From positions 113,622-177,621 of the forward strand of contig VIIQ02000851.1 of NCBI GenBank assembly GCA_007449985.2: a stretch of DNA of 64,000 nt. Direction: 5' to 3'. The notes below the pieces were generated by a model. It worked only from the letters and a program-made list of their open reading frames with translations. It made no database searches and was not told the DNA's origin. The stretch's first letter is position 1. Every line of letters begins with the position of its first letter. The stretch comes from Desmodesmus armatus (lineage: Eukaryota > Chlorophyta > Chlorophyceae > Sphaeropleales > Scenedesmaceae). The position numbers were made by a program, and so were the translations under genes. Of this stretch, positions 1 through 64,000 are shown one piece after another.

Positions 1-723
1 GTTACACATGCATGACATATGAGTTGCTATATGCTGTAGTACTTGACACCAGTCCAATACATGTGGGTTTTGAATAGAACAGATGATAGCAACTACGCTG
101 CTTGGTGACAGATGACAGATACAGCATCTCCTCCCTCTTATCAACGGCACCAGTTGCAACAGTTGTTACAAGATCGCTGCGCTGCTCCAAATTCCTGTCG
201 GTAGGTAACAGCAATCCATACACAAACCATAACACCACTTGCTGCTGCTTCTCAACCAAGGCGCAACTGTATCAGTACTGCACATGCAGGCACAGCTTGC
301 TGCACACAATGGTGGTACAGCACGGCAGCTGACAAACCCATCCAAGAAGTTTCAAGCAGCAATACCTGCAAGGAAGCAGTAAGAAAGCAACACTCCAAAC
401 ACAAAGAGACGCCTGCAAGAGATGGAGAGCTTGTTGCAACTACATGCAAACCCCTGTCCCAGTTGAGAGCACTGGTGTACCAACAGATCAAAGCATGTGC
501 AGCCGAGCCACACACCTGAGCAGCCGCTGTTAGCCCAGCAGGTGACTGAAGCTACATTTGACACTGGCGCCGCCAAAAAAACAGTCATGTGGCGCTGCTG
601 CGGCTTTGCGTGATTTGCTGCACACTCGCTGTCTATTGCTGCAAAGGCGCTGTGTGATGCTGCAGACTTGCTGCTACTAGTAGAAGGCAGGGCAAAGTTG
701 CTGAGCTGACCAACACTGAAACC
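1..723. other. No gene seen; repeat-poor flank
   Basis: I see no conserved protein, splice-consistent exon or RNA gene here. Open frames are short and without family resemblance. The stretch leads into the 3-copy repeat that begins at 724. Confidence 0.5.
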
Positions 724-1537
724 ATGCGTGTGCGCTGCAGCAGCCCGTATGCTGTGCTGTTTTTGTGCCTGTCGCTCACGCTCCGATCGCGGGGCTCGCT
801 AGGGCAACAGCAGCAGCGGTACCAGGGTCTGTGCAATGCAACCCTCCCCTTCCCTCCTTCCCCTGTGCAGCGGTACTTGTCCAGTACCCTAGTAGGCAGC
901 ACAAGCTGTCCAGGTGGCCCTGGGTGCTGCTGCTAAAAGTCGGCGCAGACGCAATGCAAACTGTTGGTTGCTGCATGATGCAGTCCTAGGACAATCGGCT
1001 GACTAGTGACATGCATGTGCGCTGCAGCAGCCCGTATGCTGTGCTGTTTGATGCCTTTTGCTGACACACCACTCGGGCGCTCGCTAGGGCAACAGCGGCA
1101 GCGGTACCAGGGTCAGTGCAATGCATCCCTCCCCTTCCCTCCTTCCCCCTGTGTGCTGCTGTCGGTACTTATCCAGTACCCTAGTAAGTCAGCAGTACTT
1201 CTCCAGTACTGTAGCATGGAGCTGTTTCAAGCTGCCCAGCTGGTCCTGGGTGCTGCTGCACATTGAAGGGCACAAGACAAACTGCTCAATGCTGCATGTG
1301 ATGCTGCTGTTCTGGAAGAGCCTACTGGCTACTGACATGCACGTGTTCGCTGCAACAGCCCGTATGCTGTGCTGTTTGGTGCCTTTCGCCGACACACCAC
1401 TCGGGCGCTCGCTAGGGCAACAGCAGCAGCGGTACCAGGGTCTGTGCAATGCAACCCTCCCCACCCCTCCTCCCCCCTGTGCAGCAGTACTTGTCCAGTA
1501 CCCTAAGATGTTAGCAGTACTTGTCCAGTACCCTAGA
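724..1537. repeat. Three-copy direct repeat of about 290-325 bp
   Basis: Copies start near 724, 1010 and 1336. Each begins with a block containing CAGCCCGTATGCTGTGCTG, continues with CTCGCTAGGGCAACAGC and GGTACCAGGGTC, runs through a C/T-rich stretch and ends in GTACTTGTCCAGTACC-like sequence. That last motif also recurs alone near 1195 and 1513. Copies differ by substitutions and short indels. All three frames open and close between copies, so the repeat is probably non-coding. It could be a diverged satellite or a piece of an unrecognised transposon. Confidence 0.8.
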
Positions 1538-1880
1538 ATAGAATAGAATGTCAGCTGCATGATGCTACGAGGACATGATGCAGTGCATGTGCGAGTGTTT
1601 GAGCCCCCATATGCAGGCACGAGGAGAGATGCTGCTGTCTGCTGCTGAGCTGCGAAACAGCAGGCCAACATGTTCTTCATGCTCAATGATGTAAGCCCTC
1701 GCCTCCTGCGCACACCTTGTGGTGAAACCATCTATCCATTCATCCATAGGAGCATCCTCCAGCAGCTCTCTGCAGCAGCTCCTCCCTCCCGTTCTGCGAT
1801 GCGGGACAGTCCTAGGATGCATGTGCGCTGTGGCTGTGGGTGCATGGCTGCGACAGTCTAGTTGTTCACCAAAAAACGGT

Positions 1881-4800
1881 GGATGTGGCTACACGTTGGT
1901 TGATTGCCTAGGGAAATTTACAGGGGCGATTGGGGGTTCAGCAATTTTTGTGTAAGGGGCAGTGGCCAATAGGAGTTATGTCAAAAGATATGGCAAGGGA
2001 TGAAAAAAAGTAGCAGTGGCAAACTATATACCATAAGTGGATCAGCAGGTGAACGACCCATGGAGAAGGGGTCACCACCCAGTCAAGTAGGTAGACTTGC
2101 AGACACGCGCAGCCCGGTCACAACCCGAAGGTGGAGCGACACAGCCAGCCAGCCAGACAGCTAGACCAGCAGACAACCAGCACACAAGCATCATGTTGTT
2201 TCTTGCGACCCTCCAGAAAGCATAATGTGTTAGGATTTATCAGAATGAGCAGCCACAACTGGTGCAAGAGCACCCCAGAAGCTAGACGTGCAGACAGGCA
2301 CAACCCTGAGTCCGCCCAGTTGTGACGCATAGGACCACCTATGCGTCACACCTGGACAGCTAGACAACTAGACAACTAGCCCAGACGGCTTGACAGCCAG
2401 ACAGCTAGACAATTGCCCAGGCTGGACAGCTAGCCCACGGCTAGACAACTAGACGGCTAGACAAGGTTTGTGTCAACCCAGCAAGTGTCAACCCCAGCTA
2501 CACGGCTAGACACACTTCTGTTGAGTGCATATGCATGTTGATGCTGCTGGGGTGCAAAGTTGACCCAGCGCCAATGGCTGCCTTGTCCAGCCTCACGCAG
2601 TATGAATGTTGCAGGGCTGCGCACTCCGAGTGCAACAGTGTTGTGGTTGCTGCTGCAGCCTTCAGGTCCTTGCACTATGCTGCTGCTACGTCATGTTTGA
2701 GTGGGGCTGTGCGCATTGTTGCTGCTACTGCTGCAGCGTTTAGGTCCTTGCACTATGCTGCTGCTATGGTGTTTGAGTGGGGTTGTGCGTGCTGTTGCTG
2801 TTGTACTGCTGCAGCCTTCAGGTCCCTGCAAAATGCTGCTGCCACGGCGTGTTTGATGGTGGTGCTGCTGCTGCAGCTGCAGCCTTCAGGCCCCTGCAAT
2901 ATGCTGCTGCCACTGCGTGTTTGATGGTGGTGCTGCTGCTGCTGCCGCTGCAGCCTTCAGGTCCCTGCAATATGCTGCTGCCACGGCGTGTTTGATGGTG
3001 GTGCTGCTGCTGCAGCTGCAGCCTTCAGGCCCCTGCAATATGCTGCTGCCACTGCGTGTTTGATGGTGGTGGTGCTGCTGCTGCCGCTGCAGCCTTCAGG
3101 TCCCTGCAATATGCTGCTGCCACGGCGTGTTTGATGGTGGTGTGTTGCCGCTGCAGCTGCAGCCTTCAGGCCCCTGCAATATGCTGCTGCCACTGCGTGT
3201 TTGATGGTGGTGCTGCTGCTGCTGCCGCTGCAGCCTTCAGGTCCCTGCAATATGCTGCTGCCACGGCGTGTTTGATGGTGGTGTGTTGCCGCTGCAGCTG
3301 CAGCCTTCAGGCCCCTGCAATATGCTGCTGCCACTGCGTGTTTGATGGTGGTGCTGCTGCTGCTGCCGCTGCAGCCTTCAGGTCCCTGCAATATGCTGCT
3401 GCCACGGCGTGTTTGATGGTGGTGCTGCTGCTGCAGCTGCAGCCTTCAGGCCCCTGCAATATGCTGCTGCCACGGCGTGTTTGATGGTGGTGCTGCTGCT
3501 GCTGCCGCTGCAGCCTTCAGGTCCCTGCAATATGCTGCTGCCACGGCTTGTTTGATGGTGGTGTGTTGCCGCTGCAGCTGCAGCCTTCAGGCCCCTGCAA
3601 TATGCTGCTGCCACGGCGTGTTTGATGGTGGTGCTGCTGCTGCTGCCGCTGCAGCCTTCAGGTCCCTGCAATATGCTGCTGCCACGGCGTGTTTGATGGT
3701 GGTGTGTTGCCGCTGCAGCTGCTCCTGCTGGTGGTGTTGCTGCTGCAGCCTTTTCAGGCTTGAGTGGGGCTGTGCGTGCTTTTGCTGTTGTACTGCTGCA
3801 GCCTTCAGGCCCTTGCACTGTGCTGCTGTCACGCCGTGACGGGGTGTTTGAGGGGGGCTGTGTGCATTGTTGCTGCTACTGCTGCAGCCTTCAGGTCCTT
3901 GCACTATGCTGCTGCTGCGGGGTGTTTGAGTGAGGCTGTGTGCATTGTTGCTGCTACTGCTGCAGCCTTCAGGCCCTTGCTGCTGCTGCCGTGGGGTGTT
4001 TAAATGTGCGCACGCAGACTCTGCTGGGTCCCTGCCGGCACACGACTTGCTGCAATGCACTGCCCATGCTAATCATGCCATTGAGGTGGGGTGTGACATG
4101 ATGCTCATTTTCTATGCGTTGAACAGTGAACATCAGGTGCAGCAGCTACACCCAAGGGGCCCGCTGCTGGCCCAGACTTGCCTGCTGCAGCGCCTGACTG
4201 ATGGCACATTGCATCAGTGACGTCAGATCAAAGCAGGCCTTTGTCCGTCACACAACCCTTGCCCTTGCAATAGGCTGCTGTCAGGGGGTATTTGACCAGG
4301 GCATCGCGCATGCAGACTCTGCTGGGTCCCTGCCAGCACACGACTTGCTGCAACGCGCTGCGCGCAGCCCATGCCAAACATGTTCTTGTTAAGGTAACTC
4401 GGAGTTAGGGTGTGACACTTGGCAGTGGGGGTTGCTATGTCGTGACGGATGTAGGCCAGGGCCCTGGCACAACCTAGAAAGTCTGCTTTGCAGCCTGGCT
4501 GTTGAGGCACCTGGCACGATAGGTTGTGGCTTTGAATTGGAATCGGTTGCTCTACTTCCATGAGTTCAATCGAAGTTACTGGCACCAGGTGCGGTGCACT
4601 TGCTACACCCAGGGGTTCCTACTTTGCTGGACGCACTCATCTGCATTTCATGCTGCAGGCTGCATCCCAGCCAGGTGGCACAACAACAGCTTTGCCGCTT
4701 GCACAGCCTGCATCAGGGCATCTTGCAGAAGCTGTGATGCCCAACATGGTGTCCTTTTTGGCCAATATATCGGGTTGTCGTTGCTTGAGCATTCACAGGC

Positions 4801-5360
4801 ATGCCACTAGGGGCAGCACATGTCCCAGCCTTGACTTGCACACGGACATGCTGCAGTGTGCAGTTCGTCTGCATGCCAGGAACCATGCGTGGTGGAAGTC
4901 AGGTGTGACCACTTGCAATGGAGGGTGCTGTGTCGTGATGGATGCAAGCCAGGGCCTTGGAACGATATGCCAGCAGAGTTGCTCTGTGGACACTCTGCTG
5001 CTGCACCATCTTGGCTGTTGCACACATGGATCTCCCGGCGGCAACCATCACTCCTGCAATTGCGGATTGCATATTAGAGTTTACTCCCTGCCATCGTGCC
5101 GCACAAGCGGACCGTGTGGAACCAGGAACTCTTCGAACCGGACAGATCCACGATCTTGTCTAGTGTGTCTACCTGTCTGCCTGTCTAGCCGTCTGGCTGT
5201 CTGGCCATTTACCCGAATGGCATTGCACCCTAATCAACAATACTCTTCGCCTGCGTGCAGCTGGTGGGACCAGTTCCTGCACTATACCATGTCTGCTTGT
5301 CTAGCGTCTACACCCCAGGGACAGAGCCCCTGTGACTGCATCCAACGTGTAGCCACATCC
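1881..5360. mobile_element. Candidate DNA element bounded by 19-bp inverted repeats with subterminal motif arrays
   Basis: The 19 bases at 1881-1899 (GGATGTGGCTACACGTTGG) recur as an exact reverse complement at 5342-5360. Inside each end lies an array of short motifs in opposite orientation: CTAGACAACTAGAC/CAGACAGCTAGAC-type words at about 2085-2510, and GTCTGCCTGTCTAGCCGTCT-type words at about 5155-5310. Inverted ends plus inverted subterminal arrays are typical of cut-and-paste DNA transposons. The interior holds a minisatellite and two diverged direct repeats (about 4010-4070 with 4305-4370, and 4430-4480 with 4923-4970). No transposase is recognisable and no target-site duplication was identified, so the true ends may lie outside the 19-mers. 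Confidence 0.4.
2640..3990. repeat. Minisatellite, about 71-bp unit, roughly 18-19 copies
   Basis: The unit contains GCAGCCTTCAGG followed by TCCCTGCAATATGCTGCTGCC, then GGCGTGTTTGATGGTGGTG and a CTG-rich spacer. Most units are 70-72 bp, and two variants (GGTCCC versus GGCCCC, with different CTG spacers) alternate, giving a higher-order period of about 142 bp. Outer copies are more diverged. Because 71 is not a multiple of three, the long open frames on both strands drift between readings, so I regard them as by-products of the repeat and not as genes. Confidence 0.9.
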
Positions 5361-7547
5361 GCCCAAAAAACAAGGCAAGCATACCAATTGCGAAAAGAAG
5401 GGCTGGAAGAAACAGTGGGGCGATTCACAGAGACCTAGCTGCAGCTGGGTGAGAGTTCCACAGGGGCAGAAACTATCAGCACAATCCGAAAGTGGTTGTG
5501 GTCTGTTTCTGCTAAAGGTGGCGCATGGCCCGTGGCTATGTACCGGTTCTTCAGGAAAGGTAACAACAAAACCGCACGATGTGACCTGTCACTTGGGTTG
5601 TCGCCCAAGCAAATCATAGAAAAGTGCGCAATCGCCAAAAAAAATTAATACGATGCATGGTGCCCTTGTCAACCTGTGTATGGCTCCCGGAGCCCTGAAG
5701 TTTGGAAAGGGCGCTCGATTGCAAGGTGATTCTGCATACATACGCCCGCCACCCTCTCGTTTAGCCAGTACTTTTTCTTGAAATTTTGTTTGTCTGTGCC
5801 GCGCACGATGACACCAGCCTGTCCCATAGTCGCTGCCGCTTGCAGGTTTGAGTGCAGTGCCAGCCCGTGTAGCCTGTGAACACAGATTGGCTATTCAATA
5901 GCATGCATGACACTCCCTCACACACTGCAGGACAGCAGCATGGCGTCCTGCCCTCCGTGTGTGGAGTGCATTCAGCTGGGAATCAACTGGGATGGGGCTG
6001 GCAGGACAAGACTGGACAACAAGGAGGGCGAGGACGGCGCTCAAGTCGCAACGGTATCCCAATACAGCATTCGTAGCTGACTCAGCTATTCAGAATGTGG
6101 TCTGCATACCCCACTTTGAGACCTGGGGGTCGTCAAACGATGCTGGCCGGCAGAAAGGCTGCACGGAGCACTGCACCGTGTCTTTGCCATTGATCGGCAC
6201 CCTCAGGGTACAGGCTGTACACAATGCAACCAATTTCACGTCTCGTTGGGCACTGTGTGCCGCAGTGACTGGCAGCAGCACCAACCTGGACCTGTGGGCC
6301 TTTCAGAGCAGCAGTTGCAGGGGCGTTTGAAGAACGGACCCTACGTCTGACTGCGCAAGCAGCGACGAGCATAGTGCGCTGCAACTGACTCTAGCTTTCT
6401 TTGAATGGCTTGGCAAGTATTCCTTTGTCATGGTGTGATCACATGATCCTTGGTCATGGTGCCATGGTGTGAACAATTGGGATTACCTCCATGCATTAGA
6501 AAGAGTGTTGGTGACCAGGTGGTTTGGACAGTCCAAACCGTTCTAGGAGCCTAGACCGAGTTGCAGGGCCAAGTTGTAGGAAATATGTCTACGAGCAGAT
6601 ACACACTGACCTATTACATAACCTGGCCTGTGCCTGGGGTGTTGTGCTTGCCAAGCAGGGCGCAGCTGTCCCTTGCTACACAACATGCAGCAGGAGCAAT
6701 GGAGCAGCAGGCATGCAGAGGTGCAAGTAGTCATAGGACTTGGCTGGGTCCAGTGGCCATGTCACAGGTGCGGCACCTGAATTGCCATCAAAAAGACGGT
6801 CATTGTGGACGCCTTGCACTCGCACATGAGTTACAACAGCACCGTGGTCGGACCAGCCTGTCACATCTGTTGCTCTGTTGGCCACTCTGGTAACATTGCG
6901 CAATGCCTTACACCCAGCCTTGGCATTGGTTCCGAACCAAATTTACTGTGACAGTAAATCACTCAAGACTGGCGTCACATGTGTGCCAGCAGGGCAATGG
7001 CAGAGGCTGAGCGCAGCATGATGCATCAGCAGAGCAAGACATACAATGTAGCATGTGAAGCAGCGCTGCGCACTAATTTGCAGGCACGCTGTGACCGCAC
7101 TTCCAACAGGACCTCGCATGAGTACTTGCAAGGAAGTGTGTTGTGTGCTTTCAGGTGAAGGAGACGTCGTTTCTTTAGATCAGATCACGATGACACCAAC
7201 TGCGTCAACACAGCCATCTATTTTTTGACAGCATACATGCTGAGCACATAGTATACCGGTGGTACAGGTGTTTTGCGTGTATACACGACAGCTTCAAGGC
7301 AGTGCCTGTGCGTGGGGTTTGCTACCAGCCTGCAGGCAATGTTGTGTTGGAGTCCAACATTCGCCCTTGCAATTGTCATGTTGGCATGTCACACTGTTCT
7401 GTGACAGAACAAGCTTGCAACCTGTTGCTGTGCTGGCCAAGGGCTAAATCAGCCTCAAAACATAAGGCTACATCTTGATTTACGTGTATGCGTGTTCTTC
7501 ATGCATCCAGTGCCCCCCCTCCTGCCCCCCCCCCTCCTGCACTCCCT
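5361..7547. other. No gene seen
   Basis: Only short open frames without conserved motifs. A stretch at about 5380-5650 reads as a Lys/Arg-rich peptide with an internal stop and resembles nothing I can name. C-rich tracts lie just before the transposon at 7548. Confidence 0.45.
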
Positions 7548-8198
7548 CTAAGGGGGTGTTCACACCGGGGTGGGGCTTAACTACACCCCTGCTGGGATTC
7601 TGTTCACACCGAAATGGAGTGGCTGAGTTATCTCAATTGCATCGTATAAACCGCTTGATATACGTGTTAACTCAATATATTTCACCTTGTACGGCCGCAA
7701 GTCGACACCATGCTTCGAGCAGGGGCAGCTGCTGCTGCGGGTCATTGCATTGTTGATCACCAGCTGACGGGCCGCTGCTTCTTCATAGAACAACTCATGC
7801 ATTGCATAAGTCCATTTGATGCGTCCTGCCTTGCTGTCCTCACCCTGACCCCCCTTTTTGGGCATCCTTCTTCTTTGCCATCACCAAGATCTGCTGTTCT
7901 CGACAACGAGATCGATATGGGCGGAGTTTCTTTGCAAAGTGTTGAGTTATGACACCCAATAGTATAATTGTATCGCGCGTTTGGCATAACTCAGCCGTTC
8001 GAAAACCTTAACTGGGGAGTCAGACCCCTAGTCAAGACCCCATGCTGCTGCTCATGAGTTATCTCGGCAGGAGGCACGGGGGGACATAAAAACCACATAA
8101 CTCAAATCAGTTACACTTATATTGAACTTTTTAACCTCGCTTTACGCCTAACTCAACCAAAAAAAGTGCCTAACTCCCCGGTGTGAACACTCCCTTAG
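7548..8198. mobile_element. 651-bp terminal-inverted-repeat transposon (Harbinger-like, probably non-autonomous)
   Basis: The left end 7548-7570 begins CTAAGGGGGTGTTCACACC and the right end 8176-8198 is its reverse complement with one mismatch in 23 bases. Between them the word AACTCA/TGAGTT recurs at least seven times in both orientations as a subterminal motif (near 7623, 7670, 7942, 7984, 8056, 8096, 8147). A 60-codon exon on the minus strand (7865-7686) resembles a Myb/SANT-like DNA-binding domain, as carried by PIF/Harbinger elements. TAA on the left and TTA on the right flank the G-rich termini, which is suggestive of TWA target preference but is not a clean direct duplication. No DDE transposase fits in this length. 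Confidence 0.6.
7686..7865 (-). CDS. Myb/SANT-like DNA-binding exon inside the transposon (remnant)
   Basis: The frame starts MPKKGGQGED, then has a helix-rich segment around KWTYAMHELFYEEAAARQL, in the style of trihelix/Myb-SANT domains (W-T-x-x-M-x-x-L-F), and ends DLRPYK immediately before a canonical donor (AAG|GTGAAA, GT at 7685-7684). Downstream bases read through to a stop without resemblance, so an intron begins here. The partner exon is not in the element, so this is either a first exon left by an internal deletion or part of a tiny DNA-binding protein. Family placement is by motif impression only. Confidence 0.5.
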
Positions 8199-8608
8199 GC
8201 CCTTAAGTGCAGTTAGCCAGAGGCAGTTAGGAATGGTGCAATGTGTGTTGCAAGGGTCTCATGGGTACACCTTCAAGTGCTAGATGCATGCAACCTCAAA
8301 TAACTGTTGCCGAAGTTGAAGTTGTCCATTCAACCTGGCACCCATCCTGACTTACAGGCTGGTCAAATGCAGGTCAACGCTGCAGCCCCCTTGTCGACCA
8401 TGAAAGCTCGTATCCTTTCCCGTTACTTCACCAGAAGCTTTTATACATTCTCACATTGGAGACGGTGGAGGAAGCAGCATATTCGTCCTGCTACATACCG
8501 AACAAAGAGCGTTTCGACAGTTTCCCAGGCAGTCTCTTCGGCAAACAGAGCTGGTGTCGTTGGCGTCTTGTAGTGAATCTATTGCTGTACTCTGGCTCTC
8601 GTGCGCTG

Positions 8609-11600
8609 ATGCTGCAGCAAACAGCGATGCAGACGCGCTTGCACATGTGCACGCCAAGGTTGAGACAGCCCGGTGCCATAGCCCACGGAAAGCTCCTTCG
8701 ACGATCAGGTAATGCTTACGTTTGAACTTATAGATAAGTGCCTGCAGCTACCGGCTTTCACGGCGCCACGAGAAGGGGTTGCAGCTACAGCCATCAGCAA
8801 CCTGCTTCAACCCCTTGTGCATGCATGTATGCTGCCTGCAGGCCGTGGTGTCAAAGCAGCAGCAACAAGGGGTGGTAGTGGTGAGGGTGGCAGCAGCATC
8901 TTGGCACCCCACCACTCCTGGCTACAGCGGCAGCGTGTGCTGCATCACGAGCCCCACCCCTCAGATGCAGATATCATTGAGCTTAACTGTGGGGGTGCAG
9001 TCATGGTCACCAGCAGAAGCACACTGCGGCAGGTGGGTACGATTGACAGCGACAGAACAAGCTAGCTATGCAGCAGCTGGTTGGGCTGCACGCATCAGCG
9101 ATGTGGAGCTGCGCACTCGAGTTGGATAGAGCCCCATGGGGGGGGGGGGCAGGGGGCGTTCATTGGACATGGGAACCTGTGGGCAGGTGCGTGTGAGACT
9201 CACAGATGTCAGCTAAAGCAGCTAGGATCGAGCAGTGCTAATCCTGCAGGGAATATACCAGGGTATCCACACATGCGCTGAGGGGGGGAGGGGGAGTAGA
9301 TGATGCTGACAGCTGTGCCATGCTGTGCTGTGTTGTGGTGTGCTGTGTTGTAGACACAGGGAGTGCATCCAGCCAATGCATGAACCATCCAAGGATGTGA
9401 CATTCCGAAGTTGCGTAGCAGTGCGTGGGAGCGCACAGAAATTACACAATCAGTCACAAGTAGTAAAAGGAAAAACTTTCACCTGATCAGCTTGCCTGTT
9501 GTGTTGTTCAGGTTGAGGGCAGCCTGCTGTGCCTGCTGTTTGACCCTGCCAACAGCCACCTGTTGAGTCATGATGCGGCAGGCAGGGTCTTCATGGACCA
9601 TGACCCAGCAGCATTCGGACTGCTGCTCAGACACCTGCGACAGCTCAGGGCAGCAGCAGGTGAGTTTTGAGCGATGCCGTGTACGCGGGGGGGGGGGGGG
9701 AGGGAGGGGGGGTAGAAGAGAGTCAGGAGCGCACAGGGAGACCTAAAACCAACGCTGATTGGCCGTGACATGCTGTAGTGGGTGAACTAGCTATTGTGCT
9801 GCACTGCGCTCTACTGCAACTGGGTGTTCATGGACCATGACCTAGCAGCATTTGAGGTGCTGCTAAGACACCTACGGCAGCTGAGGGGAGCAGGCAGTGA
9901 CCTGTGATGGGTGAGGATGGTGGGCTGTCCCGATCGCCATTGCACCAGAGACCTGCAAGCAGGGGGGGGGGGGGGGGAGGGGGGGCAGGCTTTGGTTTCG
10001 GGGTGTGAATTATTCTGGGGCAGCTGTCCTGAAGGCTGCGCAGTCAGAGGCAACCTTCAAAACAGCTGTGCCATCCGCAATTGCACCAGAGACCCTGAAA
10101 GCCTGGGGGGCTGTTTTAGCTTAGACTTCGGTTGGAATTAAACCAAGATATATTTAGGACTCTTTTGCTGGGGGTAGGAGGAGGAGCTGTTGAAGAGGCT
10201 TTGGGGTCGGGGTGGATGTGTCTGGGGCAGCTGTCTTTGATCTCGTCTGGCCGCTGTCTATGATGCCCATGGATAGCAGTCAGACCAGATCAAGGGCAGC
10301 TGCCCCAAAACGCTCATCACCTCATACCCACAAAGCCTCTTGCGTGCACGCGGGGGGGGGGGGGGGTACATGCTGAGTGTCATGTGTTGAATATGCTGCA
10401 ACCATGGGTTGCACTGTCTGCTAGATAGGGCAGCGAGGGGACAGGGTGGTGGGGTGTGTCTCAGACATAGTATGCACAATGACAACAGGACATATGGATC
10501 CATCCTTCCACAGGGCTACCCACCCTGCTCGTACTCTCGCTCTCTTCCTCCCACAGGAATACATGCGACCTATTAGCCATGCCCACGTTGTGTGTCATGC
10601 TGCCCGCAACACACTCAGGGCCGGGAGCCCCCCCCCCCCCCATAGCCCTGCCAGCCCCCCCCCCCCCCCCCCCCCCCCCCAGCTGATGCATGTTCCTTCA
10701 GGGCCCTCAACACACACCTGACCTCAACCCCCTCCCTCCCTCTGGGACATCGTGATCTGTCTGTCACCCACAACTCTGCACCCCTGCTTTCTGCCGCTCC
10801 CTACCTTCCCCCTCCCCCCCCCCCCAACACTCAGGGCCTGGAGGCACCCCTGTAGCCCTGCCAGCCATCCCCCCAGCAGATGCATGTTCCTTCAGGGCCC
10901 TCAACACACACCTGGGCCTAGGGCTGGCTGAGGAAGACATTGCTGCCGCTGTCAGGAGGGGGGCAGCACTGGCAGCAGCGACGGCTGCGGCGGCTGCTGC
11001 GGCGGCAGCAGTGCCACCATTCAACCTGACAGCGGAGGAGGTGGTGGCGAGGTGAGAGGGGGGTGCTGTTGGGAGGGGAGGGGGGGGGGGTGAGATGGTG
11101 AGAAGACTGTTTTGGGGGGGGGGTGCGGATGTGGGGGGGTGGGGGTGGGGGGGAGGGGGCAGGTGCAGGGGTGGCATGGGCGGGGGGGGGGGGTCCTTGC
11201 TGAGGAGGATATTGCTGCTGCTGTCAGGAGGGGGGCAGCCCTGGCAGCAGCGACGGCTGCGGCAGCTGCTGCCGCTGCTGCTGCTGCTGCGGCAGCAGTG
11301 CCTCCATTCAACCTGACAGCGGAGGAGGTGGTGGTGAGGTGAGAGGGGGGGGGGGGGGTGCTGCGACGGCGCGTAAATTGAGATGGGAAGGGAAACTTGT
11401 TTTTGGGGGGGGGGGCATGGGGGCTTTTTAAGGGGGGGGGGGAGGCGGTGCAGGGGTTGCGCGGGCGGATCGGGCAGGGGGGGGTGGCTCGGGCTAGCTG
11501 AGGAGGACATTGCTGCTGCTGTCAGGAGGGGGGCAGCATTGGCAGCAGCGACGGCTGCGGCTGCTGCTGCTGCTGCTGCGGCAGCAGTGCCTCCGTTCAA

Positions 11601-12270
11601 CCTGACGGCTGAGGATGTGGTGGTGAGGTGAGAGGGGGGGACTGCTGCGAGCGGACACGGGGGGGGGGGGGACAGGTTGAGATGAGGGGGCAAGTTGTGG
11701 GCGGGGGGAGCATGGGGTGTTTGGGGGGGGGGGGCTGTGGCACAAGAGGGTGGGGTGGGGTGGGGGGCTAAAGGGTGGAGTGGGCAGGGGGGTGGGGTGG
11801 GGGGTGGATGATCTATTGCCTTACGGCTGTCGTCAGCTCCCTGTCTTGCTCCCTGTCTTGCTCCCTGTTGGACTGCATCATGTGTCAGGGAGGCAGCTCA
11901 TGAACCACACTCAGCAGCCATGTTGTGCTTCCAATGCGCTTCCAATGCGCACAGCAGATCTCATGCTTCTTCTCAACACACAGCCTATTCCTCACCACAC
12001 AATCACTGTCCTGCTCACCCGCTCGTCTTCCTCACCCCCAGGTCCCCTCCAGTCCTGAGCCCCCCACCCCCCTCCCCCTATGCCAGCCGCCCAGCACCCC
12101 CCGGCACCCTGCAGCAACAGCAGCAGCAGCAGTGGCTGCGGCAGCAGTGGCAGCAGCAGTGCAGCCCTGGCAGCCGCCAGCAGCAGCAGCAGCAGCAGCA
12201 GCAATCCCTCAACAGCACTTTCCTGGAGTCATCTGACATAGCAACATCCAGCGACAGCACAGGTGTCACT

Positions 12271-12305
<35 letters not shown>

Positions 12306-13698
12306 TGGGTCACCAGGAGAGGAGGGTTCAGAGGGGCCCACAGCTTCTGACTGGGATGCTCTCACATACCCTGCGCCTGCGGCTGGGTTGAAGAGAGCAG
12401 GGGGTCAGCAGCAGCAGCAGCAGCAGCAGCAATTGAAGCCACACAGCAGCAGCAGCAGCAGAGTGGCTCCAGGGGAGGGTGAGGGTGTGCCTCAACAACA
12501 CACACAGCAGCACACAGCAGCAGTGCAGGAGGGTTTTGCTGAGGGTTCAGCAGCTGCTGGAGCTGCCGTTGATGCAGTGACTGGTGACAGTGTGATACAG
12601 ACGTCTGCTGCAGCAGCAGACGCAGCAGCAGCAGAGTACTGCGCTCCTTCCGTCCAAGACTTTTACATCCTCACAAGCCCACTCCGCCCTGCCAGCAGCA
12701 GCAGCAGCAGCAATGAGCCCCCTCACAGCCCCCTGAGAGTCTCAGTCTTGACAGAGGGGGATATGCATAGTTTGCGGCAGCATATGCAGGGTAACTGGGC
12801 TGGCAGCAGCAGCAGCAGCTCAGGTGGTGGGTTGGCAGAGGGGGGTAGTGGGGGGTCCGGTCCGTCTATTGACTGTGGTGTGTACGTCAGCAGCAGCAGC
12901 AGCAGCAGTACAGGCCGTATGGGGTTGTCGCTGGTGGTGCGGGAGAGTGCAGGGCTGGACAACGTCTTTGTGGGGGTGACGACACCCAACCAATTGGACC
13001 AGATGGGACTGCAGGTGTGTTAAACACATGAGTTACAACCATCACATGCATGTCATGACGACAGGATCAAAAAGTGCTTTCCGACATGCACATAGTGGTA
13101 AACGTACATATTATAAGGGGAATGGTTTCACCTGATACTTGTCTGATTCGGTGCATGCGTGGGTGGGGTGGGGTGGGGTTGGGGGATGTTTGTGTGTCGA
13201 CAGATGGAGTAGTTGGATGCATGCAAGCTCACTAAGACTGTGTGTGTGTGTGGGGGGGGGGGGCTTGACCGCAAACTGTGGGAGTGGTGTCGACCACATC
13301 CAACTAAGAGGGTCAACAGGGACTCTGAGTACGTGCTGCGAGTGCTGGAGTTGGGGGGGGTGTTGGATCTTATCTGCATCCTTACATATCTGCAATCAGC
13401 AACTACACATGTGGTAACTTCACTGTCCCCCCCCCCCTTATCTGTGCTCACTGTCAACCCACTGCTGCAGATCCCCACCTTTGGTTGGCACCAGATCAGC
13501 TTGTGCCCCCCTGACAGCTGCAGCACCACAGAAGATGCATCTGATTTTCAAGATGCGACACATGCAGCAGCGCAAGATTGGGACATCACACAAGATAGCT
13601 ATCAGCAGCAGCAGCAGCGATGGGGTACAGGGGATCTGGTTCAACTGAACCTCGAGCGCGGCACAGCAGCAGCAGCAGCAGCAACCACCTCAGCCTGA
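8609..13698 (+). CDS. BTB/POZ (KCTD/T1-type) domain protein, multi-exon, Ser/Gln-rich C-terminal half
   Basis: In-phase exons: up to 8708, 8842-9032, 9512-9659, 10877-11051, 12042-13014 and 13471-13698, all with GT-AG borders. The second exon carries the strand-1 motif IIELNCGGAVMVTSRSTL; the third has FMDHDPAAFGLLLRHLRQL. Together these match the potassium-channel tetramerisation (KCTD) fold (LNVGG..F.T...TL, then F.DRDP..F..IL..LR). Such proteins commonly act as oligomeric adaptors, often for cullin-3 ligases; that role is family knowledge. The fourth exon is Ala-rich (EEDIAAAVRRGAALA). The fifth is about 324 codons of Ser, Gln and Pro runs made of CAG repeats. The start is uncertain: 8609 is an in-frame ATG and the exon is open upstream. 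The end is also uncertain: the frame stops at 13698, but a second protein-like frame runs to 13922, so an indel or another intron may be present in the CAG run near 13670. A TGTAA signal sits at 13917-13921. Confidence 0.7.
9795..9908 (+). repeat. Partial, decayed copy of the BTB third exon
   Basis: This segment repeats the 3' half of exon 9512-9659 (translated core FMDHDLAAFEVLLRHLRQLR) inside the following intron. The donor that ends the original exon (CAG|GTGAG) is degraded here to CAGTGAC, and no clear acceptor precedes it, so it is unlikely to be spliced in. Confidence 0.75.
11196..11627 (+). repeat. Two further tandem copies of the BTB fourth exon
   Basis: Segments near 11196-11338 and 11478-11627 repeat exon 10877-11051 (core LAEEDIAAAVRRGAA through VPPFNLTAE), each ending in the same AG|GTGAG donor. 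The last copy also has a plausible acceptor (GGGCAG, exon from 11478). Its 150 bases enter and leave in phase 2, so it could be included as a 50-residue cassette between 11051 and 12042. The middle copy lacks an in-phase acceptor as read, but it sits in G homopolymers whose length may be wrong. Confidence 0.8.
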
Positions 13699-13737
13699 CA
13701 ATAAACAACGGTCTGGGGTGTGATGACACCAGTGCTG

Positions 13738-13784
<47 letters not shown>

Positions 13785-13922
13785 GTGGTGAGTCTGCCTG
13801 CATTCCAGGAGTGGGTGTGGTACCTGGCCCTGTATAGGGGCAGCCAGGTTGTTGCTGTGGTGCTGCAGCAGGGGAGCTGTGCAGTGTACACAGGGGATGC
13901 AATGATGAAACGGTTCCTGTAA

Positions 13923-16248
13923 GGGTGTTTGCCTGGCATGGCACTACCTTTGGCTGTATCTGGGGGTTTTGTGTCTGGGTTTGTAGTATGTGGGGCCCAG
14001 CAGGCAGTTGCTTGGACTACATCCGTGTTGTGTGTCAATATGAACATTTTGTTGAATGCAGTGGGCAATGTCAAAGTTGGCGGAATGCACTGGCTTTCAA
14101 AATCAAAGGCGACAGCACCTGCTGACCTGTGAGTGCCTTCCGCATGCAGCCCTGACTGGGCACCCACCATGTGCCAAGTTGGCCAGGGCTGTACGTGTGT
14201 TGCGGATATTGTGTGTGTGGGAGACATGCATGTGTGTTTTGACTGTACAGTTGCGGCTGTGGCAGGAAGAGAGGGCTGCTGGGGGAAGCAGAAGACGGCT
14301 AGGTCGCCGCAGAGTGGAGGCACATGGGGTGCTGCATGCGTTTAGGAAGCGTCTTAGGGGATGTGACTTGAGCGGGTTGGGTGTGTCGTGCAAGACAATT
14401 GGCAGTAGGCATATGGCTGGGAGCCTGAGACTGTCCACGAGGTGTGTTGTGAGTGAAAGCTGTGAGCAAGCGCAGTGTGGTTGTGTATCATTTTTGCGGA
14501 CAGCCTGCCCGCAGGTTGTGAATAGTGGATGGTGTAGAACAGACGGCTGCAACAGCATGCAGCTGCTTGGTGGCTTTATACTTTTATCTCTCAGCGGCAT
14601 GCAGAGGCTTATTCTTGCACTACACCACAGCAAGCATAGCTCATGCCAGCAACGGTGACAGCAGACCACAGGGGGGGGGAGCGATGCTGCGGGTCATGTT
14701 TGTTGTTGAGTTTGGGTAACAACATGCTGCATCCATGCTGGGTCCATTCTGTGTGCTCACTGTGCCACGCATTGAGTGCACACCTGCGTTGGTGTGGTGG
14801 CTGCATGTGCAATGCAACATTGGGTTGTATTTTGGCCTACAGTTCGATGTGTGACACGTAGCTTTTTGCGGGTGGTGGTGGAGGTGAGGATGTGTTTGGT
14901 TGACGTGTCAGACTGTAGTACAGTGGTGTGTTGGTGCTGCACAGCCTTCAAGGCTCCCTCAGCGTCGAAGTCTGGGCTTGTTTCTGCTGGTGCAGGATTG
15001 ACCGGACTCAGTAGGCTGGCTTGTTTGGTTGATGGTGTCAACAATGAAAGCAGTATTGACAGGGTGTTGACCTTGCCTGACCCCAGTCGGTCCAGGGAGA
15101 TTACCTGTGATGGTGCATGTTATGTTTGGGTAGTACGATCGGCATTAGTACACAGGCAGGCTGCTGCTGAATGAGCGCTCGACAGAGGATTGCGCTGAAG
15201 AGTATGGAATTGCGGATCAACACACGGTGTGTTGTTGCATATACTGTGGTTAGTGTTGCTGGGGCTGTTCTGAGCCTGGACACGCAGCAGTACAAGCTTT
15301 GTGCAATAGTATTGCATGAGGATTGCCTGTTGCTGAGCAACCCGGTTGATGATACCTTCCCAACTGTTGTGAGGCTCTTTCGCAACTGGTGTCTGCCTTT
15401 GTAGAAGGCACTGTCAAGTCATTGTTCAGTAATTACCTTGCACGAGGTTCACTGGTTTGGTGTGGCTCCTGCTTTCCTGCTTGAAAGTTGACCCAGAAGT
15501 TGTTGTGGAAGCTGCCCCAGGAGTGTTGTAACAGTCTTGTTCACTTGTTCAAGCTCAAATTCACAGCGCACATGCCTGGCTATGGGTGTTGCTTTGGAGT
15601 TCTGAGAAGCAGGGGCAGGGTCTGAGAAGCATGAATACCGTCAGTAGCAGTCTTGTTACGTGATCTGATGCTGCATGGATCATACACATCTGCCTGGGCA
15701 CAGAGGGCACCCCGCAAGTTGTGCACAGCAGCAAGTTGCAGCAAGCCAGCAACTGTGTACACAAGACTGGCACTCAAGACACACCCACAAACAATAGTCC
15801 CATACACACATGCAACTCCTGGATGACAGGATCGTCCAGCAAAGCATGTGTCCACATCACGCCCGGCCTTTGGCTCCAAACAACAGAGGGCTGTTTGGGC
15901 ACAAGCCAGCCCCCAAGCACGGCACATGCAGACAAACCTGAATGCAACGGTAAACTGTCCTGCCAACCCAACACTCTCGGTCTCCCTCTACCTAGTGATA
16001 CACTGCGACATGCGGATAACTGTCCCTGCCTCCTACACCTACTGCTGGTCCTCACTGCGACTGCCACACAGTTGAGCACGGTGTGTGCGGCAGCCCCGAC
16101 TGGCGCACCGACTCAACAATAAGCATTTTGACAAGAACATAAATGCAACGGCTAAGCCAGGGCGCTTGAAAGCCAACAAGCCAGAAGGGCCTGAGCTATC
16201 AAGATCCTTGAGCCCTGAACAACAAACAGTACCAGCTGACAACAGCCT
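13923..16248. other. Convergent intergenic region, no gene seen
   Basis: This lies between the 3' ends of the plus-strand BTB gene and the minus-strand Cys-rich gene. I find no conserved motif or consistent exon. It may contain long 3' untranslated regions, which are usual in these algae. Confidence 0.5.
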
Positions 16249-19200
16249 TTACTGTGCCTTGGATTTGCTGTGCTTCATTGTCTTAGCCTTGCCGAAGCCA
16301 AACTTGCCGCTCTTGATCGCGGCACTGCCCTTGGGTGGAGCAGAGGGCACCGAGATGAACCCGGCTGCTGGGCCGCTAGCTGCCTGCTGCGCCACCTGCT
16401 GAATCTTTGCACCCAGGGTCTTAGAAGCACCGCCTTGGCTGGCAAGGGAGAACGTGCCGGAACCCTTGGTGAACAGACCGTTGAGGATTCCGCCGAGTCC
16501 TCCAGCTGGCGCGCTGCTAGAGGCGGTCTGCTGTGCATCAGCTGCAGTGCTGCTGGCGTCTGGGGTTTGTTCGCGCTGTACTTTGCGAAGGCCGACAACA
16601 GGCTGCTTGCGGCGTCTGGGGTTGCGGCTGCGTCCTGCTTCTCTGGTGGGACGTAGTGTGTACCAGCCGCGGTGATACTGTGGGGGTTGGGGTTTGCGAC
16701 CTTTGCAGAGGGGCGGCCAGCGCTGATAGCATCTTGGCAATGTCATTGCTGCCAGGGGTGCTGCCGGATGGGGATCCTGCTGCTGCTGCACCGGAGAGGC
16801 CGCTGAGCAGCTGCTGCATGGCGCTGCTGCTGCTGCCGGCAGCAGCGGGGGTGCCTGGCGCAGGGGCGGCAGCAGCAGAGCCCTTGCTGAAGCCGCTGAA
16901 CATCTTGGTCCAGTCGTTGCCAGGCGCGGCGTCCGCGGCAGGGGCTGCGGTGGGCGCTGCTGCGTTGCCGCTCAGCATGCTAGATAGCATGCTGGACCAG
17001 TTGTTGTTGTCGGCAGGGGCGGCGGCCGGGTCGGGAGCAGCGATCAGGGCAGCTTCCTTTGTAAGTGGGACCTCGACGTTTTCACCCTTCTTTGCGGCGG
17101 ACAGCATCCCTCCGATGGACTTCACGAGCGTGTTGTCGGACTTCTCTGCGACCTCGGTGGCGACCTTGCCTGCTGCGCCGAACAGATCGCCGAGGCTCTT
17201 CGCCAGGTCAGCAACCTCGGACTTGCCGCTCGAGTCTTTTGGCGCGGTTGCGGAGAGGCCCTTCAGGAATGAGTCCCAGCCGTTTCCAGATGCTGCCATA
17301 TCGCTTCCAGCAGCCTTGGATCCGTCCTCAACTGCCTTCCTGACGGAGTCGACGACGTCTGAGATCTTCCCGCCGTTTGCGACCGCGCCGCCGAGGACCG
17401 CGGGCACAGCAGCCAGCGCGGCACCGACACCAGCGCCGATCTGCGTTGGGTTTTGCATGTCGATGTTTGGCAGTTGGGGCATCTTGGGGGCGGAGGCTGG
17501 GGCTGCTGGCTTAGTCAGCACCTGGTACAGCAGCTCTCCGGGGGTCTTGGCTGTTTGTGTGATGTTCTTGCCCATCACAACACTGTCCATGATGCTCCCG
17601 AAGAAGTCGGCCAGTGGGTTGCTGTGGTTTTGGGTGTTACGGGTGTGCAGCGTCCAGTCCTGGCGAGTGGTCTCAAAGGTGCTGCTGTTGAAGAGGGGTG
17701 GGGGTGTAGGGGTGTCCTCCTCCTCCTTGATAGGAGCTGACACCGGCTCTGGGGCAGGGATCTTGGAGGGATCCACTGTAACAGCAAAGCAGGGTGGCGG
17801 CCATGGCGGGGCACAGACAGAGGGCAGGCAGCAGGCATGTGTCAGGTGGTGTGTCAGCATTGCGGAGGGGCACCAGCCAGCAGGAGTTGCCCGTTCAGCG
17901 CATGTTTTTTGTCCCTCAGACCTGCACAAAGCAGACTCAGTCCTACTGTCTGCCACATGCACCTGCCGATGGCACACCACCGCATAGCACTCCTGCCTAT
18001 TACAGCTGTATCCACAAAACACCAGTGCTCTCTGGGACTGCCTCCCCCCCCCCCCACCTCCACCCTTACAAGCACCTATTCTCGCCTTCTAGAAGATTAG
18101 TCACAAAAACCCAAACTTCAGGATTTCTTTTAAATCCCAAGCCCTAAACCCTAAAGTCGTAAACTCAAAAGGGCGTCGACCGCAGGGTCTCTGTCCACTT
18201 ACCGCACTCGCTGTAGATCTCATTGGGTTTGAGTCCCTCTGAGCAGGCCTTGCAGTCAGAGGCTGAACGGGCACCCTCTGGGGACACGGGGCGGGAGCCA
18301 GGGCACATGTTACAGGAGGCCTGCTTGGTGGCATAGCTGGTCACGCCGTACCACCCAGATGCGCACACTGCAGCATAACAAGCAAGGACAAGCAAGTGAG
18401 GAGATCACAGAGTCAGGAGCAGCAACAAGTAAGCATATCACCTGCTAAATGTGCACGAAGTTTGATGCTGGTGCAGCTGGTTCTAATAGCATGCTGCTGC
18501 TGCTGCTGCTGTGCGCTGCAGCACTCTTTGCTGCTGCTGAATCTGCTTCTACTGCCATGTTTGCGCGCATCATCTTCACTGCCAGCGCATGTCCAAATCC
18601 ACACCACCTCAAACAGCCATCTGTGTTCTCCACCACCACAATACAAAATCAAGGTCACCATCTTGAGACAGTAAAGCCACGCGATGAAGACAGGTGCACC
18701 CCCCCCCTCCAGCAGGCTCTTCATCCAAAGCTACCATCTGAAGTCTACTTCCAGCGTCAAACAGCACCAGCCGCACTCACCGCAGGCTGTGTGGTCCACG
18801 TTGCTGAATGCCACTCCCTCACACTCCACGCACACAGCCCTGAAGCCGCCCAGGGAGAAGAAGCCGTTGGCACACCTGTTGCATGTGCCTGTAGGGCTGG
18901 TGTCTCCGTAACCAGGCGCGCACGCTGTGGTGAGGAGAGGTGGGGGGGGGGGGGGGGGTTGGGGGGGGGGGGGGCAGCCAGGCAGCAAGGTTAGCGTCAG
19001 CGGTGCGTGAGCGGGGGGTGTACAGCGTCTACTTGGGTGGGTGCAACATGCCAGAGTTTTGCAGAGTACATCCAATGGGGAGCAGGCAACCTGTCACACC
19101 AAAAGGTACTGTTAGTGTGCCTGTACTTGTACTTCCTACTCATGTGTGCTACAAGGTACTCCCGGGTGATGAGGCCAGTCATTGACTTGGCAAGGCATAT

Positions 19201-20376
19201 ATATTATTGTGCACTCATACACCTACGCCTGCTTCCACACCCAGCAATGACAGCAAATGTCACAAAATCACTTCACAGCACTCACCGCAGCGTCCCCTGC
19301 TGAAGCTGACGTAGCCTGATGTGGTGTTACACTTGGTGCACATGGGAGGTCCTTTGCATCGTAGGGGGATGACACACCCATGGTGAGGAAGTCAATGTCG
19401 GCCCTGAGCAAACAAATACGGAAGGGCAGGGGGTTTAGCGGTGTTGGGCAAAGTGTATTGCTGAAAAATAGAACCCTGCCATAGTGAACCGTACGAGACT
19501 ACATCCTAGAGTGTTGGCATCATCAGCACGGGGATAGGATCAGTGTTCATGATGAATGCAGGGGCACTGAGCGTTGCTGAATGTTAGTTGTCAGTATTCA
19601 CATTTACAACTCGGTCATACCCACCTGCCCTTGGTCTTCAGAGTCTGAGTCTTGCCACTGGACTGTGGTGCGCCCTTGACATTATCCATGGCTGACAGTG
19701 CCTCCATGCCCCAGTCTGTGCCCCTCTGCTGCAGCTTGCGTGTGCTGAAACCCATCATTTGGTTCATGACCTTGGGGTCATGGGGCTTGCACTCCATGCA
19801 ACCAGGGACACGCTTGCAGGGGTCCTCCTTCTCCTCCTCCTTTTCGTCCTTCTTGACTTCCTGCTTGAACTCCTTGGTGGGGGCAGCAGCCTTTGGAGCC
19901 TCGGCAGAGGGCTTGGGGGCCTCCTGCTTAGGGGCGGGTGTGCTGGCCTTCTGCTTAGGGGCGGGTGTGCTGGCCTCCTGCTGCTTGGGTGCTGGCTGCT
20001 CAGTCTTAGGGGCGTCCTGCACAGGTGTGGAGGGCTTGGACGCTGCTGGCTTGGGGGCCTCCTGAGCAGGGGACTGCTTTACAGGGGCAGCTGCTGGGGT
20101 GGGAGTGGCAGCTGCTGGGGTGGGAGTGGCAGCTGGGGCTTGCTGCTGCTGTGAAGGGCTGCTGCCCTGGCCCTTGCGCACATCGGACTCATCAGGGAAC
20201 TGAGGGGCGTGCTGGGGGTTGGAGACGGCTGCTGCTTGTCGGTCCAAAGCTTTTTCTGTTGCTTTGGGAGAAAGCTCTGCTTCGGCACTCGGAGGCTTCG
20301 CGGCTGCTGCGCTTGACAAGCAAAGCAGCAGCACAACTGCGGCCACTGCCAGAGTGCAGCGCCGCGTTGCGGTCAT
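16249..20376 (-). CDS. Secreted or cell-surface Cys-rich protein (ephrin-receptor-like modules) with low-complexity tails
   Basis: Exons on the minus strand: 20376-19625, 19403-19286, 18924-18781, 18367-18203 and 17775-16249. Exon 1 begins at ATG with a signal peptide (RR, then a Leu/Val/Ala core ending SSAAAA) followed by a Pro/Ala/Lys/Gln-rich stalk. Exons 2-4 each carry a small Cys module (CAPGYGD..CNRCANGFF..CVECEG; CNMCPGSRP..CKACSEGLKPNE), the spacing of GCC2/GCC3 or ephrin-receptor-like repeats. The 18924-18781 and 18367-18203 exons enter and leave in phase 1, so they are shuffle-ready modules. The last exon is an Ala/Ser/Pro-rich domain with repeated short helices and a basic C-terminus. 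About 900 residues in all. Three single-base frame breaks are needed: near 19346 in exon 2, and near 16725 and 16562 in the last exon. Each is fixed by one added base, so assembly errors are likelier than decay. Function is unknown; a wall or extracellular-matrix role is inference. Confidence 0.75.
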
Positions 20377-21015
20377 GATGCTGCTTTTAGCAACACACGT
20401 ATGAGTAAAGTTGCTTATGGGCCCTTAGATGTGACAACTTTGTGTTGGCGCGAAGGGCAGATGTGGTAGCTTCAGGGGGCAGGATGGGCCCAGTGGAATA
20501 GAATAGGATGGTGATGACGAACAAGACGTGTTGGATGCGAGCGATACGCGGTCGAGCGGCTGCCACTGCAATGCCAGTTTCACACAAATGTCCTGGATAA
20601 CTGCAGGGCACAGGAAACTGCAATGAAACCAATCACAGTGTCAGACGATAATTGTCTTCTGACTTACCTCTTAACTATCATTGGCTGTCTTTTGAGAAGT
20701 TGGTGGGCTGGTGGCCATGCCAGGCAGGTACAAGTGAAGCTGAGGATGTTGCCAGGGTATTACGTAAGCCGCACGATGAAACGTGAACTTCAGAGTCTGG
20801 TCTGCGCTCAAAGCCTCGTTTCGTGCTGATGCACCTTGGGTTGAGTTTGGAGCGACCGTTGTCAGGTGGTTGAGGGGTTTGTGATTCCCCCCTTCCACCA
20901 GGTGCGTTCATACGTAGTTGGCAGTGTCAGGTGTGTATGAACAGTGATCACACCTTCTGAGCCCACTGCCGTGGGACCTGTCGGTTTTCATGTCGGTACT
21001 GTTGTTGATCTAAGC
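20377..21015. promoter_or_regulatory. Divergent intergenic region (two-way promoter candidate)
   Basis: This 639-bp gap separates the ATG of the minus-strand Cys-rich gene (20376) from the ATG of the plus-strand DUF262-DUF1524 gene (21016). It must contain both promoters and 5' leaders unless an upstream exon exists. No TATA box or named motif stands out. The placement is the only evidence. Confidence 0.4.
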
Positions 21016-24000
21016 ATGTTCTGCCTCTCCCCTTCTCTACGGTCGCTCGGACCTCGAGTCAGGGTCCCTGGAGCTCGCACCAAGCGACTGCTCAACGTTG
21101 TGGCCTTCAGAGAACGCAGTCTTGAATGGGACAGCAGGCGCAGCAGCAGCGACAGCAGTCCACAACAGCAGGCCAGCAACAGCAACTCTCACGCCAAGCG
21201 TGACTTCCTAGAAGCAAGACAGGTGTCTCTCTACGAGCTGTTCGATGGGAACGCCTTCCTGTTGGACGTGCCAGAGTACCAGAGGCCGTATGCCTGGCGG
21301 GCAAAGCAGGTAGTTGGCAGGGGGTGGCCAGCACATCCAGCAACTGCCTTCCTTGCACAGCAATAAGACGTTGTTATCTTATTTTGTTGTGAACGAGGTG
21401 CTGTGCGAAGCACACATACCAGAGGGCAGTACAGGGACCTCATCCCTCTCAAACAACACAAGACGCTCATGCTGCTTGCTGCTGTAGGTGCAGGAGCTGC
21501 TTAGTGATCTGCAGCAGGCCTTCACGTCAGGCCAGGAGCATTTCCTGGGTGCCGTCGTCACAACGCGGCGGGGCGAAGCAGCTGGAGAGCCCTACTGGGT
21601 GGGTGTCCTGCTGCCCCAGCACTTGCAGTTGACACAGCACTCCTGCACATAGCTGGTATAGCACACACAGCATGCCCCACATCCAAGGTTTTCAAGGCTA
21701 GCCATGCTTTGCCAGCCAGCGTGCTGACGAGGATCCATATGCCCCCTTGCTGTGCATTAGCCTGCACAAGGCGTACTTGTGTGACACAACCAGGGGTTGA
21801 TGGATCCCTATATGGAGGGCCCAGCTCAAATCCACCTGATACTGGCGGTTGATATACCCAGCTGCAGAATGGGCGGTTCGTCATCGGATGCCAGCTAGCC
21901 ATGCTGATTACACAAAGCGCACAGTGAAGGTTGCATGCCAGCAGCAAGCCAAGCCCCCCAGCTGCACACACAGAGAGCTTTCTACCACATGTGCAGGCAG
22001 AACAAGTGCTGCACTATGACGCCGCATGTGCAGGCAAAATCCTGCAGCAGTCACCCGCACCAGCCTCTGGCTCCCTTGTGGCTTGCGTGCTGAGCTTTCT
22101 CAATCCCAACACATACCATACAACCATAATCCCCCATGTAACTGTCGCCACAACTGTTACTGCAACTGTCACTGCAGGTGATCGATGGGCAGCAGCGGCT
22201 GACAACACTGGTTATGCTGTTGAGCTACCTAAGAGCCTGGTCAGCCACACAGCCCGGCCTGGAGAGCCTGGCTGATCGAGTGCACAGGATGCTGCTCATA
22301 CCAGCAGACCCACTCAACCCAACCTCCAAAGCTAGGTAGGTAGGGGGCGTCTGGGGCCACGTGGGCTTCCTCAGTCAATGCAGAAGTACATGCAGTACAT
22401 GCCTTGCAAGGATACAGTTTACAACAACAGGCCAGCAAGAGCTGTGTGTAGTCATCTTGTTATTCGGAGCCCCTCAGGGCCGCGGTCGCCGCTTCTGCTG
22501 ATGGTCCCCAAACAAAGTACAGCCCACACCATCATAGATCGCCTGGATGTCTGGCGTGTGGAGAGGAGGGACATGATCTGGTGTGTGCATACCTGTTGTT
22601 CAAAGGCCACCGTCTGAGTACAAGCTGTGCAATTGCAAACAAAGGATGCATGTAACAACGGAGTGTGCAAGCAGCTACACTGCCACTGACTGCAGGTGTG
22701 CAACTGCTGCTGCTGCTGGCTGCAGGTACCGCCTTCAGCTGCGCAGTGCTGACCAGGAGTTCTTTGCAGGTATGGCGGAATGCTTAGGATGTCGACAGCT
22801 TGCAAGCCAACAGCAAAATCAGCTGCAGTGGTTAATGGCTGCAGTCTTTGGGTGCTGGGCGCATCTCAACAGCTCTGCTGTAGGCTCCAGAAACAAGGCA
22901 TACTGCATGTCTGCAGCAACAAAAAAACTCCAGCCAGCCTCACGTGCTTATGCAACCAGTGTGTTGGTGTATGTGACGATGTATCTGTTGCTGGCAGCCA
23001 CATGCCGGTTCCATTTTTAGAAGACAATGTTGCATGGCTCTGTATTGAGTGCGCGCTGTGCTTGCCGTGTTGCTGCTGCCTGTCCTTTGCAGACAACTTC
23101 ATAACCTCCTACCTACCCCACAGATACCACCTCAGTATGCAGATCGACAGCCCAGCCAATGCAGCCAGCGACTTCCACGAAGCCGCACAGCAGCTTAAAC
23201 CCCAACAGCAGCACCAACAGCAGCAGCAGCAGGCGGCAGCACACGACAGCAGCAGCAGTGTGAGCAGCACCAAGAGCAGGCCCTTGGCGAATGAGGCGTG
23301 GTGGCGGTTGTACTGTGCTGGGGATGTGCTGGCCTGCCATTTGGCTCAAGCTATGGAGCAAGGGCTCAACTTGCAGGTGGGTGGTGGGGGTTGCATGGGT
23401 AGGCAACGCAGCACACACACATACACATTTCAGCAGCAGTGACAGTATATTTTTTGTATATTCACAGCTTACGCTGTGTCTTATGTTTTGATGGTCAGCA
23501 GAGCAGCATTTACACCTAGAGGCGGGGGCAGGGGGGCAAAAAGCTCAAGCAAATACCACCCCTCGGCCTGCAGCTGTTTCCCAAGCATTGATTGCAAGAT
23601 ATGTGCCAGCAGTCAGGTGCCGTGCCCGGCAGCTGAAACAGTACAGGCATGCAGCTCGTGTTGATACACCTGCTCACCTGCTGCACGTGTGCTGGCTGTG
23701 CTGCATGCTGTAAGAAGGTGGTGTTACATGGGCTTCTCAAGCAGCTACGCTGCAACTGTCTCCAGCCACAGAGGGATGCAACCAGCACGGGAAGGGGGCC
23801 GACTGGACAAACCCCACCCCTGTGCTGCATGCTGTCTGCATGTGTGGTGCAGGATTTCGTGCACTACGTGCTGAAGCACAGCATGGTAGTGCTGATGACA
23901 GCGCGTGATGAGAGCACCAGCTTCAAGATCTTCTCCACACTCAACGGCAGGGGGGTGGACCTGGCTGTCATTGACAAGCTCAAACCTGAGCTGCTGCAGG

Positions 24001-27000
24001 TGATGGTGGCTGTGCTGCATGTGTCTGATGACAGTCCCGTGACAGTCTTTCCTGCTGCACCCCTTCTTGACTGCAGTCTGTATCGTGCCTCCTGTGCATC
24101 ATGTCTTGTCTTGTGCACCCTCTACTCATTTTTCTAACACACGCACACAATATAATAGCTACACATGCATGCTCTATGCTCACACACAGACTGACGCCTA
24201 TGAAGGTCTTGCCTTTTGCACTCCTCCCCCCTCACACATGCATTGTCTTGTCTTGTCCCGCCCCCTCCCCAAACACACACACACTCATACATATGACGTT
24301 CTTGTTCTTCTGCACCCCCCCCCCCCCCGCCCACCTTTCAACCCCCCCCCCCACCCCCCCCCCCACCCCCCCCACCCCACCCTGCAGGCCCTTCCTGCAG
24401 GTGTCCGCAGTGAGTATGCTGAGCGCTGGACATCCCTGGAGTCCTCCCTAGGCCGGCCCTCCTTCCACGCCCTGTTTGACCACTTTGTGGTCATAGAGCA
24501 GGCAGCCATAGCAGCAGCAGGAGGAGGCGGCGGCGGCGGCGCGTCTTCTAGCAGCAATGGCAGCAGCCAGCGGGGCGAGCCTGCCAGCAGCAGCAGCAAC
24601 AGCAGTAAGCTTGGAAAGCAGAGAGGCTTCGTGCCTCCTGGCAGTAGCTTACTACACCCTGGCGGCAGTATGGCTGGCGACCATGCTGGCACTAGCAGCG
24701 GCAATGGCAGCAATGGCAGCAGTGGCGCGTCACTAGTGACTGCTGCCGGCAGCAGCAGCAGCAGTAGTGTCCAGCCTGCGCTTGTGCGGCCCGATGTGCT
24801 GCAGCACTTCAGCAGTCACCCGGATGCAGAGGCTGCGCTGGATCAGGTGCTGCAGTATGGCCAGAGGCTGCTGCTGCTGCGCGCGAATGACTGGTCGGCG
24901 CTGGCAGCAGAGGGAGGCACAGGTGAGGGAGGAGGAAGGCAGCTCATCTACTTGGTGGTCTCCTACAGCCTATGCGAGTTTCCTTTGTGGCTTGAAGCAG
25001 CAGCAGCAGAAGAAGAAGAAGGGGTTACAGGGCGACACACGCAGCTACGCTGCAACGACACCCAGCAGAGGATTATAGCATCATTCTTCTGTGCCTCAGC
25101 AGCCCCTTGCCTGGCGCCGTCCGCACTTGTGTGCTGTTTTATGGGACAACTTGCACATGGAGCTCAGAGACCACACCACAGCATAGATGATGATGATTTG
25201 TGTTACATTGGGGCCTGTCAATCCAGACCATAAGCTGCCGACCAGTGGCAACCGGGGACACCAATCCATTATCCCCCCAAAAGTAACAAGGCGCCACCTA
25301 TGACCTGCCTTTTTCAGCAAGTACCTGCGATACACACAGAGTTAACTGACATGCAAGCATGTGCAAGGCATCGAGCATGGAAAGATGCGGCCTTGTGAAG
25401 CGCACATGAACATGGCAAGCATGACTCAGTGACAGGCTCTTGCTGTCCAGTGTGAGCATGTACAAGTAAGAGTGCAGCAAAGCTGTGCAAAATGCAAGCA
25501 AGACAAGTACACATTCACACTGCCTCCTCAACTTCATTAGCCAAGCATGTCGGTGTAAGCATCAGATGAACAAGGAAACAGGGGCAAATGTCAACAGAGA
25601 ATCAGTCAACTGCTGGCACAACAACAACACGGTGAACACTCAAGGTCGATTCCCCAGACACACACAGAAATGGGTGGCTAGGGGAGACCTGAGGGAACCA
25701 GGACTTGGGGGCTGCCTCTAGGGCCACAAAATTCTCCAAAAGCTCCCAAAAGCAAGACACTGCTTGCTGCTGAACCTCAGCCAACTGAGCAGCAGCAGCC
25801 TCTTGCTGCTGCTGTTGTTGCTGCTGCAAAAGCAACTGTTGACGCTGCCGTATCTGTTGCTGATGCTGTTGCTGAGTAGGGGTAAGAGGGGCAGGCTGAA
25901 AAATGTCAGTGATGCGCAGTTGGCCATGTGGGACCTGTACCGCAGCAGCCCTGAGGGCTGCGGTTGTAGCTGCACGCTGCTTTTTCTGCTGCACACCAAT
26001 TTGGCACGCTGCTCTACGGCCCAAGTCCATGGCATTAATAGCAGCAAGGCAAACAACCTGCCACACACCCTTGTGCAGGGTGCAAGCAGTAGATACACCT
26101 CTAGGCCGCTCCATGAGCAACACATGCCACGGCCTCAAAGCACCACAAATCCACCCACCCGACAACTGCTGCGTCAATGCCTCGACAACCGACTGAGCCA
26201 CAGGGCAGTCCCAATAATGATGGCGGCGACCTGCGGATAGGCCAGTAGGCCTAGGGCCACACACACACTCACCCGCCTCCTGGTGTAACCGCTCACCACA
26301 GGCCAAGCCATTCAAAACCAGGCGCCAATACACCTCCTTAAAGCTATTATCCCACCGCACACTCCAAAGCTGGCGTTGAGCAGCATTCACAGCACCAAGA
26401 TGCACGCTCATTGCATCAGGGTTGCCCCTATCCAAGAAAGGAGCAAACTCATCCACAAAATCCACCTGATACGACTTGCGCAAAGAGTTCAAGGGCCGTA
26501 ATTGAAGCTCTGTACCCAACTTGACAGTGAATGCACCAAGAGTGACCGGGACACGCCTACCAATTTTCCAACCCATACATGCTGCCATGTCACTCTCAAC
26601 CTGCAATTCCTGTTGTGTGGGTGGCTTTTCAAAAGTCCTGCCTGACAAGCCATCCGACTGCAGGTAGGCTTCCAATACAGCAGATGTGGAAGAAGTGGCT
26701 GCTTCAGCAGCCTGACGCCACCCGGGCGGTAAGGCTGCCAACAACATGTTGAGATCGTCCATCTCACTATCCGCATCCGCCCAAGGGCCCCGATATGGGT
26801 CTCTGGCAGCCAAAGGCGCCACAACACGAACAGCACGCACCACATCCCCCACAGTAGACAACACACCCCGCAAGTAGCCACCACTCATTTGGTGAGGGTG
26901 GATGTACCTAGGGCGTGGCAACACCTGCAAGCCCCTCGGCCCATTACCATAAGAGCGGTGGGGGACTGCTGTAAACGGATTACCCCAGATTGGGGCATCA

Positions 27001-29819
27001 GCACACCAAGGGCCAGGTTGCAGGTGCAAGGTGGAACCGGATGCACCATCATTTGCAGGCCCTTGTGGATAAGACAACACCTGAGCCGGCCCCAAAGCTT
27101 GCAAACCCTTTAATAACTTCCGCAAAGTGGCAGGTACTGCACCAGCACCGCGCACGGGGGCCACAGGATTGCCAGAATAATTAGTTGTGTCAGGGCGTTG
27201 ATCTACACACGAGCAATCCAAGCATGCAAGGGGCCCCCACCATGGGCATGCCCGGCGCAACATTGCTCTACCCAACAACACCCACGGCTCAGTGGATACT
27301 GCAGGAGCAGTAATAAACTTTGCGGCCCACCAAGCATGGCGAGCCCGAATGTGCTGTAGCCAAGGCAGAACCCCGAAGCCTCCAACCTTGGGCTTGCCCT
27401 GCAGGAGGGTGGCACTCACCCCAGCAAACCTATGGCCTGGGGTATCTGGTGCCACCCCCCCCATCCACCAGCTTTGCCACTGCTGCAGACAAATGCTGAC
27501 ACTGTTGAGTAGAAGGGGGGTTAGCAAACTCTGCACAGTACAACAACTTGGATATACCATAAGATGCAGCAGCCAGTCCCCTTCCAAAAGCAGAGAGCTG
27601 CGTCAAACACGAGAGACGCGAGAGGGCACGCATAACACCCTCAACATTACCGTCCCAGGATTGCTCTCCATCACCTCCAATGCACACTCCCAAAACTGTG
27701 GCAGACAAGACTGTCTGCAGCTCATGCCCGGGAGTATCCTGTTGCTGTTGCTGTTGCTGTGCAAAACGCCTGCGTGCTGCAGGCCCCAACAAAAGCAATT
27801 TAGTCTTCCGCCTGTTAAGGTGCTGGCCTGATGCAGCAGCAAACACCTCCATCTTCTGCAAAAAGGCAGGCACCTCAGATTCAGCGGGCAACAACACCTG
27901 GGTATCATCAGCAAACTGGGTGCTTGTCAAATTGACTCCCAGTACCGTAACACCAATACACCCAATACACCCAATACACCCCCTGGCTTCAAAATACCAA
28001 TAATGGCCCCATCCAAAACCCTGCAGGTACCCTACGCAACCGTCCAATACCACAGAACAACCGACACAACACTGGCACAAGTATATCTTTGAATTTTTTT
28101 GTAGAAAGTCAGAGGCAGCCCATCAGGGCCTGGCGAGGTCCCAGGCCTTGATGACACCATGGCTGTGCTCACCTCCTCAACCGTCACCACCGGTTTCCCA
28201 TCAGCCGGTGCAACACCCCCCGGCTGCAAAGCCCTGATAGCTGCCATAACCTCTGCTTGGGCTGCAGGGTCAATAGCAGGCTGCTTACTGACGTTTGCAT
28301 AGTGCTGAATGGCTACATTGGCAGGCTCTGCCTTCTGCCACACTACCTGCCCTGATGCAGCCCTCAGCATGATGGGCCGACGAGAGTGGCCCCCCTCCAA
28401 CGCCTTTATCTGCTGCGTGATGACTGGCTGCGCCCGCTCCCCATGATGAAGCCACTGGAGCCGCTGCAGCCGATCACAAGCATCACACGCCTGCTGCTGG
28501 TGTTTGCGCAGAGCTAAACGGGCTGCCAGCACGGCTTCCATAGCAGCAGAGATCTGCTGCTGTGACGTAGCTCTGGCTAGTGCAGCAGCTGCTGTCTTCA
28601 CTTGCTGCATTTGAGCCTGTGCATCCCGCGGGGGCCGGGCACTGCGCCACACCCTGTTGGCCTGCCGCAGCCTTTCATAGGAGCGGCGCGTGAACCTCGG
28701 CCACCAATCCAACACCCCCTCATCATCCCCGGGAATCCCCTGCACCTCATCCCTCAGCCACTGCGAGACTTCTGATCTAAGCTGTGGCAAGGCCATGAAA
28801 TCCAGCCGAGCCCTAGGGAGGCCAGGCCCCCTGGCGGCTGGTGCAAGGATAGGCAGCAACTCACACAACACCATGTCATGGTCAGAGAAGCTGGAGGGCT
28901 CACACGTGCATGACAAGATGTGTGGAGCCAAAGCAGCGCTGCCATAAAACCTATCATGGCGTGCTGCATGCCCATTTGATCTACTAAAATAAGTATAACA
29001 TTTAGCAGAGGGATGCTTCGCCCTGAAGATGTCCACTGCTTCAGGCGCTGCACTCAGCAGCGCCTCAGCAGACCCGGAGTCCCCATGCACATCCCCCTCC
29101 GGCTGCGCCCTCTTGTGCCTTCTATCCCCAACAGGATCTGGCACAAAATTCCAGTCTCCCATGAAGAGAGATCCTTGTGGCCGCCGCTGCCAAGCAGCAG
29201 CCACAGAGCTGCGAATGAACGCAGCTCTAGGCCTGGGTTCGTTGGGGCAATACACACTGCCAAACTGCAGATTGTGCCCTCCCCACTTGACCCCAGCCGA
29301 AACCAACCTACCCCCCCAGTCAAAGTCAGTGTTCGCCTCCGGGCGCAAATCCAACACACCCTGCTCCACCAAATCCCGCCGAAACAGCAGCAGCACACCT
29401 GCAGATGCAGTTGCTGCTACGTTGGGGCCGCCCGGACCTCAAAACCCGAGTGCTGTTCCCGGCGCTGCGCAGCATATACCGTCACAGCTGCGTTGAGCCG
29501 GTTGACAAAATCAAACATCCCCACTTCCCCCAGCTTTACCTCCTGCAGCCCCAAGACATCCACTGCGTGGTCCACCGCGTCGTGAGCCAACACAGTGGTG
29601 CTGGCTGCAAGCTGGCCAGCCACATTGAGTGTGGCGACCTTGAGGGTGGGCCGCCTAATGGCTGGCCTGAGCTGCTGGTGTGTTACTGGCATTAACTGAA
29701 GGGCCCACCCTCACCTTCTTTGCGCGCTGCTTCCAGGGACTGCAATCCTGGTCAGCTGCGCGCTTCTCCAGCGACCAATCCATGCCGCCGCTGTCAGCAG
29801 CAGCTGCTTCCCCCAGTGT

Positions 29820-29852
<33 letters not shown>

Positions 29853-32800
29853 CATTGCAGAGCAATGAAGCCTGTCGATATCCATTGTGTCAGTGTCTGA
29901 TGCAGCAGCTGCCACGGACAAGGTGTCCCGTATGTTGCTGCTGACTTTGCCGGCGCTGCAGCTGTGCCCCAGGGCACTGCTGCTGCCGCCCTTGCACTTG
30001 CTGCTGCTGCTGCTGCTGCTGCCCTTGCTGCAGCTGTCACCGCCAGCACAATCGGATTTGCAGCTGCCAGCGCTGCTGTTAGTGAGGCAGCTGCTTTTGC
30101 TGCCCCCTACGCCGGCACTGTTGCTGGTTGTGACACTCCCGTTGCTGTTGCCACTGTTAGTGTCAGCGGTGAGGGTTTGGCTGCTGCCCTTGCGACTGCT
30201 GCCACTGCGGCCGCTACTACTGCTGCCACCGCTACTGCTGCCGCCACTGCCAGTGCTGCCTCGGCAAGGCTTTCCACTGCTGCTGCTGCTGGTGTTGCTG
30301 ACAGGAGCAGCACCGTACTCAGGGCAGCACCCATCTACCATGGCCAGCAGCATGTCCTCCTTCGCTTTGCTGCTGTCTGGTGTGCCGTAGGCCGCGGTTG
30401 GTACGTCTAACAGCCGGATTGCCTTGTCCAGTGCAGTGACGCGACCGGCTGTCAGATGATGATGATGATGATGAATTGTGTTACATTGGGCCTGTCAATC
30501 CAGACCATAAGCTGCCGACCAGTGGCAACCGGGGACACCAATCCATTATCCCCCAAAAGTAACAAGGCGCCACCTATGACCTGCCTTTTTCAGCAAGTAC
30601 CTGCGATACACACAGAGTTAACTGACATGCAAGCATGTGCAAGGCATCGAGCATGGAAAGATGCGGCCTTGTGAAGCGCACATGAACATGGCAAGCATGA
30701 CTCAGTGACAGGCTCTTGCTGTCCAGTGTGAGCATGTACAGATGTTGTGCGGCTAGCTATGATCCGTGTGGATGTTTTTTGGTGTCATTTGCGACGTTTT
30801 TGAGCCTTTTTGGGAGTGCGCGCGAAACCCTAAACCCTGACGAAAAAGGCGTTCCATAGAGGGCTTTTTTGGGCGTGTTGCACATGTGAAGCCCTGTTAG
30901 CTCAGTTGGTTAGAGCACTGTGCTAATAACGCAGGGGTCGCTGGTTCAAGCCCAGCACGGGGCACTTTTGTCGGGCTGTGTCAGCCTTTTGGCGGCATGT
31001 TCAGCTGCTCCTGAGGGGAGGGGGGAAGGGGTGGATCTGAGTGTGAGGTGGGGGAGGGGAGGAAGGAGACGAGTAAGAACTTGAGGTGTGCTCCTTGCCT
31101 GATGACTCCTAGCAGCTCTGGGTCCTAGGTGCTGTGGCGTCGTTGGACTGCCTGGTTGCGTCCGTCCGTTGCTGGGTTTAGTTGCAGCGTAGCTGCTTGC
31201 GTAGCCCTTGTAACACCTTCTTCTTCTGCGTCGTTGGACTGCCATCTTGGGGTCTGAAGCATGGTTTGATTCCCTCCCCATCCTCTCCCCCCCCCCCCCC
31301 CCCCGGGACCTGCAGGTCCAGCCGTTGCTGCTGAGCTGAAAGATGCGTCTTTCTTCATCAACCTTCTGTCCGATGACTCCTGGCGACCCTGGGTGCTGAG
31401 CTGCCTGAACCCCTGTCCTCCCCTGCTCCTGCCCCTCTCCCCTCCAAGCAAACTATGCTGGTTGTGTTTGCTTGGGTGTACACCTCACTTACTCCTATAT
31501 GTTGAACCCCCCCCCCCCCCCCCCCGCAGGTCCAGCCATCGCTGCTGAGCTGGAAGAGGCGTGTTTCTTCATCAACCTTCTGTCTGATGACTCATGGCAG
31601 CCCTGGGTGTTGGAGTTCTTCTACCAGAGTGAGGATGATGCCAAGCGGGCAGCTTTCCTCAGGGGGGCAGAGGTGCTGCAGCTCTACTGCGAGCTGAAAC
31701 AGGATGAGGGCTTCAAACAGCAGAGGTGAGACAACCTTCATTTGTTCAGTGCTGATTTGGTTCGTGCTGGGGGCGGGGGTGGAGGTGGTGGGTGACGGCA
31801 GGGGGGCAGCTCTACTGCGAGCTGAAGCAGGGCGAGGGATTCAACCAGCAGAGGTCAGTCAATTTGTCTTCACACTGGAGTTTGGGAGGGGGAGTGTAGA
31901 GTGGGGTTTTGAATTGGTATATTGGTAGGGGAGGAGCTCTACTGCCAGCTGAAACAGGACGAGGGCTTCAAACAGCAGCGGTGAGGCGGCCACTCACTCT
32001 TTGTGACTTGTAGTTTGGGGTTTGGCGGGGGGGGGGGATATCGGCAGGGGAGCAGCTGTACTGTAAGGTGAAACAGGACGAGGGCTTCAAACAGCAGAGG
32101 CGAGTCAGTGGGGAGGGGGCAGGGTGGGGTGGATGAGTACTTTCTGGTCCTGTCATCCATGTGCAGCGGAGGTTCACCTTTTCTTCACCTCGTCTCCCCT
32201 TGCCAACTGTGGTCAAAATACAGTTGCAGTTACACAGTTACAGTAATTGGCTCAGCAAAAGCTGAGCAACCCACAAGGGAGCCAGAGGCTCATGGGGGAA
32301 AATGTTCCCGCGTCCCTGTTGCTGCTGCAGGTGGCTGTCTGTTGGTGCGCAGCTGCTGCGTCGGCCGTTCTATTCGGACCAAGTGCTGGACACACTGGCG
32401 CTGTCAGCGGGTGAGTGAGAGTGAGGAGTGAGGAAGGATGGCAACTGCGTGAGAATTGTCAAGTAAGGGATGGGGACTAACAGCTGAGTGAAGCCGCGTG
32501 AGCCTACATGGGGTGCACCTCTATTACGCATCTTTCACGGTTTGGCCACTCTCTCAATCCTCTCAAATCACACACATTGCTCCCCCACTACCACCCCACG
32601 TGTGACGCCCCCCCCCCCCTTTTGTGACCCACCCACCTTGTTTACCCCCCCCCCCACCCCTTCTCCAGATGAGGCTGAGGACTTCATTAAGCTGCTAGAC
32701 AGCCGTGAGCTTGCTGCATCAGCTGAGCAGGGCCTGCTGGTGCACCTGCTGCTGCGCGCTGACAGCATCAACAGACGAATAACAGACTGGAGGAAACTCA

Positions 32801-35094
32801 AGGTGAGCTGGGTGTGGGCTGTGTGTGTCGTGGGCGGGTGGAGTGGCGGCAGCAAGTGGTCTGCATGTCTGTTGACAAATGAAATGTTGTGAGTGAAGTC
32901 TGTTGACTCAGTGAGCGGAGCTGTCGAGCCACATAGCTACAAACCTCAATTCCTTGAATCATGGGGCCTGGAAGGGACAAGGATTGAAGGAAGGATTCCA
33001 GTTAACCCTGGGGTTGTCATCATCAGTGCAACAATGTTCTGCTGCTGCTGCTGCAGGTTGAGAAAATCATGCCGAGCAACCCTCCAGAGCGGTCCAAGTG
33101 GCGCAAACAGAAGCTGCATCTACCAGCACTGTCAGAGGAAGACTACACAGCAGCAGCCAGCAGCAGCAGCAGCAGCACTGGGTACGGTCTCTTCAACCCT
33201 AGCAGCAGGAGCCGCAGTAGCAGCGGCGGCAGCAGCAGCAGCAGGGGTAGCAAAGGCAACCGTAGCAGGACCACCAGCAGCAGCAACAGCAGCAGACGCA
33301 CGTCTGAGCGCTCTACAGTAGCAGGCGACAGCAGCACCAGCAGTATTGATAGCACAGCAGCTGCCCCCAGCAGCAGCAGCAGCAGCAGTAGTATTGTGCC
33401 GTCAGGCATGCGAGAGGTGCGGTACTGGCATGAGATTACTCGCAGCCATTGGCACAACAGGCTCGGCAACCTGCTGCTGCTGCAGCCCACAGGGAGAGAG
33501 GTGGGTGGGGGATAGGGGTGCACCAAGGGGGGGGGGGCGAGCGCAGGCATATGGCAGATTGCGGTACATGGTTGATGCTTTGTCAATGTAATCCCCTTCT
33601 TTGTGCCTTCCCTGCCGCACCTGGATCCACTGCTTTTCCCTATCTTCTTGCCTCTCCTGACCGTTGCTCGACCTCTATCTTATGCATACGTCCTCCTGTG
33701 CCTGTGTGTCACTGTGCCCTGCAGGCCCCTGGCAGCAGCCACCTGTCTGCCGACCTGCCCACCAAGCTGGCCTACTACGAGGCATGTGCAGCAGACGAAC
33801 ACTTCCCTGACTTCACAGGTGGGACCCAAGGGGGGGGGGGGGGGGCTGTTCTGTGAGGCTGATTGTGGGTGCGGTGGGGCCCGGGGGAGGGGGGGGGGCT
33901 GCTCAAGTGCGTGGGGCAGGGTTTGGGGGGGGGGGGGGTCCGAGAGGCTGATCGTGGTAGGGTGGACTGAGTACGTCCGCCTGCAAGGGTCTGAGCGGGG
34001 AAGGATGGAGGCGTGTGTGTGTGTGTGGGCTGGGGGGTGTCTCCATAGTGGTAGCTTTTGCAGGACGGGGCAGGGGAACGCTAAAGGGAAGTGGGGGGAG
34101 AGGAATGAGGAAAGCCTTTGGTAGGACAGGAAAGGTGCCAAACTGGCTCTGCCTTGGCAGCTTCAATTTGGCGGGGTGCCGGCACTCTGTGTGGCTTGGC
34201 AATGCCTTGTGGACAGGACGCTGGCTGGGGTGCATGCATCCATCCTCTCTGTGTCTGTCTGCTTCTCCTACATGCTGTCGCACTATGCGTATCATTCCAT
34301 GCATGCATGCGACAGCGCAAAACCACCTACAGGTTGATTTTTCTTGGTTGCACACTGCAGCTGTGAACAGTCCACCTGCAGGTGGTGTTGCGCTGTTGCA
34401 TACATGCATGGAGTGTTACGCGTAGTTTGACAGCTTCTAGGGCCAGTCTGCAGCAGCAGCAGCAGCAGCAGTCCGTCAGCAGTCTGGCGACAGTCCGGCA
34501 CACCTGCACAGCAACCCTGCACACTCCAGCGCTGTTGTGAACGTGATCACTGTCCTGGTGGTGTTGATTTGGAAGTGTCCAAGGGGGGCGCCCCCCCCCC
34601 ACCACCACCACCACCAGCTGGCCACACACAACTGAGACAGGTTGCCTGACTGCCAGGGGCCGGAGGCTAAGCCTCACCGATGAGGGACACCTAACACACC
34701 TGGTGTGTTTGAGAGCCCGCTTGAGGAGCTGGGGCTCGACTCTGTTCCAACGTCTGATGTTGCGCTCAAAGGGGGGCTGGCTGATTTGTTGAGCCTGCAT
34801 TGGTGCTTGTCTGGGTCTGTCTGTGACTGGCTTTGTGGTATGTTGTGTGGCGTGTTTCGCTGCAGGTGCCCTTTTTTCCCGCCTGGCTGGGTCAAATCAT
34901 GTTGAAAGACTAATAATTGACCATCACATGCTGCTCTTTCGACGGTGCATGCTGCAGGTGGTGTTGTGAGTGGGCGCTACAGCCGTGACATGTTCAGCCC
35001 TGAGGAGTGCAGGCAGCGACACGCTGACATCATCAGCAGGCTCATTGCAGTGTTCACATTGCAGGGCAGCAGCAGCGGCAGTTCTGGGTTATGA
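21016..35094 (+). CDS. DUF262-DUF1524 protein, GmrSD-like (type IV restriction enzyme family), nuclear-encoded
   Basis: Thirteen exons: 21016-21309, 21488-21598, 22178-22335, 22726-22769, 23093-23376, 23853-23999, 24388-24922, 31530-31725, 32331-32410, 32669-32802, 33057-33500, 33725-33818, 34958-35094. All borders are GT-AG, every phase matches, and the 2658 bases give 885 residues plus stop with no correction. The N-terminus (MFCLSPSLRSLGPRVRVPG, Arg/Ser-rich, few acids) looks like an organelle transit peptide. DUF262 follows: VPEYQRPYAW (about residue 90), VIDGQQRLTTL (about 136), and FKIFSTLNGRGVDLAVIDK. These are the ParB/Srx-like nucleotide-binding motifs. The DUF1524 (HNH nuclease) part has VEKIMPSNPP, RLGNLLLL and a C-terminal RYSRDMFSPEECRQRH. 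The usual His of the E-H-I-x-P motif is Lys here, so nuclease activity is doubtful. In bacteria this architecture cuts modified DNA, using NTPs. Ser-rich linkers (24540-24770, 33155-33390) lengthen it beyond its relatives. Confidence 0.88.
25186..25464 (-). repeat. LINE 3' UTR, copy at the element's own 3' end
   Basis: About 279 bases starting (plus strand) with four GAT units and ending CATGTACA. It is almost identical to 30455-30740, with differences only in GAT number and in G and C run length. On the element's strand it ends in ATC repeats, a simple-repeat tail as used by several LINE lineages in place of poly(A). Confidence 0.85.
25602..27480 (-). pseudogene. LINE C-terminal domain with zinc knuckle
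   Basis: About 620 codons open after a frame change at a G run near 27450. It includes RRHHYWDCPVAQ preceded by GECVCGPRP, a Cys-Cys-His-Cys style motif found near the C-termini of plant and algal LINE ORF2 proteins. It ends in a Gln-rich tail coded by CAG repeats. This is the longest intact frame of the element, but it is separated from a working RT. Confidence 0.75.
27430..29692 (-). pseudogene. LINE endonuclease and truncated reverse transcriptase
   Basis: Motifs in order: KVATLNVAGQ and LQEVKL (frame ending 29417), then after a frame change near 29400 GDWNFVPDP, ARHDRFYGS (a worn S-R-I-D-R-F-Y) and FSDHDMVLCELL. These are the landmark residues of APE-type LINE endonucleases. RT block 1 follows as SPGPDGLPLTFYKK near 28100. 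The next blocks are absent: the sequence jumps through a 9-bp tandem repeat (CCAATACAC, 27953-27980) to STQFADDTQVLLP near 27900. The deletion removes the RT fingers and the region before the catalytic DD. Confidence 0.85.
29655..30454 (-). pseudogene. LINE ORF1-like frame, 5' truncated
   Basis: Open from the element's upstream boundary. It begins LTAGRVTALDKAIRLLDVP, then a long Ser/Gly region, a CAG-coded Gln run, and a basic C-terminus (KKVRVGP). There is no start codon before the boundary with the neighbouring 3' UTR copy, so the N-terminus is missing. No RRM or CCHC knuckle is visible. It overlaps the endonuclease frame by about 38 bases in another reading frame, so it may be the N-terminal part of one original polyprotein. 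Confidence 0.6.
30455..30740 (-). repeat. Second LINE 3' UTR, a solo 5'-truncated copy
   Basis: Nearly identical to 25186-25464, with six GAT units. On the minus strand its ATC tail is followed directly by the truncated ORF1-like frame of the larger element. The sequences diverge at CATGTACA on the other side. This is what a severely 5'-truncated insertion leaves. It makes a head-to-tail LINE pair. Confidence 0.8.
30891..30964 (+). tRNA. trnI-AAU: tRNA-Ile (anticodon AAT)
   Basis: A full cloverleaf can be drawn. The acceptor stem GCCCTGT pairs with ACGGGGC (one T-G). The D arm contains GCTCAGTTGGTTAGAGC. The anticodon stem CTGTG/CGCAG encloses the loop CTAATAA with anticodon AAT at 30925-30927. 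The variable loop is GGGTC, and the T arm is GCTGG-TTCAAGC-CCAGC. The discriminator base is A. The A-box and B-box promoters are inside the gene. There is no intron. It lies in sense orientation within intron 7 of the DUF262-DUF1524 gene. Confidence 0.97.
30966..30969 (+). terminator. Pol III T4 terminator of tRNA-Ile
   Basis: Four T residues start two bases after the discriminator base, the usual RNA polymerase III stop signal. Confidence 0.85.
31316..31388 (+). repeat. Partial upstream copy of DUF262-DUF1524 exon 8
   Basis: It has its own acceptor (CTGCAG before 31316) and reads GPAVAAELKDASFFINLL..SWRPWVL, matching the first third of exon 31530-31725. It then runs into unrelated sequence without a donor, so splicing into it would break the protein. 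Confidence 0.8.
31804..32099 (+). repeat. Three tandem copies of the 3' end of DUF262-DUF1524 exon 8
   Basis: Segments ending at 31853, 31980 and 32099 repeat the last ~45 bases of exon 8 (core LYCELKQDEGFKQQR), spaced 119-128 bp apart. The first two keep AG|GT donors in the same phase as the true exon end at 31725. The last has AG|GC. Alternative use of these donors would insert intron sequence, so they may be decoys or harmless debris. Confidence 0.8.
34268..34446. repeat. Foldback (inverted repeat) in intron 12 of the DUF262-DUF1524 gene
   Basis: The left arm 34268-34333 and the right arm 34375-34446 are imperfect reverse complements over about 65 bases (shared core CCATGCATG..GCGACAGCGC against its complement), with a loop of about 41 bases. 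As RNA it would form a long imperfect hairpin. It could be a small foldback MITE or a microRNA-type precursor. Nothing else in the sequence decides between these. Confidence 0.65.
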
Positions 35095-37086
35095 GAAGAG
35101 AGATTCAGAGGCATGCAGTGTTCACATTGCAGAGCTGCAAAATCCACAGCAGTCGTTGACTTGCAGACAGGCAACATCCACAGCAGTGTTTGACAGAATT
35201 GCAGAGAGGCAACAGCGACAGTGGCAGCAGAAACTGAGTGTTACGACCTGCGGAGAGGCCAGCAGGGGTTTTGTTGTGCAGCAGCCAGGTGCAGTACTGG
35301 TACTGGTAACAGTGGTGTACTGTGCGATGCGAGGTTGGGCAAAACATCTGAATCATGACAAGATGAGGGTTGACAAACAGCTATCAGGATTCGGATTCTT
35401 GGACTACTCATTGGAATCTCAGGCAACCCTCACTTAGGATTGTCTATAACTCACCCGGGGGGGGGGGTGAGTTTTAATTACCCAACAGGGTAAAAAGCCT
35501 GACTGTGTTACACCCGCAAGACCTGAGCTGTCAACTGATTCACAGAAAGACCACGCCATGACACCAACACTTTGAGGGGGAACTAAATCCCCCTAAATCG
35601 GTTGATGTGACCATCCCACAGCACCTCCTGCAACACCTCGACTCAACCATTGCACAGGCAAAACAACCGCATGCACCAATACCGCCAGCATATATGTGTC
35701 CGCATCACCCTGCTGAAAATGTCCACACCACCCACATCTGTGGCACTGTCGCCGTGCAACACAGTACACTGGCCAACTGTCACTCAGCAGTGCAACTACT
35801 CGCTGACCGTCATTGAGCAGTGCAACTGCTACCATGACGTCAATGCACCGCCAGCGCGTCAGCACAACACACATACAAACACACACTTATACCCAACTTC
35901 GGAATGTCACATCCTTGGATGGTTGTTGCATTGGCTGGATGCACTCCTGTGTCTACACACACAGCCATGCCTTGTCGCTAGCTCATCTCTCACCCCCAGC
36001 AGCTGGTCGGTCACGCCGGCTTGGGCTGTTGAGACATCACGGCAGCCACGCTTGCAAGCTACACGCCGGTGAGACATACCTGCTGTGTAGGCAACAGATC
36101 ACCTGCAGGCCAAGAGATGCACACGCTCTCTGCAACAAGCTCCTGCCAGACAGCACCCCGCAGGACGAACAACTGCTCACGAAGCTCAATAGTGAGGCTG
36201 TACGTACCCGTACACGCAACATGAGGAGGCTGGGAAAGCCTTGCACTTGCATCCCAGTGGAAAGATCACAACACGACCTGGCACAGCAGCAACACACGTG
36301 CGCTACCAACCCTGGTCCTACAATACGACACACCTATCACATGCGTGTCTGCTAACTAACATACCAGGCAGGTCATTTATAAGCCCGGTCTATCCAAACA
36401 TCCAGAAAGCCCCACACCCACAACCAACCCAACACAACACAAAGCCGTGTACCCCCTCAGCAGCATGCGCACACGTCATTCGCTGAACCCCGATGCTGCC
36501 TGTCGCCCAGCAGGTGCCCCGACTCCCATACCATACACATTCTCCCACACACGACCACTACCCCACACATTTTCTTTTCAGTCAGGTGGCATGCTGTCAT
36601 TCATGCACCCCACATTCCAAGGAATGCCGCTGTTTCAAGGCGTCAAGTCACCTGACGCCTTGAACCCTATGCCAGTTGACAGCACACCTGGCGGAGCTGC
36701 ATATTCCAAGCTAAGCAGGCTACAGTCTTACATCATACACAGAAAGGGACAGACGATGAGGAGGCATCCGATGCAAAGGTCGCTACGGTATCGTTGCAAA
36801 GCTACAATACCCTTTGCAAAAGCATGCGTAGGGAACCAAAGATGACAACGACAATCACAGGGTCAAGACACACCCACACTCAAACCCACACACAACCCTG
36901 CAGACACAAGCCCACCTTCCTCTCAATTTTCTCCGTCCCTGCTGGTGCGGTCGTGATTGCACAACACTGACAGCAATTCAGTAAACCACCCTTCAGTATG
37001 GAAATCCGATTGCTGCCCACCCGCCCGATGTCCTCAAACACATGCTTACTTCACAACCACCTCTGCTTGCAGGCACTGCCCAATAT
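35095..37086. other. Convergent intergenic region with small repeats
   Basis: No supported gene. It holds a second GCAGTGTTCACATTGCAG word just after the DUF262-DUF1524 stop (35113), a G run at 35457, a ~65-bp dispersed repeat at 35897-35960 shared in inverted form with 9352-9415, and a perfect 10-bp hairpin (36636-36645 with 36653-36662). A TTACA at 36728-36732 gives a minus-strand TGTAA, about 355 bases beyond the wax-synthase stop and a candidate polyadenylation signal for it. Confidence 0.5.
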
Positions 37087-40000
37087 TCACAACGCTGTGC
37101 TCATGCTGCTCACAAACGGCGCCCCACCCACAGCCGCCGGATGCAGCCCAAGCTGCTGCAGCAGCACCTGCAGGCCGCTGACGGCAGCAGCTGCACTCTC
37201 ATTGACAGACGTCACGACGCGTTGGGCGATGTCTGTGTGGTTTTCCACTGGTGGGTACCAGAAGAAGTAGGCTGTGAAGTTCACCAGGAAAGTGGTCCAG
37301 CCGATGAGCAGGGGCCGGGCCAGGCGCACGCCGGCCTTGCGCAGGCGCCTGCGGACGATGTCCTCCGCCATGCACATGGGTATCTGCAAAAACACACAGG
37401 GCAGGAAGCACCACACAGTGTGACACACAATGTAACATACAGTGTGTGCATCATGCACATGGGTGTCTGCACCAGACACGGGGTTGGCGGGCAGCAACAA
37501 AGAGTGTGACGTACAGTGTGACATAGAGTGTGACGTACAGTGTGACATACAGCGTGACATGCAATGCGACATACAGTGTGACATACAGTGTGGCAACGCG
37601 ACGCACATGGCCTAGCGCAACACATGAAGGAAGGACGTACACCAAGGGGTGGGGACATTGGATGTGGCGGGTGCCTGGCATGACATGAGCTCAAAAGGGC
37701 GCCTGTTGTGAAAGATGTAGCCCAGAGCTACCCTTCCATCGCCTACCCCTAAACGCCCACCCAGCCCCCTCCCACCCACCTGGCAGACGAAGAACATCAA
37801 CCAGAAGCCAGCAGGATACTTGTCACCCTCCGCCAGCGCATACAGCAGCACAAACTCATGCATGATGCCACTAGCAGCAAACGTGGCAGCAGTGCCAGCC
37901 AGCCGCTTCAGGGGTGCACCCTGGGGCCCTTGCTGCTGCTGCTGCTGCTGCCCTTGCTGCTAGGTGCAGACTCTGCTGCTGCTTCTGGCCCTGCGGGGGC
38001 GACAGCAGCAGTGCTTGCTGCATGCTGCTTGTGCTGCTGCGTGGGTGGTGGCGGTGCTGATCCTACAGAGGCTGGTGGCCCTTTGTGTATCCAGCAGCCC
38101 TCCACGATGGGGTCGTAGCAGAGAGACCTCAGCGTTAAACTGACGGTGTTGTTCCAACGCCTGCAGGAACCACAGCACGGCACAGCACCAAGTGAACACG
38201 TCTGCCACCCACACCGACCCATACACATAATCCTGCTCTTCTATCACTGCTGCATCTTCCTGTGTTGCTTTTGCAGCGACAGAACCACTGTGCTGCTGCC
38301 ATCAACCGCATATGTGGATAGCAGATGTGATTGGTGTGAGCCATGGGTCATGCGTCAGCTGCAATGTGGCTGTACCTGTCCCTTTGTGCTGTCGAGCAAG
38401 CAAACACTGAGTGGGGTCACAGCCTGAGCATCCCTATAGGATCGTCAGCATACGCAACAGAGCAAACGCAACAGATCCGTTCAAAAGCGCGAAGACAGCA
38501 GAAGCCTTACCTGCCCCAGAAGTCTGCCAGTGATGTGGACAGCCAGGGCTTGTCAAAGGGTGGCACCACGTCCAACTCAGCAAGGCTGGTCAGCACAGCC
38601 GCGGGGCCGTTCATCAGGAAACTGATGAAGCTGGCAAGCGCCAGACCTGCAGGGGATGCACACAGATCCATTAGATACAACCAACCCATGTGCACTAAGC
38701 AACTGCCAAGGAAAGCTGCTGAAGCAGGGTGCAGTAACAAAGGGTCACCCAGAGGGCGAGCAGACCCATATGTGTGGCTGAAGTTGACACGCAGTGCTGG
38801 CAAGAAAGCTAGCTGGTCAAACGAGGTGTGCCATGCTCCGTAAACGGCTCACCGTAGATATAGTTTTTGAGAGCCACAGGCAGGGGCACCTCCGCAAGCA
38901 CATAGGCCATGAAGGACAACGCCACTGCAAGAACCAACACAGCATAGCACGCAGCAAACGCATGTAAGACAGATCAAGGTGTCAAGCACTGCCGTCACTG
39001 CAGTCTGACTACTGCTGCTGTAGCCCCACTCTCGTGCCATCCTATGCTGGCAGTTTGACGGAGGCTCCAAGGTGCATCGATGCATATGGGCTGCATCATG
39101 AAGCATCACACTTGCTGGCTGCTGCTGGTGCTCCAGCAACCTGTCAGGCGCACAGATACCCGCGCCATAGCTGCTTGTTCGTGAAAAAGACGTGCATGCT
39201 GCCAGAAGGTTCTGGCCTCGCCTGGACTCAGACCTACTGCAGCACATGACAGCTAGCAAAGCTGCGTAACCATACCTGCGTGTGCTGCTGCCAGGCGGAA
39301 CAGCTTGCTGGTAGGTCCTGCTGAATCCGTCAGACGCCCTTTCTTGACAGGTCCGTCTGCACAACAGGCACAACAGGGCACCACCACCAGCACAACTTGC
39401 AGGTGACCGTGTGAAAGGAAAGCAAGGTACCAGCCATCCCAGCAAAGCAGCAACCTACAGGACGATGCTGACCATGCAGAAGTAACACCAGCACACACGA
39501 GTGCTGGCCTTCTGGGTGGCTGATGAAGGCGTCTGCGTTGAATAATACTGCTGCAGTGCAGGCAAGCCAACTCCCATCCTGCTGCCTGACTGTCATGGCC
39601 AGCAGCAATGCTGTGCTTGATGAGTTGCTGCCGTCACCACTGACTGCTGCTGCTGGCCACATGAGCAGTGAGAAGGGAGGGATGCAGGCACACGTGATGC
39701 ACCCAGCTGACATACCTTGGCGTGGGTAGATGGGGCCGCAGTACAGTAGCAGCACCTGCATAAGGTTCCAGTTGTCTCCTGCTATGGGACCGCGGTTCAG
39801 GCACAGCCCCACTGCCTGCAGGACAGACACAAGTGCAGGAATTCCAATTGCCTGACATTTAAGATGTCACAGTCAGCATTTGAACTGTCACAGTCAGCAC
39901 TCCTGCCTGCCAGCACACACCACCAGTACTGCACAACAGTGGCACTGTGGGTGAGCACAGCAAAACGAGCAGTAAAAGCATTGCATGCATGTGATCTGAA

Positions 40001-40515
40001 CAATCAACATCAACATGCAGGCATCCAACCTATGCGCCCACTGCAGCTATTACACCCACCTTGAAGTTTCCCAACCAAAACGTCAGCAACGCAAACACCT
40101 GCAGAGCACACACGACAGTGAATGTGCATGATGAACGGCTCCATCTAGAGGTTTGATCATACCTAATGCTCCTGATGTCATGAGACAAACACAAGAGATG
40201 GAAGCTCCGCCACACACGTCAAGTGACGCAGCACTGTCAACTGGTACTGTTTCATTTGCTCACCACACGTGACACAACCTCTGTCCTGCTGCTGAACAGC
40301 ATGGGCAGCCATGTGTTGACCAATACGACTGGGATGATGCTGACAAAAGCTTTGGATCCTGGGGCAAGCCTCCTGACGACTGTGTGGAGGTATGCTGCTG
40401 ACATGAACAGCAGGCACAACGCCAACTGCGCACGGGAGACGTAGTCATAACGGTCCCTGACGTCCTCATTGAACAATCTGACGTTCTGTATATTCGTCCG
40501 GATGGCTTCCATCAT
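37087..40515 (-). CDS. Wax-synthase-like membrane-bound O-acyltransferase (MBOAT)
   Basis: Nine exons on the minus strand: 40515-40264, 40098-40060, 39815-39716, 39356-39276, 38924-38853, 38646-38511, 38160-38067, 37959-37780, 37383-37087. All borders are GT-AG and phases agree. The sum is 1251 bases, 416 residues. Several hydrophobic segments suggest a multi-pass protein, probably in the ER. Family marks are PPFDKPWLSTSLADFWGR-RWN across the 38511/38160 junction and SGIMHEF in exon 8, whose His is the expected catalytic residue of MBOATs. Plant relatives esterify fatty alcohols or other hydroxyls with acyl-CoA, giving wax esters or similar neutral lipids; the substrate here is unknown. The intron 38066-37960 is inferred from the frame change in a CAG run, supported by GTAGGA and CCTAG borders. 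The start is the first ATG of the frame; a second ATG follows directly. Confidence 0.88.
37430..37610. repeat. Short-period minisatellite in the last intron of the wax-synthase gene
   Basis: GTGTGACATACAGTG-like units of about 15 bp repeat with substitutions (GTACAG, ATAGAG variants). Simple slippage repeat. Confidence 0.75.
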
Positions 40516-40822
40516 GCCCAACCCCCTCAGTCTGCTTTGCTTGCTTGTGGCGAAGCAATGGCGTTACCGAGAAGCTTGTGGTGCACAGGAAGCAGACAAA
40601 GACCGTGTAAAATGATCGCGGTGGAAACAGCGGCAACGCTGTTGATCTTTGACAGAACCTGCTTGCACGCGTCACTGGGTTCAGTTCAGGTCCGAGTTGT
40701 TGTGGTGTGACAAAGTGACACTGACTAAAGGAGGAGGAGATCAAGGACCAAACGATTCATGCAACTTGAAAAAGTTGTTTGACCCCGCCGCGCTGCGTAA
40801 CACTCACACCAGCACACTGGAC
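40516..40822. promoter_or_regulatory. 307-bp two-way promoter candidate between wax synthase and rhodanese
   Basis: The ATGs of two divergent, well-supported genes are only 307 bp apart (40515 on minus, 40823 on plus), so both promoters and leaders must share this gap unless untranslated exons lie further away. No recognised motif was identified. Confidence 0.5.
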
Positions 40823-41388
40823 ATGTTGGCTACATTGAGCAGAAGGGTTGTGACCCCCCAGGTGGCCAGATCCTGCCGTATGAGGCCAAGCCATGTATCC
40901 AGTCGTGTGGCTTGCAGAAAACTAACAACATCACGACCAGCAGCAGCTTCTGACGAGCAGCAGACGGGCAGTTTAGAGCAGATGAGTGTCAACGACTTGT
41001 CAGAGCTGCTGGCAAACCCTGTGCTGGTGAGGAATCTGTCAGGTTTCAAGACTGTTTCAAAGTGCATGTATAGTTGCATGTATATTCTATATTGTTGCAT
41101 GTGCCTGTTATCGTTATGTGTAGTGCTGCCTTGGCTATGATGTTGTAACCTACAACCGCCAGGCTGTCAAACAAAAGACTGGTCAGCACCAGCACCAGCA
41201 CCACCAGCAGCAGCAGCAGCAGTCAGGTCTGCTCAACTTTGCATCTCATCTTGCAGATGGGCAATGCAGCTCCACCGTAGCTGTGCGCTCTCTTACGCAA
41301 GATGCTGCCAAAACTTCATCGGCGGCAATGCAACTGGCAGCACTCTCCGCCGTCACCACATTCGCCCCCCACCCAGTAGGGCCATGTG

Positions 41389-41419
<31 letters not shown>

Positions 41420-42155
41420 TGCACAACACAGTGTGAAGAGGTGCAGTTTGTAGATGTGCGGGAGCAGTGGGAGTACGACACAGCAAAGCTGCCCCACTTC
41501 AAGCTGTTCCCGCTCAGCCAGGCCAGCAGCTGGTCCCAAAACATCGACCAGCAGTTGGACCCTGACACAGAAACTGTGGTGCTGTGCCATCATGGCATGC
41601 GGTCAATGCAAATGGCAGGGGTAAGGGGCCTTTTTTTGGTCTAGTGAAGAGTAATGTTGTTGACGTCGCTGTTGCAACGTTATGGATGTCATTGCCTGAT
41701 TGCTGGGGCAGGGGTGAGGTGCCTGGCCAACGGTGGTGCTGTGCGCACACTGACGTTGCATGGCAACACCAGCTCGTCACTCCTGATCCCAACTCAACCA
41801 ACGTGATTGACACAGCCACTGCTTATCTACAATAGAAGTTACCGTGGTTTATGTCACCGTGGTCTACATCACCGTAGTTTAGTTGACAATTTGAGGTTGC
41901 ATAGAGCCTAGCAGCTGTCCCAAGGTAAATACTGCAAGGCTGACATGTGGTGTGCGTCAACTGTGGTATCTTCCAGACACGTTTTTACATGAATGACTCG
42001 CCGTATCCACTGCCACCAACTGCTTCTGCCACTGCTGCTGCTGCTGCTGTTGCCTGTTGCAGTTTCTGGTGTCCAAGGGCTTCAAGACAGTGAAGAATGT
42101 CAGTGGCGGCATTGCAGCATACTCACGGGTGGATCGCAGCGTTCCTGAGTACTGA
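40823..42155 (+). CDS. Single-domain rhodanese-like sulfurtransferase, probably organellar
   Basis: Exons 40823-41026, 41163-41375, 41432-41620 and 42063-42155, all phase 0, give 232 residues. The N-terminus (MLATLSRRVVTPQVARSCR, rich in Arg and Ser) looks like a transit peptide. The second exon is Gln/His- and Ala-rich and less certain; the intron after it would be only 56 bases. The rhodanese domain begins VQFVDVREQWEYD, has the active-site loop CHHGMRS with the catalytic Cys, and ends with FKTVKNVSGGIAAYS and VPEY. Such proteins move sulfur from a donor through a Cys persulfide; many plant chloroplast members have no known partner. Its head-to-head neighbour is the wax synthase. Confidence 0.85.
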
Positions 42156-42195
42156 ACCTTATTTTCCTGCAGCTGCTGTGTGACTGAGTGCTGTT

Positions 42196-42200
42196 TGTAA
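42196..42200 (+). terminator. TGTAA polyadenylation-type signal after the rhodanese gene
   Basis: TGTAA, the usual green-algal signal, sits 41 bases after the stop codon. A second TGTAA follows near 42240. Confidence 0.5.
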
Positions 42201-43002
42201 CCATCTTGGAGAGTATCGCCCAGCGGCGAAAGTATCCACATGTAACACCCCCCTATGTGTCTGCAATGTGGCTACTGTACTTCGCAAGGGGTTTGCATGT
42301 GTGCAATGCGTGTGCATCAGCTTCAGGCAGCATCATGCAGGCGGTCCCATGGGCTCATACTAGGACTGAGACTCCTTGCTGAGCCCTTGTCACCTACTGC
42401 AGTGGCACTGCTTGAAGGTCATCTGCTCAATGGACGGTGTCAGTATGCTTCAGGTCAACCTGTGTAGCAGCAGATCAAACAACATTTTGCGGCAACCTGG
42501 CCAGTGGCATCCACACAACTTGTACCCCTCTGGCACACACACACCTGGTTGCCTGGTTTGACTATCTGAGTAGGACGGACCCTAGTGGGCATGCATGAGT
42601 ACGTGCAATCCCTCTGCTGACACACCTGCGATGCTGCACCCCCTCGGTCCATAACACATGTGTACATTCACGCTCTGGGGTGAGCTATGCCATACCTCAG
42701 CTTCGGGAGCTGCACTGGTGGGGTGCGCCCAGTTTGTCAATGTTTTTAGTTGCATATGCAACAGCTTGTGCATTGTTTGTCCTTGTCCGGGGTACGTTTG
42801 GGTTTGCTTCACGGTTTGCTTCGGAGCAACGAAACTTCGGAGCGCACGAGGCGGACAAATGCATGTTCATTCAGGGGCCTTCGCGGACCTTCATCGTCTC
42901 GTTTTGGACGTTTTAATAGCTCTGTATGTCTGTCATTGCAGCGGGTCGTGCGTGTTCTGTGACAGTTCCCGCAAAAACAGCTGCAGCTGTTTTCGCGTGG
43001 GG
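42201..43002. other. Intergenic, no gene seen
   Basis: Between two plus-strand genes. A ~65-bp stretch at 42569-42630 resembles 56567-56650 (shared words GACTATC, TAGTGRGCATG, CCCTCTGCTG, CACACC), so it is probably a diverged dispersed repeat. Confidence 0.45.
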
Positions 43003-44225
43003 ATGCCTGTAGCCAGAATGATCCCAGATACATTTGCACGACGTCTCTTTTACGTAGGAGCAGTTGTGGTTCTTATGGCTGTCACGTGCAGGACTCTGAA
43101 CGGAGGTCAAAAAACCACTGCTGCTGTTGCTGCTGCACCATATGAGCCTGCAGCACCTAGAGCGAGGAGTACGTTCCAGCCTCAGCACCTTGGACTGCTC
43201 AGCCAGCGTGACTCAACGCATGACAGTTCGCACGTGGCAACATATGGCAGCACAAGGACTGTCAGCAGCAAGCAGTGCCCGCCATGGTTCTGGGAATACG
43301 CCGCTTTCCACAATGCGCACAGAGGCCAGCCCAATACCAAGTACCTCATAGCAGACGACGGCCGTTATGGCCTGGGAGACCGGCTGAATGGAGCCCTGAG
43401 CATGCTGCGACTGGCCAAAGCCCTCAACCGCGTGCTGCTCCTACGTTGGCAGTCACCATATCCATTGGAGGAGTTTTTCGAGCCGTCTGGAGCTCTGGAC
43501 TGGACCACGCAAGGCATCAAGATTGAAATTGGCACTAGGATGTCATTTATCGACCCAGGCAAGTCGGGTTGGGGAAACAGCAAGCTACACGATGGGACCC
43601 TACAGAAGATAAACGACACGTTCCTTACCATTGTGACAAACATGGAGCTGCACCGGAAGTGCCACGGCTGCCCCAAGACACCATCCTCAGCATGGAGTGA
43701 GGAAGCAGCATGCCTTTGGCAAAACATGTTTCGGCCAGTGGAGCCTATACTTCAGGAAGCAAGGGCGCAACTCCAGCAGTTGTACCCAGGCAGGACAGCA
43801 CACCCGTACGTTGCCGTGCATTTGCGTCTAGGCGGTCTTGAAGGGGAGGAAAAGGGCCTGGTTATGAGCGTGGTAAGGCTCCACTGGAGAATTTCCTGGC
43901 AGGCATTCGATGTGCGTCGAGGCTGGCGACCAACAGCAGTATAGACCTTGGTATGACCCCTGCGTTGGTTGTTGCAGACAACCACAACTTGCGTCAGATG
44001 CTGCAGGAGCAACACTTCAGGCGTGTGGTCACTCCTCCAGGCCTGCCTGTGCATGTGGGCAAGGCAAATGCCACGACTCTAGAAGCGCACCGCAGTACTG
44101 TTGTGGACATGGTGTTGCTTGGTTGGTCTGAATGCTTGGCGACGAGCCGATCGGGGTTCAGCCTACATGCCTGGTTGTATGGTGGTGCCAAGCCCTGCAT
44201 GGTGCCATGGAAAACGTGCTTGTGA
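43003..44225 (+). CDS. Type II membrane fucosyltransferase-like glycosyltransferase, one frame break
   Basis: It starts at ATG (MPVARMIPD). A single hydrophobic anchor follows (LFYVGAVVVLMAV), then a Ser/Thr/Gln-rich stem, then a globular domain with YGLGDRLNGALSMLRLA, VHLRLGG, and a C-terminal STVVDMVLLGWSECLATS..SGFSLHAWL. The GLGDRLN loop, the H-x-R motif and the late D-x-x-L-L..S-x-x-S-x-F block recall GT-B fucosyltransferases of the POFUT/GT37 type, which use GDP-fucose in the Golgi. That assignment is by resemblance. The frame changes near 43863 (VMSVVRL versus YERGKAPLENF); one extra T would join them, giving about 407 residues ending at 44225. No introns. Confidence 0.65.
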
Positions 44226-45280
44226 GCAGCATAGCAAAGGCCATTTGTGCCGTGTTTGACACGCTCAGCTGTCGTTGGACTCCGAGTGGCACTAAGAGTT
44301 GGGCTTTCACTGAAAGCCTACAGGCTGGCAGCCTGTATCAACATCCGATGTTGCAAGTTGCCTGCGTCTATCATTGCTGACTCAGCAAGTACTGGGTTAC
44401 TGACGTAGTGCGCATGCCTGTTGTGATTGGCTGAGAGATTGTCTACACGTATCTGAGAGCAAATTGTCATGGTCTGTCTGTCTGCATCTTGTTCTGTACC
44501 TTACAAGCGTGCATGTCAATTGCTGTACTGACGCCATCGTAGTGCGCCACACACAAGTTCTGGATCCGTCATATCCTGTGGAGTTGTCAGTGTGATTTGC
44601 ATGCTTGCATTTGGCTGTCAATGTTTCTGTTGGAGGGGAAACTGATATGGCTGAAGGCAGGGACGTCACTGCAAAGTGACACTGCCACAACAGCACACTT
44701 TGGCGGGTCAAGGTCACCCTTTGCAGAATGCTGCTGCAACTTGCTGTGACGGCTTGTCCTGCAAGTGTAGTACGCAGTGTTCATTTGCCACCAACATGAC
44801 CTGGGGTATGTTCACATCCCAAAGGTGTGAACATCTGCTCTGACAGATGCCCTCAAAACCATGCCTTGCTATGGCATAAAAACGCCCCCCTGCCACTACA
44901 GGCCATATGGCCAAGAAACACAGTTACACGCTCCCCGGACAGTCCTGCCTGGGCTGGGCCCCAGAAAGAAAAGCTGCGTTGCAAGGAATTCGTTTACCAG
45001 AACACTATTCGACCAAAGTGACTGACAGCACAGCTGCGCTGGTGTTCGACACAGCTGCGCTGGTGTTCGCTTCAGCCTCTGCAATCTTATTACAACACAG
45101 CTGCGCTGGTGTTCGACACCCGCAACATCGGAAATGTGGGGGCACAAATCAGGCTGAGCCTGCACTAGCTCGCCCTCTCAGAGTCTGTGTGTAAGACAGC
45201 TGGCCTTTCACAGCTGGTCGTGACGCTCCGAGCCGAGCTCTCTGTGCCTCTGACCAGCTGCAGCTGCAGCAGGCCCCCCA
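44226..45280. other. Convergent intergenic region, no gene seen
   Basis: It contains a 9-bp perfect hairpin (ATGTTCACA at 44808-44816 with its complement at 44826-44834) and three copies of a CACAGCTGCGCTGGTGTTCG word at 45029, 45050 and 45096. A TTACA at 45090-45094 is a possible minus-strand TGTAA for the rhomboid gene. Confidence 0.5.
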
Positions 45281-48200
45281 TCAACGCGTGAAGCGGGGTG
45301 CCACAACTGCTGCTATCGCCGCACCACCCACAAAGCCGCCCAGATGCGCCCTGCACAACACACCAGCAGCATCACATCAGACACAACCGTCAGCAGTAGC
45401 TGGTAGCTGGCCACATGCCCCGCCAAAGCTTCTTTCCCCGGGTTGCACACCACACACAGGAATCATTTGGCTAGCTGCCGCATGCATGCTACATGTATGC
45501 CCTATGCTTGCACATCACCAGCGGCATGACAGCAGACACCCGTCAGCAGCAGCTGGTAGCTGGCCACATGCCCCGCCAAAGCTTCTTTCCCCGGGTTGCA
45601 CACCACACACAGGAATCATTCGGCTAGCTGCCGCATGCATGCTACATGTATGCCCTATGCTTGCACATCACCAGCGGCATGACAGCACACCCGTCAGCAG
45701 CAGCTGGTAGCTGGCCACATGCCCCGCCAAAGCTTCTTTCCCCGGTTGCACACCACACATAGGAATCATTTGGCTAGCTGGCATCGCATGCAGGCTACAT
45801 GTATGCCCTATGCTTGCACACCACACACAGGCACACTACCTAGCATCGCATGCATGCTACATGTATTTGCTATGCTTATACAACACCACTGGGCTGGCTA
45901 ACCGATTGTTGCCACGTGACGCTGGCGGCGCCCTAATGTGTGGAGGGCTGGCATGCGTTGTGGTGAGGCTTATCATTAGCAGGCCCACTCAACAGCGAAA
46001 TCAAAATCATCAAGCCCATAAATGTACACTGTGCTTCTTGCTGATCATCCTGGCGTTCAAATCCTGCATTCGCCATTCGACCCCGCTGCAGGTTACAGCC
46101 CATCTCACCAGTTGTCGAAGTGGCTTCCCCCCAGCATCAGCATGATGGCCATGTTGATGCCCAAGGTCTGGAGCACACTCATCACCTGCAGGACCATTCA
46201 ATAAATCAAAAAGTGAATGAACCATTGACAATAGTGATCAGTTAATTGAGTTTCCAGCAGCTTTCTTGTGCGTACAGCAAAAGTTCTACTTAGGTGCTGC
46301 ACAGCGCACCACCAGGCCAATCAAGTGACCTACAGGAGAACACCTTGTAGGAAGCCAACGAGGCTCATGGGGCATAAGCATGATACAAACCAGCACACAC
46401 AGCAGCTGATTGAAAGTATACGATTGATAACTAATATACTATTTACTACAAACATCACCTGAGCCTTGCTGAAGTACACCGAGTGTCTGTTGATGTAGGA
46501 GGAGGCGAGGTAGGCACCCAGCAGACCACATAAACAGCCTGCAGAGCACGGGAAAGGTGGGCAGTCGGTTAATTGAACTGCAATGCGCCTGCAGTACACC
46601 GTAGCACAGTTTAGTATGGCGCAGTACAGTGGAGTACAGTACAGTAAAGTGCAGTACAGGACAGTACAGTACAGTACAGTACAGTGCAGTGCAGTGCAGT
46701 AAAGTACAGTGCAGTACAGTGCAGGGCAGCGCAGTGCTGTACAGTACAGTACCTCCCCACAGGTCAGCTTTGAGGCAAACAGTTGCTCTACGCAACACTA
46801 AACTGAGTTCACTGCAAGAACTCCATTCACTATAATTCATTCAAGCTGGCAGCCACTATTAGGGCCAGCCCAGCACTGTAGCTGATTGCTGCGCAGGTTG
46901 AAGTCCACCAGGGTTGACTGTGTGTGTGTGTGTGTTGGGGGGGGGGGAGGGGTGGTGGGCAGCCTGGGGGGGAAGGGGGGCGCTTGCTCACTCACTTGAC
47001 GACCCCATAGACACTCCAAAGGTGGGGCCCATCCAGTAGCCCAACAGGTTGCCAGTGATGGCTGCATAGCACAGCACAGCATGACACAGCACAGCACAGC
47101 CAGCGGACAAAGTCAGCAGTAGAGGCAACAGCCAGCATGACATGCTATGGCATAGCATAGCGCACCACACTGCAGTGCATACATATCAATTTGGCCTCGA
47201 TACTGCATGACGTGCATCCCAGCACAAAGCACAGCATATCACAGCACAGCACAGCACAGCGCAATGCTGAGGGGCCCCTCACCTGAGCCCAGGTACACTG
47301 CCAGGAAGGGGCCAGTACCCAGCTGTGGTTCAACCAAGCGGCCAATATTCCACAGTGCAAAGGTGTTGATCTGCACGTGCGGGAATACAAGGGGGGGGGG
47401 CGAGTAAGTCGTAATATGTCCTTGCGGGGCGGAGTAAGTCCACACAAACAGCGGCTTGAGTTACTCTAACAACACTGTCTTGTTCCTCGAAGAGTTACTG
47501 CCGCAAACACGTCTGTAGGGAGGGGGGGGGTGACGGCAGCGGCACTAGCTGCTCACGCACAGTGCTGTGGAGTTGACAAGCTGAAAATCTTCAGCCCCCG
47601 ACATAAAGCTCACCATTAGCTACTTGGTGACTGGTAGACCCAGCAACTGGTTGGCTGGCTGACTGAATGCGACAGCTGTGCAGGAAATTTCTGCGCTGTG
47701 TTGGGCGCGCAAGCCAGCTGTATGGTTTTGAACTCATTGCCTCAGGAACCCACTGGCTGGTGTTCGGCCCACACTGTGACGTGGGCAAGCAGCTATTCAA
47801 CAGGAGAGGCGGAACGTCACATCAAAACTGTCATGAAATATATCCATAACCATATAGCCAGAGAACTAAAACACATTCCCTACCCCAGCATGCAGCAGGC
47901 CTCCGTGCACGAATGCTGCTGTGAGTAGCCTCCAGTACTCCCCTTGAGCAACCTTGAAGCCAACCTGGCAGCAGTGGGGGGCATGGAAGTAAGGCAAGGC
48001 AGGGGGGGGGGGTAGTCAGGGGGACAGCTCAAATAGGGGGGTTGGTTAGGGTGGGGTAGCAGGTGAGGGTGATGTGAAAAGCTCACAGTCCCCATCCTGG
48101 CAGCCTGGCAGCCTGGCAGCAGTGGGGGCATGGAAGTGTAAGGCAAGGGCAGGGTGGCGGGGTGGGGGGGGGGGTGTGGGTGAGTCAGGGGGGTGGTTTG

Positions 48201-49745
48201 ACAAGGTGAAGTAGCAGATGAGGGTAAGGACAACACAAGTGTAAGGCGGGACAAGGGAGTGGTAGTGGTCAGGAAAACATGAGGTTGCAGGTGAGGGTGA
48301 CATGAATAGCTGACAGTCCCCAACATAAACCTGGCATTATGCTCATCCAACATGCATTCACACACAATGCCGGCAAAGAGACAGAAAGCAACCAACCCCT
48401 GTCTCCTGCGTCTGGTGAGTGTAGTCGACCCCTGGTAAAACCCCTGGTCAACAAGAAATAGTTGACAGTGACAGCTGCAGCATACCGCAGCACAACCCTC
48501 ACCCTCATGCAGTATCCAGTGAAGGTAGTTGACAGCTGCTGCATCCCAAAGCACAACACATTAGCCGCCACCATCAACGTCGTCACCCTCGTACCCTCCA
48601 TGCCCCATCTGACACAGCCACTCACCGCTACACACCCATATATGCACTCTTCAGATGACACAAACTACATCAACCTACTGTTTGTTCACGATGTTGACTA
48701 CTGCAACCCCCATCCCCACCCCCAAATCCACATCACTGGGGGCAGCCCATCCCTTCCTCACCCTCACGCAGTATCCAGTGAAGGTGGTTGACAGCTGCTG
48801 CATCCCAAAGCACAACACATTGGCCGCCACCATCACCGTCGTCACTCGCTTATCCTCCATCCCATCTGCCGCAGCCAGTAGCCCCCATACGATGCCGTCA
48901 TGCTGTTGCTGCCGGTGTAGCGAGTGCCTTGGAAAGATGCCAGGCTGGCACCTGCAGGGGCTGCTGCTGCTGTGGCTACAGCTGCTGCTGCTGCCAGCGC
49001 AGCCCTGGGGAACAGAGACGCGACTGCTGATGGTGATGCTGCTGGTGATGATGATGGTAGCAGTGGTGACGTTGGTGATGTTGCTCCTGCTGCTGCTGCT
49101 GCCCCAGCATCAGATGACGGTTGTGTTGTTGGCAGTTCCTGCAATGGGCCAGGAGCTGGGGGCAGTGGGGGGGGGGGTGGATTGGGAAAGCCAGGGGTTG
49201 GTTGAGGGTTGCAACTTGTGTGTGTGTGTGTGTGGGGGGGGGGGGGTGAAGGGTGGAGTGGGGCGGGGGGGGGCTTGTTGGTAGTGGGGGTGAGGAGGCA
49301 GGGGCAGGGGTGGTACATGCCAGATGCTGCACAGACAGAGAACCACACTGCTGCAGTTCATACAGCAGCCTAGCATGCTTTAGTGCCAAAGTGAAAACAC
49401 ACACACACACTTTACAAGCCTGTCGTCATGACATGCACTTGATGGTTGTATCTCATGTGCTTAACACACCAACATTTGCTTGCCCATTGCTGTATGCGTC
49501 AACGTCAGCGTCCCTCTCCCTCCCCCCCTCACCCGCCCCCACTGCATGCTCCTACCTGTTGTCAGCTCTGTCACGCGTCCCTGCAGCAGTATGCTCCACC
49601 TGCTAAGTGTGGCCAGGCGATCTTGCCTGCTGCTGCTGACCAACTGCTGCTGCAGCCAACCCAACCCTCCTGTTGACACCGACTGCTGCGCAAACACACC
49701 ATGCTGCTGCTGCTGCTGCTGGTCGTGGGGTTGCTGCTGTTGCTG
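45281..49745 (-). CDS. Rhomboid-family intramembrane serine protease
   Basis: Exons on the minus strand: an N-terminal exon ending 49556 (start unresolved, near 49745), 49155-48762, 47964-47884, 47370-47283, 47061-46996, 46538-46459, 46185-46109 and 45350-45281. The N-terminus is Gln/Ser/Ala-rich. TM1 is VTTVMVAANVLCFGMQ. Then come GEYWRLLTAAFVHGGLLHAG, NTFALWNIGRLVEPQLG, ITGNLLGYWMG, the active-site region VSMGSSS and CLCGLLGAYL, and the final AHLGGFVGG with the catalytic His. This order is diagnostic of rhomboids. The usual G-x-S-G reads GSSS across the 46996/46538 junction, keeping the Ser but changing the last Gly. Chloroplast or mitochondrial placement is possible. One missing base is needed near 48860, where the exon frame changes (WLRQMG to EDKRVTT). 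From 48762 on, phases agree through to the stop. The last intron holds a 152-bp tandem repeat. Confidence 0.82.
45391..45870. repeat. Tandem repeat of about 152 bp, three copies plus a partial, in the rhomboid last intron
   Basis: Copies start near 45391, 45546 and 45696, each running from CAGCTGGTAGCTGGCCACAT through CCGCCAAAGCTTCTTTCCCC and GGCTAGCTGCCGCATGCATG to CACATCACCAGCGGCATGAC. A partial copy follows to about 45870. Identity between copies is very high, so the expansion is recent. Confidence 0.9.
46600..46755. repeat. GTACA/GTGCA pentanucleotide array in a rhomboid intron
   Basis: About 150 bases of CAGTA/CAGTG five-base units with a few AAGTA variants. A related ACAGC array lies at 47070-47265. 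Confidence 0.85.
48470..48616 (-). repeat. Duplicate of the rhomboid TM1 exon
   Basis: It repeats the TM1-coding end of exon 49155-48762 (core TRVTTLMVAANVLCFGMQQL), including an AGG|GTGAGG donor and an upstream GTCAG acceptor. It lies in the next intron. The entry phase differs from the upstream copy, so the two could not simply substitute for each other. The copy at 48762 joins the N-terminal frame better and is taken as the working exon. Confidence 0.75.
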
Positions 49746-50414
49746 TTGGTGAGGGTGTGGGTGGTGTAGCTGCTGGCTGCTGTCTGCGTTTGGTGTGCTG
49801 GTGGGTTGCTGCTGCTGCTACTACTGGCCCGGAGTGTGCTTGGATATGCTGCTTGAAGATGCTGCTGGGCCACCGCACCCTGCGGCAAACATTGTGAGGT
49901 TGTTAGGGAAACTTGGTTGGTGTTTTCAGACACAACTGAGCTTCAATCTTAAGCCTGCGGGATGTATAGCCAGAGAGACCATGCATTGAGACACACACAT
50001 GTGTGCCAGCTCACCCATAGCGGCAGCAACCACCCAGACCCCTGTTTAGAGCACTGCTGCTGTTTGACAGCATCATGTGCAAACCCAAAGATCAAACAGT
50101 GACCAAGCAGGCCCGCTGTGGAGATGAATCTTTTCAAGAGGTGCAGCAGATCATGACAGACAATGACAGTCACCTTCCGACGCGGTCACAACAACGAGGC
50201 AACAACGGCGAAGCTCGATAACGTTTGCCAAGATACAACAACCGACTGCATCGCCATTGTCACTGCCTTCCCCTGCGCATGCTGGTATTGATCTTGCACA
50301 ACCATTACTCAGCACCAACGTCAGGCGTTAGCAACGTAGCTTAGAATGCAGATCAGACCACATGCAGGTCTCAAATAAGTGATCGTTGGTAGTTAGTACA
50401 GCGCAGCAGGAACG
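49746..50414. promoter_or_regulatory. Divergent region between rhomboid and TSG101
   Basis: It separates the poorly defined 5' end of the minus-strand rhomboid gene from the TSG101 ATG at 50415. No conserved coding sequence or named motif was found. It may hold the first rhomboid exon as well as both promoters. Confidence 0.35.
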
Positions 50415-53400
50415 ATGAAGGGTGGGCAGGCTCTAGAGTACCTCAGTCCGGTGCTGTCTCAGCGAGGGCCCAGGCCGTGCCTTACGAGGAGAGCGCGAAA
50501 TGGAAGATCTCGAGAGCATCGTTCGGAGCTGCTGAAGGTGCGTTCGCAACCAGGGTGGCTCACAGTGTCTGGACCAGGTTCTGCGTAGTTGCATGGTAGC
50601 GGGGACACAAACCCATAGCTGCACCTTGCTCTCAGCAGCCGCCTGCAATCTTGCATAGATGTCTCCAAGGATACAGCACTCAACAATAGTATGGCTACAT
50701 GTTTCTTACTGTAGCCTGGGCTCAAGGGTTGTTGACAGCGCCTTAGGTGGAGTCAATTCACAACGCAGCGCTACCGCCCTGCATATGCCTATCGTGTGCC
50801 CCTTGCAGATGTCCCGCACCTGAAAGGTTGAGGTCAGCGAGTTCCATGCCAATAACGGCAGGTGTGTGTTGTTATGCAGCTGCCGCCATGGCGCCCACAT
50901 ACCTGATCGCCATGGTCCTTCTGACCTGAGCTCAACAGCATTCCGACAGCAGTAGCTGGCTGCGCTTCTGATGCTTGGTTATTAGGTGGCAGCGTCGTCT
51001 GTCACTTGGCAGCAGTATGTCAGATGTATGCTGTTCCCGGCTCAGTGGCAGTCCCTTACGTTGTGTTTTGTATGGTGTGTATCGTTTGTATCTGTGCTGG
51101 CAGGATTCTCAACCTGCTCAAGCAGAGGGCACCATCCCAATGCACTACCAGGTGTGTGTCGGTACTGGTAATAGAGATAGGTTCTGCTTTGTTGCATACA
51201 GCAGCGCCTCACATTGAAGGCCAAGGCGGGAAGGGACGCATAGCCACAGCAGCACCTCTGTCTGTGTGGAGGGCAGCAGCTGATGCATTGGTGCTGGCAG
51301 CTTAGGAGACAGGGTTCTGCGCAGCGCAGCACAGCATCGTGTTTTGTGTCCAGGGTTGCCTGGGTCATGGGGTGGCTCCACACAGGCGTGCACTCACCCT
51401 GCAGCTCCCTCGCCGTGCTCTTGCTGGCAGAGCCTCTCCACTTATATGATGGTCGCAGCATGTGCAGTTAACCACGTGGGCTAGCAGTAGCAGGGGATGT
51501 CTGATATCCTTCCTCCCACATCACTCCATCCCTCCCTTCAGGGTGCAAGTACAACATTCCATCCTGATGTGGCTACCAGAGCGCTACCCCCACCAAGCAC
51601 CCTGTGTACGTCACACCCACCAGCAACAGATCGTCAAGATCGGTCACTCTTTCGTTGACCCCTCAGGCTTCGTTCGCAGCCCCTACATCTCCCACTGGAT
51701 GCCAAACCTGACCTATCCAGCAGTGCAAGGAGATGTCGATGCTGTCGGTGCTGAACCTCCACTGTACACAAAGCCCCCCGGGTATGTCCCTTCCCCGGGG
51801 GTTGGGCAGATACCAGGGGCCGGGCCGGGTAGACAGGAAAACCCCCAGCAGCAGCAGCAACCCTTACGCAGCTTACGGGCAGCAACAGCAGCAGGTGACG
51901 CCGGGCAGCAGCTGCCGCGGCAGGGCAGCAGCCAGCAGCAGCCGGCAGCAGCGCAGGCAGGCGGGTTCTTCACCAGGCCTCCTGCGGACCCAGTGCTTGC
52001 GGGACATAACTTATGGGTGTGGGGCGTATGCGGCAGCGGGCAGGCAGCAGCGGCAGCAGGCGCCTGACAGCCCGGGAGGGGCGGCGGCTGCGGCTGCGGC
52101 GGCTGCGGCGGCTTGTCAGCGGCCGCCGTCGCCGTATGGTGCTGGGCCCCCTCCTGACCCGAAGCAGCAGCAGGTGGATGGACTGAAGCAGCGCTTCCAG
52201 GTGGGTGTTGGTGGCTTTTGGGCATCAGTTGGTGTGGTGGGTGGGTGGGAGGGTGGTGAGTAGTTGGGGCCAGCTGCGGCGGTTCACCCTTTGGGCGTAT
52301 GTTGTTGACGCAAGTGCGTAGAAATTGTGATCCTGGTGAAGATGAAGAAGCCTTCGACCAGGGGCCATGGACAACCTGCTGAGCCCTTTGTTTGTGCAGG
52401 TTGTCGGCAGCATGCGTGCTGGATCACTGTCACACTCGCACACCTTATCTTTTGTGTCCATGTTCTCCCTGTGTGTCATCATTCCTGTGTTGTCCCCACA
52501 GGGCCTGGCCTCCCGGGCGCTAGCTGGGCGGTTGCAGGCTGGTCTAGAGGCGTACAACAGGCATGCCACTGAGGAGATGGACTCACTGCTGGAGGTGCAG
52601 CGCAACCTGATGGCACGAGAGAGGCAGCTGCAGGGACTGGTGAGCGGGGAGCCAAGTGTGATAGAGGTTGTCGGTAGTGAAGCTGGCATCGAACTTCAGC
52701 ATGTATCTCCGTCACTCCCTTTGATGCTCGGCAGCTGTGGCTCAGGCGTGTGTGTGCTGTACAACAGCCCACACCCTTGTGATGTTGGTGGCACGCAGGC
52801 AGCAGCACAAGATATCTTGCTGCAGCCAGCTGCGGTTTGGGCACTGCAGCTGGCCTTGGGTGGGAGGAGGGTGATGAGAGGGCGTGTTGCAGGCAACGGA
52901 TGCTAGCAGCCCTGAACAGGTCATGGCTGTGAGCTGGTGCCATGCGTACAACTGCATGCCTGAACTGCTACATGCAGCATGTGGGATCCATTATCAGTGC
53001 AACAAGCACTCGTAGTCGGGTGCTCACATTGGATTGGACCAAAAGTGTTCGTTGCATTATTGGACAAGGACCAACTGCATAAGCTGCTTTGTGCCTACTT
53101 GCCCACACAGGTGTCATAATCCAGCAGGAGCGCCAGGGCACTGAGGGGTTGGTGGCAGGGCTTGGCAAGCAGTCTGGTGCGCTGGAGGCGTGGCTAGCCA
53201 GCCATGAGTGGAAGGCTGATGCAGTGGCTGCTGCACTGGCCAAGGGCAGCAGCGAGGCAGGGGCACTGGACATTAACAAGGTCATAGTGCCTGCAGGTGA
53301 GGGGGGGGGGGGGGGGGGCTGCAGTGGCTGTTGGTGTGATTGCATGGACCAGTCAAGGGGTGGAATGACGGTGTATCACGCATATAGCGCTTGCAGGTGA

Positions 53401-54272
53401 AAAGGGGGGTGGGGCGACCGCAGCTGCTGTTGGTGCAGCACTGAAGCGCAAGACATAGTCATGTATTTGTGGCCTGAAGAACAGGGAAGATAACTGCCTG
53501 CAAGTGCAGCTGCTGTTGGCGGTGGTGATGCATGTGTTGTAAGGGCCGCTTCACCGACCGCTGCGTCTGCAGCGACTCAGGTCAACACAAGATGGCAGGA
53601 AGCAACAGGACTTGGAGGAAATGGCTGGGTCTTTGGTTTTTGCAAGTGGTCTTCACCACTGTGCGTGGGATGGCTGTGGTGTTTCCGTGCTGTGCTGTGC
53701 TTGGCGGCCTGACATTTGTGCTGTGTGCTGTGCTGTGCTGTGCTCAGATGACCTGGGCCGCCAGGCCATGATGGCCAGGGAGGACCTTGCTGTTGAGGAC
53801 TGCCTGCTGGTGCTTGAGAAGGCACTGCTGCAGGGCAAAGCTCACTGCAGAGGTACATGAAGCAGGTGCGGACCCAGGTTTTTAAAATCTACAGTGTAGA
53901 GGGGCAAGTACCTTGGGTTGATCACAGTGGGTGTGGCAAGCCCCGGAGGCTCTGCACTGCTCATGCTGCAGGTGTGAGCACTGACCATGGAAAATGCATC
54001 GACAGATGGACAGCAGCTGAGCTTCCCACAGGCCAACATATGCAAGCTCCCCCGTGCATGAGTGTGGCAGCAGGCTTTCAGCATGCTGGTGAGCATCTCT
54101 GTGGTATTCAGTCTTTCAGGGCGTCCTCTTTTGGTTGTTGTGTGCTGTTGCTGCAGGTCGTCTGCTGTGCCGGCGTCAGTTCCTGGCTCGTGCCCTTGGC
54201 CTCAAGGTGGCACAGGCACAGCGCCAGCAGCAGCGGGTGTCGGCGGCCAGCTCATCACAGCAGCACAGCTAG
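50415..54272 (+). CDS. ESCRT-I subunit TSG101/VPS23 (ELC) homolog
   Basis: Confident exon pieces: 50415-50537, 51104-51151, 51542-52200, 52502-52639, 53111-53296, 53748-53860 and 54157-54272. The UEV domain shows YLSPVLSQRGP, VPYEESAKWKI, EGTIPMHYQ, YNIP, WLPERYPHQAP and FVDPSGFVRSPYISHW. A Gln/Ala/Pro-rich linker follows, then a coiled coil (TEEMDSLLEVQRNLMARE) and the steadiness box (EDLAVEDCLLVLEKAL, then LLCRRQFLARALGLKV). UEV domains bind ubiquitin and P(S/T)AP motifs; the protein sorts ubiquitinated membrane cargo into endosomal vesicles with VPS28 and VPS37. The motifs fall in different frames within exon 1, exon 51104-51151 and at the start of exon 51542-52200, so several single-base indels are required. 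The linker also changes frame. Either the assembly has errors here or this copy is a young pseudogene; conservation of the residues favours errors. One exon covering the UEV middle was not found. Confidence 0.82.
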
Positions 54273-55643
54273 CAGCAGCAGCAGAGCAGCCCATACACCA
54301 TGACGCATGGGGACACTGGACGCACCGGTAGCAAGCTATGCCGATCATGTCACTCCCCAGACTTGGTGGCGTATAAATTTGCAGCTGGCCTTGACTGTTT
54401 TGACGTGGCCAGTTCAAGTACGACATGTATGCATCTGCATTAAGCGCCCCAGCTTCCGCGTTGTACGGGGACGCCTGTTTGGTGCAGGTGGCAGGAGGGT
54501 GTGTAGAATGTACTTGCATCTGCATTGTGCGACACAGCTAGTAATCATCTGGGCCACCTGTTGGTAAGGCTGGCAGGAGGGTGCTGCATAAGGTTGGCTC
54601 TGCTATGGTGTGTCCTTGCATCATCAAGCTGTAGATGTTGTTGGGCCGGTAATGTTGGAAAGTTGCGGTGAGGTCTCTTGTGTGATACCGTCTTTGGCAG
54701 TGATGGGTATGCAAGATGTCCGGGTGCAACAAGTGCTGGCGGCATTTTTGTCCCCACAAAGAGCAGCATGCTGCTGTCAAGTTTTCCCACTGTTCAGTTG
54801 CCCATGCACAACTGATCAGCAGAGAGGAAGGTTGTCACTGTAGGCCACAAGACTCTAGACTCAGCAGCAACTTGCCGAACGGCTCGTCACAACGTTCCAC
54901 AGCCCGAACTGAGGCAGCATGTACAGGCACACATTCGTTAACCTACTACTAGCAGTACAAGTTGGCAGTAGCTTGGTGCATGATGACCGCGCAGTGTCGG
55001 CAGCCTGTTGTGGGCAGACCAACCCTGCATGTTGCATGCAAGTAGCCTGGCCAAAGGCAGTACACCCATGTCCTACACACCCACTGTACCTCAGCGGTGA
55101 CTATCACTGTTATAACACTGGCCAACTTCAAAACATACAGCAACACCATGACACCTCTGCTGTTACAATGCCCTGCCTAGCCGCTAGATCCAGCCGTCAG
55201 ATGATGACAGCAGGCAGGCCAAAGTCAGACTACAAGCCAATGTGTGGGGGGCGAAGCAATGAGGTGTACCATGCAATTGTACCTGCAAATACGCTGCTGG
55301 ATTTCTGCATGGCCCAACATGCTGTTAAAACCACTGCAGCTCTGGCACCTGCCTGGCTTGAGGACACATCTACCTTCACCTGCCCTGCTCAAAAAGCCTA
55401 TGAACAATGGGTATCAGCTGGCTACAACTGATCTAGCAACCTATACCCGTTGGACTCTGCACCAACACAGACCAGACCCTGGTCAACGTCACTCACACTC
55501 ACGCTGCCTCACACTCCCCCAACACCCTGCCAGCGAAATCAAAGTCATCCCACACCTCCCAACAAGCCTCCCAAAAACACCATACCTACAGCTGCATCTG
55601 AACCTGTAGCTATCACACCCAGCGCACCACCCGCCCCGACCCA
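54273..55643. other. Convergent intergenic region, no gene seen
   Basis: 3' ends of TSG101 (+) and the RING-WD40 gene (-). A TTACA at 55163-55167 is a possible minus-strand TGTAA signal for the latter. No other structure noticed. Confidence 0.45.
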
Positions 55644-58600
55644 TCAGCTGGCATAGTGGTAAATCTTCAGCTGCCGCTCGCTCATTACCCCAAGCAGTGT
55701 CGTACTGAAGGCAGGGGCAGAACCCCCTGCAAGCTGCAGCACAGGCGACGACATCGCCCGCCACGGCTGCTGCTGCGCCAGGGGTGCCCCGCTGCTGCAT
55801 CCCCACAGCCGGGGCTCACAGGAGGCCTCGTCAGCAGACGCAAACAGCAGCTGCTCGCCCGGGAGGTCAGGCAGCGGCGGCATGAAGCAGCCGTGAGTGA
55901 TCTGGTGCGAGCTGGTGTGGCCGGTCAGGCGCAGGGTACTGGAAAGCAGCTGCTGCCGGCCGGCAGCAACCGCACTCGCAACGCTGTTAGGCTGCGCTAC
56001 CCGGGGATTGCAGTCGTAGCCACTGCCGCTGACAAGCCGCCTACTGATGCTGCTGCTGCTGCTGTTTTCTCCCTGCTCCTCTGCAGGTACAGGAGCCAGC
56101 CTTGCCAGCCAGTGGGCAGGCTCAACGTTGCTGCTGCTGCCTGCAGGCCCCATCGGCCGCCTGAAGGAAACTGCCACACGATCCTTATCTGCCAGGGCCA
56201 GGCCCTCACACTGGCCCCCGTGCCAGCTGGAGGGCAGCAGCAGCTGGAAGCTGTTGGGCTGTGCTGGGCTCCAGCAGTACACGCCCGCTGCAGGACAGCA
56301 AGCCAAGCAGCAGCGGGGGACGGTGGCAGCAACAGCAGCAGCAACAGCGGCAGCAACAGCAGGATGCTCAGGCTGCAGGCATCATAACAAGAGCATGTCC
56401 ACTGAAACCACCCACCACTTGCTTCATATCAAACTTTTTGAGTCTGACAATTGGCCATAATGCCGGGCACACAAAGCAGCAGCTTGCAGACAACCCAGGG
56501 GCAACGCAACAACAAACCCACACACTGCGGGGCAACGCCCTGGCTTCTCGTACTAGCGTCACTGTTCGACTATCCTTGTACGACAGATTCTAGTGAGCAT
56601 GTATGAGTGCGCATGCAGGAGTGCGCATGCACTCCCTCTGCTGTCACACCCTGCTGTGCTCCCTACCTGGGCATGCCATGAGTGCCTCTGGCACCACCCT
56701 GTCCTGCTGCTGCTGCTCCATGTAACCCCCGCCTGCCCCCAGCCCTCCTCCAGCATCACTAGGCTGCTTCATATCAGTACTAGTTCAGTAGGGATGATGA
56801 ATGGGAACAATCCCGGCACACAAAGCAGCAGCTTGCAGACAACCAGGGACAACAAATCAACACACATCCCCTGCTGTGCTCCCTACCTGGGCATGCCATG
56901 AGTGCCTCTGGCATCACCCTGTCCTCCTGATGCTCCATGTAGCCCCCCGCCTGCCCCCAGCCCTCCTCCAGCATCACTAGGCTGTGCCACGGCTGACTCG
57001 GTGGAGCAACACCCCCTGCCCCTCCCGCCGCTGCTGCTACTGGCCTAGCCCAAGGCTGCTGCTGTTTCCCGCTGCTGCTGCTGCCCCAGCGGCCCAGCTG
57101 CTGCCGCTGTTGGGTGTGCCGGTGACCAGCAGCAGTGCCCGGCTGCCGGTCATGCGGAGGTCCACTAAGGCCAGGCGGCCCTTGTCGAGGCCCAACAGCA
57201 GCTGCTGCTGGCTGCTGCGGCTCCAGGCAACTGACCACACAGGGCCTGGGTGGGTATCCTGCAAGCACCAACAAGAAGAGAGGCAAGGCAACACGGTGTT
57301 GGGCAACAAACATGGGGTGAACTGGCTATAGGGCAACCTTGGATGTGCACCAAGAGCATGTGTTGCCAAGCCGACTGCTTCTTGCTGAGCTGCGGAAGCA
57401 AAATGCACAGCACTTGGGCACTATACTGGAGACACCCTGACGGCAGCATGATGGCACAGACACGTACGTTGCAATGATGTTGTTGGTGCAGGGCTTGGCA
57501 ATGATGAGGCCGGCCTTGTCAGTGGCCACAGCCATGAGGCCACTCCCACTGCTGCTGCCAGCTGCCAAGGGCTGCCGAGCCAGGCACCTCACTGCCCCTG
57601 CGCCCGCTGGGAGCGATACATAGGCCGGGGACCCAGGGGCAAGCATACTGACCTGCACACAGCACAGCACAGCAGGTCCATGGCGCCAGCAGTTGCATGA
57701 ACTGATACCTGTGTGCACCTGCGTCATTGTGGGCTGTGTTAGCAAGGTGATGCGTGGTTGCTTGTCTGTAACATACCCCCAGGTCTGCAATTACCCAGCA
57801 GCACGCTGACATGTGCGACATGCTGGCGCCTGTGGACACCTCAGCATTTGTCCATTCCTGCAGCACCAACCTCATGCAACGCGCTCCTTTGCAGACTGTT
57901 GCTTCACACTATACCGCGTCAGCAGCAGTATGCTTCGCCTGCTGGATTCAGACTATAGTACATGCTGCTGTGCCTATCGAACGCAATCACCGCAATTCCC
58001 CACACGGCCACATTGCCAGCCTGGCAGTGCTCACCCGCCTCAGCCTGGAGCAGCTGTTGGGTCCACCACCCAGGGGTCCCTCAGCCACCACCAGCAGCGC
58101 CCCCTCCACATCCAGGTCAAAGGCCCTGCTGCCCGCCAGCTCATACTCCTGAAGCAGCTCAAAGCTGCCAGGCATCTGCACACACTGCTGCTGCACCTGC
58201 TGCTGCTGCTGCTGCTGTGCGTGCTGCTGCGGCGGCCAACACTGCTGCTGCGTCTGCACACCCTGCTGCTGCACGTGCTGCGCCGGCTGCTGTGGCCAAC
58301 ACTGCTGCTGCTGCGCGTCCGCTGCTGGGCCAAGACACAGCCTGCTGTGTTGTCTGCTGCACCTGCTGTGTCTGCTGGGGCCAGGAGCTACTGCTGGCTG
58401 CTGGGTCGGCTGCCCTTTCAAGCGCGTGCAAGGCCAGCTGCACAACCTGTCGCTGGACACCACCACTGCCAGCTGCACTGCTGCTGCCTGGAGGGCAAAG
58501 TATGCTGCCCGATGCCGGCTGCTGCTGCACCGCCTGCCCTGCCCTGGCTTCAGCTGCAGCGGCAGCTGCCAACGCCGGCGGCAAGCTGCTTCTGCCGCCA

Positions 58601-61052
58601 GAGCTTATCCCCACCCCTGCTGCTGTTAGTCCTGCTGCCCCTGCCCTTCCAGCAGCATCCGTTGCCCGGCTCTCCAGCAAGCTGCGCTTTGCGCTGCGCA
58701 GGTGGTTCACTGCGGCTGTGAGGACGTTGCGCTGGCTGGGCTGGGGCAGCGGCAGCTGCACCGGCCGCCTGCTGAGGTCCTGCAGGATGCTGGCCCCAAA
58801 GTACGCAGGCGTGTTGGGGTGAGTCACCACTGCTGTCACTTCCTGGTCGCTCAGCTGGCCGCCGTTCAGCATCCGCAGTACTAAGCTAGTCCAAGGGTCG
58901 TTTGGCAAGCCACTTGACATGATGATGGAGGAGTCTGGGAGCACTGTGAACAGCCGCTGCTGCTGCGGGGGCGGCCCCGGCGGCGGCGGAGGGTACTGCT
59001 GTTGCTGCAGATGTGGCGGTGGCGGCCCAGGGTAGCCGACAAGCACTGGTGGAAGTGTTTGCCGCCTGCGCTGCATGGCCAGCTCTGCTTGCATGCGCTG
59101 CACAAGACGGAAGACGTCACGTCAGGCAGCAGGTGGCAGACGCAGGTTGGAAAACCACTCCAGCACAGGTGTACGCGAAAGGAAGGAGCCATGCCATCGG
59201 CCAATGCATACTGCTGCTCGTGGTGATGCTGGTGGCGGCAATCTTTACTGCTGCACTCACCGAGCTGACCATGCAGGCCCGCACAGCGTAACCGTAATAT
59301 CAGCCACTCTGACCACTGCTAGCAGAACCCAACATCACACCACACAACCACGTTTCCAAGTAGTGCCGGCACTAGGCTGACCTAACAACACGTCAGGCTT
59401 GCACTGCATGGCAGCTTCACGCGCACCTGCAGCTCCAGCTGCAGCTGCTGTGCTCGCATGCGCTCCTGGGCAGCCTTCTGCTCTGCCTGCTGCAGCTGCT
59501 GCTCCAGCTCCGCCGATGCGCTGCCTCTGCCTGCAGCCACTTTCTTGGGCAGGTTGAACAGTGCTGTGATGTCCCTGACCCGAGACCTGCGGAGAGTTGG
59601 GACAAGTGATTGAGGGCAGCAGGAAGTTGACATTGGCATCAGTGGGTGGGTACAGTTGCCTGATGATCAGGGTGCGAGGTGTGCATGTGGTCAGGCAGCA
59701 GGCTTGGCAGCAGGATAATGCCATGGCTGGCACAACCACGGCTGACAGCACATGCTCGAAGCAAGGGCTAAGTCTCCTCACTGTCAGTGAGCACTGATGC
59801 CCCAAGTTGGCACGGCAGACAACAGCCGGACCAGAATCAGTAAGACGAGGCTGAAGACAACATCTCCCCAGCCTATACTGTAGATGCATCTGTTGGTGGG
59901 TGGCAGGGCGGCAACTGCACCACACTGTGTGGCGCGTGCACTCACGATTTGTTGCACTGGGGGCATCGGGACTTCTCCTTGAGCCAGCGCCTGATGCAGG
60001 CCTCGCCAAAGATGTGCCCACACTTCAGCGTTGCCGGCCTGTGCCCGCCCTGCTCAGACATCAACTCCTGCACAGCATGGCAGGCATGGCAGCAATCGCC
60101 CCAGCACAGCAAGTGCTGTGTAAGCTCCCCGCCACCAACACGTGCAGCTTTGCATGGCACAGCGCACCATGGCACAGCACAGCTATTGCACCCCTGCCAC
60201 CCATGCAGCATGGCTGTTGCTGACTGTCTGTGAGTAACGGTTTGACATCCAAAAGGTCATTGTGAAGCTGAATGAGGTACTGCACATGCTGGTGTGTAGC
60301 TGCAGCTACTGCTGCACTGATGGGGAGGTGGGAGCTTGTACACACAAAAGGCAGGCGCAAACATTGCAAAGTGCTGCCCATAGTTTTCCTTGTGGGCTCC
60401 AACAAACACTGCTGTTATCCTACCATGCAGATGATGCAGCCGCTGCCAGAGTCATCCTCTTCAGAGTCTGAGGCCCCAGCAGCACCGCCTGCAGCAGCTG
60501 CCTTGTCTGGGGAGGCCTGCTTGGGTGCCTGCCTGCCTGGGGAGCCAGCTGCTGGTGCCCCTGCCGCTGCTGCTGGTTGTGCTGGTGGTGCGAGGGCTGC
60601 TTCTGGTGGTGGTGGTGGTGGTGGTGCAACCACCGTGCCAGGCACTGCAGGGCATGCATGTTGCAAGAGGTGGAAGGGATCAGCACCGGGCATCAGGGCT
60701 GTCATCGTCCAACAACCTTTTGAACGTTGGATACCACATCCTGGTAAGACAGCGCTGCCACGGCTGACAGTACAGTGGAAAAAAACAACTCCAGCATGTT
60801 GACCATTCCATATCAAGAACAACAGTGCATGTCATCCTGCTGCTGCTATGCCTTCTCACCAGGTGAAGTGTCACTGATGTGCACCACCTCCACCTCCACG
60901 TCCTGCTGTGCTGGATGCTGTTGGCCTGCATGGGCAGCCCCGCTGCTGCCCGCCACGTAGCCATCATCATCTTCATCATCATCACTTATGACACTAATGA
61001 CTTGGTGGTTGTCAGCAGGCTCTGTCCTTCTTCTCCTGCGCTGCCTTGCCAT
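55644..61052 (-). CDS. RFWD3-like RING-WD40 E3 ubiquitin ligase with SUMO-interacting-type motifs
   Basis: Exons on the minus strand: 61052-60860, 60644-60424, 60067-59946, 59586-59427, 59097-58035, 57652-57464, a piece from 57258 to about 56886, and 56287-55644. Early phases agree exactly. The N-terminus is basic (MARQRRRRR), then hydrophobic-acidic VISVISDDDEDDD and VEVVHISDTS. The C3HC4 RING spans two exons: CIIC in the second, and LKCGHIFGEACIRRW, CPQCNK in the third. A coiled coil follows (RVRDITALFNLPKK, then Glu/Gln-rich helix), as in RFWD3. WD40 pieces include FELLQEYELAGSRAFDLDVEG, LMAVATDKAGLIIAK, GPVWSVAWSRSSQQQLLLG and the C-terminal LLGVMSERQLKIYHY. Animal RFWD3 ubiquitinates RPA and RAD51 in DNA repair; that role is by homology. 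Two frame changes occur in CAG-rich stretches (near 58300 and 57060). Confidence 0.8.
56640..56775 (-). repeat. Duplicate of an RFWD3-like exon end
   Basis: It repeats 56868-57000 (core MLEEGWGQAG, with CCA-G|GTAGGG donor) inside the following intron, about 230 bp downstream in gene orientation. It differs by a CTG expansion that breaks the frame. Confidence 0.75.
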
Positions 61053-62430
61053 GCAAACTGCTGTTGTGGTGGGGGTAGTAGCAGCAGCCAAAGAGCCATG
61101 CAGCGATCGGTTTCGCAGACTTTGAGTTGGTGTACACTCTTGATGAAATGTTCACGCTTGACAAAGACTTACAAACGTCGTTTGACAGGGCCTAACAACA
61201 AGTGCTGTGCTGTGTGTTGCTACTGCTCTTGACAAATTGCCTTCGTGCTCAAGCGCTACTGACACGGGTGAACCTGTGATCACACACCAAAGCGTAGCAA
61301 ATCTGAGGCGAAGCTGCATGCAGCACATCAAACACCAACTGCAGAGACCCAATTCAAACAGGCAACCAGCTGTCATTGTGTCACAGTCAAGATTGGAGTG
61401 ATAACTTGGTTAGCGCAAGGTGAGAGGGATGAGGCTACTGTCTCGTATGCCCCAGGGTCGTTGCACGCGAGCTCTGCACTTTGTGGCTTGGCCTTGTGCT
61501 TGAGCCAAGCAGCTTGGCTGCCAGCCTGTCAACGCAGCGGCTTTCCTCGTTGCAATTTGAGATGCTTTAACGCATTCACCGGCAACAAATGTATGCTCTG
61601 AGCATTCTGTATCGTGGGGCTTGCATTTGTTGAGCGACCGTTCGATTGCGTCTACTGATCTTCTGGAGAGTCACCTTGTTTTGGTGCCTTCCCATGCACA
61701 TTGCCTCATTACTATCAATTACTCGAGCGTGCCATTGTTGGGCTCGACAAACCTAGTTTACTGGTGTCGGAACCTTTCAGTACCGGAAGAAACAGCTGTT
61801 CACAGAGTTGCCACCATGCTGCAGACCCCAGCCAGCATGATGCACAGACGTATGCCAGGATGCACGCTTGCCACCAGACAGGCCCAGCTGTCAAACGGCT
61901 TGCTTCACCTCAGGTACGCAGCTGTCACTGAAACTGCTGCAAACCAGCTCATGAGCCTGCTCAGACGCTGCCAACTCAGTTTGAGGATACATGCCCACTG
62001 CAACAGCATTGGGAAGCAAAAATACCCCTGCCTGGTACATTAAAGGCCCCCTGCGCTGCACCCAACCACTTTGTTACACGCAGCCCCATTAGCAGGCCCC
62101 GTCCCATCCTCTTGAGGCCCTGTCATTACAAAGACTCAGACAAGCCCGACAGTGAAGAGATCCCCAGCATCCAACAGGTGAACCCTGACCAGCTCAAGCA
62201 TCTGTGAAGCTGATGTAGCTGCTAGGGTTTGGGTGGTGCTTGCAAGGCACATACGCAGCTGCGCATATGCTCCTACCGTACCCTGCCAGGGTACGGCAGT
62301 GCCAAACTCTCTCCCAATGGCTGAGCAGGAGCTCCACACTGTACTGCGTCCAGCTTGGTGTGGCAACACCAGAAGCTGGGACCTTCGTGATATCTGATCT
62401 TTACCCCCCCCCCCCCCCTCTGAGGGGCCC
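61053..62430. other. Divergent intergenic region, no gene seen
   Basis: Between the RING-WD40 gene (-) and the transporter gene (+). Nothing conserved was recognised. A C run at 62406-62418 ends it and precedes a possible acceptor (GTGCTGCAG, 62441-62449). Confidence 0.4.
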
Positions 62431-62449
62431 CCTGCCGTGTGTGCTGCAG

Positions 62450-63832
62450 GCTCCTCCTGCCAGCTGGCGCAGCACCCCTGATGATAAGGCTGCCAAGCCC
62501 ACCACACCAGCAGCACCAGCTGAGGCACCAGCAGTCCCTGTGCCGGCAGCAGCTGAACCTGCCCCAGCAGCTGTTGAGGGGATGAGCCACCCCCCTGGCT
62601 TTGTGGCCAGGCGGCTGGTGGTGTTTGCAGGCATCCTGCTGGGGTGAGTCTACTACCACCACCACAGCAGCAGCAGCAGCAGCAGCAGCTGTGCGCTTGT
62701 CACTCCTACACCCTGGGTGCATCGTGTCGTTTGCATATGATCCCTGTTGGGGTGAACCTGGCTGTGGTCATAGCAGCAGCAGCTGTACATGGCGATACCT
62801 GCACCCATCCCAGAAGTGGACAGGGATGTCTCAACTCAGACTTTGCATTGAATAAACCACACCTGCCTGTACATTGATTGCGGCACCCTGACCCTGCTGC
62901 TGCTGCTGCTGCTGCTGTCCAGGTACACCTGCCTGTACCTCAACCATGGCACCCTGACCTACTCAGCCCCTGCTGCTGCTGCTGCTGCCGCCGCCGCCGC
63001 TGCTGCTGCTGCTGCTGTCCAGGTACACCTGCCTGTACCTCAACCGTGGCACCCTGACCTACTCAGCCCCTGCTGCTGCTGCTGCTGCTGCTGCTGCCGC
63101 TGCCGCCGCCGCTGCTGCTGCTGTCCAGGTACACCTGCCTGTACCTCAACCGTGGCACCCTGACCTACTCAGCCCCCGTGATGGTTCAGGACGTCAGCCT
63201 GGGCCTGTCAAAGACCGACATCGGGGCAATGACCAGCGCATTCCCAGCAGCATACGGTAAGCAAGCTATCCCTGCAAAGTTAGCTAGGTGAGCGCCCTGC
63301 ATACAGCAGCTGTAGAAGGAAATGAAGACGCAATAGTGGTACAGCAGCCTATGCTATCCTCCCCTTTGGACCCCTCCTCCTGAAGCCCCTTCAAACAAAA
63401 ACAAATCTGCACACACCCTGGTGTTTCCTGTGCAGGTCTGAGCAAGTTCCTGGGCGGCATGCTGGGTGCCCGCATTCTGTAGTTCAGCCATATGTGTATA
63501 TAACAACACCCCCCCCCATCCCCCCCCCCCCCCCACACACACACACACACAAACAATCGACCCATGTCAGCATATGCACACACTGCTACCCCCCCCCCTT
63601 TGCACCCCCCCCCCCCCAACACACATAATTCGACAATTCAATACACGCACACACCCTGTTGCTCCCCTGCAGGTCTGAGCAAGTTCCTGGGAGGCATGTT
63701 GGGTGCCGCCTTCTCCCCCCGGCTGATGCTGGCTGTGGGTCTGATGGCCACGAGTGTGATCAACATCACCTTTGGATTCACCACAGGGTGGCCTGGTGGA
63801 CCATGCTGTGGGCAATGAACGGGGGGCTGCAG
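62450..63832 (+). CDS. Organophosphate:phosphate antiporter-type MFS transporter (N-terminal part only)
   Basis: Exons up to 62643, 63129-63256 and 63673-63832, phases 2 then 1. An Ala/Pro-rich cytosolic lead precedes GFVARRLVVFAGILLG-YTCLYLNRGTLTYSAPVM (TM1), LGLSKTDIGAMTSAFPAAYG-LSKFLGGMLGA (TM2-3), FSPRLMLAVGLMATSVIN, and WWTMLWAMNGGLQ. The Y-x-x-N-R in TM1, GLSK-x-D-I-G, YG-x-SKF and R-x-x-M-x-x-G-L are hallmarks of the OPA family (GlpT, UhpT and plant glycerol-3-phosphate permeases), which exchange sugar- or glycerol-phosphates for phosphate. The substrate cannot be told. The third exon needs one extra base (FTTG-VAWW) near 63786. The 5' start is not resolved and the gene continues beyond the window. 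Confidence 0.78.
62860..63128 (+). repeat. Three upstream partial copies of the transporter TM1 exon with CTG runs
   Basis: Segments near 62860, 62921 and 63022 repeat the start of exon 63129 (GTCCAG acceptor, then ACACCTGCCTGTAC and GGCACCCTGACC), each followed by a CTG/CCG run of 20-50 bases. The later copies keep an acceptor in the same phase but lead into poly-Ala/Cys frames with no donor. Unit length is about 100 bp. Confidence 0.85.
63437..63482 (+). repeat. Upstream partial copy of the transporter third exon
   Basis: A GTGCAG acceptor followed by LSKFLGGMLGAR, then a stop. It matches the first 14 codons of exon 63673-63832. Confidence 0.8.
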
Positions 63833-63965
63833 GTGGGTGTGGATGACGGGGTGGCGGGGGGGGGGGGGGGTCTCTTGTTGTTGCACAGCCGTGGTATGGG
63901 TGGTTTGAGGATGCGCGCAAAGTCTGGTTCAGTCACTGGCTGTGACGTGAGCGCTGAGGTCACCA

Positions 63966-63966
<1 letters not shown>

Positions 63967-64000
<34 letters not shown>
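63967..64000. repeat. G homopolymer at the window edge
   Basis: At least 34 G residues run to the end of the window. Similar but shorter G or C runs occur in many introns here. Its true length is not reliable in any assembly. Confidence 0.8.

Follow-up and report, generated by a model that had tools for sequence, protein, structure and literature searches.

A class of green algae appears to have retained a defence enzyme of prokaryotes whose cutter was lost and whose sensor half is intact. The best overall explanation of our results, which we hold with slightly better than even confidence, is that a bacterial enzyme was turned into an NTP-switched, non-cutting reader of DNA, probably acting on plastid DNA. 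The gene concerned lies in a stretch of 64,000 nucleotides of the Desmodesmus armatus genome (hereafter the window), and by descent its product is, judged from sequence, a member of the GmrSD family.

Results

Structure of the Gene

The gene consists of 13 exons on the forward strand (positions 21016-35094; Table 1), whose joined coding sequence of 2,658 nt is open and encodes 885 amino acids followed by a TGA stop. All 12 introns have GT-AG borders, and a stop codon is present in frame 78 nt upstream of the ATG. The initial annotation had described 13 in-phase exons; the number of exons and the open 885-aa frame hold, but the introns are of mixed phases (0, 1 and 2), with the reading frame unbroken throughout. 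The landmarks it had listed were all located in the product, as YQRPYAW, DGQQR, FSTLNGRG, VEKIMP and RLGNLLLL.

The 12 exon junctions are all gap-free in the alignment to three proteins of Tetradesmus and Scenedesmus (P0001, P0002 and P0003). Moreover, EukProt entry GHRR01023023.1, a 472-aa piece whose label we read as that of a transcript assembly, crosses junctions 3-7 and stops at junction 8. Therefore, the exon model is more than a product of chance. Contamination or a chimera is ruled out by the introns, the junctions and the algal orthologues, and the gene is a true algal nuclear gene, as had been proposed.

In the genome searched (115.8 Mb, 831 contigs), no second copy was detected with the first 390 residues as a query, nor with the PF03235 profile, which matched only one exon of the window locus; the PF07510 profile had no match in the genome, the window locus included. 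Pfam analysis of 10 ORFs in the window returned the endonuclease of an intronic retroelement (see below) and a sub-threshold SPT16_C match, and no functional clue from neighbours.

Table 1. Positions of the exons, protein motifs and intronic elements in the window.
Feature	Position	Strand	Evidence
Exon 1: N-terminal extension, DUF262 start, YQRPYAW	21016..21309	+	exon model, junction alignment
Residues 1-30, putative transit peptide	21016..21105	+	
YQRPYAW, DUF262 DNA-sensing pocket motif, from aa 88	21277..21297	+	
Exon 2 (DUF262)	21488..21598	+	exon model, junction alignment
Exon 3 (DUF262, DGQQR)	22178..22335	+	exon model, junction alignment
DGQQR nucleotide motif, from aa 138	22184..22198	+	
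Exon 4 (44 nt)	22726..22769	+	exon model, junction alignment
Exon 5 (DUF262 and linker 1)	23093..23376	+	exon model, junction alignment
Exon 6 (DUF262, FxxxN)	23853..23999	+	exon model, junction alignment
FSTLNGRG (FxxxN motif), from aa 324	23931..23954	+	
Exon 7 (DUF262 end, Ser/Gly-rich linker 2)	24388..24922	+	exon model, junction alignment
Retroelement in intron 7	25211..30740	-	
First bounding repeat pair	25274..25464 / 30550..30740		191 nt, 100%
Second bounding repeat pair	25211..25281 / 30488..30558		71 nt, 99%
Retroelement ORF, endonuclease/exonuclease/phosphatase domain	28035..29396		E 2.4e-05
tRNA-Ile (AAT) gene in intron 7	30891..30965	+	
Duplication of exon 8 5' end and preceding intron	31293..31398 / 31507..31612		86%
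Exon 8 (helical middle)	31530..31725	+	exon model, junction alignment
Copies of exon 8 3' end and splice donor	31661..32104		
Exon 9	32331..32410	+	exon model, junction alignment
Exon 10	32669..32802	+	exon model, junction alignment
Exon 11: DUF1524-type HNH region split by Ser-rich linker 3	33057..33500	+	exon model, C-terminal profile, junction alignment
Lys664 (in VEKIMP, from aa 662), catalytic His position	33063..33065	+	
RLGNLLLL (from aa 796), with structural Asn 799	33459..33482	+	
Arg808, metal-binding Asn position (N541 in DndI, N676 in SspE)	33495..33497	+	
Exon 12	33725..33818	+	exon model, junction alignment
Exon 13 and TGA stop	34958..35094	+	exon model, junction alignment

Repeats and Retroelements

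Intron 7 (6.6 kb) holds an antisense retroelement that is bounded by two pairs of direct repeats. The score of its endonuclease/exonuclease/phosphatase domain is close to threshold (24.6 bits versus a cut-off of 24.5). The element carries further ORFs, of which a neighbouring one was read by eye as a reverse transcriptase, with no confirmation by Pfam. The same intron contains a tRNA-Ile gene on the strand of the host gene. Exon 8 is partly repeated. Its 5' end recurs together with the preceding intron and, counting the original, there are four copies of the 3' end and splice donor at intervals of 119-128 nt; the duplicates look like relics.

Elsewhere in the genome (G000) we observed a retroelement that encodes reverse transcriptase, RNase H and integrase domains in a Ty3/gypsy-like order, and whose 1916-aa ORF adds a C5-cytosine methylase domain and a PHD finger. 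The PCQ and ENV motifs are visible in the methylase domain. Copies are found, for instance, at L090 1231-6981, L092 2357-8107 and L091 2123-7873. Of 90 matching places, 34 are 100% identical over 333 aa, and 19 of these start less than 10 kb from the first base of a contig (counted by eye). Two further copies are 99.96% identical to L090 over 7.7-7.8 kb, and such near-identical copies indicate that the element moved recently. Methylase-bearing retrotransposons are described in dinoflagellates and charophytes in the accessible text of PMC5890265, which mentions neither chlorophyte nor green algae nor Chlamydomonas; the element may therefore be a further acquisition.

The Protein Contains Both Halves of a DUF262-DUF1524 Enzyme

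The window protein matched Pfam GmrSD_N (DUF262) with 106.9 bits (E 1.9e-30; cut-off 33.2), and this domain was present in all 13 members of alignment A2. With Pfam DUF1524 (PF07510), no match at E <= 1 was obtained for the window protein, and matches were found in 3 of the 13 A2 members (best E 0.13). The DUF1524 half was recovered by profile-profile comparison (hhalign 99.6%, E 8.4e-24), and a profile of 62 bacterial-type C-termini matched the window protein at E 1.1e-12, the best of 360 shuffled sequences reaching 0.25. The initial annotation had named as a refutation a profile search that fails to hit both domains; with Pfam this outcome occurred in part, DUF262 being hit and DUF1524 missed. 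Its assignment of a bacterial-type DUF262-DUF1524 protein stands.

NCBIfam assigned no family to P0003, and several algal relatives are titled “GmrSD restriction endonucleases N-terminal domain-containing” in UniRef. The AlphaFold model of an orthologue resembles DndI and SspE, and the HNH fold is well predicted in it.

The Algal Proteins Form One Clade

Three protein searches yielded the best 120 of 724, 40 of 40 and the best 120 of 374 matches. Among the matches listed, the top-ranking relatives are from Tetradesmus, Scenedesmus, Volvox, Pleodorina, Gonium, Tetrabaena, Sanguina and Haematococcus, and from Chlamydomonas schloesseri, C. reinhardtii (P0121), C. eustigma and Chlamydomonas sp. 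UWO 241, with a few nameless entries. The named close relatives belong to the Chlorophyceae. Bacteria rank below the algae among the listed matches, as does one partial protein labelled Gigaspora margarita. Since scoring was limited to candidates sharing most words, remoter eukaryotic relatives may be missed.

In an unrooted tree of 87 rows made by a quick search, in which many rows have an unusual composition and three bacterial end branches are very long, the 16 algal rows, including the window, form one side of a branch with an SH-aLRT support of 100. The phylogeny suggested earlier, against bacterial relatives and other algal copies, thus placed the algae in a single clade, and both the searches and the tree indicate that, far from being an isolated case of domestication, the gene is common to many Chlorophyceae, including C. 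reinhardtii. Two groups make up the clade, one of Scenedesmus type with five rows (support 92) and one of Chlamydomonas/Volvox type with 11 (support 97), and its stem branch is long (2.29 changes per column). No specific bacterial donor phylum stands out. Transfer from bacteria is very probable, and the simplest account of the tree is one old transfer followed by vertical descent. The tree was made without the Chlorella and Coccomyxa proteins of PMC4619093, with which the number and age of transfers may change.

Descent from defence proteins would suit a cytosolic or nuclear sensor of viruses or mobile elements, one that signals upon binding foreign DNA and does not cut it, and the best PADLOC models for three algal relatives are the defence candidates Orf5 and HEC-06 and then SspE. 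Defence genes usually turn over quickly. The single copy and the old vertical descent of the algal gene speak against such a sensor, which we consider improbable.

Two Catalytic Residues of the Nuclease Site Are Lost

Alignment A3 comprised 18 algal and 62 bacterial-type proteins, the window protein not being included. The column of the nuclease His contains Arg in 11, Lys in six and a gap in one of the algal proteins, so that Lys or Arg is present in all 17 that hold the site. The same position is His in 61 of the 62 bacterial-type rows and in 48 of 51 proteins from named prokaryote genomes, or 109 of 113 prokaryotic rows overall, although the two sets are not independent and contain near copies. 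According to the alignment, the exceptions are P0112 (Gln), L029 (Arg), and L042 and L075 (Ala); the columns of the last two are doubtful because L075 is only 394 aa long and L042 reads EHLIP by plain pattern. L029, a DUF262-type protein of Bifidobacterium callimiconis, reads ERIGP by plain pattern and is a possible case of an independent loss of cutting, in a region where the alignment is uncertain.

The metal-binding position, nine residues after the Asn of GNL, corresponds to N541 of DndI and N676 of SspE according to a hand-counted alignment to the solved chains. It is Asn in 60 of the 62 bacterial-type rows and in none of the 17 algae. Two other residues of the site persist in these 17: the acidic one preceding the His, which is Glu in 15 and Asp in two, and the structural Asn, present in all 17. 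Hence, two of the four E/D-H-N-N nuclease residues are gone in 17/17 algae, and the window protein has Lys664 and Arg808 in their places. The Lys had been noticed before in the window alone; as the change is clade-wide, decay of the HNH specific to the window is ruled out. The earlier view that the protein may keep NTP binding but not cleavage agrees with an intact DGQQR and the replacement of both residues, and the case against cutting is stronger than it was, because the metal-binding Asn is lost too.

Single Ala changes at the lost positions cripple GmrSD, SspE and DndI: in the parts of the published work accessible to us, DndI N541 or SspE N676 changed to Ala impairs nicking and abolishes phage protection, and Eco94GmrSD H508A, at the equivalent His, has no activity (PMC4619093). 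Judged by the residues tested, the algal protein is not an active Type IV restriction enzyme, and it is highly unlikely to cut DNA.

It would nonetheless be a nuclease if an HNH domain with a remade site cleaved DNA or RNA, or if the DUF262 half cut; cutting by GmrS was itself proposed in the accessible text of PMC4619093. The well-predicted HNH fold and the retained Glu/Asp and Asn are in line with this, and the C-termini of the algae contain newly conserved His and acidic residues (D425, E434, H523, E734 and H739, and E553 in 15/17; P0003 numbering), for which reason they may harbour a remade active site. Set against the loss of two of four catalytic residues in every alga holding the site and the severity of single changes there, we regard continued cleavage as a rather poor prospect.

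The Sensor Half Is Conserved

DGQQR is intact in 18/18 algal proteins. The F and N of FxxxN are kept in 17 of them, with one gap. All 18 have the Q and R of YQR, and in one the Tyr is replaced by Phe. P-x-[YF]-Q-R is present in all 23 algal rows. The Q and R of the pocket are also found in 62/62 bacterial-type rows, and the P-x-Y-Q pocket is not diagnostic of SspE/DndI. Being near universal in the family, the kept PxYQR and DGQQR name no mark and prove no NTPase activity. According to the accessible parts of the work on SspE and DndI, NTP hydrolysis depends on the Arg of DGQQR, and the response to a DNA mark needs the pocket Tyr and, in SspE, also the Gln. The algal protein has probably retained its NTPase.

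At 39 columns, no fewer than 16 of 17 algae agree on a residue that at most 10% of the bacterial rows have, and 43 columns are fixed in the algae and common to at least 90% of the bacterial rows. Using hand-set borders, we compared the window protein with those of Tetradesmus and Scenedesmus. The two HNH pieces keep 23-30 of 40 and 26-27 of 38 residues, and the helical middle 127-131 of 170. Linker 2 keeps 22/81 and 25/70 aligned residues, and linkers 1 and 3 from 31/80 to 30/57. The conservation of the algae-fixed columns, the HNH pieces and the helical middle makes decay unlikely. “Restriction-type enzyme”, the initial working name, is probably wrong, and the remainder looks like a DNA reader with an NTPase.

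The 39 algae-specific columns and the long stem branch could also mean that the role on DNA was abandoned and the scaffold, still switched by NTP, reused to bind a protein or another ligand. Retention of the residues of the DNA-sensing pocket and of the 43 family-wide columns argues against such a reuse, to which we give little credence.

The N-Terminus Suggests Plastid Import

Residues 1-30 of the window protein are basic, contain no acidic residue and end in VVA before F, consistent with the transit-peptide-like N-terminus described previously. [VI]xA with F, A or S as the next residue, a pattern picked after inspecting the sequences, precedes the core in 16 of 23 algal rows, 13 of which have no acidic residue before the motif; P0123 has three. 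Of the seven rows lacking it, five begin inside the core or at most 36 residues from it and may be truncated, the C. reinhardtii model P0121 among them, and P0012 and P0124 are genuine exceptions. In P0001 and P0003, VxA is at residues 8-10, too near the start for an ordinary transit peptide unless the models are short. We assume VxA to be the plastid transit-peptide cleavage mark in Chlamydomonas; the one paper found on such a motif applies VXA to signal peptides and gives no support for this. Taken together, the basic, mostly acid-free N-termini ending in VxA suggest plastid import, and we put a plastid site at about an even chance, the mitochondrion and the nucleus being the alternatives.

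Discussion

A Possible Route from Restriction Enzyme to Reader

In the account that we prefer, a single-chain bacterial DUF262-DUF1524 enzyme of the GmrSD/SspE/DndI type would have been acquired a single time by an ancestor of the Chlorophyceae and inherited vertically since. On the algal stem, the general-base His of the HNH domain would have given way to Lys or Arg and the metal-binding Asn would have disappeared, the HNH fold, DGQQR and the PxYQR pocket being retained. DNA bearing some mark or form may enter the DUF262 pocket, upon which NTP would be hydrolysed and the two halves would shift between closed and open states, as in SspE. In that protein, according to the accessible parts of the published work, the nucleotide pocket widens once the DNA mark is bound, followed by hydrolysis, opening and nicking. 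The dead HNH domain would then be a DNA clamp and not a nickase, and the protein would be imported and probably act on plastid DNA. Since the nickase is gone, such a reader could act only through binding, through protection or by recruiting another factor. Overall, our analysis makes a reader role fairly likely.

Phosphorothioate is probably not the sensed mark, since no dndC-like gene was matched in the genome, in a search in which controls matched in 5 of 14 cases and none above the cut-off. A cutter-less nuclear protein might instead read 5mC or 5gmC, such as the bulky 5gmC that CMD1 produces in Chlamydomonas. GmrSD targets glucosylated hydroxymethylcytosine, likewise a bulky C5 adduct, and readers of 5gmC still await identification according to the accessible text of PMC12458080. 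The N-terminal pattern hints at organelle import, however, and the Tet_JBP profile was without a match in the genome, as it equally was in the controls; we consider a nuclear 5mC/5gmC reader unlikely.

A more specific version of the plastid reader would sense marked or unmarked DNA after import and, switched by NTP, would protect it or pass it to a nuclease without cutting. It has a low probability; if true, it would supply a molecular piece of Sager's old restriction/modification-like idea for the uniparental inheritance of chloroplast DNA. In the accessible text of PMC12079397, the exact nucleases and mechanisms of selective plastid DNA destruction have not been identified and the nuclease MDN is named as a candidate, which argues against a need for the algal protein in plastid DNA removal. 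A reader of marked DNA would fit two questions in Chlamydomonas, the destruction of plastid DNA from one parent and the reading of 5gmC. Because P0121 of C. reinhardtii belongs to the clade, a laboratory alga is available in which knock-out and localisation can address the function.

Comparison with Known Systems

GmrSD-family proteins in algae are already on record: in the accessible text of PMC4619093, the legend of the GmrSD alignment includes Chlorella variabilis, Coccomyxa subellipsoidea and Thalassiosira oceanica, and three eukaryotes are counted among the organisms with GmrSD homologues. No publications were found on DUF262 in Chlamydomonas or on horizontal transfer of GmrSD to green algae, and of the GmrSD papers listed, PMC4619093 alone seemed pertinent from its title and terms. 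Among the matches listed, we found in print neither a clade-wide loss of both catalytic residues with the sensor kept, nor a single chlorophycean clade, nor the N-terminal pattern. Other sources cited here, as far as accessible, are PMC11662687, PMC9646914, PMC9572730 and PMC8894339.

Compared with the GmrSD Type IV enzymes (Eco94GmrSD, BrxU), the algal protein lacks the catalytic His and the metal-binding Asn, and its gene has introns, an N-terminal extension and low-complexity linkers; the likeness to BrxU is modest (Foldseek E 0.11, probability 0.30). The algal proteins differ from the phosphorothioate-sensing NTPase-nickases SspE and DndI by the absence of the nickase residues N541/N676, and no dndC-like gene was detected in the genome, a weak test. 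The ParB-type nucleotide-binding fold matches the algal protein weakly. What appears to be new is a cutter-less variant of a known family, in which the loss is clade-wide.
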